DNA of 64,000 nucleotides from Lenzites betulinus (taxonomy: Eukaryota; Basidiomycota; Agaricomycetes; Polyporales; Polyporaceae). The stretch is taken from positions 186,001-250,000 of the forward strand of contig JABYQU010000022.1 in NCBI GenBank assembly GCA_022264855.1, read 5' to 3'. Below, piece by piece: positions 1 through 64,000 of this stretch. Under the pieces are notes generated by a model that saw only the letters and a program-made list of their open reading frames with translations, did no database searches and had not been told where the DNA came from. Both the position numbers and the translations under genes were made by a program. Positions within the stretch are counted from its first letter, which is position 1; each line of letters opens with the position of its first letter.

Positions 1-2091
1 TGGGCCGATCCTCTTTGCGCTGGGCTTGTTTTATTCGCGCTTAAATGGTATACAATCGCACGCAAACGCGCAAGCGATCTGGTGAGTACTGATGAATCTA
101 TCTTAGCTACAGTATGGGGCGCTTGGGCGGCGCAATATGTGCGATAGCTCGCTCGGATTGCGTTGCCCCATCGCGCGTAGGGGCTTCCCCGAACGGCACG
201 TAACGTGGCTTTCCAACAAGACCTTACACACGCAAAACGAGCCAGGATTGGCGAAGCTACGCTCAGTCCACCCCAGGAAGGAAGGTATGTGCATCCTCCT
301 GGGGCACACATCCCTCTAATCGTCTCCAAATCGCTTGCATATTTGCTAGACTATGTACGATACATGTATGTACGGCTCAGGGCTTAATAAAACGCGCGAA
401 TGGCCCTCAAAATAGTTACAATGTCTCTGCTCTGTGGATCAGCCACAGGGCAGTCGTTTCCTTCATATCTCCGGAACGCCGGCGCGCGCCACGGCGCAAC
501 GCGTATCGCCGGAAAGCTGCTGAACGCAGCTTTCCGACGGTATGTTTTGCGTCGCAATCGGACCGCGCGCGGTGTCACAATGACCGTTACACCTCTCTCC
601 CCCTTTTCACCTATGCTTTGCAGGGTGTTCCTATAGCATCTACCTATCCTCTATTATGTATATTAGATGCACTCCATAGTACACAGAAACACGTTTATAT
701 TACACCAAGAATCATCCAGAACGAACAAGAACTCATGGAGATATGTATTAATGTATATCTACTGTGCTGCTCTACTGTAATAGCTCAGCCACTGAGTTTC
801 TCGGCCACAGAGCGTCTTAAGACGCTTTGTGGCTGAATGTCCCGACACAGATTTAACGATAGTAGACTCAGTTTAACGCATAATCCTTAGATATTTCGTA
901 CCATGGTAGTGTATGCATAGCGCTACATTGGCCAACAAACCGTTTTGTAATCGCACAGTATTTGAATGTACTATAAGCCTGCCTATGAAACACACTGATA
1001 AGGAATACATAGGGCCACATTGCATGCCAAAGCAAGCTGGGACCTATCATCGTATCTGAACTGATTGTCACAATATGTGAATCAAGTCCGCTTTTGCATT
1101 GAAGAGGGGGTACCAAAGGTATGTTATATATTACATATATGGGGGTGGGGAGGGGAGGGTGGGCATAGCGACATATGAAACGGTCGGATGACGACACAAA
1201 GCATACCGCCAGAAAGCTGCTAAACGCAGCTTTCTGGCGATACGCGTTTCGTCGTGTCGCGCGCCCGCGTTCCGGCGATATGAGGGGAATAGTTGCTCTG
1301 TAGATCAGCTACAGAGCGTCAGCTTTGGCGTCCGATCGAACGCGTTTTTCACGCGTTATTGAGCTGTAACATGTGTTAGTACGTACTATACACTGCCTGT
1401 TAACATCGTACTGGCTTTGAGCGCGATATGACCCAAGAAGGTGGAGATATACTCCTCACCCAGGTGGATGCACACTATCTTCGCCAATACTGGCTCGTTT
1501 TTTGTGGTTGATGGCTTGTTGGAAAGCCATCGTACGTGGTGTTCGGGGAAGCCCCTACGCGCGATGGGGCAACGCAATCCGAGCGAGCTATCGCACATAT
1601 TGCGCCGCCCAAGCGCCCCATACTGTAGCTAAGATAGATTCATCAGTACTCACCAGATCGCTTGCGCGTTTGCGCGCGATTGTATACCATATAAGCGCGA
1701 ATAAAACAAGCCCAGCGCAAAGAGGATCGGCCCAGAATTGATTGCAGGAGAGCGGGAGGAAGCGAGCCCAGGGGGAGGAAGAAGGGAGGACCTGCCTAAT
1801 CGGGGTGTACTGATCCGAGAACAAAAGCGCCCGCTTTCCGGGGCTGTATGGGCGCCAAGTAGTACTACACAGATAAGATTAGGGTGTAATCTACAAAAGA
1901 TAAGCAATAGATCAGTGAAAACAACAGATAACAGTGCTCCCCCGGGGCACCTGCCTAATTAGGCAAGTCCTGGAGGCTTTCCGGGCACTTTCTCGGGCTG
2001 TCCTGATGCATCAGAATCCCTACGGTACATAATGCAATAGGCCGCAGGCCATTTACCGGTACCTGATACATCAGGTCTACCACAGCTTGTG
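1..2091. mobile_element. Element A: long-inverted-arm DNA element, left end outside window
   Basis: Bases 1-640 and about 1,110-1,735 are inverted copies of each other with visible divergence. The match begins at base 1, so the left end lies outside the window. The remaining right arm (1,736-2,091) has the same terminal layout as element B: a CTCCCCCGGG block, a CTGCCTAATTAGG block, then a terminus close to CACAAGCTGTGGTAGACC when read inward, against CAGCAGCTGTTGTACC in B. Short palindromes are scattered through the arms (804-833, 1,208-1,237, 1,295-1,317). I see no transposase gene in it, so it is probably non-autonomous. The right boundary of about 2,091 is inferred by comparison with B. 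The following seven bases could be a target duplication, but its partner is not visible. Confidence 0.7.
804..833. repeat. Near-perfect palindrome in element A
   Basis: The two 15-base halves around TTAA are complementary except for one G-T pair. This could form a tight hairpin in single-stranded DNA or RNA. Related hairpins built on a CTCTGT(A/G)GATCAG core lie at about 423-451 and 1,295-1,317. Confidence 0.75.
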
Positions 2092-2094
2092 GTC

Positions 2095-2214
2095 ATGCGG
2101 CGCAACGGGCTCGTCGGGCTCACCCGGTTCCTCGAGGACTGGGTCGAGCGCATCTTGGCCGACCCGACGAACGAGGCGGTCCCCGCGCTGTGGAACCCGC
2201 CGGCGCGCGAGTAG
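2095..2214 (+). pseudogene. Coding-like C-terminal fragment beside element A
   Basis: This is a 39-codon plus-strand frame ending in TAG. Its codons are strongly G/C-ending, as in the host genes here, and it contains a plausible segment LTRFLEDWVERILADP. It begins immediately right of the inferred end of element A, so its upstream part would lie beyond that insertion, outside the window. I do not recognise the protein. It may be the tail of a host gene interrupted by element A, or a chance frame in GC-rich DNA. Confidence 0.25.
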
Positions 2215-2472
2215 GATAGCGGTGCGCGCGCCTTAGACTTGTAGATACTTGTAGATAGGCTTGCCGTCTTGCGCCTGTACATAGCACACTTGTCTTGGGA
2301 ATTGAGTCCGCGCGCGCGTGTGCGTGTGGCGGTAGCTTCTTGGCCTGTTTTGTGTGTATACTGTAACGACCGACTAGAGTTAACTTGAATGGAAAGAAAG
2401 GGTATTGAGCGCGGGCGCGAGAACGCGCGCGCACTTGGCATGTTGAAGTTCTGTTGGTCCGCTCACGCGCGC
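2215..2472. other. Probable 3' LTR/UTR zone of the gypsy element,unresolved
   Basis: This stretch lies just downstream of the integrase stop on the minus strand, where a 3' LTR is expected. TGTAACGACC at about 2,361 would read as a CGTTACA-type LTR end on the minus strand. I could not find a matching copy upstream of gag, so LTR borders are not assigned. Confidence 0.3.
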
Positions 2473-5400
2473 CTACTCCGCGACATCCTCGTCCTCTACC
2501 CCATCGTCTTCGGAGTGCACCAGCTCCTCTAAATGCTTATCTGAGATGTCCGCGAAGTCCGGGGGAAGCGCGATGTGCTGGTGCGCGAAGTAGGGGATGA
2601 GCCGGAATGCCCCAATGGGGCGATGGAACACTGTGCCGTCCAGCTCGCAGACCACATACGCGCCCCGCGGTTTCGTGAGACTATCACAACCGGTCCCGTG
2701 TACCGTGCGCGCATCTTGCGGTTGAGTGACTTCTCGATTTGGGTATGTCGTACCAAGACGAGCGCGCCAGCCCCGAAGTCGAAGTCGCGCATAGTGTGCT
2801 GATGATCGCGCTCGAACTTCTGCGCCGCGCGCACGCGCGCGCTGTAGACCGTGGAGCGCAGTCGCGCGACGTCCTCCGCGCGGCGTTGTAGTGCTACGGC
2901 TCTGCGCGCGATGAGCTCCGTGGTGGAGATAAGTCCCTGTGGCGCGGGCATGAGGTAGGTAGCTTCGGAGATGTCGAAAGGGAGAATCGGGTGGCAGCCC
3001 GTGACTGCAAAGTAGGGGGAACAGCCCATGCGGCGACGTATAGTGATGCGCTCTGACCAAAAGACCGAGTGCGCGACCTGCGACCACTTGGCCTGGTCTC
3101 CATCCGCGGCCTTGAACAGGGCCTGGCGTACGTCAAAGTGGGGGCGCTCCACCAGCCCGTTCGCGCGCGAGTTGTAGCCACTGATACGAACGTGGTGGAC
3201 CCATGCTGTTTCTCGATCCTCCGCATGGCTTTCACAAAGGCTGCGCCGTTGTCCGTGATGATCTCCATGACCCCGCCCCAGCGGCAGAGGATGTCCTGGT
3301 AGATGAAGTCGGCTAAAGTCTTCTCGGTCTCGCGACGCAGCATACGCCACTCCACATAGGCCGTGAGAGCGCAGCGCGCCTGGACGATAAGCTTGAACCC
3401 GCCTGAGACGGGCATGAACATAGTGTCGATGTAGATGCGCACGAAGACGGAGGCTGGCATCGCGACCGTAGGGGGGATGACGATGTGCCGCACCTGACGC
3501 AGTTGGCAGAGGTGACATGTCCTGACAAACCAAGTCACGTCATCGCGTAGGGTAGGCCACCAGAAACGTTCTGAGATGGTCTGGAGCGTCGCGTAGCGTC
3601 CACGGTGTCCTAGGGCGTCGTGCACGACCCGGAGCACCTCGTAGCGGCAGTCGTAATGTACGACTAGCTTGTGCGCACCGTGAGGGTCCTTACGCCAGAG
3701 CCGCCCGTCATGCAGGAAGAACTGCTGCGCGTACTTGATGAACCGCGCGTAGGTCTCGTCTGAGATGTCCAAAGGCCGGTGGAGAGTCCCAAGCCAGTCC
3801 TTGACGTCCAACAGCCTCTCGTCGCCGCGAATCGTGTGCTTGGACTTGGGGATAGCTGGTGGAGGCTCCTGCGCGTCCTCGTCTTCGGCTGGTGTGTGTG
3901 CGCGCTCGGACCTGTCGTCGCTCGTGGCCTCGACCTCGTGCGCGCGTTGCTCCGGTGTGGGTGTGTCCGCGCGCGCGGTGCAGGTGCGCGCGCTGGGTCT
4001 GATCGCGCGCGCTGTTGACTTCTCTCCAAGCTCTAGCTCCTCCCCCCCACTGAAATCTGTGCCGTCCTCGGCCAGTGCAGGCAGGCCCAGCGCAAACAAC
4101 GGTGTGGTGAAGGAGAGAGTTGGGCTACGGTGGAGAGCAGCCGATGGAAGGATGTGGTGGATCAACCCGTGTAGGTTGTCAATCCAATCCTCAAAGTCGT
4201 CTTCGTCGTCGACGGGCTCAGGGTCCCCTGGGTGTCGAGGCCGTCGCGAGAGCCCGTCAGGGCCGTGAGACGTCCCTGGCACATGTACGAGTTCGAAGTG
4301 GAAGGTGAGGATGGAGACGATCCAGCGATTGATGCTCGCGCTGGGTGAGATATCCGGGTTGTTAAGCATTCCCTTGATGTAGCGCGCGTCGACCTCGATG
4401 ATCAGGTTGCGCACGCCAATCAGGTACAACTTGAGCGCGCGGAGCGCGCGATACAGTCCGTAGATCTCGAGTTTCGGCTGGGAGAAACGCGCTTCGCGCT
4501 CGTTAAGGGTGATTGAGCCAAAGCGCGCGTAGTAGCGTTTTCGCGGGTCCTCCTCATCGCACTGGCATAGATGGAAGCCCGCTGCAATGTAGGACGTGTC
4601 TACCGCTAGGATCACTGGCGCTTCGGACTCGTAGTCGAGCGCGCGCAGAGCTGGAGAGGCCAGTAGTGCGTCGATCAGGTCGCGCTGGGCCGCGCGCTGT
4701 GGCTCGCCGAACTCAAAGGACACGTCCTTGCGCGTCAGGTGGACCAGCGCGTGCGCGCGCTGCGCGAAGTTGCGAATGAAGATGCGCGCGACCCCAATGG
4801 TGCCCAGGAACGCTCGCACCTCGGAAAGGTCTTTGCATGGGCCCCAGTTCTTGACGATCTCGACGCGCGACTCCTCGGGGAGACGTCCTTCGGGTGTACA
4901 ACGGTGCCCGACGACCATAATCTCGCGCCGACAGACCATTGACTTTGTCCCTGAGAAAGTGCCTCCCGCATACTTCATGCGCTGCGTAACGCGATTGACA
5001 TCTTGAAAGTGTTCCCACACAAAGCGGCGGATACCGGGGTTCGCAGATATTGTCTCATAAGTGCCATCCGCGCGCTTGTAGTCCGTCGCGGGACCCTTGA
5101 CAGGTACGTCGTCGATATACGGAATGGTGAGATGAGGGATCTCGAGGCGCAGGATGTACGTGACGTCGTCATGGAAGATAGGGACCGAATTACACCACCC
5201 CATAGGCAGGGTACGATGGCGCAGCACTCCGAAGGGAGTCTGGAAGGTGGTAAGGTCGCGCGAAGTGACTGAGATGAGCCTTTCGTCATAGCCAACATAG
5301 AGATCGAAGATGGAACCACACGGGCGCCCTCCAAATTGTTCTGCGAGGTGGTCAGGCGTAGGGGGCACCCCGCTATGCTGGATAGTGACTTTGTTGAGCG

Positions 5401-6689
5401 GCTCTAGACTGTGAACGATACGGAGGGAGTGTTTGTCCTTCTTGAGGACGCAGAACCAGCGCGAGCGATAGGAGGAGTTGGATGGCTCGTACACGCCGGC
5501 TGCGATTTTCTTCTTGATGATGTCGCAGACCTCCTTGTAGAGTCCTGGGGGAATGGGGATGTTGCGCTCAACCCAGGGCGTGTGCGGGACCACCGGAAAC
5601 TCCACGGGAGGGAAGAACTCGGGCTTGAAACACCCGCGCTCGTCATCGTTCCACGCGAAGGCCTCATTCTGCTGGCTAAAGAAGTGGTGGAGTAACTTCT
5701 GTTCTTCTGGCCAGAGGAAACCGTCGCCGTGAGCCTTGTCGACCGCCTCCATACGCTCCTGCGTATAGCGACCCGTCGGTACAAACGCGGGTGGGTGAGG
5801 ACTGAGCGACGGCATGCTCGCGAGAGGATCGCCTGTGATGTTGCGCTCGATGCGGAAGTGTTCAGGCGACGTGCCGAGGACCGGGCGGACCTTGCGCGCG
5901 ACCGGCTTGTACTTCTTTTTGGCCGATATGTACGCCTCGGTAAGTACGCCCGACCGTATTGGCTTCGCGCGGTAAGTCCATGTCGGTGGTGGGGAGGGGT
6001 CGCGCGATGCGTAGGCCAGCTTGGCCTTGGCGGGCGCGCGCGTTGGATGCGCACGCGAAGGGTAGCGCGCGATGGGAGTCGAGCACGTGGAGTTTTCCGC
6101 GCGCAATGACACTGGGTCGCGCGCGGGGGTATTGGTGGCTGGGGTTGAGCCCGCCTTGGCCAAAGAGGGGCCGTGGAGCCCTTGAGCCTGAGAGGAACCT
6201 AGAGGAGACATAGACGCGAACGGAGTGGAACTGGACCTAGACGGGACAAAGACATGCGGTGATTGCGCGCTATAGGCGTCTTCATGGGGTTTTAGGGGCG
6301 TAGCGGGAGAAGGGGTTGCGCGCGATGCGTCCCCATGTGGTTTTTCAAGTTTATCGAGCAGAGAGAGCACTTCGACAGGTAGTGCGTCACAGGCGGAGAA
6401 ATAGAGCACGGAAAGAGGCAGAGAGGGGTCCGGAGTCGGGGTATACGACGTGATGCGCGGCACGCCATCTTCTACAGTGATTATGCATGCGACCTCGCCA
6501 TCTGGGACCTCAAGTAAGGGCTGGCTGTCCAAGGGGATGTCCGGCGTCAGAGGCACGAAAGCGCGCGCGCCCGCGCGCTATGGTGGGCACAGTCGCGATT
6601 GTCCCCGTGTTCGGACACACGATGGTCAGGGTCTGCTCCTCATTAGTGAAATTCTTGACGACGCTCTTGGTTAAGACGTCGAAGGGCCA
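2473..6689 (-). pseudogene. Gypsy pol: reverse transcriptase, RNase H, integrase (frameshifted)
   Basis: A 1,220-residue open frame (6,556 down to 2,894) carries most of pol, and its frame is open further upstream to the element B junction at 6,696. Reverse transcriptase has the active-site motif YIDD followed by VPVKG. RNase H follows, with AVDTS, an LEIYGLYRAL helix, EVDARY and HGPDGLSR. Integrase has an HHCC zinc-binding head (HDALGHRG and CHLCQL) and core acidic motifs IDTMF and ITDNGAAF. Two single-base losses shift the frame, near 3,195 (just before the segment with the third integrase acidic residue, NGLVERPHF) and near 2,670 in a G run. The C-terminal acidic tail ends at a stop at 2,473. 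A fungal gypsy pol assignment is secure; the copy is presumably defective. Confidence 0.85.
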
Positions 6690-6696
6690 ACCCAGA
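6690..6696. repeat. Target-site duplication, left copy (ACCCAGA)
   Basis: The 7-bp sequence ACCCAGA directly flanks element B and is repeated at 9,088-9,094. With one copy and the element removed, the gypsy frame reads on through DILLGWPFDVLT, the usual end of a gypsy protease region. Confidence 0.9.
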
Positions 6697-7199
6697 CAGC
6701 AGCTGTTGTACCATTAATGTGTCACGAACCGTTTAGCTTCCGTAACCGTTTTACATTACGAACCGTCAGGGCCCGTAATGTGTTACGAAGCTCCGGAGAG
6801 CGCCCCGGGACCTTCCTAATTAGGTAGGCAGCCCGGGGGAGGCCTGTTATCTCCCCAGAGATAACAGATTGGCCCATATCTAACTGATCACTTTCTTATC
6901 TTTCTAGATTAAGTCTTTATCTCATCTCTCTGGCCTCTCCCCTGCCTCAATAGCCTCGCTACACGGGCGCTTATTTTCGTTTTTGGTGCGTACCTCCTAC
7001 CCTTCTCTGGCTCATAGCTCATTCAGTTTCCACTCAATCAGGCTCTATCCAGGCTTGTTTGAAAGGCAATACAAATGCGAAAAATCGTATAGAGGTTTCG
7101 CTAGACACAGGTAAGTACTCACACAATGATCATAGGTGCTACTGGGCGCTTCAAGCAACACAAACCGAGCGATAAATCGCCCGTTTCGCGTCGCAAACC

Positions 7200-7260
7200 C
7201 ACGCGCAAGGGCTCCCTAGAACCGTGCTTTCAGTGCGGTTCTAACGAGCCCTTGCGCGTG
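7200..7260. repeat. Subterminal hairpin in left arm of element B
   Basis: An outer stem of about 14 bp (7,200-7,213 with 7,247-7,260, CACGCGCAAGGGCT type) encloses an inner 8-bp stem (7,217-7,224 with 7,236-7,243). A related hairpin occurs in the other arm at 8,529-8,580. Confidence 0.75.
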
Positions 7261-8528
7261 AGAAACGACCCAGCCGTTCCCAAGGTGTGTGTGCTTCTCC
7301 CCAGGAGCAATCCACCTTGGAGCAGTTCGCTCTTTTCTCCCCCATAACATGTCACAGTGCCCTGAAAGTTGATTTATAGGTACTATATAACCCCTCAAGT
7401 AAAGAACAGCATTCAGAACACTCAAACAAGAGCATAAGAAGACGTTCCAGCCCAAGCTATAGCACACCCCCCTAACCCCCCTCCCTGCTCTTTCCTTCTC
7501 CCCCCTGACGCCCCACCCCGGCGCTGTTAATTTCAGACTATGTATCTATTACCCATACATGTATCTACGACGTTTCAGGACACCTAGATGTGAAATGAAG
7601 AATATATTTAAGTTCTTCCTCTGACATCATCTGCCCTGTGGGCGTTCAGTATGCTACCCAATATCCATTATAATACATGGGTCATGTAGACGTCGTATGT
7701 AGCTAACCAATGCAAAAGAAACGATGTAAAACGACAAAGAAATGAATGAGTTATGAGCTTTACAGTGTGAACATACATATATTGTGCTTACCACTGCTCC
7801 GGGACTGTAAGACCCGTCTTACAGCATCTTACAGTACACAGCTATGCACTAGCACAAACTAGACACCTTAGATACTTTCCTCATAGCTCCGTGACTTCTG
7901 CACCAAATATTATGATTCAAAATGTGTTATGTTCGTCTTTCCAATGTCTATTCAATGGTACAGTTTGTTTTACTATCGCATGCCTGGATCAGGTACTATC
8001 AAGCACTATAGTTGACAACTGATAAGGGTGCCAAAGAACCAGTTCCTCGCCGATTAGGCGCAAAGACCACGGGTCTGTTCACACATGCAAGACAGACCAG
8101 CTGAAAAAAACAGGATATTGATACGACTCTTTTTCACTGAGATATCGAGGTTTTGAGGGAGGAAGAAGTATTTCTCGCTTTTTTTAAGTTGCAGACACTG
8201 TAACACACTGTAAGAGGCAATGAAGGGGTTTAAAATATATTGAAGACTAGTAGTAGCATACATAGGGTGTATGGAGAGGTCACAAGGGGTCTATCAACAA
8301 AGGGAGAGGGTGTGGAGGGTCCTATGATCACCCATATTATACTAGATCTAGCTGAATTGGCGGGTTCTGTGTATGTGGAATCCATTTGAGCACACTACTA
8401 TGGTATACATACAAGAGATGGGACATGTGCAATAGAAAATGGAAGAGAAACAGCCCAGATGTTCCCAAGGATGCTGCTCCTGGGGAAGGGCGCGCATAAC
8501 TTGGGAACCGCTGGGTCGTTCTGCGCGC

Positions 8529-8580
8529 AAAAGGACGCGTTAGAACCGCACTGAAAGCACGATTCTAACGCGTCCTTTTG
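8529..8580. repeat. Subterminal hairpin in right arm of element B
   Basis: This is the counterpart of 7,200-7,260. CAAAAGGACGCGTTAGAA and its complement flank a loop containing CTGAAAG. It is palindromic within one arm in addition to the arm-to-arm complementarity. Confidence 0.75.
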
Positions 8581-9087
8581 CGTGGTTTGACAACGCAAAA
8601 CGGACGAGCTATCGCCCGTTTTGTGTCGCTTAAAGCGCCCTAGTAGCACTTGTGATCTTATGTGAGTACTTACCTGTGTCTAACGAAACCTGTATACGAT
8701 TTTTCGCATTTAAATCGCCTTTCAAACAAGCCTAGATATAGCCTGATAGAGTAGAAACTGAGTGAGCTAGCAGGAGAAGAAGCAGGAGGAGGAGCGCACC
8801 AAAACGCGAAATAAGCGCCCGTGTGGCGAGGCTATTGAGGCAGGGGAGGGACCCGGGAGATGAGATAACAAGTTAATCTAAAGAGATAAGGCACAATCAG
8901 TAAGATCTGGGCATATCTGCTATCTCTGGGGAGATAACAGGCCTCCCCCGGGCTGCCTGCCTAATTAGGAAGGTCCCGGGGCGCTCTCCGGAGCTTCGTA
9001 ACACATTACGGGCCCTGACGGTTCGTAATGTAAAACGGTTACGGAAGCTAAACGGTTCGTGACACATTATGGGTACAACATATGGTG

Positions 9088-9094
9088 ACCCAGA
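9088..9094. repeat. Target-site duplication, right copy (ACCCAGA)
   Basis: Exact match to 6,690-6,696, directly abutting the right end of element B. Confidence 0.9.
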
Positions 9095-9834
9095 AGGATG
9101 TCGTAGGCGGCATGACGAATGACGTGCACCTGCAGGTACAAGACAATGTCCGCCACCGCGAAAGGCACGTTCCGTACCAAGCCAAGCGACCGATCCACAT
9201 CGCCATTGGCGGACTGCATGTTAAGGACGATGGTCGGGTCGTAGGCTAGCCGAAGAGCATGGCAGACGTCCTCGGACATCGCCACGATCTGAGAGCCCGG
9301 GTCAATGATTGCTTCGACAAACTCCTTGTTGTCCACCAATCCGACGATAGAGCGTAGCGCGTGGGACTCCTTGGCCACCGTCAGGACATCGGGGTCGCTA
9401 CCTGGCTCAAGCCGCTTGAGGTAGACTTCATAGGGGTCAGGCACCACCACGCCCTCTGGAAGCAGCGGGTCGCCGCTACAGGAGAATAGTGCAGGGTCGT
9501 CGGTGTATTCCTCCAACACCTCCTCGATAGTAGTGCAAGACGCCACCGCAATTACGCGCGTATCATCCGGCGCGCATCCCTCGTTGCTACCGCGCGCGTC
9601 GGTCAGCGCGCGCGAATCGGTAGGGACGCGTCTCGGCGTAACTGCCTCGCGATAGCGCGCGCGGACCTCAGGGGAAATGGACAGGAGCTCCTCCGGTGTC
9701 AGGGTGAGTGTAGGGGTCTTCATGGAGCGCTCGAAGATGTCCTCAGCACAGCTCGCACGGTGAATCGGAACTTGGGTCTTGTAGGCGGTGTCCTTGTCCT
9801 TCGGTGGTACAGGCGGCGCACCGAAGTTGCGCAC
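9095..9834 (-). pseudogene. Gypsy aspartic protease segment, truncated by element B
   Basis: This open frame carries a retropepsin-like domain with the active-site motif IIDPGSQIV about 85 residues before its end. It finishes at the segment YDILLG, where element B begins; the displayed stop lies inside B. The upstream part is a gag-pol linker that continues in another frame near 9,850. In an uninterrupted element this would be fused to reverse transcriptase. The protease role (processing of Gag-Pol) follows from family knowledge. Confidence 0.75.
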
Positions 9835-11600
9835 GCGCGGAGGCGCGTACGTTGCATCGCGCGCCTTCGCAAAGGGATGTTCGCGCGATGGTTCGGGGTC
9901 GGAGAGGTGCGCGCGACTACCAGCGCGCGCTGGTGCGGCGGCGGATCACGCGCGGGGAGGTCCGGCTTAGCAGCCTCGCGCGCTGTGCGCGCGGCCTCGC
10001 CACCAGCCGTGTCAGGATATACAGGGGGCGCTGGGCCCGCTTCCGGCTGTGGGACAGTTGCGGGAGCCGCAGGCCGCCTCTGGAAGATACGTGGGGGCCT
10101 AGAAGTGATCTCGACGCCGTCGAAGGCCTGCTTGCCTCGCAGCGCGTATAGCTCGCGCTCCAACTGGTCGATGCGCGCGCCTGTGGACAGTTGGAACGTC
10201 AACACATCGATGGGTGCGCTCGGCACGACCTGGAGGACCATCTGGGCAGCGGGAGCCGGCGGGGCCCCACCCGACGCCATAGGATAGCGGCGGTACCACT
10301 CGAAGACCCGATCGCGCATTGTGAGCCCGGGAGGTTGCGCGGTACGAAACTTCCATTAGCTAGGACGATCCTGCCTTCTCCATTGCGCGCGATACGCCCT
10401 TCCTTGATATCTTCTTCGGCATGCCTGCAGAAGCGCACCTGACAGCCCGCGTCGCCGCAGTAGTGGCATAACCACTGTTAGGCCGGTAGTCGTACTGATT
10501 CTGCCCGCCTATAGGGCCACCTGCGCCGCGCGCTGTGCGGAAGTCATCGCCGCAGGGTTGACACCCTGGGAACTACTGCTGGGTCCGCTCTGCTCGGCCA
10601 TGGACTTCGCAAGAAGTTTGATGAGCGGCGCGAGGTCCTCTACCTTCAGGTCGGCTGCGCGCGCGCCCGAATTCTGAAGGGCCTGCGGCGCGGGGGCTGC
10701 TGCTGCCGGTAGATTGACCATCGCCCCTGTCAAGACATACTCGGCCGCGCTGAGACCTTATCAGGGTCGTACGGCTGGTCGGCTGGCTGATCCGGGAACT
10801 TGAGCTGCAAACGGTTCCTGACCTGCGCGCGAAGGGGCTCGCTGATGCCTTCAATGAAGAGCCGGTCGCGCTCGGTGAGGCTGTAGACTCCGGACTTGAT
10901 GAGGCTTACGGTGATCGCCTTGAACTCGCGGTGGTACTCCGCCATTTCCGCGATAGAGTTGATGACGGATGCGCCACGTCGGAGCGCAAGCGCTTGAGCA
11001 TCTCGCACGAAGTAGGCCTTAACGACTCCGGCGCCCGGGTAGAGTTGGATGAGTGCGGCCTTGAATTCGACGTATGTGGCCACCCCCTCTGACTCGGGCA
11101 AAGCCTCCGCCAAGTCTGCGACGTCGATGGGAAGGTACCGGACGACCCAGCTCTTGCGCTCTGTATCGCCATGGGTCGCTGTGCGCTCAAACAAGAACTC
11201 CAGGTCCTGAAGAAGCGGCGGAGCGTCCGCGGGTTCGCGGGGTCAAAAACGGGTGCAGTGCTATGTCCGCGCGCGGGCATGGCTGCGCGCGCGTGCTGCG
11301 CGAGCGGTTCCTGATGCTGTTCATCGGCCATTTTGCGCGCTGGGGGGCTAGGGGAGCGCGCGCTTTCAGAAGTGCTTAGCGGTGTAGAGACAGCGGATTC
11401 TAGAATGTCCCGCTCTGAAAATGCGGGTAGCGCGGTAGTGGAAATGGTACGGCGCGAGTGACGTAGATTCGTAGGGAAGTCGAAGTCCGAAGGAGGAGAT
11501 GGGGGAACCTCTGGTGAGGAAGGTGCCAAATCTTCTCGAGGGAGGGCCTGGGCCAACTCTTGGAACCACGTGGTGGTGGGATTCGAGCAAAGGCGCCGAG
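9835..11600 (-). pseudogene. Gypsy gag with zinc-knuckle region (frames broken)
   Basis: Gag is spread over several minus-strand frames. The best preserved part (11,194 down to 10,730) has the retrotransposon capsid-type helical region, with WVVRYLP, FKAALIQLYPG and RDRLFIEGI. The following frame is alanine/serine-rich. A C-rich segment near 10,445-10,475 (CHYCGDAGC, then FCRHAEEDI) is zinc-knuckle-like. The N-terminal part (11,556 to about 11,200) is in a different frame, so there is at least one frameshift near 11,190. Gag forms the particle that packages the RNA (family knowledge). This copy is likely non-functional. Confidence 0.7.
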
Positions 11601-12710
11601 CGCTGTAGCTGAGGAAGAGGGAAAGGGACTCGACGACGGTGTGGAGGTCTTGAGGGGTGCACTGGCTGTGTCCAATAGCGAGCAGCTCGCGTAAGGCACT
11701 ATCGAGCAGTTCCGCAGCTAGGTCGGACGCCGTGGTAGCAGCGCGCGCGCGCAGTTGGCTCTAGGATGCGTTCCAAAGGTGTAGGTCGAGATCTGAAACC
11801 CCCTCGCGGTGGGCTCCAAAATGATATAGTAAGAAGTGCTCTGACGGCCGATAGCCGGGAGGTAGAGGACGTCTAGATGTGTGATGAAGGGGAGTAAGGT
11901 CTCGAGCTCCCTAGGTCCGCTCGTAGGCCTGGCTGTGTGTTATTCGCGCGCGGACAGGAGGGATGCCTCTCGCACACAGTGCGGGATCGCGCGCGTACTT
12001 GTGTTAGAAGAGGGCGCGCGCGGGGATAGGCCTAGTAACGCAACGCGCGCGGGAATAATCGTAACGCTCGCAGTTAGCCTCGAGGCTTCGCAACGCAGTA
12101 CGCACGCAGTGACACGTCGGGGACACAGAAATAACGCAGTATACGCAATTGACAGTACGCTGTCACAGCGGAGAGGTCTCCAGTTGCCCTGCCTTGACCA
12201 GGGGAAGTTGTTGCACGTCGAGAAGCGCGAGGGACACGTTCCCAGCAGTTGAGAGTGTAAGGGGTGGATTGTCTGGGGGGTTCGAATGCCCCGAAATGAC
12301 TATGTACAAGAATACCCGCAGGCTGAATCAAAACACGTGCTACCATACTGAAGATAAGCGGAAACCGGGCCCGGGACGCCTCGCGCGCCGGGCGCCCCCG
12401 CCGCGCGCGATACGACTCCTCGCCCGCCTCGTGCGCGCGCCACTGATGCGCCCAGCGGACCTGCGCGCGCGAGCGGCTAGGGCAGAGGGCTCTGGATAGC
12501 GACAGGCAGTGCGCGCGCTGTGGTGGAGTGCCCCGCGCGCATCTTGACGTTGCGCTCGATGTGCTTCGCGCACTGTGCACGCGACGTAGGGGGTACCAAG
12601 GTGTGCGGTGAGCTCCGCGCGCGCTGTGGCTGGCGTGCGCGCGCGAGGACAGAAAAGGGGGTTTTCTGGCTTGGAACGTCTGTGGAGCGTATCAACGCGT
12701 CTCACACTGT
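11601..12710. other. GC-rich stretch upstream of gag, no gene seen
   Basis: The 5' LTR and primer-binding site of the gypsy element should lie here. I found no stretch clearly matching 2,215-2,472. The sequence is crowded with GCGCGC words and ends where the element-B-like fragment C starts, suggesting another junction near 12,710. A short tRNA T-arm-like segment at about 12,272-12,290 has no matching acceptor stem. Confidence 0.4.
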
Positions 12711-13270
12711 CTTGCAGTATACAGCTGTGCAGTAACACAGTTTGCTCACCTCAGACACATCTCATGTAGCTTGCTCATTTCTCCGCCGAATATTATGATC
12801 TAAGCTGTGTTCTGTGCGTATTTCTGACGTGGATACAATGGTATAGTTTATTTTATTATTGCTTGCCTGGATCATTTACTATGAAGCATTGCATACCCAC
12901 ACTGATAAGGGACTAGCAGCATGAGTTTGGCGCCGATTACAATATGTGGCGCCGGTTACAATATGGAAGGTGTCGTTCGATGTGGGTATGCTATAGGAAC
13001 ACACTGAAAAAAACCCCAACAGGATAGCATGAGCAGGTACAAAGATATTAAGGTTTCAGTCTGCATATGGGTTCAGAGTCGCTTTTTTGTACTTCAGGCA
13101 GTTCTGCATGCATGTAGGGGCTGTAAAGCAGTGGAAATATATATTGTATGTATCTAGTCACATGTGGGGTGTGTATAACAGGTTACAGGGTTGTATGCAT
13201 GGATGAAAAGGGGGGGTGGAGGCCCTGGGTGGCAGGCCACAGCACACCCTCCCTGGCTCAAATTGTGGTC
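12711..13270 (+). repeat. Fragment C, related to the centre of element B
   Basis: This stretch aligns by eye in direct orientation with the centre of element B (about 7,815-8,330). Shared words include the stretch from the CTTACAGTA/CTTGCAGTA box, AATATTATGAT, TGCCTGGATCA, CTGATAAGGG and the TGAAAAAAAC tract, in the same order and spacing. Inverted arms are not clearly visible, so it is either a relic or a divergent relative. Confidence 0.6.
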
Positions 13271-13514
13271 TACAAAAGCACCAGTTCTAGAATAGTCCCT
13301 ATCTAGGCCCTTCCAGCAGCATCTAGAACATATATAAAAAGTGTAGCCCTAAACCTATCTTAGATGTCATAATAGATTAGATTAGAGATGCAATCAGGCA
13401 CGAAAATAAGTGCCCGTGCATGGGAATCTGTGACACGGGCTGCCGCAAGTGCCCTGGCTTGAGGACTATTCAATCAGCAATGCTGCTGGTCTGGCACAGG
13501 GAGTAGCACCCACG

Positions 13515-15175
13515 ATGTTTGAATGGCTGCTTGCCAAGCAACAAGCTTCAGGCCTGGAACCTTGCAATCCCTTTGTTGACTTGTGTTGTCTGGGCTTATA
13601 CAGGCAAGCATCCAAAATTATCTAAAGCTGAACATTGTAAGTGCAACTATCTGCTACATCATCAGTGAGGGAAGTACTCACTAAGGCACACCAAACCTTG
13701 TAGATCCGCACACAGACAAAACCATCGTTTGAAAGCAGTTACATGTTCTCCAAAAAGATAGATGCCTTACCTGCCGGGGACAGTACGAGCTGAAGGGTCA
13801 AAGTCATGAAGGTAGTAGGGGACAGAGTTGGGGAAGATCAAAAGCCGAAGAAGGAATGAGTTGAGCTGTGGCTTTGGGACGCCATGGACTGTGTGAAAGA
13901 ATTGCTGGGAAACTTGCTTCTATATGATTTGCTACGCTATGCTCCCAAGTGCCATTATGCAGATGTGGAGGGCTGAGATTGCCTGTATGGGAACACATGG
14001 ACTGGTGACTGGTGGTGGGATGTACAGGTTAGTAGAGGTTCTTTGATTGATGTGACAGCCAGGAGCACATCATCCAGTGAAGGAGTGCTCACAATAGATT
14101 GTACAGTGCAGGCTTCCCCATGGAGCAACTGTGGCCCCAGTAATCCTGGCCTCTGACAAGACTACGCTCTCATGAATGAGTGGTGATAAATCAGCTTGGC
14201 CAGTCTACCTTACCTTGGGCAATATAGACAAGTGTGTCCAACACCAACCTTCAGCACATGTGACAGTCCTCCTTGAATATCTCCCCGTCACAAAGCTAGA
14301 GTGCTTCTCTGACAAGTGTCAGTCACTCCAGGGTTACTGGCTGTTTCACCTATGTATGAAGAAGCTTCTTGCACCACTTGTTGCTGCTGGGAGGCATGGC
14401 TTGCTGATGACATGTGTGGATGGCTGAATCCGCCAGGTCTACCCCATTCTTGCTGCTTACATTGCGGACCATCCCAAATAATGCCTTGTTGCTGCCTGTC
14501 AAGAGAACCACTGTCCTAAGTGTCCTGTACCTCCAGACAAACATGGTGAGCCTGTATTCACTTGCCTGAAGGACCCCGCGCACATTTCCAAGATTCTCAA
14601 ACAAACAGCAGCCAGTGAGAAAGCTCAGGCATTTGCTGAGCTTGGACTCCAGGCAGTCGAGCCGTTTTGGGATGAGCTTCCCCATGTGAATATATTCACC
14701 ATGCTCACTCCCAATTTGCTACATCAGCTCTATAAGGGAGTGTTCCAGGACCACCTAGTTAGCTGGGCAACACAGGCTATTCCAGAGGGCACAAATGAAG
14801 TCAACTGATGTTTCAAGATGATGCTACCACATTCCAATCTCCCCCACTTCAAAAACGGCATATCTCTTGTTTCCCAATAGACTGGAACCGAGTTCTGAAA
14901 CATGCAGAAGGCCTTTCTTGGTATCATTGCTGGAGCTGCCAACAAGTATGTTATTCATGCTGTCTATGCCATTTTAGATTTTATTTATTTGGTGCATTTC
15001 AGAACACATACTGATACATCCCTGGAGGCACTTCATCAGGCCTGGCATGACTTTCACAACTGCAAGCACATCTTTGTCGAGCTGGAAATTAGGGAGCATT
15101 TTAACTTCCCAAAAGGTCACTTGACTGAGCACTACAAGCCATCAATTCATACACCTACAGAGACTGAGAGGTTAG
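13515..15175 (+). pseudogene. Plavaka-family DNA transposase, decayed
   Basis: The order of conserved Plavaka segments is intact but broken by stops and frame changes. There is an N-terminal EWLLAKQQASG and NPF segment near 13,520, FSKKIDALPAG near 13,750, ELWLWDAMDCVKELLGN from 13,863, and GATVAPVILASDKTTLS near 14,120. Then come MSGDKSAWPVYLTLGNIDK at 14,176, KLECFSDKCQS, LLHQLYKGVFQDHLVSWA near 14,720 and KAFLGIIAGAAN near 14,905. The last part is an IREHFNFPKGHLTEHY segment near 15,090. At least two stops are TGA where relatives have arginine, as expected from CpG loss. Plavaka transposases are cut-and-paste enzymes abundant in Agaricomycetes. This copy cannot encode a full enzyme. Confidence 0.85.
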
Positions 15176-15180
15176 CTACA

Positions 15181-15260
15181 GTGTCTACATATGTTATATA
15201 GTGTCTACATATATTACACAGCATCTACATATGTTACATAGCATCCACCGGAGCTACAGC
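15181..15260. repeat. 20-bp tandem repeat, four units
   Basis: Units start at 15,181, 15,201, 15,221 and 15,241. The first three share (G)TCTACATAT.TTA.A and the fourth is degenerate. It follows the Plavaka remnant directly. Confidence 0.75.
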
Positions 15261-16049
15261 ACTTTCAGTTTTTCCTGATGTGGCCAGTCCACTGGGCCAC
15301 AACAACCACCCAGACTCCTCTCTGCTACCCACAAACCCTCTTGACCATCATGTCATATCACAAACTACAAACTACTTAGTTGTCTGTGCTGATGCAAAAT
15401 TGGCTTGCATGTAATAGTGAGGATCAGGCCACTGATGTAAGTCATACAGCACCACCATTTAATCTATGATCTAACATGAATCCTACCTTACAAAACTTCA
15501 TTCCCTTCCTCAACATACATCTACTCAGTCAGATACTCAATCTCCCTCCTGACAGCACAATTTATAAGGCTGAGCATATGTCCAGGTATGGCCCAGGTAT
15601 ACCTATTGATATCTGGATCTGAACCTGTAGGTCCTTTACCTACAAGTCTAGGTCTTATCCAGTTCTAGGTCACCTCATGGCTAAGGTACCTGACCTACCA
15701 TATATACCTAGACAACCTACGGTGTTATAGGCATATTTTTATCACTTTACAAGCCATATTACATAGAGGATTCATAACCATATAAGGATTGGAATGGTCT
15801 TAGATACATCTGACAGAAGCATTAGTAGCATACAATAGTAAGTTTTACAGTTGAACAAGCAGTGGTGGTCTACTTAGAGTCATCAATGGTCTTGAGAGAG
15901 GGCATGTCTGAAGAGTAGCTGCTGTCAGAGATACTGTCAGTGGGCAGCTTGGCGAGATCAGAAGAGGAAGCCTTCTCAATATTGTAATCAAAGATGTGCT
16001 GTAACATACCTTAGGCAACATGTCATAGAGTCATGTGATAACTTTGCAA
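15261..16049. repeat. AT-rich stretch with TAGGT/ACCTA-rich patch
   Basis: No gene is visible. Within 15,590-15,725 the words TAGGT and ACCTA recur on both strands about a dozen times in 135 bases, forming many small inverted repeats. The rest is CpG-poor, AT-rich sequence. Confidence 0.5.
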
Positions 16050-16360
16050 AGCTCCCCATCTGTGCATTTATCTATATCAAGACCCAAGGCATTCTGGATA
16101 AGGAGGCCAGTGAAGTTGTAGAAGTTATTAAAGGTAATGCCCTCTGGTAGCTCTATGAAAGCGTAATAGCCTTTTCCAAGGTTGACTAAGAGCTCATGCT
16201 ACTCCTCTAACACCCTGAGCAATGCAAGCTCTTTGGATTAGAGGAGCTCTATCCACTGGGTGAGATGCCTGAGGAGCAGCTGGCCGTGGATGTTCCCCAT
16301 AGGTAGCATGAGCTGTAGGGCTGTAGGGTCAAGTGGAGATCAGTGAGCAGAGAAGACTTA
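16050..16360 (-). pseudogene. Degraded coding-like fragment, unknown
   Basis: The minus strand holds a protein-like stretch including NLGKGYYAFIELPEG and FYNFTGLLIQNALGLD, broken by stops on both sides. It looks like the remains of an exon rather than random AT-rich sequence. I cannot name it. It lies in the same decayed block as the Plavaka pseudogene and may be transposon cargo. Confidence 0.3.
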
Positions 16361-18865
16361 ATAAATAGATAAGCAGTGCTACAGTACTTACTGTGATCCC
16401 TTGGGTGTTGTCCTTGGTGTCATGAATCTCCAGGACAACCCAGGTGACGTGGAGGAATTTACGATTGATGAGTAACAAAGAAATCAGTTTTTATAGGGCA
16501 ACCTTTTAGCCATTTGATAAAACACAAATCAATGTATGTGGGAAGAAAATTCAAATTCCAATAGCTTTTGATTAGATTTGAAATAGATGCCACATAGATT
16601 CTGTTCTAATGAACCTAGGGTGAGGGTTCCAATCCATTAGAAAATTTAGGGTTAGTGCTTGGTTCTCTTGCCATGCTATGCTAGCCACTTTGTAGCCTTG
16701 GTGTAGTCCCAAGCTACCCCCTCCTAGTGGGTAGTGGGTGCCTGTCTAACCCTAGCTCACATACCACTCCCCTTGAGTGGCTACACCTCTGTCACATGGG
16801 CACATTTGATCATTTTATACCATAACTACTTGCTACTCACTAATACTTATGCATGAGCTACTTTACTCTGCTTACAGCAGTTATACTAGTAAAGTTTGAT
16901 AGTAGTGTACACTTAGAAAGTAAAAGTGTGGCTCATACTTAGTGGCTCAAATATGCATGCTGATAGTCAATAAGAAGCAATAGAAGGTCATACACCTCTC
17001 TGTAAAAGTATTAGAAGAGATGTATACCAAGTGAGCAGACTCTACTAGCATATAGCTGTTTTGCAGCTGTTCTTGAGGCAAATACATATGAAATGGATAG
17101 CTTTTGGACCTGTAGTTTATTAATAATCATTTGTAGATATTTCAGATGCCTTTCTGCATACTACCATTGAGTGGAGCTTGACTCTAACTTTCTGGTAATA
17201 TATAATACATCAGAAACAGCCAAAAACTTGCTGTAAGATGTGTAAAAGAGTCTTTTTGGCAGTTCTGTGATTATTTCCAAGTCTCACGGGCACCTGTAGT
17301 GCTTGCCATGTCAGTGAGCACACCCTGTGCCAGAGGGACCTGGTACAACTGAGCTCAGAGCACTCTCCAAAAGCTAGGCTCAAAATCACAGCAAAACCAC
17401 TATATTGAGCCCAGTATCATTCTAATTCTTATGGAACTGGTGCCATTAGGTGAGCATAATTGAGCACAATCTGTGCATATATGACACATACTATACTGAT
17501 AGGCAATCAAGGGAGAAAATGCGGTTTTACTATGTTTTTAGTGTACTAGCTACTATAATTTGCTATGACATGAAATCTGCTTCTTTCACTACAAAAACAC
17601 CGCCATTGCATTCCCATCAGCCATAGCTTTCCAATGGTATACAGTAGTCCATATATTGTGCAACAAAATGGCTCATACACATGGAATACATGTCTGTCTT
17701 TGGGCTGGATCTTATCTTAGAACAAATATGTACATACAAATTGGCACACCAATGCAAACCAGCAATAGTGTGCCTATCTGTATGGCACTATTTGCACCAG
17801 ATCTACTGCAGACCCTATCTTGCCCAAATTTTGACCAAATTTGATGATTGTGATATCTTTCTGGATTGTACTAGCACCTCTAGGGGCCTGTTAACCAGAT
17901 CAGATGGCTTTATCAGTGTGCATAAGTGACAGAGTCACATATTGTGACCTATTTCATTACCAGCCACTGCCTACTGGCCTTTTGGCATATTTTTCTTACC
18001 AGCTACCCAGGTATTATATGCTGTTAGAATGAGATTGACTAGCTCTTCCTGATGAAACTAGTATCAGTATTTGTTTGGAGGCAGGATATGCATAATAAGC
18101 AGAGCAAGCATGATTTATATTGCTTGACCTGTAGGGTAATGCATGGGGCAAAACATGCTTGAAATGTCTGTATTGATACTATGGTAGTACACATAGAGAT
18201 TTTGTATGCCATCAGAACAACTATTATCGATCATCTTCCTAGTTTCAATATATAGAGATAGATCTTAATCAAAGTAGACAATAATGTCATGGTACTTGTA
18301 AATCTTATATTGCATCACATTTACCAATACAATGAAGTAGGGCCAAAGGAATAGTTGTAAATTGGTGCTCAATTGGAGGCATGAGATAAGGACTTCATTG
18401 CACTTAGATGGTATAAAAGTACTCTCACACAATTGAGAGAATATATAAATTGAAGACTCTAAACTGTTTATATTTAAGAGAAACAGTAAACACTGAGGCC
18501 AGTTGGTAGAGTATTGACAAAAATAGTCATATAATTAGGATGGGGCAATAACAAGAGTTACATACTAAGATATAAATTAGGGCATAGCTACAGTCAGAAC
18601 TTATAAGTGTAGTCTTTTACACCAGCCCTCCTCAAGTATATCTGCCAGCAGCAGCCCTCTTAAGCAAGTCCTTGTATATGCTTCTATTAGTTGTAAGTAT
18701 TTGTTTGTTTTTATTTTGCACACAACCAACACATCCAGCTCAATGTTGGTATTAAATCTTGAGTATTGATTATGCCTGCAGATTCTGAATCAGGAGAGAC
18801 TTTTGCCATTGCCATATATGTACATTTCATCAGCCATGGGCCCAGGCATTCATGTCACTTGATAT
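16361..18865. other. AT-rich, CpG-poor stretch with no recognisable gene
   Basis: There are no long open frames and no recognisable motifs. GC content is visibly much lower than in the host-gene region and CG dinucleotides are rare. The frames at 17,656-17,929 contain no family signature. It is probably old, mutated transposon DNA. Confidence 0.5.
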
Positions 18866-18869
18866 TAGC

Positions 18870-20205
18870 TGTAGTGTTGCAGGGTCTAGTCCTGTCTAGT
18901 CTTTTGCTTCTTTTTGGCAGCATCAGGACCAGAACTGGGACAGAACTTGTTGAAAACTCCAAGGCCAGACTGGGACTGCAGTCCTTCAAGGATCATAAAG
19001 GATCATGGTCCTGTCCTCAGTCTGGACTGGTTTTAGACCAATTTGAGGTCCAGACCAGTCATTTGTAGTCCTGGACTGGTTCTTGCACATACAAGTGCAT
19101 ACTTATAAATGTAAAGTGTATTTTTCTCATGAACTTAGGTCATTAACACTGAATGCATTGTCTATGTGAGGTAGATAGAGGTTGCTGATCACCAAGTCCC
19201 ACATGGGGGAAGTGGTCTTATACTGCATATGACAGCACCTATAATTTGGTGATTAGATAAAACCTAGATTGGGTGATGAAGGGACATTTTAAAATCAAAC
19301 ACCAAGGGTTACAGTGTAGATATGTTATGACCATGCTGCCCAGAGAACGGAAGTCCGGTGTGCTTGGAGTACAGAGTCCAAAGTCTGGTGTAGAGTCCAA
19401 AGTCCGGGTTTATAGTCCGAAGTCCGGAACAGTAATCCAAAGTCCGGAATAGAATTCCGAGCTAGACTTAGCAGCATAAGGGGCTGAGGATGCTGCGAAG
19501 CTATTAGCAACACACTGAGCAGACTCGCCAGAGTCCTCTGCTTTGGACTAGGTAGGAAACAATGGTGGATGTGAAGTCCGGGTAGAAGTCAAGGGGAGAA
19601 GTGGGGAGAAGAAGTATACGCGAAGAAAAGAAGCTGGAGTCAAGTACGAAGTCTGTGCAGACTTCGGAGCTTGGGGTCGGAGGTTGGAGGTCAGAGTTCA
19701 GAGTTCAGATAAGAGGTAGAGAGAACTAGAAAGTTTGGATTTCAACAAGATATCTGAACTAAGTAGCTAGGACATTCCAGGGTATATATTTATAACTATG
19801 TAAATGATTGTCTAGCGAGAACAATAAAGAAAGGTATATACAAAATTCAGAAGCCGGAGTACATCCGGAATTCCAAAGTCCAAGACAAGAATAATAAATG
19901 TTCTTGTATATACAGGTGAAACATAAGATGATGTGATATGACAAACTCGGACATATGGAGTTCGGAGTTGGGATTCAGGGTACAGAAGTTGGAGACAGGG
20001 TATGAAGGTCGGAAATGGGGTTCGGACTTTAGGGTTGGAGCACGGGATGTAACAAGATATAATTTTGGCTCATATATCACAGTACAAAAATGCCTCCAAA
20101 ACATCCTTCTGACCCTATGTGGCCTTGTGAAAGATCAGTCCAGGACTAGACTGAGGACCAGGACCACTACTAAAATGGCCCTCATCTAGTCTTATTCAGT
20201 CCAGT
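18870..20205. repeat. Segment bounded by inverted GGTCC/CAGTCC-rich ends
   Basis: The left end (about 18,885-19,080) is built of words such as GTCCTG, GGTCC and CAGTCTGGACTGG. The right end (about 20,126-20,205) has their complements in inverted order, including CAGTCCAGGACTAGACTGAGG. The arrangement suggests a transposon with repetitive inverted ends carrying a CCGGA-rich centre. Borders and target duplication are not certain. Confidence 0.4.
19330..20080. repeat. CCGGA-rich repeat, copy 1
   Basis: The sequence is a dense array of degenerate AGTCCGGA / AGTCCAAAGTCCGG words. It shares with copy 2 (20,215-21,060) an ordered set of words: AAGCTATTAGCAACAC, then AACAAGATATC, then ATTCCA with TTTATGG/TTTATAA, then CCGGAATTCC/TTCCGGAGTT. 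The copies are in direct orientation. It retains many CG dinucleotides, unlike its surroundings. Confidence 0.6.
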
Positions 20206-20214
20206 TGTTAAGGT

Positions 20215-21060
20215 GTGTGCCAAATGGTAGGTCTGGAGTTTGGAGTTCCAGGGTCCAGAGGGTTCCGGAGTTTGGACAGAGTTTGGACGGAGGTGCAGCA
20301 CAGAGGGAAGGACTTCAGCAAAGCTATTAGCAACACTCTGAGACCTCCCGCAGTTGTCCTTAATTTCCGAGGAAACGAATAGTTGGAATTGGCCGGAGTT
20401 TGAGCCTGACTATTCCGGAGTTCTGCACCGACTAGGTGCAACAAACTCCGAGACAATCGGTGCAAAACTGAGTTCAGGAGAGGAGGATGAAGAGGACAAC
20501 AAGGGACGAAGTCCGAGGGGACTTGTCGAGCAAGCAAGAGTAAATGAAGTCTGAAATCCAGAGTTCCAGAGCACGGAGCCTCGGAGTTACCAGATCAGGA
20601 AGGTTGGAGTTTGGGGGTCACAACAGAGTTAGACCAAAGGAATAGATTGACAAGGGAGAAGCAAAGGAAGAGAGGTAACAGGATGGGTAACAAGATATCC
20701 TAACTGAGGTATTCCATGCATGTATTTATGGGCGGGAACCTTATTGTTAAGGAAGACAATAAGGATGTAAGGAATATCAAATCTGGAGTTTGGAGATTCC
20801 GGAGTTCCAGAGTTCTGAGGACAAAGACAATAGAGCTTATTGTTAAAGAGCAAGGTGGTGCAAGAATGACGCAATTATAAGGGAATGTACACACCAAATT
20901 CTGGAATTCCGGAGTTTCAGAGTGCGGGAAACTTGGAGTTTGGAGGTCCGGATGCGCGGGAACTCGGAGTACAAAGTCCAGAGTGTGGGAAAGCTGGAGT
21001 TCAGGGCTACGGTGCGCATGGAGCATAACAATACACATCCTATGGGTGGTTCTGGAAGCC
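20215..21060. repeat. CCGGA-rich repeat, copy 2
   Basis: Direct repeat of 19,330-20,080, diverged, with the same word order. The two could be a tandem duplication or the ends of a collapsed element. No coding frame is convincing. Confidence 0.6.
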
Positions 21061-21539
21061 ATAAGAATCATTGAAATTTATTGTTGACTTTGGTTGTCCG
21101 GCACTGTAGGCTACCATATGCTGTAGGCTACCATATGGCCAAATTACAAGTCAATCTGGGCCATTTGAAATCAGCACCTAATAAAAACATGTAGAAAACA
21201 TACAGAAAACAGTATATATACATCTTGTGTGTTTTTTTGCCTTCACTGTGAGAAAAAGCCACGAAAACATCTCTTGAACTTGACTTCAACTGACATTCTC
21301 CCAAATGTTAGGTGATACCTAATGCTCAAAGCAGTAGCAGAATTAGAGCCTGTTTGTAAACTGAATTGAAGGAATCAATATTCAAATTTAATTATATTCT
21401 CCTTCGAATTCAGGCAGTCTCACTCCAACCATCCCCCAATGGTCATCAGGGAACCGTAAAGTTCTACTATGATACACGCCAGGCCAGCTCATTATATTAC
21501 AGAAATCCGGGGTGTGGAACGAGTATTACTGAAGGCTAA
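21061..21539. other. AT-rich flank before the first host gene
   Basis: No gene is seen. It contains a short duplicated word CTGTAGGCTACCATATG near 21,100-21,135. The host-like base composition starts at about 21,540. Confidence 0.4.
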
Positions 21540-23111
21540 CTATCTACCTATATCCTCGGGGTGTTCAAAGTGCGGAACAGTAGCCCTCTCTACCTCCTTC
21601 GCCGACTCCCCACCATCCCCCAACTCTCGTAAACTAGGGTGCGGCAGCTCTGACGCCGGGCTGATTGGCCCAGACGAATCTGGCAGCGACGACGTGTCAG
21701 ACCCATTGTACATCGGCTCTTGGTGTACAGTGTCGTAGAGAGGCCGCGGCGGGGGCGCGGACGACGTGCTCTTCCGTCCCGTAAAGAGGGCCCCAAACTT
21801 GCTCGGTGCGGTCTGGACGGGTGTGGACGCGGGGGAAGCGGTGTCGGGCTGCGGCGCGGATTCGGGCTCCACACTCGTCCACAGCCTGAACCCCCAGCGG
21901 GACGCGGTGCTGCCTTGTTTCGAGTGGGTGGGTGGCTGTGAGGGCTTGCCGGCACCTATCGTGGAGGGGATGCCAACGTTGTTGTCGGCGATGAATGTGC
22001 GCAGGGCCCGGACGCAAAGCTCGGAGGCCTCTCGAGCTTCCTGGATCTCCACAAGATCGCGCTTGGTGTCGTCCAATTGCTGATTCGCGACTTGCAACTG
22101 TCTGCGTAGCAATTCGAGCTCTAGGTCGCTCGCAGAATCGGGCTGAGTGACGGAGCCGCGGCCGAAGAGAAGCGAGACACGCCTGTTATGCGCAGGCGGC
22201 GCGCGGTCGGTGGGGGTAGCGTCCGGGGATTCGGGGATGTGTTGAGACCGTGGAGACGGCGGAGGCCATGAACCAACATCTCCGTAGGCGTTGGCGAGCA
22301 CGCCAGAGTCGGAGACGGACGAAATCCTTCGGTGGCCCATACGCCCGGCAGCGGAGCCGGTCAATGGTTGGAATGATTGGCGACGAGATGAGGGGGGCCC
22401 GCTCTGCGACGCATGAGTTGGCGGGGGTCGAGACAGGTCGAGCGTAAGATTGGAAGCGACGCTCATACGCTTCTCCGTCTGAAGTCGCATCAACGCCCGT
22501 CTGCAGAAGCATGGACGTTAGCAGAGCGCGCAGATACACAGGCCAAAGGCAATCACGTACCTGCTCTCTTCGACCTTCGTGCGCAACATAGAGATAGTCT
22601 CCTCATCCTCTTTGCGTTGGCTGGCTGCGTTCTCCAGGTCGGTCTCCACCCGGATACACTTATCCGTGACGTGGTCCAAAGCCTCCTTCAGGCCTTGTTC
22701 GCGGGTGCGAGCTTCCGCAAGCTGTTCCGAGAGGGTATCGCGTTCTTTCGTGGTCTCCGCCAAGGAGAGACGAAGCTGGGTAACAATGGAAGCGAGGACA
22801 TGGGTATCTAAAGACTGCGGCCGCGGTGGATTTGGGGAGTTGGGGAGGGACTCGTTGTCAAGTTCGCGCTCGAGCTCGAGGCTGAGGTCGATCGAGGTCG
22901 GACGGTTGGAGTCGGAGTGCAGAACGAACTGGGGCTTGCCGACGTGTGCGTCGGACATGGCAGGCAATGAGGAGGCGAGGGTCGTGAATGAGGATGAAGA
23001 AGAGTCGTGAGTGGTCGTGAGCGTTGGAACGGAACCATGAACTGTGCGGGAGCGACAGAGACCGTCCGCCCTGCGCCGGCTGTCCGAATCCGAATCGGGG
23101 CTGTGATGCAT
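21540..23111 (-). CDS. Serine-rich coiled-coil protein, function unknown
   Basis: Two exons (23,111-22,561 and 22,500-21,540) joined by a 60-bp intron with GTACGT donor and CTGCAG acceptor give 503 residues. A serine-rich N-terminus leads to a coiled coil at about residues 85-180 with repeated E/K/L heptads (RLSLAETTKERDTLSEQL). A proline/serine-rich middle follows, then a second predicted coil (LELELLRRQLQVANQQ) with RALRTFIADNNVG, and a low-complexity tail. There is no enzyme motif, signal peptide or membrane segment. I do not recognise a named family; a scaffold or cytoskeletal adaptor is possible but unproven. The start at 23,111 was chosen because the longer upstream frame is hydrophobic and GC-atypical. 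This is the first host gene next to the decayed repeat block. Confidence 0.75.
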
Positions 23112-23435
23112 AGAAACCGCGCAACATACGACGGCGATGCAACCCGCCTCCGCCGCCAGATACCAATCAAACTTGTTCGTCTCTCCGGCACCGAACAGAT
23201 CACACCGCCAGGGAGTTCGGGCTACGGACAACATAAATGTACATTGAATCCAAGTAAACAGCGATATACTCTAGCAGGTACAATCCAATGCGCGACCGGT
23301 CCACATTCCACGTACACTTCCAATAAACCTACACGCCGCCCCTTCTTTCCTCCGCCCCGCCGTCCGCGTCAGGCCTTATTCTGCACTCAGACAATAACTC
23401 TACCGGCACACTTCCTGCCACGTATCCGTTCCGGA

Positions 23436-26390
23436 TCAGCCGTGCGTGAGAGGGTCGACGCAAATCACGCCGTCGCGCTCGCTCCAGGGATAGCCCCACG
23501 TGTGCAACCATTCCCGCACGCCTGTCGCAAGGCGTGTCTTCGACGCGCCGCGAGCCGGGTCCTGAGTTCCCGTGTGTTTTTCTTCGCCAACGATTAGATA
23601 TGCTACAACCAGAGCTCAGCAAAGCTTCCACACTCCAGTGTAACACTCGACTTACCTAGCCCGTAGAAGTGTTCCCTCTCCAGCTATGACAGCCGCCGTC
23701 AGCACTCGCACAGATAATGAGAAACAGACAACGTACTGCCAGCAAGAACTCCTCCAGGACTTCGCTAGCCTCCGCGGCGTGGAGGCCATGCAGGTCCAAC
23801 ATACCCTCCGTGCGCTCCTCAGGCGTCAGTTTTGTGTCGCCGCCGATTGACTGGCTCGCAACCCCAAGCAAAACGCCCAATCCCGCCCCGCAGGTACGTC
23901 CGCGCGCAGACCGGTCGCCAGGGTCGTCCGACCAGCTCACGTCGCGTACGCGGACTGCCTGTTCAGCCAGCCTCGCCCGTTCCCTGACCAGTTTGCCAGC
24001 GGCCTCGACCATCTCAGCCGCCATTTTTGCATTCAAGTCGTGGCCCTCACGGCTGAAACGCTTCGCGGCTGCTCCATCACCCCGACGCCATGCGTCAGCA
24101 GCACGAGACAGGCACGCGTTCCGCGCGGCCCCAAGGCGTAGGCCTCTGTTGGAAGTCAGCATCATGAATGGTATGCATGAAAGGAAGGCAGACCTCTGTC
24201 GATAAACCATATACAGTTGGTTGACAGCTTCTCCGGTGGGAAGCGTGGGGAGCAACGAGGGCGACCGGAGCTTGATCCTGGGCGAAGGTTTGGGCGCTAC
24301 TATCGCAGTGTTGGGATGCAATGGCTCGGCAGAGCTGCCCATAGCTTCCCTACGGGCAGCCAATGTTGCTGGGTCCTTCGGAATCTGCGACTGCGGGGCG
24401 GGCCTCTTGACTGCGGCAGCGAAGCGCGTGCGACTAGGATCATAGGCACCGTCGCCGCGACCGAACCCATGACCACCCCGACGATTGCCGTTCTCTCTCC
24501 CTGCAGCATTATTGAGAGACGGAAACTCGTCCAGCGAGGCGCCCTGCTTCAGCTCCGGTTGGCCATTGTGGATGTCCATTCGCGACATGGTCGCATTCAG
24601 CCCAGAGACGTCAATCTCCTGGGGCAGATGATGCAAGAACTCGCATGCCTCTCCCTTCGCGCACGTTCCCCGGAGCCAAAAGCGACAAAGTGCGCGCTCA
24701 AGATCATGGCTGCATGCAGGACGTCAATATCACGCATGGTAGCTCAGAACCACGTACTGACCTGAAACGACAGTCCGCTCGGAGACATTCCCCGGCAAGG
24801 AAGTACCGGCATACGCGATTCCCGCCCGGAGTAGGACGTCCATTCACAAAACGACCACCGTTACGGCCTTGCGGGCCGTGGAACGCCGCGCGTCCGCCCC
24901 GCATCATGCCGTCACGCTGGACAACCATGACCCTATTGCCCACTGACTGCACTCTCGGTTGCGCGGGCACAGGATGACTGGACAGCGAGCGGTCGACCAA
25001 CCAGGTCATGGCACGCTCGAAATCGTACCCGTTCGCGGCTAGCGCTTCTTCAAGCTCGGAAGGCGCAAGGGTCGCACCGAAGACGGAGCTCAGCACGTCA
25101 AACGGGGTCATGCCGTCTGTGAGCATCGCGGCGACCTCGGGGTCCACGTCGTCGTCCTGTTTCGTTTTTGACGGAACGTCGTAGCCGTTGTGATCCATGG
25201 TACCTCCGAAGATGTGGTGGAAGGGCGGATCGTCGGCTGAAAGAGATGAACTGGAGATGGGCGAGTTCCCCCACAAGAGGTCGTCGGAATTCGACGAGTG
25301 GAACGAACGAGGAATGGCGCGCGCCGCAAATGGATCGAACGGGTCGTCATCGTCTTCATGCTCGTCCGGACGCATGGACGAACGCAAGGATGACGTCGGG
25401 GTGAAAGCTCTAGGTAGCAACGAGCTGTCCGGGGTTAGCGGCGCAGCGATAGCCAGCTTCGACGTGGGCCGGGAGGGGGGTGCCCACATATCCGGAGATG
25501 GCGTGTCGGCGCGGAGAGCAGCGAGAGAGCCCGGGTTGGACGAAGCAGCAGAGAGCGGTCTAGGGATGGGTCTAAACTCTGAAGCTTTGGCGTTGAGCAG
25601 CCGAGGGGACGACATGGGGGAAGACGGGAGACTAACAGCGAACTGGGCATGTGTGATAATCGGAGACGAGCCAGGAGACTCAAAACGAGCGGATATATAA
25701 GAAGTAGGCTGAGTCTGGGTACCCAAGGGAGAGGTGAGCGGAGTATGGGGCCGGCGGAATATCATAGCAAGAGGAGAGCTGGGTGCCGAGTTGGGTGTGT
25801 CGGGGCGGTTTGGAATCAAACGAGCAGAATGAGTGGATGCGCGAGAAGAGGGCCGCGAGATAGGACGGCGGGTGGGAGTCAAGAAGAGGAAAGGGACGTT
25901 GTCTATGTCATCTCGATGCTTATGCATGAGATCAAGCACATGTTGTTCGAGCTGGGCGGGCGCAGTTGGTTAGCAATGGGCGGGGAGTGAGAGACGAGGC
26001 AGGCTGCACACCTCGTCCTCGTGAATGTTTGAGCCGAAGGTGTCCTTGAGGAGAGACTTCACTTCGTCTTCACGCTCGCCGTCAAGCAGGCCCACGACGC
26101 GGGCCACGAACGAGGTGCTGATGGCGGCGGCATCGCCGTCAGAGTCCACGTAGGTGTCGGGCTTGTACTGGCGGGCGATGGCAGACAGCTGTGCGCGGGT
26201 GTGGGGGAAACGCGGGGAGCCTGAATGGTCGTGATCGCTGTGTATTGAGACGGCGTCGGAGATGGAGCTGAGGGAGGAGGTAGGGCGGAGGAGGGAGACG
26301 GCGGGGGCCCGAGAGTGGCAGCCATGGGCTCTACGTTGCGCGCGATGTGCTGGGGGGTGCGGGGGACGTGCGCCGGGGGGCGAAGGGCAT
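23436..26390 (-). CDS. CUE-like, CCCH zinc-finger and Smr-domain protein
   Basis: Seven exons: 26,390-26,335; 26,267-26,012; 25,951-24,762; 24,709-24,194; 24,145-23,737; 23,683-23,656; 23,602-23,436, giving 873 residues. A serine/proline-rich N-terminal half is followed by a CUE/UBA-like helical segment (TPFDVLSSVFGATLAPSELE). Two CCCH zinc fingers follow at about 485-527, each spanning an intron (CRYFLAGEC...H and CRFWLRGTC...H). Then come a DUF1771 helix pair (RLGAARNACLSRAADAWRRG) and a C-terminal Smr domain from about 789 with LDLHGL and VGEEKHTG. Smr domains are often nucleases or RNA/DNA binders, and CCCH fingers bind RNA, so a role in RNA surveillance is likely (family inference). The first small exon (start at 26,390) is the least certain part. 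Confidence 0.85.
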
Positions 26391-26598
26391 CACTGCGGGG
26401 CGGGGGTCGGCGTGGTCGTGGTCGGGGACAGAGAGCAGACGCGCGCCAGCACTCCGCTCTTATGTGCAGACGCCCGCTCATCATCATATATTCATATCCC
26501 CACACACACTCCGTCGCCAGGTCTCACCCCCTCGGCCTTAAACTCAAAATCCTATCCATTATGTCCCCCCGGTGCTACCCAACGCACACACAGCGTCC

Positions 26599-28809
26599 TC
26601 ACTGCTGCCCCTCCCCCACCGTCGCCATCGAGTCCCGCCGCCCGCGCGTCCCCGCCCCCTTCGCCCCGTCGTCAGGCAGCCGGTTCGGGTGCTCAGGGAT
26701 CTTCGCAATCTCCGCCTTCGCCTCTTCCCATGCTTCCAGGTTCTGCACAGCGCCCGCCCGTTAGCCGTGCGCCTCAACCCCGCCCCCCGCACTCACCTTC
26801 TTGCACCACTCCTGGTGGCTCCGCGCCAGGCTGATCGCCATCTCCCGCAGGTCCGCCACCTTCTGTCGCTGGAACCGGTCCAAGTCCGCCTGGATCGTCG
26901 AGCTCGAGTACTTCAGGTCCTGCGCCGCCAGGTGCAGCGCGTCCTCCAGCTGTCCGGTCCAGCGCCAGCGTCAGCAGCCGCCGTGCCAATTTCGCGTGCC
27001 AATCACGCTCGCGTACCTGAGAGATGGTCTCCTTGTTCTTCGTAATCGAATTCCGCCTCGCCGTCTCCGGGTCCACGTCCATCATCCCATGCAGTGTGTA
27101 GCTGAGCGCGCTCAGCAACCCCATTCCGGGGGCCCTCCGCTTCACAGGGTTTGGCCCTGGATGCGGAGGCAAGTACACAGACTCTTCTTGCCGATGGCTT
27201 GGTCGCTCCTCTTCGCGCTCGCGCTCACCCTCGCCCTCCTCACCTTCGCGTTGGCCCTCGCGCTCCACGCCCTCCCCACCTGAACTTGACGGGGTGCGCA
27301 GGGTGCTCGACCGTCCTTGGCTGAGGGCCTCCTCCAGTCGCCGCGCCTCGCGCTCGTTCTTCTCCAGCTCCTCCAGCTGTTCTCGCTTCGTCTCCAGCGC
27401 CTCCTGCGTCATCTCATACTGCACATGCTTCTGATGCCGGTATTGGAGGAGCTTCTTGATGATTGACGCGAACTGGGTGTACTCGTGCAGTGGTTCTGCC
27501 CAGTTCTGCTCAAAGTCCTGTATCTGTACAGAGACCTGTCAACATGTAACACCAGAATGAGAATATCGCTACTGACCAGCTTCGTAGTCGACATGTAAGT
27601 CGCGTCAATCGCCTGCCCGGTCTTCTCCACGGCAACCGAGAGCTGGCCTGTCTCGTTGAGACTGAATCCGTTCAGAGTTGCACCAAGCTCGGAATGATCA
27701 TGCGCAAGGTCTGTCATTCATGAGCACTCTACCTCGAAACTTATGAAGGCGGATGCACTGACCAGACCACCGCTTCATTGTCCGCCTTGTCACCTTCTCC
27801 ATCGGCCCACTCATATGAGCCGCGAACTTGTTCGTGAACACCTCCGAATCCAAGAAACGCTGATCCGGCCTGCGCAGCGGGTGCGCCACAGACGGGTTGG
27901 GCAGCGCAGCATAGGCCAGCGCGACTGTTTGGTCTGTCGGGTTATGGGAGGGTGCCTTAAGGATGTTCTTGGGCAGCAGGGATACCGGTGGAGAGTGCAG
28001 CACTTCGGCCTAGCAACCCGAAGTACTTCGCGGTGAGATAGTGCCTAACACGGAGAGATAATACAAGACCCACCCACGATACCTCCCCGTCCAAGAACCT
28101 GTGGAAGATATGCTCGTTCGAAATAATAGGGTGGCGAGCAATACGGTTGAGGAACGTCTGCAGCATGCGCTTCCGTCGCCCAATCATCGCTGCGTCTTCC
28201 TTGGCCTTGGCCTGCTTGATGGCATAGTCGCCAATCGTCTGCTTGGAGGGTATCGGGGGTATGATGAGCGTAGGATAAAGCTTGACGAGGTTCGTGCGGA
28301 GCGACTCAAATTCCGAGTACCTATGCTGTGCCTCCGCCGTCTGCCCATCCGTTAGCTGTGTTCCAGAACAACACGGCGAGATAATAAGCTTACTCCAGCA
28401 CGAATGACGTATGTGATATACGGCGAGGCAGAGTTCACGGATGTCTTCAACGCGTCGACAATCTAGCCACCCCAACACAGTTCTTCCACATGAGCTCATG
28501 TTCGCCATTCGCCCAGCGACCATTGATTGAACGCGCACGCACCAGAATCTCAGCCTCCTCGCCCGAGTGCAACCACCGGTCCCGTGCGCAGCAGAAGTCG
28601 CTCTTGAATGCCTGTGGCTGCCTGTGCGAGCCAGGAGAGGGGAACGTGTTGCGTCTGTTCGGCGAGGTCGGCGGCGAAATAGCGCGGGCCTCCTGGTGTG
28701 CGACAGGGGACGAGAGGCTGGAGACATTCGCTCGTGAAGAGGAGCTGTCCGACTGCTGGAGACGCTCCGGCTCGTTCTCAAATGGGTTCTCGTCCTCAAA
28801 AGCCTCCAT
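26599..28809 (-). CDS. SNX41: Sorting nexin SNX41/ATG20-like (PX-BAR)
   Basis: Eight exons: 28,809-28,543; 28,462-28,394; 28,340-28,074; 28,009-27,763; 27,710-27,577; 27,535-27,017; 26,949-26,797; 26,742-26,599, giving 599 residues. The smallest intron is 41 bp. The N-terminus has an acidic MEAFEDENPFE opening. A PX domain (about 75-200) contains HRYSEFESLR and PPIPSKQTIGDYA, the phosphoinositide-binding basic region. A long helical BAR-type domain follows, with QIQDFEQNWAEPLHEY and EALETKREQLEELEKNE, interrupted by a charged insert. SNX41/Atg20 proteins act in endosome-to-Golgi retrieval and in selective autophagy with Snx4. The assignment is strong; SNX41 versus ATG20 naming is not separable here. 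It lies 437 bp downstream of TF1 on the same strand. Confidence 0.88.
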
Positions 28810-29246
28810 GTCGTTCGAGTGGACCTCGCAATGTGCTGTAGTAGAATGTGCGACGCGGAGTTGGACGAGATGGGTGCGGGTGGAGGAGAGCACAGACCCG
28901 GACGCTTAGGCACCATTAGTACACGGGCGCTTTCCCAATCTGGGACGGCATAAGAACGTCTCCCCGGATCGTCCGCAGCGGCGCGATATACGACGTTTGC
29001 GACTGGCGTGGGTTTCCGAAGATAATACATTATCGTCACTACGTATGATGCAAAGAAACTAAATACATCCCAGGCGGGGGTCTATTGTACGTGATGGTGG
29101 AGCGTCCTTGAACTCAACGTTCGACCCCAGTCTACACCGGGCATCCCAAGAAGAACCTCAAACTCGAAAGCATACAAATACATAACATGTACACATGGTA
29201 TCACGGCTCCATCTGCCCGTCATTTTCTCTCCATTCCAATCCCCCC
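28810..29246. other. Gap between TF1 stop and SNX41 start
   Basis: Both genes run leftward, so this gap holds the TF1 3' untranslated region and the SNX41 promoter. No gene, clear TATA box or repeat is seen. Confidence 0.5.
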
Positions 29247-32200
29247 TCACATACCCATCTGCGCGACAAAGTCCTGCCACGCCGACTGTGCGCTCATCTG
29301 CTCGGGCGAGTACGACCGCCCACCCATGCCAGTGAACTCTGCGTCCATCCCCAGCGGCGAGTTCATGAACGGGTCCGCGGAGGATGACCCACTGCCGCCT
29401 GCGTGCCCATAGTCGAATACTGGGAAGTATTGGGGGAGCATCCCGCCCATGCCCTCCATCTGCAAGCCCTGCGGTTGCTGTTGTGGTGGCTGCTGTGGCT
29501 GCTGCTGATAGCTCTCCGGTCCGCCAAACGTCGTCGAGATCGGTTGCAGGTTGTGCATCTGCCCCTGTTGCGGTTGGAAATGCGATGGAGATATCTGTGT
29601 AACATCCTGCATTGGCTGGTGTGGACCTTGTGAGGGACCGGCCCCGTTGGGGACAAACGTGCGCAGGTACTGAAGGACGTATGGATGCACTGGCTGATCG
29701 TCGTCTTGTTTCAGTGGCAAGGGCACGACGGGATTCAGCGACGTCGGTGAGCGGTCGTTGATCTGTGGCGAGGCCGACTTCTCCTTCTGCTCCACGAGTC
29801 GCGTGCGCCCTCCGAGCGTGTTAAGCTCATCGTTGTCATCTGCCGGCGTGGTCGGTTCTGATAGTGTGCCTGGCCTTGACGGAGGTGTGTTCCGGTACGC
29901 CGCCAGACTGGAATGCGCCTTCTCGCGCAGCCGCAGCATGATGCCCTGCAATGACCCATGAGCGATAGAAGCAGCGGTTCTGAATTCTCTGATACATACC
30001 AATACTTTCTCGGCATGGAAACCGGTCGCGGTCTTCCTGAACAATTCGCACGCCGAGTCGAGCTGCACCAGCGCGGACGGTGCGAGGCTCATGGAGGGAC
30101 AGCGTGTGACAATGGATCCGAGGATGATCTGACATCGGAGAAAACGTCAAAATCGCGGCACCTGCATCAACTCCGAACGCCGCTCTCTCACCGAACACGA
30201 GAACAAGTGGGTCCAGAGGAACCACATCCGTTCCGTTAGCTCCTTCAGCTGGGAATGAATATTGCGCACGAGCGCAACCAATGATCCAGCGCTACGGTAA
30301 GCCGCTATGAACGAGCCACCATAGGGACTCCCAAGAGGATCCTTGGGGTGATCACTGATGGCGCGAGCGAAGAAACCGCGGTGCATGTACAGCAGATCTG
30401 CGGGGAGGTGATGAATGAGCTAGAATAAACATTGCGAGGAAGATACGCACTAGATTCTCGGATAGCAAGTACCAGATGCCGCTGGAGTATCAGCGGTACG
30501 CTTTCGTAGTAGCCCCCTGCCCGTGACTCCGAGTTGCCAAACCCTGCGATCTGCAATGACGCAGGGACAGCGAAGCCGCGCAGCTTGCGGTCCAGTTGAA
30601 GGACCGTGCTATAGGTTGGCGTCTTCGCACCAAACGCCTGGTCATATACCAGGTTCATGCATTCTGAGGTGAACCTGTGCTTCCACCAATGGACTTTTGC
30701 GAAGGTTGAGCACATGAGCACACATAGGCGATTTCAGACTTACACGTTTCTTCACTACAAGGGTCTTCCGTGTATGGCTTCTTGCAGTCGACGTGGGCTA
30801 GCGTGAACGAGGGAGGACGGCCGAGAGTGAATGACTGATAACATGCTCGTGAGTGGGTATGTTCACTGGAATGTCAGTAAGACACACCTGCAAGAGATCG
30901 TACGAGTATAGCTCCCAGAAGCTTTCTCGGCGTCTTTGCACCTCGTCATTGCTGATGTGCCATTTGCCAGCGTCTCTGTCTGATTAGAGAGGATAAGTAA
31001 ACGTACACAAGGCTGCTCCGCGAACTTACGAAGGCCCATCTAAGGGATCTCGGTGTTCAGTTTCCGCGACGTTTGTCAACAGAGAAAAGGACACTTACGC
31101 TCACGCCCAACTTGACTGCGAGGCCCATGAAAGCCCATCGCGAGCCAACGCTACTACCATGCCTCTCGCTCAAAAAGAGGTAGAACGCCATGAGGTACTA
31201 CGCAAGAGGATGAGAGGGATGCCATTCTGTAGAGCGATGCCCACTCTTACCAGACTTTGAACCGCCGTGAGCGTGGGCTCCTCGAATATTGGGCTCTGGA
31301 AGAGCGCCGCCCGTGCTAGCTGGTGGTACTTTTCCGCCTCGACGTTGTAAGCTGGCCGTGTAGTGTCCATTAAGCTGCCGATAGCGAGAATCATGTATAA
31401 TAATGCGAGTTGATGCGATAGGAGCGGGTCGTCCATGTCTGGGGACTTCTGCGGATCGTAGAATATGTTGAAGGCACTCTCGTTGAGCTGCGCGAGAGTG
31501 ACGGGGTTGTACCTGCACCATTCTACGTCAGGACTTTCACGTTCGGGGAAGACGCGGATACTTGCATCCACGCGGCCTGCTGGAAATAGATGCGCCGTAG
31601 CTCGGCCGCTTCGTCGACCCCTGGCAGGTACCAGAAGAGACTACGCAGTCGCTCTATCTTCATCGTTTGGGCGTCTACGGTCAGGGGAAGGCTGGGAGCG
31701 ATAGGGAAGAGGCCGCTGAGAGAGAGGACCTCTGGGGACAGAAGCTTGGCGAGCTGGCTCAGCCGATGGTCGCGCATGTCGCCTTCATTGTCCTCGTTCT
31801 GCAACCACAACCGTCAGAACGCAAACAGAGGGAGGGCGTAATGAGTTCCCACGGACCGTCAAGTAGTACTGGGTGGAAAGAAGCCATGATCAGAGCTGCG
31901 TCGGGGTCGGAGAATTGGTCTCTAGGGGAACTCACCCATGAGCTGGTCGCCTGTCCAAAGTAGTTGGTACGGCCGCTTTCGCTGATGGAGAGGGAGCCAA
32001 AGGAGTCGACGACATCGGCGCCCTGCTCGTCATGGCGGCCGTTGGTGGCGCCCGGGTCTATCAGGTTCTCTCGCTGGATGGGTGCCTTTATTCGCAGGAG
32101 ATCCTCGGAGAGAAGGGGATGGGCCTCCATGGAGTGTGTTGCATGCGAGACACGAAGGGCATCTTCGAGGTCGCGTACGCGATTGGCGAGCTGGTTAATC

Positions 32201-32657
32201 TTCTCGTGGAGGTCCTGTGTTGAGGCGAGCACAAAGCTGTGTCGTGGAGGGGGTGAGCTGATACGCGGGCTGGTTCACGTCGGAGGCATGCTCACCGATT
32301 TCCCTTTCCTGTGGTGAGGGAGCCTGGTGGGGGCGGGGTGGGAGGGTGTTGGGCGCGGTGTAAGCGGAATACATTGAGCAGGAATACGCACCGTCAGGGC
32401 AGATAGCAGCGCAGCCTCGCTTTACGCACGAGCCACAGGGGATGGCACGATCGCAACGCAGCTTCAATCTGGGAGAGGGACGAGCGTCATGAGGGTGTCC
32501 GGCGGGGACGGGGCGGGAGCGGGACGGACCTGCGGCACTCGGCGCAGGAGAGACGGGTTGCGCCGCGCTTGCGTTTCTTCTCGCCGGTGAGGGGGTCGCG
32601 GGGGGAGAGGTCGGGGTTGGAGAGCAGGGGTGGTGGGTTGTGGCCGGAGGGGTCCAT
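29247..32657 (-). CDS. Zn2Cys6 transcription factor TF1 (Fungal_trans domain)
   Basis: Fifteen exons: 32,657-32,530; 32,468-32,392; 32,323-32,296; 32,236-31,936; 31,868-31,857; 31,798-31,566; 31,512-31,251; 31,197-31,099; 31,039-31,030; 30,979-30,888; 30,834-30,744; 30,693-30,451; 30,397-30,192; 30,128-30,000; 29,945-29,247, giving 869 residues. The binuclear cluster has cysteines 38, 41, 48, 54, 57 and 66, then a coiled dimerisation helix (LHEKINQLANRVRDLEDAL). The regulatory Fungal_trans domain includes MGLHRD near 381. The tail is glutamine-rich. Twelve-base and ten-base micro-exons occur. One intron (31,565-31,513) starts with GCAAGT rather than GT. TF2 at 58,999-62,578 is a paralogue with matching exon borders. 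The target genes cannot be read from the sequence. Confidence 0.9.
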
Positions 32658-33805
32658 GGCGGGCGCGGAGATGGGGGCAGAAGGGAGGAGGAGGGGGTGG
32701 CCGGCGAGCGATCTTAAGTAACGATTGACAGACCCCGGCTTTCTCTCAACTTCCCTCGGCAAGATCCCCTCCCCTGCCCTCCCTCTCCCCCTCCCCGGCC
32801 TCGTCCCCCGCGCCCTCGACGCCCTCCTCGTCCCGGCCTGCTTCGCACTGCACATGCCCTCCACGCTCCCCGTGCACCGCGCCGCGTGCGCGCGGCCCAC
32901 GTCGCCCTGCAGACGCAGACCGCCGGCGGCAGGGGGCGCTCGACTGCAGCCCCCACCTACTGCGAATCGAGATGGCGCGCGGTCCTGGAGTCTGAGTCTC
33001 TGAGACTCTGATCCTGATCGCGCGAGGATCGCAGATCCCGCTCCTCGTCCTCCCAATCTCACCGTACTCCGACGGTACATATGTACACCTACAGCCGTCC
33101 CGACCCTGCACATACGCTGCACACACGCGCTGCCGAGCCCTCCCAGGCCCTCCCGAGCACCCACCTTCCTCCTGCACACAGATAGGCGCGGTCCGCCGTA
33201 TCTTACAGCGGCCCCAAAGTCTCTGAGCGGTTTCTAATCAGGTGCCTGCGTGCTCTGAAACCGCTCAGTGCTGTCCGCCGCCGTAACATATTATTCAACC
33301 GTCGTATCTCAGCGCTCAGCGCTCACAGATGTTTTGGGGGATCGCTTAGTGCACATCTGCATACTTGCCAGTGCACACGCTCCAGAGACTGATTCCGCCT
33401 ACGCGAGTGAACGTAACTTACCGGCGCCAAACATATCCGGGTGCAGATCGTACTTCCGGCCCGGTGCTTGGTCTTGTTTGTTCCCGCTTACGGCACCCGC
33501 CGTGGCGCTGCACGGAGTATTTTTGCGCATTTTCGGCGGCGAGCTCTTCGTTCTCGTCTTCGTCCTCGTTCTCCCGCCTGCTCCTCCGACTGCCACAGGT
33601 GAGCTGAGTTTCGCCTCGCGTTCTCGTAGAGATGAGCATTCTATAGATGACGAGTCTGAAATGCTGTCGACGAGCTTCTCCGACGCAGCAGTCCTTGACG
33701 ATACCATTAATTAACCATTCATGCATTTCTGAACTTTCCTTTCCTCCCTCGCCTCCTTGCTTGATCGCCCTTGCTCACTACCCTCACTCTTCTAGATCTA
33801 CCTCA
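32658..33805. promoter_or_regulatory. Divergent promoter region of TF1 and TSR4
   Basis: TF1 reads left and TSR4 reads right from this 1.15-kb gap. It contains a 12-bp inverted repeat (33,223-33,234 with 33,257-33,268, CTGAGCGGTTTC type, 22-base loop) and pyrimidine-rich tracts near both starts. A minus-strand open frame at 33,399-33,707 ends in RKYDLHPDMFGAG at a possible donor site; I could not extend it into a credible gene. Confidence 0.45.
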
Positions 33806-35444
33806 ATGCCCCCCGCAGACGTCGACGACACTTGGTCGGATTCGGACGATGAGTTGGAAGCCGATCAGGAGACTGCGGTCGACCTCGGTGTGCCAGACGG
33901 CCCCGTAGACGATCCCATCACCCTCCTAGATCCCACTGTATCACGCCTAGGTGGTCATCCTGTACGATGCGCCTTCGCCTCTCCATGTACCTCCCGTATA
34001 TTGATTTCCAATCACATCGCGTGCCTTCCATCCGATCTCTTGTGCACGCCGTAGACATTCCTCTCTTCCCCACACCCGTCCACCTCTCACGCAACATGCA
34101 CAAATTGCGCTCAGCCCATGGAGTTGCTCATCCAGATATGGTGTCCCCTTGAAGACAGCCCAAACGACCGCGCACTCTACGTCTGGGCGTGTGCCAATGG
34201 ATCGTGTCAGCGCAAGGAAGGCAGGCGCGTCCTCGAGATCCACAAGGACACGGACGCGAGCTGATCGCGTCTCTTGTAGCGTCCGGGCATGGCGGGAACT
34301 CCGCTTCAATAAAAAGTATGCCGAAAAGCTCGAGCGGAAGCTCGCCCGCCGTAAGGCGAAGGAGCTCGAGGAAGCGAAGGTCGCCGCGGCCGAAGCTGCC
34401 AAAAACGCTCAGCCCAAGAGCAACCCGTTTGCCGTTCGTCGATTTCTTGCGTCACAGCGCGTCTCCGACCGGTCCTGATCGACTGCGTAGCTCGGTGCAA
34501 CTTCCGCACCCAACCCTTTCGGTCTAGGGAGCCAGGTCTTCGGAGGGGCAGCGTCACCCGAGCCCGCGCCCGAACCTGCGCAGACAGAAAATGCCGATCG
34601 CAGCGGGTCCTCCTCAGAGGACGAGAGCGACAGCGAGGAGAGTGACGACGCAACGGACGAACTCGTCGCTGGGATCCAGTCCGCGTCACTGGACGATTCT
34701 CCGTGGAAAACCGCACCGGCGTATCCAGCACTTTATTTGTCAACCGTCTCCGAGTACTTGCCACCCCCGCCCAAAACGAAAGTTCCCGCAGGCGCACAGG
34801 TCGATCTGGATGACGATAAAGCTCCCAAAGGGAAGGACAGCAGCGGAGGTTGGGACCTCGAGGGGTACGAGAACTCGCTCGATGTCGACCACGCATTTGA
34901 GCGTTTCAGCAAGCGTGTCTCCTACGAGGGCGAACAGTGTCTGCGGTAGGCTTCATCTCCCGTGTTTGAGCTTATTCAACGTGCTAATTAATCGCTGCTT
35001 TGGGGAAGGTACGAGCGCAAGGGGACACCCCTTCCGTTCGCGAGCGATAAAGTCTTCGACAAGCTCTTTCCGATCCCTGCAGGTCCCCCCGCGCCCGTCA
35101 CCAAGGCAGCTTTCATGGTTACCCCTCCGCGCAAGCGCACCTACGCTCCCTCCACGCTCCCTCCCTGTCCGAACTGCCAAGGCCCACGGGTGTTTGAATG
35201 TCAGCTCATGCCGAACCTCATCAACGTGCTCCGTGCATCCGACGGCGAGCAGAAGAAGAAGCTCACAGACGAAGAACGCCGAGCGGAGGTCCTGCGGGCG
35301 CTCAAGGGTTCGGGCGCGTCGGGAAGGAAGGGAATGGAATGGGGGACGTGCATGATATTTTCTTGTGAGAAAGATTGTTCGGCGGAGAAGGCAGCGGGCA
35401 GCACATGGAGGGAGGAACATGTGTTAGTGCAGTGGGACGAGTAG
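33806..35444 (+). CDS. TSR4: TSR4 / PDCD2-like ribosome assembly protein
   Basis: Five exons: 33,806-33,961; 34,055-34,224; 34,280-34,433; 34,491-34,945; 35,009-35,444, giving 456 residues. The N-terminal half has the PDCD2 zinc-binding pattern CTNCAQPMELLIQIWCP, LYVWACANGSCQR and a basic helix (YAEKLERKLARRK). The C-terminal PDCD2_C domain has FERFSKRVSYEGEQCLRY, PPCPNCQGPRVFECQLMP, LINVL, WGTCMIFSCEKDC and WREEHVLVQWDE. Yeast Tsr4 is a dedicated chaperone of the ribosomal protein Rps2/uS5 and PDCD2 plays the same role in animals, so a cytoplasmic role in 40S biogenesis is expected. Intron 2 appears to use a GC donor (CAG then GCGCGT), the only choice that keeps the conserved frame. The acidic serine stretch in the middle is usual for the family. 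Confidence 0.92.
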
Positions 35445-35836
35445 GCTCTCGAGATGTGTTGCCACTCTCAGATATGTACTTGTCCGCAAACCTCATCTTG
35501 TAGCGCTACCACCCCCGTATATCAGTGTGTATGACCACCGTTAGGCTTTACATAGCAGGTGTCACCCAGTATGTAATGGAACCCGTGCAGTGTGCGACCA
35601 AGGAAGCGTCGGCGGTAACGGTGGCTATTGTGGCCAGAGACCATTGTGCCTCGAAGGCAAGCTAGTGGCAACACTGCATCGCTTAGCAGCAGCAGCCGTA
35701 CACAAAGGCTCCCGCCGACCGCCACCCGCGGTATCTATCTCTCTTTCATCTCCCCACCGCAGTCTATATACCCTCTCTCTTTCTCGCTGCGTCTGCGCTA
35801 CCTCTACCACCAGTTATACCCATTTTACAGCCCACA
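35445..35836. other. Gap between TSR4 and the PH-domain gene
   Basis: This 392-bp gap holds the TSR4 3' region and the downstream gene's promoter. CT-rich tracts near 35,740-35,800 (CTCTCTTTCTC) precede the start codon, a common fungal promoter feature. No gene is seen. Confidence 0.45.
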
Positions 35837-37168
35837 ATGTCCGCAAGGAAACTACGCTCGAAGCTGGAGCAAGTCCGGCACTTCCTCCCCCTCAAGCGCA
35901 CTCGCTCACCGACCGGTGCTGGCCTCAGCGAGAAGATGCTACAACCCCTCGACGGCAACGTCGCCATCGCACACGACCTACCTCCACCCCCGCCCCCGCC
36001 CAAGGACCTCGGCGAGTGGAACGAGGTCCGGCACGCCATCGAGGCCGTCTCCGTCGACCACCCCCAGCTCGCGTCCCCGGGCTCCCAGCATGTCATCTTC
36101 CTCTCACGACAGATGAAACGGCCCCCGAGCTATTCGAAGCTCCCCGCGTTGCCCTCCGAGATGGGCGAGCTTCCCCCGCCGTCGCCGTCCGTCCCGCCCA
36201 AGCCTGCGCGCGCCCGCGCAGCCTCCTCCCGCATTCCTGTCGCCGCCTCCAGGCTCACTGCTGCCGAGCGGCGCGCGGCGACAATATCGACTCCTGAAGA
36301 GGCGGAGCTGCGCCGTCGCGAGGCACAGCGGCGAAAGGAAGAGGAAGAGCGGGAGGCCCTCCGTGAGGAGGCACAACGGCAGGCCCGCCTGAAGCGCGAG
36401 AAAGAGCGGGCCCTGCAACAATACGCTGAAGACGAGGCTGCGCGTAAGGCCGCACTCGACGCTGAGCTCCGGCGCGCTGCGGAGGACCGCCGGCGGCGAG
36501 AGGCCGCCGAGCGCGAGTCCGAGGCCCTGGGGAAGATGCTCGTGGAGGAGCGGAAGCGCGAGGATCGCGAGCGGCGGCGACAGGAGGCGGAGAGGATGCA
36601 GCAGCGGCGAAAGGAGATCGAGGAACGGAACCGTGCGCCGCAGAAAGAACGCGAGGCATGGCGCGAGCGGACTACGCGCGAGAGGCGCGAACGCGCAGGA
36701 ATATTGGCGGGGAGGGCGTTCAAGACCGACCGCGGCTTGACGGTTTTGTTGACGGGATGGGTGACGGTGCAGTCGGAGGACTGCTTGTCCTGGAAACGAC
36801 GCTACTTCCAGCTGCGCGAGGACGGGCTGGTGCTGTTCAAGGACGCCGAAGTAGGTGTTCCCTCATCCGATCATAGTGCCCACCTGAAGCTGATGCGTGC
36901 AGGATAACTCACAGGTCCTAGAGACGCTCCCGCTCGCACGCATTAAACGGATCCGAGAGTGGCAGGAAGGATTTGAGGAACTGGAGGCTATCCCGAACTC
37001 GTTTGCGTTGGAGCTGAAGGGCGAACGCGAGCCGCGAGGCATGTTCACCGACGGCGCTGACGACAAGGTGAGGATAAGAAGACGTCCTTTGTTCTCTCAC
37101 GCTGACGCCCTGTATTTATGCAGGAGAATCTGCTCGCGCTTCTGAGCAGCAGACTGACCACGCGATGA
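35837..37168 (+). CDS. Charged coiled-coil protein with C-terminal PH domain
   Basis: Three exons (35,837-36,850; 36,903-37,067; 37,124-37,168) give 407 residues. The N-terminus is proline-rich with a PPPPPPPKDL run. Residues of about 155-300 form a very long arginine/glutamate helix (ERRRQEAERMQQRRKEIEER). The C-terminal 100 residues are a PH domain: LLTGWVTVQSEDCLSWKRRY opens the first strands, followed by FQLREDGLVLFKDAE, and RIREWQEGFEELEAIPNSF later in the fold. PH domains bind phosphoinositides or proteins at membranes, so a membrane-cortex adaptor is likely; the exact role is unknown. The introns are 52 and 56 bp with normal GT-AG borders. Confidence 0.82.
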
Positions 37169-37584
37169 ACACCATGCACGACCCACGACGATCTTCTGTA
37201 TTGCTGCCGGTGTTCTTGCCATTGTTTTGTACGCTAATCAGGACGGATGGAGGAGCAGCTGGCTGCGGAGACTTGTATCCTAATCTCTGTACACGCCGAG
37301 GACTCTGTAATACTCGATACCCTCGTTTGCATCTATGCCATACCACTATATTTTGTGTTCCGCATCTTGGAGGGACTTGCGGGAGATGCCGGTGTATACG
37401 AGACGCGGCGCGCGTCTTGCTCGCGGCTGCGCCGCTGATGCCAGTGCCGCCACTTCCGCTGCTCCCCGCAACTCCGTGTTCACAACCTCTCCGTTTCACT
37501 AGCTTTCTCAAGTCTAGTCTCCGCCGTCGGAATTGTTAGCAGTACCAGGCTCGCAGCTCTAAGAATCGTTGCGTACCTCTTGCA
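37169..37584. other. Gap between PH-domain gene and PQ-loop gene
   Basis: No gene is visible in this 416-bp gap. The open frames here lack splice or family support. It should hold the 3' region of the PH gene and the promoter of the next gene. Confidence 0.45.
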
Positions 37585-38680
37585 ATGGTCGCAACATGGA
37601 TATCTACTTTGGCCTCCATTGGAATGGCCGTGGGTCCTCCGCTCGTGTATTCTGACCAGGCGGTCTCGATCGTTCGTAAACAGTACGCTGGCTATGTTTC
37701 CTTGGTGGATAACTGCTGAGTTCTCGTAGAGACTCCACAGGCTTCTCCCGCGACGTCTGCGCCATACTGTAATTAGACGTCCTATACTGCCTTCTCTGGT
37801 GCCCCACTGAACACATGCAACTAGTCTTCTTGCTAACATCACCCGCTGTTTCTTCTGGCTAAAAGCGCGCTTTGAGTATGCGTTGCTCTTCCAGTCCTTG
37901 TTCATGATTGCAGCACAGGTGAGTCTCCTGATCCAACTGCGCCTGTCCGCTCTGACGACTCGCCCCTCTCAAGCTAGTGCTGCTCTACATTTGCATACGC
38001 TTTCGCCCGAGGCTAAGCCCGGATAACTTGGGAGTCTCGACACGACCGTTCTCCTTCTGGCAGTGGGAGACATATACACAATACCTGGAGTTCCTTGCTG
38101 CATTCATGTACGTCCCCTATCGCGTTCTCCGTGCCCTTTACTCACGGATACCCGGCAGTCTCTGCCAGGCTATCCTGTTCCTAATTGCGGGGCGCTCGGA
38201 TGTCTTCATGGCCATCCTAGGATTTGTGGCCTTGGGCTTGGAGAGCACGCTGCCCATACCTCAGCTAATCAGGTATGCTGGTCCGTGTCACCCTTTGCGC
38301 AGTCTTTGACCTGTGCCGCGCAGTAATTACAAGCAGCGTTCGCTGTACGGCTTCCGGATGTCGACCCTAATTGGCTGGGTCGGTGGAGATGCCTTCAAGT
38401 GAGACCAGTGCTCTCCGCGGTGTCATAACACAGTAGCTGACTGTGCCGCAGGACGGTGTATTTCTTCCTGCAGGGCTCCCCCCTCCAGTTCAAGGTCTGC
38501 GCGATATTCCAACTATCCATCGACTGCGGTGAGTGCTGCGTGTGGTCTTAGCAGTTAGCATCTCTGATCATATACGCAGCAATTATCATCCAACGGCTGG
38601 CGTATGGAAATGCGCCGCCGGCGACGGTGCTGATAGAGGAGGACGACATTGAGCAGGCACTGGCACTTTCTGAGGAGTAG
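37585..38680 (+). CDS. PQ-loop repeat membrane protein (SLC66A2/ANY1-like)
   Basis: Eight exons: 37,585-37,682; 37,730-37,768; 37,825-37,918; 37,974-38,107; 38,159-38,272; 38,324-38,398; 38,452-38,528; 38,580-38,680, giving 243 residues. Two PQ-loop repeats are visible: GPPLVYSDQ followed by DSTGFSRDVC, and TLPIPQLISNYKQRSLYGF. Between and around them are about seven hydrophobic spans (ALLFQSLFMIAAQLVLLYI, FMAILGFVALGLEST and others). The C-terminus is acidic. The closest family is SLC66A2/PQLC1, whose yeast member Any1/Cfs1 acts at Golgi/endosomal membranes in opposition to the Neo1 lipid flippase. The role here is inferred from that. Intron borders were fixed by the conserved helices. Confidence 0.87.
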
Positions 38681-38950
38681 ACGGACATAGACTAGCACCT
38701 GTTGTAATTATTGGGACGGTGTAGACGGATGAACCAGAGTATTAGGATGAACTGCTGTTCGCGAGAGACGCCGGCGAGGGCTGTGGAGTCCGAAAGCGGA
38801 AGGGACACACGTCAACTACGTGAGCGCCCGACGCCCAGCTCGCAACACTCCTTCTCTCCCTCCTCCTCTTCGCCTCGCCCACTCCAGCCCTCCGCTCGCT
38901 GCAGGACAGAACTGCGCCGGGTTTGACGACTTACGACCTCTTAGCCCGCC

Positions 38951-41900
38951 ATGGATATCTCAAAGCCCATCGCGTTCTGCGAGCACCTCCAACTTTCTGC
39001 CATCGGTATCCAGCCCGCGTCCATATCCTTCCAGGTCGGTTTCTGTCCTAGAATGCTCATATTGCAGGCTTCTCATGCGCTGGGCCCGCGCCGTAGACCC
39101 TTACCCTAGAGTCGGACCACTTCATTTGCGTGCGCGAGAAGGTCAACGAGACCAACCAGGTCGTCATCGTCGACCTCGCAGATGCCAATAATGTCCTCCG
39201 GAGACCAATCACGGCCGACTCGGCCATTATGCACCCTCACCAGAAGATTCTTGCGTTGAAGTGTGCGTACATAACCTATAACTAACCTGTGAATACGTGC
39301 CAACGCGTCCCCTATCGTAGCCGGCCGCACATTGCAGGTCTTCAACATCGAGACGAAGCAGAAGGTCAAGTCACACGTCAACAACGAGGATGTCGTGTTC
39401 TGGAAGTGGATCTCGGACTCGACACTCGGCCTCGTCACCGACAACGCGGTATACCACTGGTCCATCTCCGACGCGACCTCCCCTCCCCAGAAGATCTTCG
39501 ACCGCCATGCGTCACTCGTCGGTGCGCAGATCATCAACTACCGCTCAAGCCCCGACGAGAAGTGGCTGGTCCTCGTCGGCATCTCCGGAAACACCAACAA
39601 CCCTTCAGCGTTCAAGGTCAAGGGCTCCATCCAGCTGTACAGCAAGGAACGAGGAGTCAGTCAGCCTATCGAGGGCCACGCCGCGTCCTTCGCAGAAATC
39701 AAGCTGGATGGTCACCAGAAGCCGACCAAGCTGTTCACGTTCTCGGTTCGCACCGCCACTGGCGCAAAAGTATGTCGCTCATTTGCGTCGCGTTCCTAGT
39801 ATCAGGCGTAACACCTGACCCCGCATTTTTTCAGCTGCACATCGTCGAGATTGACCACCAGGCGCCCGACCCGCCGTTCTCCAAGAAGGCGGTCGATGTA
39901 TACTTCCCTCCTGAGGCAACCAACGACTTCCCCGTGGCTATGCAGGTCTCGAAGAAGCACGGCATCATCTACCTCGTCACGAAGTACGGTTTCATCCACT
40001 TGTATGACCTGGAGTCCGGCGCATGTCTCTACATGAACCGCATTTCTGGGGAGACCATCTTCGTAACGGCGGAGCACGAGGCGTCCAACGGTATCATCGG
40101 TGTTAACAAGAAGGGTCAGGTGTTGAGTGTCAGCGTCGACGAGAACACCGTCGTCCCGTACATTCTGACAACCTTGAACAACACCGAGCTCGCGTTCAAG
40201 CTCGCGAGTCGGGCAAACCTGCCTGGTGCTGATGACCTGTACATCAAGCAGTATCAGCAGCTCTTCCAGAGCGGACAGTATGGAGAGGCTGCCAAGATTG
40301 CTGCCAACTCGCCCAGGGTACGTGTTGTCTCTACGATGAATATGACAGTCATCTAATCTCCTGAATATAGGGAATCCTGCGTACCGCCCAAGTCATCGAG
40401 TCGTTTAAGCAGGCCCCCTCGCCACCAGGCGGGCTATCTCCCATTCTCCAGTACTTTGGTATCCTCTTGGAGAAGGGCGAGCTTAACCAGCAAGAGTCCC
40501 TGGAACTTGCGCGTCCTGTATTGCAACAGGGCCGCAAGCAGCTGCTCGAGAAGTGGCTGAAGGAGAACAAGCTCACATGCAGCGAAGAGCTCGGTGATGT
40601 CGTCCGGCCATTCGACATGAACCTTGCTCTCAGCGTGTACTTGCGCTCGAACATCCACAACAAGGTTATCGCGTGTTTCGCGGAGACGGGCCAGATTGAC
40701 AAAATCCTCTTGTACGCGAAGAAGACCGGTTACTCGCCAGACTATGTCGGCCTCCTGCAACACATCATGCGCGTCAACCCCGAGAAGGGTGCTGAGTTTG
40801 CCACTCAGCTCGCGAAGGACGAGGGCGGTCCTCTAGTGGACGTTGAGCGGGTATGTTGTGCGGTCTCTAAGACTTCTCGGCTTGTGCTTACTAGTGTTTT
40901 TGAAGGTCGTCGACATTTTCATGTCGCAGAACATGATCCAGCCCGCCACATCCTTCCTGCTTGAGGCGCTCAAGGACAACAAGCCTGAGCAGGCGCATTT
41001 GCAGACTCGCCTCCTTGAGATGAACTTGCTCCATGCTCCCCAAGTCGCCGATGCCATCCTTGTCAACCAGATCCTCACGCACTTCGACCACCCCCGTGTG
41101 GCCAACCTGTGCGAGAAGGCTGGCTTGCTCCAGAGGGTCGGTGCTACCTATGCTATATTACCACGTCTTGCTAATTCCTTACTACTAGGCGCTCGAGTTA
41201 TACGAGGACCTTGCGGACATCAAGCGCGTCATCGTGCACACCTCAGCGTTCCCAGTAGAGGTTCGTTGATGCAGCTCAATACAGCTGTGTGTGTTATTGA
41301 CTTCGACCCAGTGGCTTGTGGACTACTTCAGCCGCCTTACGACGGAGCAGTCCTTTGCTGCTATGCAGGAGATGCTTCGCGTCAACATCCGCCAGAACCT
41401 TCAGATCGTTGTGCAGATTGCGACGAAGTACTCCGACATTCTCGGGCCGGTTAAGCTGATCGAGATGTTCGAGTCCTTCAAGAGCTACGAGGGTGAGTTC
41501 TAAATGCTGCATCTGTCTCCATCTGCTTCTTAACATGTTCGCAGGTCTCTACTACTACCTGGGTTCCATTGTCAACCTCAGCCAGGATCAGGAGGTCCAC
41601 TTCAAGTACATCCAAGCCGCAACCCGCACTGGTCAAATCCGGGAGGTCGAGCGCATCTGTCGCGAGAGCAACTTCTACAACCCCGAGAAAGTCAAGAACT
41701 TCCTCAAGGAGGCCAAGCTCACCGACCAGCTCCCGCTCATCATCGTCTGCGACCGCTTCGACTTCGTCCACGATCTCGTGCTCTACCTTTACCAGCGCGG
41801 CCTCACGAACTTCATCGAGGTCTATGTCACCCGTGTCAACTCCGTCCGCACCCCCCAGGTTATTGGCGGTCTGCTCGATGTCGACTGCGACGAGACGACG

Positions 41901-44900
41901 ATCAAGTCACTGTTGGCCTCCGTCCCTGGCAACTTCCCTATCGACGAGCTCGTGCACGAGGTTGAGACCAGGAACCGGCTCAAGCTCATTCTTCCTTGGC
42001 TGGAGGCCCGCGTTCAGCAGGGCAGCCAGGATCCTCCTGTGTACAACGCTTTGGCGAAGATCTACATCGACTCCAACAGCAACCCCGAACAGTTCCTCAA
42101 GGAGAACAACGTGTGTATACTCCTTGCGCGATACGTTCAATCATGCTGACCTTAACTTTGTATAGCTCTACGAGCCGCTGGTTGTCGGGAAGTTCTGCGA
42201 GAAGCGCGACCCGTACCTCGCATACATTGCGTACGCGAAGGGCTTCTGCGACGACGAGCTCATCAACATCACCAACGAGAATGCGATGTTCAAGCAGCAG
42301 GCGCGATACCTTGTGCGCCGCCGTCAACCCGATCTCTGGGCCCAGGTCCTCCGCCCGGACAACATCTACCGCCGTCAGCTCATTGACCAGATTGTTGCGA
42401 CCGCGCTGCCCGAGAGCACCGATCCCGATGACGTCTCCATTACCGTGAAGGCGTTCTTGACGGCGGACCTTCCGCTCGAGCTCATCGAGATTCTCGAGAA
42501 GATCATCCTCGAGCCGTCGCCGTTCAGCGATAACCGCAGTCTCCAGAACCTGATGATGCTCACCGCTATCCGTGCGGACAAGGGCAAGGTCGTAGGGTAC
42601 ATCGACAAGCTCCAGAACTACGACACCGAGGAGATTCCGAAGATTGCGATCGAGCACGGCTTGTACGAGGAGGCCTTCCTCATCTTCAAGAAGCACGAGC
42701 AGCACGCGCAGGCGATCAACGTCCTTGTCGAGCACATCGTCTCTCTCGACCGTGGCGTGGAGTACGCCAACAAGGTCAACAACCCCCAGGTCTGGAGCCG
42801 GCTCGCTAAGGCGCAGCTGGACGGTCTGCGTATCAAGGATGCCATCGGTGGGTTGACCGTGTTGTCCCACTGCGTTTTAGTATCTAACTATTGTATTAGA
42901 CTCGTACATCAAGGCCGAGGACCCGTCGAACCATGCCGAGGTCATCGAGATCGCGAGCCGGGCTGGCAAGTACGACGACCTCGTACGCTATCTCCAGATG
43001 GCGCGCAAGTCGCTGCGCGAGCCCAAGATCGACACCGAGCTTGCGTACTCGTACGCCAAGACGGACCGTCTGCATGACATGGAGGACTTCCTTGCGATGA
43101 CGAACGTTGCGGACGTGCTCGAGGTCGGCGAGAAGTGTTTCGAGGACGAGCTGTACCAGGCTGCGAAGATCCTCTTCTCGAGCATCTCCAACTGGGCACG
43201 GCTCGCGACCACTCTCGTCTACCTCGGCGAGAACCAGGGAGCTGTCGAGAGTGCACGGAAGGCTGGCAACACTCAGTTAGTTACAGGTGGTAGCTGCACG
43301 ATACGGTGTGCTGATATGTCTTGTCAGGGTCTGGAAGCAGGTTCACGCTGCCTGTGTTGAGAAGGGCGAATTCCGTCTGGTCAGTGATTGCTTTGTGATG
43401 ATTGTATATTTTGATCCTCACCGAATATTCTTCACAGGCTCAAATCTGTGGTCTCAACATCGTCGTACATGCGGTGGGTAGTATCTTGCTTTATAATCTG
43501 CCATGATATTGAACGGTTCTGCAGGAGGAGCTCAGTGAGCTTGTGCAAATGTACGAGCGTCGCGGCTACTTCGATGAGATCCTCGCGCTCCTTGAGGCTG
43601 GTCTGAGCTTGGAGCGGGCACATGTACGTCAACATGGCTATGGCCTCCGAGCTTGAAACTCACATGTCTCTAGATGGGTATCTTCACCGAGCTTGCTATC
43701 TTGTACAGCAAGTACAAGCCCCAGAAGCGTAAGATTTGTTTCAACCTAGTGAGATCATGTTACTAAAATGCAACGTAGTCATGGAGCACCTCAAGCTTTT
43801 CGTCGGTCGTATTAATATCCCCAAGGCCATCAAAGCCGCGGAGCGTGCTCACCTCTGGCCCGAGCTGGTGTTCTTGTACATCAAGTATGACGAATTTGTA
43901 AGTGAATATCATCATTGCAGTTTGTTCCCCACTAAATATCCTCCCTTTAGGATAACGCTGCGCTTGCCATGATCGAACGCTCTGCAGATGCATGGGAGCA
44001 CAATCAGTTCAAGGACGTCGTCGTTCGGGTCGCGAACGTCGAGATGTAAGCAACCTTGTCGTGGTACAGAGGATAACTACTAACATATTCTTCAGCTACT
44101 ACAAGAGTCTCACGTTCTACCTCCAAGAACAACCCACGCTGCTCACAGATCTTTTGTCGGTCTTGATCCCTCGTATTGACCACTCCCGCGTGGTTCGGAT
44201 GTTCCAGCAGATCGACCACATTCCTCTCATTCGCGCATATCTCATCGCAGTACAACATGTCAGTATTCTTATCGTTTATACTGTGGTCTGCTTGCTGAAC
44301 CAGCTCCACACAGTTCAACATCGAGGCCGTCAACGATGCGTACAACAACTTGCTCATCGAGGAGGAGGACTACAAGACGCTCCGGGATTCGATCGACAGC
44401 TTCGACAACTTCAACAACATGAAGCTTGCGCGGGATTTGGAGAAGCACGAGCTCCTCGAGTTCAGGAGATTGGCCGCTCATCTCTACAAGGTACATATCT
44501 CCTCTCCTCCCTGATGCAATCCGCTCACAACCCCGCGCAGAAAAACAAGAAGTGGGAGGAGTCCATCGCGCTGTCCAAGCAGGACAAGCTCTACAAGGAC
44601 GCGATCCTCACCGCGGCGTCGTCGGCCGCGGAGGAGATCGCCGAGGACCTCCTCTCGTACTTCGTCGACATCGGCAACAAGGAGTGCTTCGCCGCGACGC
44701 TCTACTGCTGCTTCGACCTGCTGCGCGCAGACGTCGTCGAGGAGCTCTCATGGCAGCACGGTCTGAACGACTTCTACATGCCGTACAAAATCCAGCGGAC
44801 ACGGACGACGATCGACAAGGTGCGTCGTGTCTCTCCGCTCTCGCCTTCGGTGTATTGATGATCTCCGTAGCTCGCCACGTTGGAGCGGGAAGTCAAGGAG

Positions 44901-45193
44901 CGGTCAAAGAAGGAGACCGAGAAGGAGCAGCAAGAAGCGGAGGCGCCCATCATCCAGCCCGGCCTCGGCGGCAGGCTAATGCTGACGCAAGGCAACGGGT
45001 AAGCCGTTGTGCGCATTCGTCGACAGCATTCTCGCTCACGCCCGTTGCAGCTTCCCTTCCCAAGCACCACCCATGATGCCCAACGGTACCGGCTTTGGGA
45101 TTCCTCCTGTAAGTTTACGCACGCTCGAGCCTGCCGCACGAAACTGACGCTTGCATTTCTTTAAAGGCGATGACGGGCTTCGGGGGTTTCTGA
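38951..45193 (+). CDS. CHC1: Clathrin heavy chain
   Basis: Twenty-three exons give 1,685 residues, the usual length. Exon starts: 38,951; 39,097; 39,321; 39,835; 40,371; 40,906; 41,189; 41,312; 41,545; 42,166; 42,900; 43,328; 43,438; 43,525; 43,674; 43,779; 43,951; 44,096; 44,314; 44,541; 44,871; 45,051; 45,167. Introns are 50-65 bp. The N-terminal seven-blade propeller (about 1-330) includes [28 protein letters not shown] and [13 protein letters not shown]. The helical leg of CHC repeats follows, with [54 protein letters not shown] and [18 protein letters not shown]. The C-terminus has the trimerisation region ([18 protein letters not shown]) and a glycine/proline/methionine tail. It forms the three-legged coat for endocytic and Golgi vesicles. 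Identification is certain. Confidence 0.97.
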
Positions 45194-45613
45194 TGTGGTC
45201 GCTGTCGGTATAGTTGTATATGTCGGACTTTCGTAATTCAGTGCATACATGTTTAAGCTTCGTTAATACCATTCTTCGGATTCTCTCATCCTCTCGTCGC
45301 GTTCGCTCTCTAATATGGATCCGGAAGCGTACGAGCATGGTCTCAGAGCGGTAAAAGTATGTCCGGAAACACCATCGAGCACTGACTGGTACAAGCACAA
45401 CGTCGGCCGGGTCGGTGTTCAGTAATAGGACGGCGTGCACTAGCGATGATTAGCGTAACGTAGCGGGGTGTATATACAAACTTTGGCATGCGGTAGGAAA
45501 AGGAAGGGCAGAGAGAACACTGTGCGACGTATATACCGATCCAGATGACGCAGTCGCCCAGAACGCGAACGAGAACAGAGGAAACAGAGAACACATCTGA
45601 GCGCCGCGCGCCG
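45194..45613. other. Convergent gap between clathrin and Rho3 genes
   Basis: This 420-bp gap holds both 3' untranslated regions. No gene or strong hairpin terminator is expected in a fungus and none is seen. Confidence 0.5.
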
Positions 45614-46884
45614 CTAGGCGACGACGCAGCCGCCGCGACTGCTGGCGTAGCCCCCCGCGCCCTTTGCGCGCGTGCTGAGGGACACGCGCGCGGACTCGTA
45701 GAACACCTCCGCGACGCCCCGATTGTGCTTCGCGCTGCATTCTGTTGGTTGCCTATGAGTCAGCCTGTCTCCTATATAAACAAAAATGGAGAACGACAAA
45801 CCTAAGTAGCGCGAGGCGCGTATGCGGCGGGCGACCGTGAGGCCCTCCTCGTACTGCACCGTGTGCATGCCGTACCGCTGCAGTCGGGTCGTCGTTTCCT
45901 GGTCATCTCGGAGATCGCATTTGAGGGCTACGTCTGCATTCAGCACCCCATGCCAGTGACATACAGAAATTCGGAGAGCGTACCGACGAGCACAAGCTGG
46001 CGCGGCCGCCTTCAGCATGTCGCGTTAACACACAGGGGCAGCGTGCTCACCTTGACACCTGGACAGTACTCCAAGATCTCTTGTACCCACTGCACACGAT
46101 TCACGTATTCAGCATCCCGCGCCGCACCCCGTCCCACGCACACGCACTCACCTTGCTCTCCACGTTCTCCAGCGACGTCGGGTTATCCACCTATTCCGCC
46201 ACGCAAACATTCACCGCACGCCCCCAGCACATCCCGCACAAAACGCACTCACCGAGAAACACAGCATGATCACATGCGTCTCCGCATAACTCAGCGAGCG
46301 CAGCCGGTCGAACTCTTCCTGGCCTACGAGCACGCTGGAGAGATGAGCCGCTCCGCCCCGCCTCCCGCGCGCACACAAAGAAAGCGCGTCACTCACCCGC
46401 GGTGTCCCACAGACTAAGCTCCACGAGCTGCTCGTCCACATACAGGTCGTGCACGTAGTTCTCGAACACGGTCGGCTCGCTGTTCCGCGCGCGCAGTCCG
46501 TCAGCGCGGCGCTCGAGTATGGCCCGGCCGCGGCCGCGGCCAGACGCGAGGGGAGAGGAGAGGGAGAGGGTACGCACTACACGGTGGAGAACCATCCCCG
46601 GGTGAACACATTCAGCAGCGACGTCTTTCCTGCAGGCCAGGCAACCCCGCGTGAGCATCACAATACCCCATATGCTCCGTTCGCGCTCCGGCCGCGGACG
46701 CGCAGCCAAGAGGCAGAACAGCGCTGAAAGAAGTGGCAAGAGTGCACGCACCACACGCGCCGTCGCCGCACACGACCACCTTGCGCTGAATCTGCCGTCA
46801 ACAGCCGCATAGTCAGCTCGGACGCGTCGTGGAGATGCAAGGAGGGGCACGCACAGGCCGCTGTCTCCCAAACGATGGTGTCAT
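45614..46884 (-). CDS. RHO3: Rho3-like small GTPase
   Basis: Ten exons: 46,884-46,855; 46,791-46,752; 46,629-46,578; 46,479-46,397; 46,323-46,253; 46,190-46,152; 46,089-46,051; 45,996-45,984; 45,933-45,802; 45,741-45,614, giving 208 residues. One exon has only 13 bases. The P-loop is GDGACGKT, switch I EPTVFENYV, switch II DTAGQEEFDRLRSLSY, then a G4 motif KCDLRDD, an ECSAKHNRGV G5 region and a C-terminal CVVA box for lipid attachment. The Rho insert region is present. GDGACGKTSLLNVFTRG and the overall pattern fit fungal Rho3, which directs polarised exocytosis and actin cables at the cell cortex. The tail before the CAAX box is glycine/alanine/serine-rich and not polybasic. The first exon (start MTPSFGRQRP) is the least certain part. 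Confidence 0.92.
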
Positions 46885-47743
46885 GGAGGATTTCCCGCAA
46901 CCAGGCATATAGCAGCGTCAGCGTCTCTCGTGTGTTCGTAGTTCGAATTCGTGTCAGCAGCGGGACCAGCGGGTGTGTTTGTACAGCTCAAGCAGTAGCA
47001 GCAGCAAGATAGGTCGTCAGCGCGTCGAGCAGGGAGCGGGAGAGAGAGCGAGCGGAGAGGGGAGAAGGGGTATGGAGGGGGAAGGGGTATATGGTCGGGG
47101 AGCGGGGAAGGACAACTTTGGCCTTCGTCTTTCGATCGCGCTCTCCCACACCCACGTGCTTCCCCTGCATTGCGTCCGCCTGAGACAAACACGTTCAACG
47201 CCTTCCCGGGCCTCGTACACAGTTCAGAGGGCATTGTCGCGTGCAGAACGACAGCGCGCAAGAGAGGTAAACCGTATTTTCATTCCAAGTCAACACCAGG
47301 TACATTGTGCGTGCTACTTGGACCAGGGACGAGCGCGTTATTTGGGCATGGCAGGAGAAAGCGATGAGACCGGACCGTATGAAACAGGATGGGAGTGGGA
47401 TGAGATGAATAATGAGAATGGGAAGAACGAACTCGAGAGGGAGAGATCTTGCAGAGATAAATCACAGTCGATGGGGATGGGGGGAATGGGTGACTATGGA
47501 CAGTGGGGGGATCAAGATACCGTGGACGTTGCGTGGAAAACGAAGGTGAGATGAGAGATGGGGCGGGGATGGGGATGAGGAGTCGTCGACTATGAGCACA
47601 AGATGGTGGTGATAAACAGCAAGGGAGCGGGGGGACAAGACATGGTGGACATCATAACGGCCTTTACACGCTACTAAATATTATATGACACAGCGGCCTT
47701 TCTTCAAGCTTCATAACCCGGGCGCGCGCCCGGGACCAACCGA
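46885..47743. promoter_or_regulatory. Rho3 promoter and AT-hook gene 3' region
   Basis: On the minus strand this 859-bp gap lies upstream of RHO3 and downstream of the AT-hook gene. Bases 47,020-47,120 are a nearly pure purine tract (pyrimidine-rich on the RHO3 coding strand), a typical fungal promoter feature. Open frames at 46,973-47,554 are low-complexity readings of such tracts. Confidence 0.45.
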
Positions 47744-50454
47744 TTAAATAGTGAGCGAGGGGATGCCCGAGCCCGAACCCGCAAAGAAGTTCGTCCGCTG
47801 CAAAGAGCTCGTCGCCCGGCTCTTGTGGTTCGGCAGGTGGTGGTGGTGGTGCCCGCGGTGTGGCTGCGAGTACCGGTGCTGCGACGACTTCGCGACCAGC
47901 TTCCGCTTCATCATCGCCTTCTCCTTCTTCAGCTCCTTCTTCGACTTGCTCCCCTGCTGCTGGTGCGACCCGGAGCCGGAGCCAGACCCCGCGGGCGCGA
48001 ACGGCGAACCGAGCGCGCCGTCCCGCGCCGGGAGCGTCGGGGAAGTCCCGTGCGAGTGCGACTGCCGCGACTTGCGCTTCCGTGCGCTCGCCCGCGACAT
48101 CTTGTCCAGCGGGGGCGAGAAGAGGGGAAGCGCACCACCCATGTAACCGCGGTACGCCCCAAGGCCGGTGTCGGACGCCGCGCCGTCCACGCCAGACGCC
48201 GTCGCCGTCTCGCGTGTACGCCGGAACGTGGCCATCGGGATGCGGTCCCACCGCGAGAGGTTCTGGATGTGCGAACCTTTGATAGGGCTGGACTGCGAAT
48301 GCGGGTCGGGGATGTCCGTGTCGCAGTCCTGCGTGGAGGGCTCCGAGTCGAGCAGGGACGAATCAAGGACCTCATCCAGCTCAATTGCCTCGGTCGAAGA
48401 GAGATCTGAAGTGTACGACTGTTGTGATGGAGCCTGAACAGCCTCATCAGAGGACTCGGTCGACATGGGCGGGCGGAGAGAAGACATGAACACGTCCTGA
48501 GAACGGACGCGCGCACATCTTAGAACAATGAACGCAGCAAGGAGGCAAGAAACCAACACACCTCCACAGAGATCTCTTGCTTGATGGGTCGCGCAAAGCG
48601 CACTGGTCTGGGGTAAAAGCTAGGCACCTGATACCCCTCGCCGACGATTGCCGTCTGTTTGGGCGAACCCATGCCATCGACGACAAATTCGCCCATGGTG
48701 GGGATTCCCCGCCGCCTGTTGACAGGCGAGAACTTCTCCTTGTCCATCTCGATGTCATCAATGTCGTCCATCGAAATCTTACCCGCAAGGATGTCAGCGG
48801 GTGTAGGCGGGGGCGACCGACGTTGGCTCGAGATGGAGGCCAGTGCGATGCGAGTGCTTGGGGACGCGTTGGGCGGCGGCGTGGCGAGAGGGTTGACAGT
48901 CGAGAGCGGGTTGATGGCTGAGACGCTACTCGGCCAGCGGAAGAGCATCATAGCACGCGAGTTGGGGAGCCCATCCGAGTCCACGAGCTCGTCCTCGGTT
49001 GTGTCCCCCTCGCTTTCCTGCAGAACGACAGTGCCAGTGCCCGAACCGTCGTCGTCGGAGCCGGACGCGTCTGAGCCGGACGCTGAGTACATGTCCGCAT
49101 CCTCGTCCGGGGCGGACATGCTGAACAGGCCAAGACCATCGTCTGCGAAGAGCAGGCGGCCGTCCCAGTCGAACGCGAGATTATCGAGCTCGACGCCGAT
49201 CTCAAACGCGCGGTCCGAGCGCCTGAACTGCACGGACGGGTCGAGGTCCATCAGCAGCAGCGTATCTCCCTCCTCAGCAGAGAACGAGCCGGAGAGCTCG
49301 ACGTCGGACGTGAAGCCGCGTAGGTCCGTATATTGGGCCTCCGGGGACTCCGCGCCCGAGTCGGACGAGCCGTCGAGGTTGGCAAAGAACAGCTCAGCAT
49401 CGAAAGCCTCGTCCTCGTCATCGTCGCTCCAGCCGTTCCCCGGGAAGGTGATGCCGATGCGGCTGCGCGTCTCTTCGTCTTCATCATCCAGGTCCACATC
49501 AGCCTCACCGGGCACAGCGCTCTCGATCTCCGCCTCGACGTCCGCCTCCGCCTCTTCCTCTTCCTCCTCTTCATCGTCATTCTCATCATCTCCGTCTTCG
49601 GACGATTCTGCAGAGTCGTCACTGTCGGCAGAGGACTCCTGCTCGTCCTCCTCGCCGACACCGACAGACTTTTTCCGCGGGCGGATTTCCCACTTGTTGT
49701 TACTTCCGCGGTCACGCTTTTTCTGCCCGAGGTGGCTAAGCAGTAGTTTTGTCGAGGGACACTCGTTCGCGCTGGGGGGAATGAAGTATACGTTGTCCTC
49801 TTCATCCGTGGACGACTCTATCTCCGAGTCCGAGGACTCGGACGAGCTGGAATGGGTGGACTCGCTTGCGGCGGGTACGAAGGTGGGGTAGTCGGAGAGG
49901 GTGCTGTCGCTCAGGTCTGCAGTGGAGGTGCTTGCGACGGGAGCGGGGGCCTGGAAGACTCTGCGTGTGATCCCGGTCGTGCCTCTGGCCTTGTACTCCA
50001 TGTCGTCTGCGACGACTTTCTTCTTGGGCGCATGCTTTGGGACGGCGAGGGCTTTGGGGGGCCTGCCGCGCCGCTTGGGGGCGGGGGCGGCTGCGGCGGA
50101 GGCATTGGCGGACGTGCGGGAAGATGAGGGTACGGGATCTGTGGCGGAGCCGAAGCGGGCGCTTTGGGGATGAGGGTGAGTCGCGGGAGGTTTGCGTGCT
50201 TTGGCGAGGGAGAGTTTTATCTTGAGCGGCTGCTTGCCGGCGTGTGTGGGGGGACGGTATGAGGAGGAGGGAGCGGAAGAAGGAGTAGAGGACGCGGAAG
50301 GCGCAGTTGCGGTGGAGGCGCGAGTGGGAGCCGACTTTTTGGGGCACGTGCATTCGCTCTCGCAGACGGGGCAAATGTCGTCCAGATCCTCGTCCTCGTC
50401 CTGGGGAAAGGACGAGGGGGCGGTGTTCACGATATGGGCATAAGACAGCGACAT
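47744..50454 (-). CDS. Acidic AT-hook nuclear protein with N-terminal cysteine cluster
   Basis: Two exons (50,454-48,562 and 48,496-47,744) joined by a 65-bp intron give 881 residues. Near the N-terminus is a CX2CX3CXC cluster (ICPVCESECTCPKK, residues about 27-40). An AT-hook KRRGRPPK lies at about 127-134. The middle is strongly acidic, with runs of E and D mixed with serines (DENDDEEEEEEEAEADVE). The C-terminal exon is basic and histidine-rich (KSKKELKKEKAMMKRK and HRGHHHHHLPNH). AT-hooks bind the minor groove of AT-rich DNA, so a chromatin or transcription role is likely. No enzyme domain is seen and I do not recognise a named orthologue. Its upstream region now ends at the 5.3-kb element. 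Confidence 0.8.
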
Positions 50455-50835
50455 TGGAGAAACTTGCTTTTTCTGGGGATCTGAAAAGCGAGAGCGGGTG
50501 AGCGAGGATGAGCAAGGACGGCGGGGTCGTGAAAAGAGAGTGGTGTGAGCGTGGTGGCGGCACATGCGTCGAGGGTGGTGGGGGGACGAAAGACCGGTGT
50601 AGGCTGGGGTGGGGTGGAAAAGAGGCGGATGGGGGAAAAGGATTCGGGCGTCGGGTCGGATGATCGTGCGGACGAGGATGATGGAGACGGCCTCGGCGAA
50701 GGCAAAAAAGAGCAGGAAAAGGACTCACGATGAGCGAATGTCTTTTTTGCCATGTTGTGAGATGGAGCATCTGGCGGGGCGGGGGCACTCCAGGGCTGCA
50801 GCGAGCAGAGAGAGAGAGGCGGCTGGGTCGAAGCG

Positions 50836-50842
50836 TATAAAG
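50836..50842 (+). promoter_or_regulatory. Candidate TATA box, originally of BFR2
   Basis: The word TATAAAG on the plus strand lies 26 bp left of the element's target duplication. In the empty site it would be about 160 bp upstream of the BFR2 start codon; with the element present it is about 5.5 kb away. It is a sequence match only. Confidence 0.35.
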
Positions 50843-50861
50843 CTCCGGCGTGTTCGTGCAG

Positions 50862-50867
50862 TCCCAA
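50862..50867. repeat. Target-site duplication, left copy (TCCCAA)
   Basis: TCCCAA abuts the left terminal inverted repeat and recurs at 56,189-56,194. Reading one base further gives GTCCCAA on both sides, but on the right that G belongs to the terminal repeat, so the duplication is 6 or 7 bp. Confidence 0.75.
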
Positions 50868-50888
50868 CCAAGGGGCAACCGCTCAGGG
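50868..50888. repeat. Left terminal inverted repeat
   Basis: 21 bases, beginning CCAAGGGGCAACCGC. It is identical to the reverse complement of 56,168-56,188. Confidence 0.9.
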
Positions 50889-51006
50889 AATGGCCGAACC
50901 CAACCCCCAAAAGTTGGCACCAGGACACCGGACACCAGGGGAGGGGGGATGTACCTTAGCCGAGATTAGATTGCGGCAAGATTAACGATACTTGTAGCTT
51001 CAATCA

Positions 51007-54000
51007 TTATCTCGTTCTGACTGCCTTCCTCCGACGTCCAACCACCTCCGTTGTTGACTGCGCCCTCCCTCGCTTTTGAACGGCTACCTGTTCTGCTGCC
51101 TGCTCCTGAAATGCTTGGATATCGTCGCTCCCGGGAACCTCGTTCTCCTCCCGCCACTCGTCTGTGCAGTCCTCTTCGATCCCCATAGCTTGTTCCTCTG
51201 CCTTGGAGATGTGCATGTCGACGAGAAACTGAGGGGGGATACCGGGTAAGTTCTTATCTTTATCCTGGTGGTTAATGAGAAGGTGTGTTATGGCGTTATA
51301 TTTCCATATTGCTTGTGGTTCTCCGGAGGTCGGCTGAGGCGGGCAAAAGGGGCAGTGGATGGGAACGTTTGTACATGGAGTTGCCGATGTTGTCTTGCAA
51401 GCTGCCGCATATGACATGGCTGCATAATGGTAACGGCAGCTAGATGCGACCTTGTAAGAAGTGCCTTTCTTTGCTAAGAAGGTGCGGCACATATCGGCGC
51501 GTCCACAAAACCCACATGGCTCGATTCCGATCTACATGGGCCCAGTTTAGTAATTGTGCCAAATTTTACTCTCCCACTTACTTCCTGCGTCAGCTCGACA
51601 TCATCTGGGACATCTCTCAGCGAGTACAAAATATGGTGACCAACATGATTTCGCATAAGCGACAACTCGAGGGTCTTGCCGCATAGCAGACATGGAACCT
51701 TCTGCTTTGCATCGAGCTTCTTCATACGGAGGTGCGCCGGAATGTCCTGTACAAGCAGAGCGGTACCTGGGGAGTATCAGCTCCTATTTATCGATGCCAT
51801 CTACGATGTATGTTTTCTCACCGGCTGGATCCCGGTAGGGCAGTGAATCTGACTTCGCCACTGATGGTAGTTGTTCAATATTATGCAGAATCTCATCCAT
51901 AGCCGGCTTCAACGCGTTCCAGGCAGCTTCCAATGTCTCACGGAGCTGTGTGTCTGACAACGCCCAGGTGAACGACTGCGTTGCTACTTGTGTTTGTTTT
52001 AATTTTATGTTATCGCAGTATGGCTTAACAACGTACCTTCCGGATCCGCAGATAGGTTTGTTTCAGTTTCCGGCTGCTTCTGTCGCTCGGAATCGGATGG
52101 TACTGGCACAACTGATGGCCCTAATGGGAATAGAAGGGGGCCCGGGATAAGGAGCGAGTGCGGCGAGCCTCTTCCCTGCGGGGCCGATCGTTCATGCCGT
52201 ATCGGTGCATATCGGTGATCCCAAAGCCAAGTCGTTCCTGCAGCGGGAGGGAAGTCCTGCACCGGTCGCATCTCAAGCACCTGCACGAGTATCTTGATGT
52301 GTCTGTCCTCGGCCTCCATCTCCTCGAGTTCGACTGCTGTAACCCTTCGTGTTTGATCCCCGCTGATATGTATCTCCAGGACCTCGACGACAGCAAGACA
52401 GACTGTCTCCTCGACCCGGACAAGGGCCCCCGCAATATCTCCGCACTTGACAAGGTCGGCACCGTCTACGTCATTCCGGTTGAATCGATCATAGTCGCTG
52501 GTGCGGAGGTCCTCGATGGTGACGCCTCGTGCACGTAAGATACGTACGGTGACCTTGCGGGACCGTTTAGCGGTTAGAAAACTGGTCACAACAGACGCTT
52601 TCAGGTACTTCTTGCCATCAATCATCAAGAAGTGCTCCTCGCTGAACACTGATGAAGTGTTAGAAGTCGCCGAGGGTCTAGGTCTCCGGACTTGTTGACT
52701 CGGAAGGAAGTCGTCCACCTCAATGCCCTCAGGTTCGTCATCAAACCCGCCGTCGTCATCTGATGAGCTATGGTCACCGGTGCCGGCGCATGCCATAGGT
52801 GCTTCTTGTTGTGATGAGTCCACAGCGTCTTCGCTCTCCGCTGCATCAGTGCGTAGATCATCCGGCTCGAAGTTACATCCCACATATTCACCCAAAGGCC
52901 GTAGAAGGTCACAGCCAGCATCCACTCGAAAGATCGCGTCGAAGTCCATCCGCGCAGATTGCCCGAAGTAGCTGGTAAGCATCTTATTTGCTTCTTCACG
53001 TCCTCGTGTCCATTCCGCTGCCAGCTCCACATCGCCGACTCTAACGCTAGCTTTCCATGAGCGAGGATTGACATGATCGACACCCATGGCATCCTTGAGG
53101 GACAGTCGACGATGGCCTCGATCTAAATCGGGGTTACGCTCGAATATTCCTTGGATCAGCGCACTGATGGCAAGCTTCTCAGAAAGCTGCTGAGCATCGA
53201 AGTTACGGCTATGGTCCTGAGTACGACAGTCGCCGAAGAGCCCTTCCAGACGATCCGTGCCCTCGAGTATGATATGGAAAGGTAAGTTGCTATCGACGAG
53301 CTGGAGACGGGCAATGGTAAGGATGATGTTCTTGATAATTGCTTGTGAATCTGCGTAGAGTGCTCCGGTCATGAACTTTGTACGATGACGGATCCAGAGG
53401 GTGGCGGTGAGGTGAGCATATGTTGCCAATGAGCGTACTTGCTCGGAGAGTGTCATGTTGACTGAGATGAAGGGAAGAAAGAAGAAACCCAGCGTCTGAG
53501 CCAGAAATAATAGCACATGTTGCCGGTGTGTCTGCGATGGGAGCGCTGCGGGTACCGGTGTCTCTTTGAGCATGAGAAGGCTCTGAAGGAGGTTGATGGC
53601 CTTGGGCACGTTTTGCTTATCCGCAGGGTCGAGGAGTTGTCGCGCTTTCTCCGAAGTCATACCAGGGAGTGTGCGCAGATGTTCGAAGACATTCTGTGAA
53701 GTCAGAAGTGTCTCGAAGATAAGAATTCCCTTTGGATTGCGAACGAGTGTTGCAAATCCTAAGAGTTGTGAGCCTTAAGCTACTCGTTTATGAAGGTCAG
53801 GACTGTGCAACATACGTTTGATAACATGCTTTGGGTCACACGTTCCGACCAAGCCATGGGGGCCAGTATAGCAATTAAACCCCCGAAGACTGTACACGAT
53901 CCGCCCCAGGGATGTTGCACGATCGATCACCTCCGTCATACATAGAAGGAACCGTGCGCGCCGAAACGAAGACTCGCCATCACTCCCCAAAGCCCAGAGA

Positions 54001-56023
54001 GGTCCATGGGTCTTCTCGCCAAATGGGTGCGTTCTCCATACTTGTATCACCGCAAGGAGTGTGTCTGCAAGCTCCTCGCCCGTTTCACCTTTGCATGATG
54101 GTGAGAGAAGGATCGGTACGGGAGTATAGTGGTCAGTGCGAGCATACGGTGCGACTGCAGCTACAGTCCCGTCCTTCCCATAGCAGCACGTTGGCTCTTC
54201 ACCATCGACTCCATGGAGGGCATCCTCGACCTTCTTTACAATATCAAGACTAGTAACACGGGTATTGAGACCAGCGCTGTGTTCACGACAAAGTCCAACG
54301 ATGCTGTTGCGCTCTGAACAATAGCGGCATCGCTCCTCGAGGGCAACTCCGTCAATCATGAGGATAAGTCCTGCGACAGTGGGCCGTGCACCTGGATCGT
54401 CCTGCATACGGTTAGGGTCGGATGGGGGAATCATAGATGGTCTGGTCTCTGGGTTGCAAAGGGAGGCGATATTTGCGCTGATCTCATCCTCTGTTGGTCT
54501 GCTAATGGACGGTCGGAGCCGAGGAATGCTCATCTGCCGTCCAACTGTTGTAATAGAGGGGAGGCCATGCGAGTGTGCAAGTGCGTAGAGAAGCCTAGGG
54601 CCCCCGAGTGCTTTCGCGAGAAACGCAACCTCTATTTCGCGGCCGTCGAAGCCACCCCGGGGTGTGAACCGTCCTTCGAGAGAGTCCTCGATCCGAGAGA
54701 TCAAGGCTCGCACGCTCGCCCCTTTCCGAAGGGCGACAGATAACAAACGCTGCAGACGCTGGACATCATTCGTAGCTAGCAGCATGACAAGCCGCTGATT
54801 GTCGCCAATTCGTCGACGCAGAGTTGATAACTTGCGTTGCACGTTGAAAAGCTACGGGTGATCTTGATTTATTACACATGTACGACAATAATATATACAC
54901 AAGCACGCACCTTGAGCCGCATCTCCTGACACAGAGCTGTCCTTTTGATTAACACTGCATGTACTTGATCGTATGTGAGCGCGAGCCATGGCGTGTGGTC
55001 CGACGCTGATACCGCCCGATCCATGACCTTCATGAACTGTTCTGAGGCAGGCACACCGAGACAAGCAGCGCAAACCTTGCCCATCCCTGAGACAACCCCG
55101 GAACAGCTGTCTGACCGAATGCGAAGCCACCGGTCATTCTCAAATGCCACTGGTTCCCAATGGAGAGCAGTCGTCGTGTGCCGGTGATAAGGATATGTGC
55201 TCCAGATCGATCCAGCCTTCCACTCGATCAGAGCTCCGGGACACTCGTATATAGGGAGAGTGGGAGAGTGCGAACGAGACTCAGAAGTCAGCAGAGATCC
55301 GAGTCTGATAGGCTTGTCCCGGAAGTGGGTGTGGGGGGAATGAAAGCTCAGGGTATCACGGTGTGAAACCGATCTGACTGGAGTGATTGACAGATTTGTT
55401 GGAAGATCGGGGACTTCAGGAAGAACTGCCGTTGTTATATTGTGGGGTGTATTGAATCCAGATACGGGTACTGATGATGCTGGAGTAGCAGTGGGTGTCG
55501 GGGAAGTGCTGGTGGGTGGATCACGGTATAGCATAGCGGAGTCAGGCAGCGGGGCGAGTGTGGAGCCTTGGATCGGGGCTGCACTGACCGAGTCGCGTAG
55601 TAGAGCGATACGGGACTGTTCCTGCTCAGCATTGCGCCGTCTGGCATGTTTTTGACAGTTATTGGTCTTCCGATGTTGTAGGATCCGAGCAGGATGGCCG
55701 GTGGGGGTAAGAGTAACCTCCTTGCCGCAGAGGTCGCAAGTCACAGCGTACTTTTGTGTTTCCACAATGTAGTAAGTATACAAGGTTATATCAGATTCAA
55801 CAGCAATGGCAATAGGGGGAGGAACGGCGGGATTGTCGCCCTCCATGATGGGATGTCGAGAGCAGGTTGCCGAGCGGGCAGGCGTTGAGTAGATATCGCT
55901 CGATATGGAAACACAATGAGCGCCTGATTCCCCGGCCTTCCTCAGAACCATCGGTTCATTGTTTGAGATGTTTAACACACATTCTTCCATATCTGAAGCG
56001 CGAAGAATATTTCTGCACATCAT
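51007..56023 (-). CDS. Putative transposase of the 5.3-kb element, about 1,581 residues
   Basis: Six exons: 56,023-54,911; 54,851-53,816; 53,758-52,037; 51,986-51,822; 51,766-51,582; 51,531-51,007, all with GT-AG borders and no internal stop. An N-terminal zinc-finger-like segment (CDLCGKEVTLTPTGH...HRKTNNC) is followed by a serine/proline linker and a helical region. A probable RNase H-like core comes next: LILMIDGVALEE, then a cysteine/histidine insert (CRYCSERNSIVGLCREH), then WALGSDGESSFRRARF. Later, ILEGTDRLEGLFGDCRTQD offers a late acidic residue. An acidic mid-region and C-terminal zinc-finger-like motifs (CLLCGKTLELSLMRNHVGHH, CGFCGRADMC, CPFCPPQP) complete it. The D/D/E pattern suggests a DDE transposase; this is inference, and no family was recognised. 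A shorter start at 55,846 is possible. Confidence 0.75.
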
Positions 56024-56167
56024 AAGACGTTGCTCTGAGTTTCTGAAGACGATACATGCTGTTTTGCGCTGTGGAGGAGAAATCTAGCTCAAACGAGCGA
56101 AAAAGTTCAAATCAGGACCCCGGAAACCCGAAACGACGATGATGATGATAGGATATGTTCAGCGCTC

Positions 56168-56188
56168 CCCTGAGCGGTTGCCCCTTGG
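56168..56188. repeat. Right terminal inverted repeat
   Basis: Exact inverted match of 50,868-50,888. Confidence 0.9.
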
Positions 56189-56194
56189 TCCCAA
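56189..56194. repeat. Target-site duplication, right copy (TCCCAA)
   Basis: Direct repeat of 50,862-50,867, abutting the right terminal repeat and 130 bp upstream of the BFR2 start codon. Confidence 0.75.
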
Positions 56195-56323
56195 CCCAAG
56201 CTTGCTCGCCCTCTTACCCTCCCGCAGGCGCCCGGCGACCATCAACCGCTCGCCCGCACCCCTCCTTCCTTTTCCGTAACTCCATCATCCTCGCGAATTT
56301 CCTCCTCCGTCTTCGCCACACCC

Positions 56324-58176
56324 ATGTCTGCCCGTATGTTTTTTCCCTCTCCTCGCAGGGTGCTCACGACTAACACACTGCCGCGCCACAGGTCTCTCCC
56401 TCAAGGACCAGCTCGCCGAGCTCGCCCAGCCTGCCCCCGTCGGTGCGTGCCTTTTCGTCCTCATGTGAGTCGCGCTAAACCCTCGATCACCAGACCTCGA
56501 TCCTGAGGACGTCCTCGCAGCCTTTGCCCAGCATCGATTGCCCCCCATCGATGATCCCGCCGCAAGAGAACATTACATTGACGTCGCGTGAGTCCTCACG
56601 CTTCCCCCACCCGCGTTCTCTATTCATCTCCCCCCGCCCTGCCCCCAGCCCCTCCGCAATACGTAAACTCCACGAGTCTGTCCACGACCCCAAGTACGAC
56701 GGCGTCCGCACCTCCCGCAAGCACCTCGACGATTTTTCAGACCACGACAGCGACCAGGACGAGGATGGTCTGGAGCACCCATTTAGCGACGGCAACACCG
56801 AGGACGAGGACGAGAACGAGGACGAGGAGGACGAGCTCGACAGTGCGGCAGAAGATGATGCCTCGCTAGACGCGTCCGGATCCGCATCCGAGCACGACGA
56901 AGACGAGGCACCACCCCGCACGGCTGCCAGACGCCATTCAGACGCAGCCGCCGCCCCCAGCCACCGTGCGCCGGCTCCCCCACCGGCAGCCTCTCCCGAG
57001 CCCCAGCGCGAGGACAACGATATCGCCTCCAATCTTCGCAAGACACACGAGGTGGACAAGAAAAAGGGCAGGGCCGTATCACGTCAGATCGTGAGTCCAC
57101 GCACCCGCTACCCGCGCATCGTGCTCATCCTTGCCGTGATCGCGATCTAGGCCCTCTGGGACACCCTCCTCGATGCCCGCATCCAGCTGCACAAGGCCGT
57201 CACTGCCGCAAATAGACTCCCCTCGGTATGCCGTCGCTTTTCCTCCCTCGTCCAGCCGATAGCTCACCGCATATCGCAGCCCAATGAGATTGCGCAATAC
57301 GTCGCACATCCCGCCTCGCGCGAGGCCCTCGACGGCTTCTTCGACGTAGCCGACAGCCTCACCGAGGAGCTCTTCTCTCTCCAGGAGGTACGCGCACGCC
57401 TTCTTATCCCACTCGCCACCCCTTCACGCATGTCTTACTAACATGCCCCTCACACGCAGGACCTCCTCCGTCTGAACGAATCGATCGAGCCACCAGCCCG
57501 CAAACGGCGCCGGCTCTCCCCCCAGCCGGAAGTACCTTCACCCAGCGACCACGGCACCGCCCTCACCACACTCTCCTCCACCGCCTCCGCGCTCGAGGCG
57601 AGCTACCACCCCTGGCTCGTCGACACGCTCACAAAATGGTCCGCAAAAGTACAAGCCGTCGCGCCGAACGTGCTCCTCCCAGATAACAAAGGCTCCTTCC
57701 TCCGGGACGCCCGCGCCCCCGCACACGCCAGCGTCGTCGCCCTCGTCGACGACGTCCTCCGCGCCGACGCGCCAAAACTCCTCGCCCGCACCCGCACCCG
57801 CAAAGACCGACACACCCGCCTCGGGCGCCCGCTCCCCCACTCTACCGCCGCCGCCTCCGACGAAGCCGACGCCGACACGCCCGACTTAGACCTGTTCGAC
57901 GACACGGACTACTACCAGCAGCTCCTGCGCGACGTGATCGCCGCGCGCGGGGGCGGCGCAGACGGCGGCGCGGGCGAGGCGCAGTGGCAGGCCGCGCAGC
58001 GCGAGCGCAAGGCGCGCCGGCGGCGCACGGTCGACACGAAGGCGAGCAAGGGCCGCAAGCTGCGCTACGACGCGCACCCGAAGCTGCAGAACTTCATGGT
58101 GCCCGTGCCGCCCGCCGCGGCCGAGTGGCACGAGGAGCAGATCGACGGCCTGTTCTCGTCGCTGCTGCAGTCGTAG
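56324..58176 (+). CDS. BFR2: BFR2 / AATF-like ribosome biogenesis protein
   Basis: Seven exons: 56,324-56,333; 56,392-56,442; 56,494-56,587; 56,649-57,090; 57,151-57,225; 57,280-57,387; 57,460-58,176, giving 498 residues. The first exon has only ten bases. The sequence opens with LSLKDQLAELAQP and DPEDVLAAFAQH, then a long acidic region. The AATF domain follows, with ALWDTLLDARIQLHKAVTAA and a helical stretch before a basic cluster. The C-terminal TRAUB domain has DDTDYYQQLLRDVI, KASKGRKLRYDAHPKLQNFM and a final LFSSLLQS. Bfr2/AATF acts in the nucleolar small-subunit processome, in early 18S rRNA processing. The 5.3-kb element is inserted 130 bp upstream of the start codon, so its regulation may be altered. 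Confidence 0.93.
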
Positions 58177-58998
58177 TCGTAGTTGCGCGCGATGAGTTGC
58201 GCGCGATGTCAGGGAGGGACGATATCGTATCGCTACTGGTACGGTGGTCACCCGACTCGCTAGCGGCGGGAGGCGTTTGGCCGTGTTGTAGCGTGCTTGG
58301 CGTTATGGGAGCCGTCATGCTAGCTTTATGACTCAATGAGATCAGTGATGTCGAGTGACAGCATGAATGAGCTCCATGGCGTGCACATATGGCTTGGGGG
58401 CGACCTACCGCTGTGAACTTTGTTCTGTAAATGAAGTACGAATACAGCGTGGCGCGGCCGCAGCGTCAAGCCACGTTCGTTTCGATTTATGAACGGCCCG
58501 GAATTTCGACCTGCTCGTTGTGAGACCGTGTATCATACTCCCGTAACGTTCTCGTGATGTGATCGACTGTATGATCTGAAGCAGCTCACGGACGGTCACC
58601 GAAGGACCCTGTAGCAGCCTTGAATCGCAGCAGTATTGCCAGGCGTCAACAAGTATATTTCTACGCACGACACGACGGAACAGTACCGAGTACGTATACA
58701 CTGTCGCTCCACATCCACCAGATGCATCTCTCAGCTTTACTCTTTACACTATTAGTACTACCAGAAGGAGCACGCCGCATACATAGAATATATAAGCGAG
58801 CACGACAACACGAGCACCGTAGGCATCAATGATCAGACGACAGCAATCCAGAACCAGAACCAGAGATCCACCAGCCAGGACAGACCGAGACACTACGTGA
58901 TACACAAGCAAGAACAAGAAGAGCGATCCGACCGAAATCCCCAGCCAACATATCACCTACTCACCTCCCTCCCTCACCACTCACCGCAACCCCACGCC
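58177..58998. other. Convergent gap between BFR2 and TF2
   Basis: This 822-bp gap holds the two 3' untranslated regions. GTTGCGCGCGATG occurs twice within 58,182-58,210. No gene is convincing; the short frame at 58,405-58,701 has no family signature. Confidence 0.5.
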
Positions 58999-61900
58999 TC
59001 AAACCTGGTTGAACTGCGCAAAGAGGTAGTTCCACGACGAGTGCGGGTCCGCCGTCGGCATATGGTGCGGGTGCACCGGCGAGTGCGGCGGCCCCATATA
59101 CTGCGCGTGCTGCTGATGCTGCTGGTGCGCATGCTGCTGATGTTGCTGGTGCGGGTGCGGGTGCTGGTGCGCATGCGCGTTCTGATGATGCTGATGCGCC
59201 CCAACCACGCCCACGCCCACGCCCGGCTGCGCGTGCCCGACCTCCTCGAACGCGCCATACTGCACCGCCTGCATGTCCATCACCGTCACGCCCTCCATCG
59301 GCATCCCGTGCGCCGCGTGCATATGCGCGTGCACGACGTGCTGCGGGTGCGGCGGCCACTGCGCCGCCATATCGGGGTACGCGTAGTCGTACGTCTCCAC
59401 CTCCGCCGGCGCGGGCATGTACCCGCCCGCCCACTGCGTGCCGTCCGTGCCCAGCGCGGAGAGCGGCACGGGCGAGTCGGGGGCGTGCGGCGGCGGCGTC
59501 GAGTCCGCGTTGGAGGAGAAGGACATGCTCTGCTCGATCGGGCTCGCGGACTGCTGCGACGAGTCGCGCGGGGACGACGGGTTCGAGAGCGGCGGGGACT
59601 TGCGCGGCACGAGCCGCGTCTTCCCGCCGAGCGCGGCGAGCTCCTCGTCTTCCTCCTTCACGGCGAGGCCTTCGGTGGGGCTTTGCGGGCTGTTCAGGCC
59701 GTGAGGAGAGTTGCTGCTTGCGGCCTGCTTCGCTGCTAGGGCGCGGGCTTTCAGCTTGCGCAGAACAGGCTGTGGCACGGCCAAGGCTTAGCAGGAGTTA
59801 TAGCATGGAAGAGGCAGCTACGTACGAGAACTTTGGCAGCACGGGCGTTCCCGGACACTTCGTTGAAGAGACTCAGAGCAGAATCCAGGTTGGATAGAGC
59901 AGACGGCGCGAGAGCCATGCCAGGGCATTTCGTGGCGATAGAACCCAGGACGATCTAGTACAGCGGAGATAGACAAGTGAGCCTCTGGCCTAGACAGCAC
60001 CTGGCGCAGCTACGTACCGAGCAGGAGAACACATGTGTGAACAAGAACCACATCCGCTCAGTAAGTCCAGGGTGCTGAGAGTACAAGCTCCGGATGAGGC
60101 CGACAAAGGTACAGGCACAGTTGTACGCCGCAAGCACAGAGGGCGCATACTTGCTGCCGAGCGGGTCGCCAGGGCTCTCCTCAAGCGCACGGGCGAAGAA
60201 GCCACGGTGGAGGTAGAAGAGCGCTACGGACATAAATAGTCCAGCAAAGCGTCAAAGGCGAAGAGGAATTCACTCACTCATCTCCTTGATCGCAAAGGCG
60301 ATATACCGCTGCATAGTGAGTTCAATCGGGGGCTGCACATGTGGGTCATCCGTCGACGCGCCGCCGAAACCAGGGACCCGGAGCGACGGAGGAATGTAGA
60401 AGTCGCGGATTTTCTTGTCCAGCTCGTTGATGACGGAGTAGCGAGGTACGTTGGCACCGAAAGCACGTTCATGAACGACAGCCAGGCACTTGAAGGAGAA
60501 GCGGTGCTTCCAGGCCGCGACTGGGGATGGCTTATCAGACTGTGGGGAAGGAGGAGGGAGGGAACCTGATACTCACAACTCATCTCCAGCTCGCCGTGGT
60601 CGTTCTTGACCGGCTCCTCCGGCATCTTGCAATCGATGAACGCAGGAGCGAACGAAGGCGGTCGGCCATACGTCAAGCTCTGTTGCGATAGTGTGCCAGC
60701 GATGAGAAAATATCCTTCACGCCCTAAATATCCTGCAGTCGGCTTACCTGCCATGAATCGTATGTGTACAGTTCGTAAAAGAGGGAGCGGCGCCTGAATG
60801 TCTCCCTGCTGTCTAGATTCCACCGGCCGCTATCACGGTCTAAGAGTACAATATGCGTCAAGAGCAGTAGAGGTGAGAGTTACGGGCAAGAGGGCTCACG
60901 AAGACCAAGCTAGCGGACGGAACTAATCAGGACGCTTGCGTAAGGGTATTGGGAGCTAAAACACTCACGCTCTGGGCTAATTTGACCGCGAGGCCCATGA
61001 GGGCCCAGCGGGGGCCCTCGACGAAGGAGAGGAACATATAGTGGCACATGAGGATCTGTTCACGTGCGATGAGCAACGATCCGTGGACCTCGGGGCGAAG
61101 CCCAGGCGCGCTCAAGACGGAGACCGAGCCGCAAGCTAACTCACCACTGCCTGGATTGCCGGGATCGACTGCGATTCCAGAATAGAGTCTAAGCTCAGGG
61201 CAGCCCGACCGAGTTGGTAGTAGCGCATCGCTTCCGCGGACAACGACGGCTTTTCCATGTCGAGGAGCGCTCCGAGGCCGAGCACGAAGCAAAATACGGC
61301 AAGCCGATGCGCGTCCATCGGCGCAGGGTCGCTCTCCATCCGTTGGTCATACACGCGGGAAAAGATGACTTCTTCGAATTCAGCTTCCGGAATCGGTGTA
61401 TACCTGGTTGCCCGGACGAGTGGGTAGCCATGCGAAGGTTAGCGGGAAATACAGATTAGCGTTCACGCGCCGCTAGCAAGTAAGGTCGGTGACGTACATC
61501 CACGCCGCGTGCTGAAAGTATATGCCCGCGAGCCTACGCGCTTTTGTATGATCGGGCAGGGCAGCGAGCACAGCGCTGCGAACCCCGCTTGCGGTCTCGT
61601 TCACGGCAGTATAGAAAGGGAAGGTGTGACTGAGCCACGGTATGTCCGTGGGTAACTGCATCTGGGGGCTATCTGCTTCGTCGTCGCTCCCAGCTTCGTT
61701 CTATGCTCCGATTAAAAACAAGAAAAGAAGTAACTACTGGGCTCGGGCCGCGCACCTGTAGGAGATACTGCAGGTGGGAGTTCTCGTTAGCGCTTCTCAC
61801 TTCGAAATGTTCGGCAACAGAGACCTACCCAGGCATTCGCCATTCCACCATAGAATTTAGTGTGGCCGGACTCAGTTATCGACCTAGAACGGGCATTAGG

Positions 61901-62578
61901 TTAGGCTGCGCGAAGGTAAGATCTTCAGATCGCAATCTCACAGGGAGCCGACGTTTATGGATTCCACGCTTTCTTGCTCCTGTTCTTGGGCTTGTTCTTC
62001 GGGAGACTCCCTCTCGAGGGGCTTCTTGAGCGCCCTGAGCTCATCTGTGAGGAGCTGATGTGGTTGGCTGGAGTAGTTTGAATGGGCCTCCTGGAGAGCG
62101 TCCTCGAGCGCACGGACACGGTTGGCGAGTATGGTGATCTTGTCGTGGAGTGCCTCGGTATTTGCCAATACGAAGCTGCGAGGCTCAATGTAAGGCCGAG
62201 AGGAGCGGAGTGTATTAGCTTACCGGTTGCCCTTGCCCGTGGTGAGTGAGCCTAGCGCGGGGGGTTGAGCGCGGATCGCGGGACGGGGGATGCACAATTA
62301 ACAACGCACCATCAGGGCAGATGGCGGCACAGCCTTTCTTTACGCAGCTCGCGCAAGGGAACACTCGCGAACAACTTCAGGTCGGCCACCATCAGGATTG
62401 CGCGAGGGACGAGAGATGAAGACGGTACTGACCGAAGTTTCAGGCTAGGAACGGGGTAGAACGGCGAATGAGGCGGGGCGGGTGTGGGGGCGATACGAGC
62501 GGCTTACCGGCGACACTCGGCACACGAGAGGGTGGCGTTGCGCCGCTTCTTCTGAGCTAGCTGGCTCGCAGAGGACAT
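58999..62578 (-). CDS. Zn2Cys6 transcription factor TF2, paralogue of TF1
   Basis: Seventeen exons: 62,578-62,508; 62,444-62,433; 62,374-62,310; 62,251-62,224; 62,175-61,942; 61,883-61,829; 61,767-61,756; 61,700-61,498; 61,403-61,145; 61,055-60,969; 60,909-60,900; 60,839-60,748; 60,679-60,577; 60,520-60,278; 60,223-60,018; 59,954-59,826; 59,769-58,999, giving 859 residues. The zinc cluster cysteines 19, 22, 29, 35, 38 and 47 have the same spacing as TF1. It is followed by SLTTGKGNRFVLANTEAL and a coiled helix (ITILANRVRALEDAL). The Fungal_trans domain has LGLHRD near 343 and LTERMWFLFTHVFSCS. The tail is extremely histidine/glutamine-rich and ends in SSWNYLFAQFNQV. Four late exons match TF1 in length exactly (243, 206, 129 and the 92-base one), as do the 28, 12 and 10-base micro-exons. 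The start could lie further upstream, since the frame is open to 62,938. Confidence 0.9.
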
Positions 62579-64000
62579 CGCTGGTGGGCGGGCAGCCAGG
62601 GGCCGGTGCGGATGAGCAGGAGCAGGAGGAGATGGGAGGAGGCACGGGGAGGTAAGCGGAAAGCGACGAAGCTGGGCGCGCTGAGACCATCTACTCACGC
62701 TGTCCCACTCTAATAGGCACAGCTTCCTCCTTCTCTGCCGCACAGCCGAGGGCTCCGAGTCCATCTCTGCGTCCGACTCCCATCCCGACGCCCTCTCTCC
62801 TCGCGAGCCCACCGCTCCCGTGCACGCGTACCTGCCCAAGCCCGCCCTCGACCCCCTCCCCGGTCCAGGCGTCTCCGGGTGCTGAACATACCCCATGATG
62901 ATTGGATGTGCGGGGCGAATCAGGAACTGTCGCGACAAAGATGGACGAGCAGCGTGTTGTGGTGGGAGCGAATCTCGGCCTCAGACTGCTCGGACTGTTC
63001 CTCCGCGCCCATCATGGTCAATCCGTATGACTGACATGTTCAATCCCAGGTGCTATTACTGCTAAACAACGCGCGGGGAGTTCCGCAACGCGGTAACACT
63101 ACCTGCTGCGCGCGCGCAATCCTTGCCTGTATCCTGTGACCCGTACTGAATACAACGGTTGAATCATTCGTCGAACGGCTTCCTTATCCCCTTAAGGAAG
63201 ATGCCATTAAAGCAAAGGTCCACCGAACGAGGCACCCATTACTCTTTAACTCTACGTCGTACTGACTCAAAGTTACGTACGCTGTTCATTGTCATGATGT
63301 ACGGACATCAGCTTGGCGCTCTTTTGTGGCCTTCAGTGATCATTCGCGAGGGGTACACGGTGAGCATTAGACATTGGGGATAGGCTAAATGGGTCCAGAA
63401 GTTGAGACAACAAGTAACCTTTCGGCCGACTTACCGTGTTTTGAGTGAGTTGCAAATAATTCTTATCTAGTGTTCACTTATTGTTTCAGTTTCTGAAATG
63501 GTTTTGCTCGGTCGGCCACGAGCCACTGCCTGCCGTGGTAGCAGATATTTGAGCAGGTAGTACTGCGATACTGAGAAGCATGAGCGGACGCTTCGCTCAC
63601 GCGCGACGCGCACTGTCTATGCTAGTAAAGCGTACCACTCATGTTGCTTCCTGCATGGCTTGAAAATAATGCCGTCTAGCTACTGCTACGATATAGGGGG
63701 TTCACCTACATGCACACTTTTACCATTTTCTGCGTTGAGTAGTAGTAGGATTGAATATCTTCCGCTCATTTCGGGATAAGCCCCGCGCTTGGCGCCCATG
63801 ATGGAAAGGTACCCGCGCGCCGTAAACAGGATTGCAAGTTACAACTCCGGCCCATCGACGTTGCACTCCTTCGCTCTCGCCCTCCCCCTCACGCTCCCTG
63901 CTCGTGATTTCGTTCTCGCTAGATTTCTGGGAGTATCTAGCTGCCAGCTACGCCTCGTTTGTAGCTGAGCGGACATACCGGTATTACTGGGGAAGCCTCC
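62579..64000. other. TF2 upstream region and window end, no gene assigned
   Basis: The TF2 frame stays open on the minus strand to 62,938 with other ATG codons (for example near 62,896), so part of this may be coding or 5' leader. From about 63,000 the DNA is of mixed composition with no recognisable gene. The last 100 bases contain a plus-strand frame reading SYASFVAERTYRYYWGS that could be the first piece of another gene cut by the window end. Confidence 0.4.

Follow-up and report, generated by a model that had tools for sequence, protein, structure and literature searches.

Which kind of DNA transposon occupies the 5.3-kb stretch of the Lenzites betulinus genome that is bounded by identical inverted ends? 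The locus was analysed within 64,000 nucleotides of contig JABYQU010000022.1 (the window). We conclude, with a probability of about 0.8, that it is a cut-and-paste transposon, complete in structure and potentially autonomous, and that it belongs to a P-element-like lineage which is widespread among Agaricomycetes. The initial annotation had proposed a complete one-gene DNA transposon, which the presence of ends, target site duplication and open gene bears out; its further views, that the transposase could not be placed and that the system was undescribed, are revised below.

Inverted ends and target site duplication

The element is bounded by a perfect 20-bp pair of inverted repeats, CAAGGGGCAACCGCTCAGGG, flanked on both sides by GTCCCAAC (8/8 match). 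The identical inverted ends noticed earlier are real: order-3 Markov versions of the window (20 copies) gave perfect inverted repeats no longer than 14-19 bp. With a minimum spacing of 500 bp, 264 pairs of perfectly inverted 20-mers occur in the window itself. Three of them correspond to the element ends, while 139 fall within 1-1740 and 122 within 6700-9085, in two foldback-type elements. Inverted repeats of 12 bp or more that are combined with an exact 8-bp duplication number two in the window. One is the element; the other, at 6799/8985, has a palindromic 8-mer embedded in a longer inverted repeat. No such combination was found in 100 Markov windows, which gave a mean of 0.01 for inverted repeats of at least 10 bp and of 0.26 for at least 8 bp.

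The inverted identity extends two bases further outward on each side. Because the duplication begins with GT and ends with AC, the symmetry continues into it, and cuts of 20/8, 21/6 and 22/4 (end/duplication) are all formally possible. We prefer 20/8, since it gives the longest exact duplication and since the P assignment predicts 8 bp; the 8-bp duplication is seen at one copy only. The same letters had been cut one base further out, as 21-bp ends with a 6-bp TCCCAA direct repeat. This repeat is present, but an 8-bp reading of the duplication is preferable, and the comparison with the Dada elements (6-7 bp), which started from 6 bp, is not supported. Dada was rejected on duplication and site: the duplication is best read as 8 bp rather than 6-7, and of the multicopy small-RNA genes in which Dada inserts no sign was detected within 49500-57500, where we found no tRNA and no Rfam family at the gathering threshold.

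The window contains two other inverted structures. The 2.4-kb element at 6704-9080, with inverted arms of about 600 bp that are 85.5% alike, is of a high-copy foldback type; its left arm gave 40 scored genome matches, many of them inverted pairs about 1.8-2 kb apart. The long imperfect inverted repeat at 1-1734 (arms of about 565 bp, 77.5%) probably represents a foldback element that lies at the start of the window or extends across it.

A single six-exon gene

The interior is filled by one minus-strand gene of six exons, in agreement with the six-exon gene first proposed. Its five introns (50-59 bp) are all of the GT-AG type, the frame has no internal stop, and the gene ends at 51007. Translation from ATG 55846 yields 1,522 aa, and from an upstream in-frame ATG at 56023, 1,581 aa. 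The former start is preferred because the spacing between start and finger is similar in the long homologs. The public model C2E23DRAFT_203440 (P0137, Lenzites betulinus; 1,250 aa) equals the new model from residue 331 of 1,581 onward, except for one residue at intron 3. A finger of the form C-x2-C...H...C is found in 24 of 58 proteins longer than 1,200 aa. In the alignment of the element's subfamily (A3), the Cys and His columns of the C-terminal region are nearly invariant.

Table 1. Features of the element, in window positions
Feature	Position	Strand	Remarks
Whole element	50869..56187	-	5,319 bp; bounded by terminal inverted repeat and 8-bp duplication
Left target site duplication GTCCCAAC, 8 bp	50861..50868	.	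same 8-mer at either end
Right target site duplication GTCCCAAC	56188..56195	.	same 8-mer at either end
Terminal inverted repeat CAAGGGGCAACCGCTCAGGG, 3' end of gene	50869..50888	+	perfect reverse complement of 56168-56187
Terminal inverted repeat, 5' end of gene	56168..56187	-	exact reverse complement of CAAGGGGCAACCGCTCAGGG
Exon 1, preferred ATG 55846: C2HC finger and W/H/C-rich module	54911..55846	-	finger pattern also in homologs
Exon 2: RNase H strands, D (MIDGVA), D (SDGESS), D-x2-H (DPKH)	53816..54851	-	
Exon 3: helical insertion domain, catalytic E (GTDRLE), acidic linker, SH3-like beta domain	52037..53758	-	
Exon 4	51822..51986	-	one residue fewer at start in public model
Exon 5	51582..51766	-	identical in public model P0137
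Exon 6: C-terminal cysteine/histidine-rich (zinc-finger-like) region and stop codon	51007..51531	-	

Predicted fold and catalytic residues of the transposase

The best fold match of a predicted homolog structure was, by a wide margin, the P transposase (PDB 6p5a/6pe2), with 11-13% aligned identity. The prediction contains a P-type RNase H-like core, in which a large helical insertion separates strand 5 from the last catalytic helix. The catalytic D, D and E were kept in 34, 35 and 35 of the 35 proteins in A3, and D-x2-H in all 35; these residues were matched to P by order, strand and spacing, not by superposition. As defined in the excerpt of PMC8230255, D-x2-H is a signature motif of the P superfamily. 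An acidic residue three positions before the catalytic E is also present in 35/35, giving a P-like D-x2-E spacing, and the motif DKQNVPKA is nearly invariant. The residues of the GTP-binding insertion domain in Drosophila P are D528, K385, K400, V401, S409, F443, D444 and N447. An insertion domain is present in the fungal element; any counterparts of these GTP contacts, and with them the use of GTP, are putative.

At the level of sequence profiles, none of PF21787, PF21788 and PF21789 appeared among the families listed for the element's own family. A weak link came from a sister subfamily, in which PF21787 was matched in 18 of 33 proteins (best E 0.0012). Searched across the genome, PF21788 had no match and PF21789 irrelevant matches only. 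THAP was found neither in the exon-1 ORF nor among the families listed for 35 long homologs. Since THAP, according to PMC7776569 (in excerpt), occurs in animals only, its absence bars an animal-type P element, not a P-like mechanism. The view that the transposase is unplaceable therefore holds only insofar as no profile places it confidently; fold, catalytic spacing, D-x2-H, the weak profile link of the sister subfamily and the 8-bp duplication all indicate the P superfamily. The predicted fold is most like P, yet no curated family clearly recognises the protein, so that the element seems to represent a known type of transposon in a branch that is poorly catalogued.

Three other placements were weighed against the P superfamily. 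The element might be a hAT transposon whose transposase has diverged too far for profiles: its 8-bp duplication and its ends, which start with CAAGG, would fit the hAT rules for targets and ends, and its N-terminal C2HC finger is BED-like (zf-BED matched 1 of 35 members, E 0.0048). hAT elements are, moreover, active in an Agaricomycete (PMC9674265, in excerpt). We consider this origin very unlikely, given the best fold match, the P-like D-x2-H and D-x2-E spacing, and the finding that no hAT dimerisation domain occurred among the families listed (14/14 and 25/27) for 65 distinct proteins. Membership in Zisupton/KDZ is extremely improbable. Zisupton makes 8-bp duplications (PMC12730594, in excerpt), the superfamily is common in fungi and KDZ is common in this genome, but the KDZ transposase domain PF18758 had no match in the element, against 77 elsewhere in the genome, and was absent among the families listed for the homologs. 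Many of these 77 matches contain stops. Finally, the protein could represent a separate superfamily that shares the RNase H and helical-insertion scaffold common to P, RAG and Transib and should not be filed under P; its own family gave no significant profile match to a P model, its N- and C-terminal domains differ from those of P, and counterparts of the P GTP contacts are putative. This reading is unlikely, and we retain the P superfamily.

Distribution of the family and relatives in the genome

Three protein searches retrieved 174, 135 and 63 proteins, the first two sets overlapping. For the best 120 of 174, the best 120 of 135 and all 63, no precomputed Pfam domain was present on any protein among the matches listed. 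All hosts named among these matches are taken to be Agaricomycetes, as was confirmed for Lenzites; many matches carry no host name. The proteins fall into two subfamilies, that of the window (A3) and that of a paralog on contig C25 (A5); hhalign aligned the two across 1,053 columns with a probability of 100 and an E of 5e-148.

The initial annotation had suggested a search for other genomic copies ending in the inverted repeat. With the terminal 132 and 158 bp as queries, only the element itself was found in the genome. TIR-like sites with at most 3 mismatches numbered 7, against 10 for the reversed pattern, and are not in excess; two are the element's own ends and one is the end of a relative on contig C54. 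In a search with the exon-3 ORF, this relative matched residues 4-416 at 62% and contained one TGA; a second piece (46%) followed after about 7.3 kb of other DNA, which interrupts exon 3 at C54:133537-140867. By local comparison, its last 70 bp are recognisable (74%) and end in the same CGGTTGCCCCTTG as the element, while its left end was not found. At the 3' end of this relative, 11 bp are duplicated in tandem (GTTGCCCCTTG). Over 903 codons, the element and this relative differ by 0.296, 0.217 and 0.625 at codon positions 1, 2 and 3, as expected for a constrained protein.

The same search gave 27% for the diverged paralog on C25 (C25:93302-97286, C2E23DRAFT_886092), which is largely open and keeps most D/D/E landmarks; no ends were detectable at this locus. 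It is either a diverged element or a domesticated gene, and its subfamily is present in many mushrooms.

The single intact copy found in the genome and the lack of excess of TIR-like sites would suit a P-like element that has lost its mobility in this genome and survives, alone or domesticated, with its ends kept. This is compatible with the P assignment. We regard it as improbable in view of the open six-exon gene, the identical ends, the exact duplication and the intact catalytic residues. The recent mobility proposed in the initial annotation, judged here from one intact copy in one strain, is a possibility, as is present activity.

Insertion site and putative transposition pathway

The element seems to sit between two divergent host genes. 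Their candidate start codons, chosen by eye, lie near 50751, at a distance of about 110 bp, and near 56324, at about 130 bp. The ORF downstream of the right start matched TRAUB (E 6e-28) and, below the cut-off, AATF-Che1.

A single protein would bind and pair the 20-bp ends, probably via its N-terminal C2HC finger and/or its C-terminal fingers. By analogy with the Drosophila P transposase, the D-D-E RNase H domain with its helical insertion would then cut and join the DNA, and joining to the two target strands at points 8 bp apart would account for the 8-bp duplication. P elements are a classic model of cut-and-paste transposition, use GTP and make 17-nt staggered cuts (PMC7776569, in excerpt).

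Novelty and significance

To call the system undescribed was too strong: P elements with 8-bp duplications have been known since 2011 from rust fungi, having been previously unknown in Dikarya (PMC3164196, in excerpt). As regards this mushroom lineage, we looked outside Repbase and the subscription literature for work on P elements and on new transposon superfamilies of mushrooms and other fungi, and no paper among the matches listed dealt with it. The excerpt of a button mushroom study names no P class among repeat families from large repeat clusters (PMC7473861). The rust P elements being known and no paper on this lineage being among the matches listed, we file the element as a P-element-like lineage, not as animal-type P.

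More tentatively, Agaricomycetes may hold their own deep P-like branch, missed by current profile libraries, which would have split from animal and rust P before THAP was acquired. Its zinc fingers would bind the ends, an added C-terminal barrel of histone-reader type (Tudor/chromo/BAH-like) could steer insertion to promoters, and the two subfamilies would coexist across the class. We hold this wider scenario to be possible and rather doubtful.

Mechanistic knowledge of P elements stems from animal elements. If true, a large P-like family in mushrooms would allow a test of which odd P features are ancient and which were gained in insects or together with THAP. Many "hypothetical proteins" in mushroom genomes would thereby receive a name, and an intact copy would be worth trying for mutagenesis in basidiomycetes.

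Comparison with known transposons

KDZ and Plavaka elements of mushrooms are likewise DNA transposons of the same host class; Plavaka duplications are 2-3 bp (PMC12730594, in excerpt). The RAG1 and Transib transposases showed lower structural similarity than P to the fungal protein. Their target duplications are 5 bp. The P elements of rusts (Repbase P-1_MLP, P-2_MLP and P-1_PSt; PMC3164196, in excerpt) share the P superfamily type, the phylum Basidiomycota and the 8-bp duplications, but belong to Pucciniales, whereas the hosts named among the matches here are taken to be Agaricomycetes. The rust elements were compared by description and are possibly the same lineage.

Compared with Drosophila P and THAP9, the fungal protein has a C2HC/BED-like finger in place of the THAP domain, a W/H/C-rich second module and, in a long extension at its C-terminus, zinc-finger-like clusters together with a predicted SH3-like barrel. 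The ends are 20 bp, against 31 bp in Drosophila P, and the protein has about 1,522 aa. P elements prefer promoters (PMC7776569, in excerpt), which resembles the insertion between apparently divergent host genes, a single insertion that proves nothing. With Drosophila P and its superfamily, THAP9 included, the fungal transposase shares the predicted RNase H core with D, D and E, the D-x2-H at the start of the helical insertion and the acidic residue three positions before the catalytic E. The element further shares the 8-bp target duplication of Drosophila P and, like P elements, has ends that start with CA.
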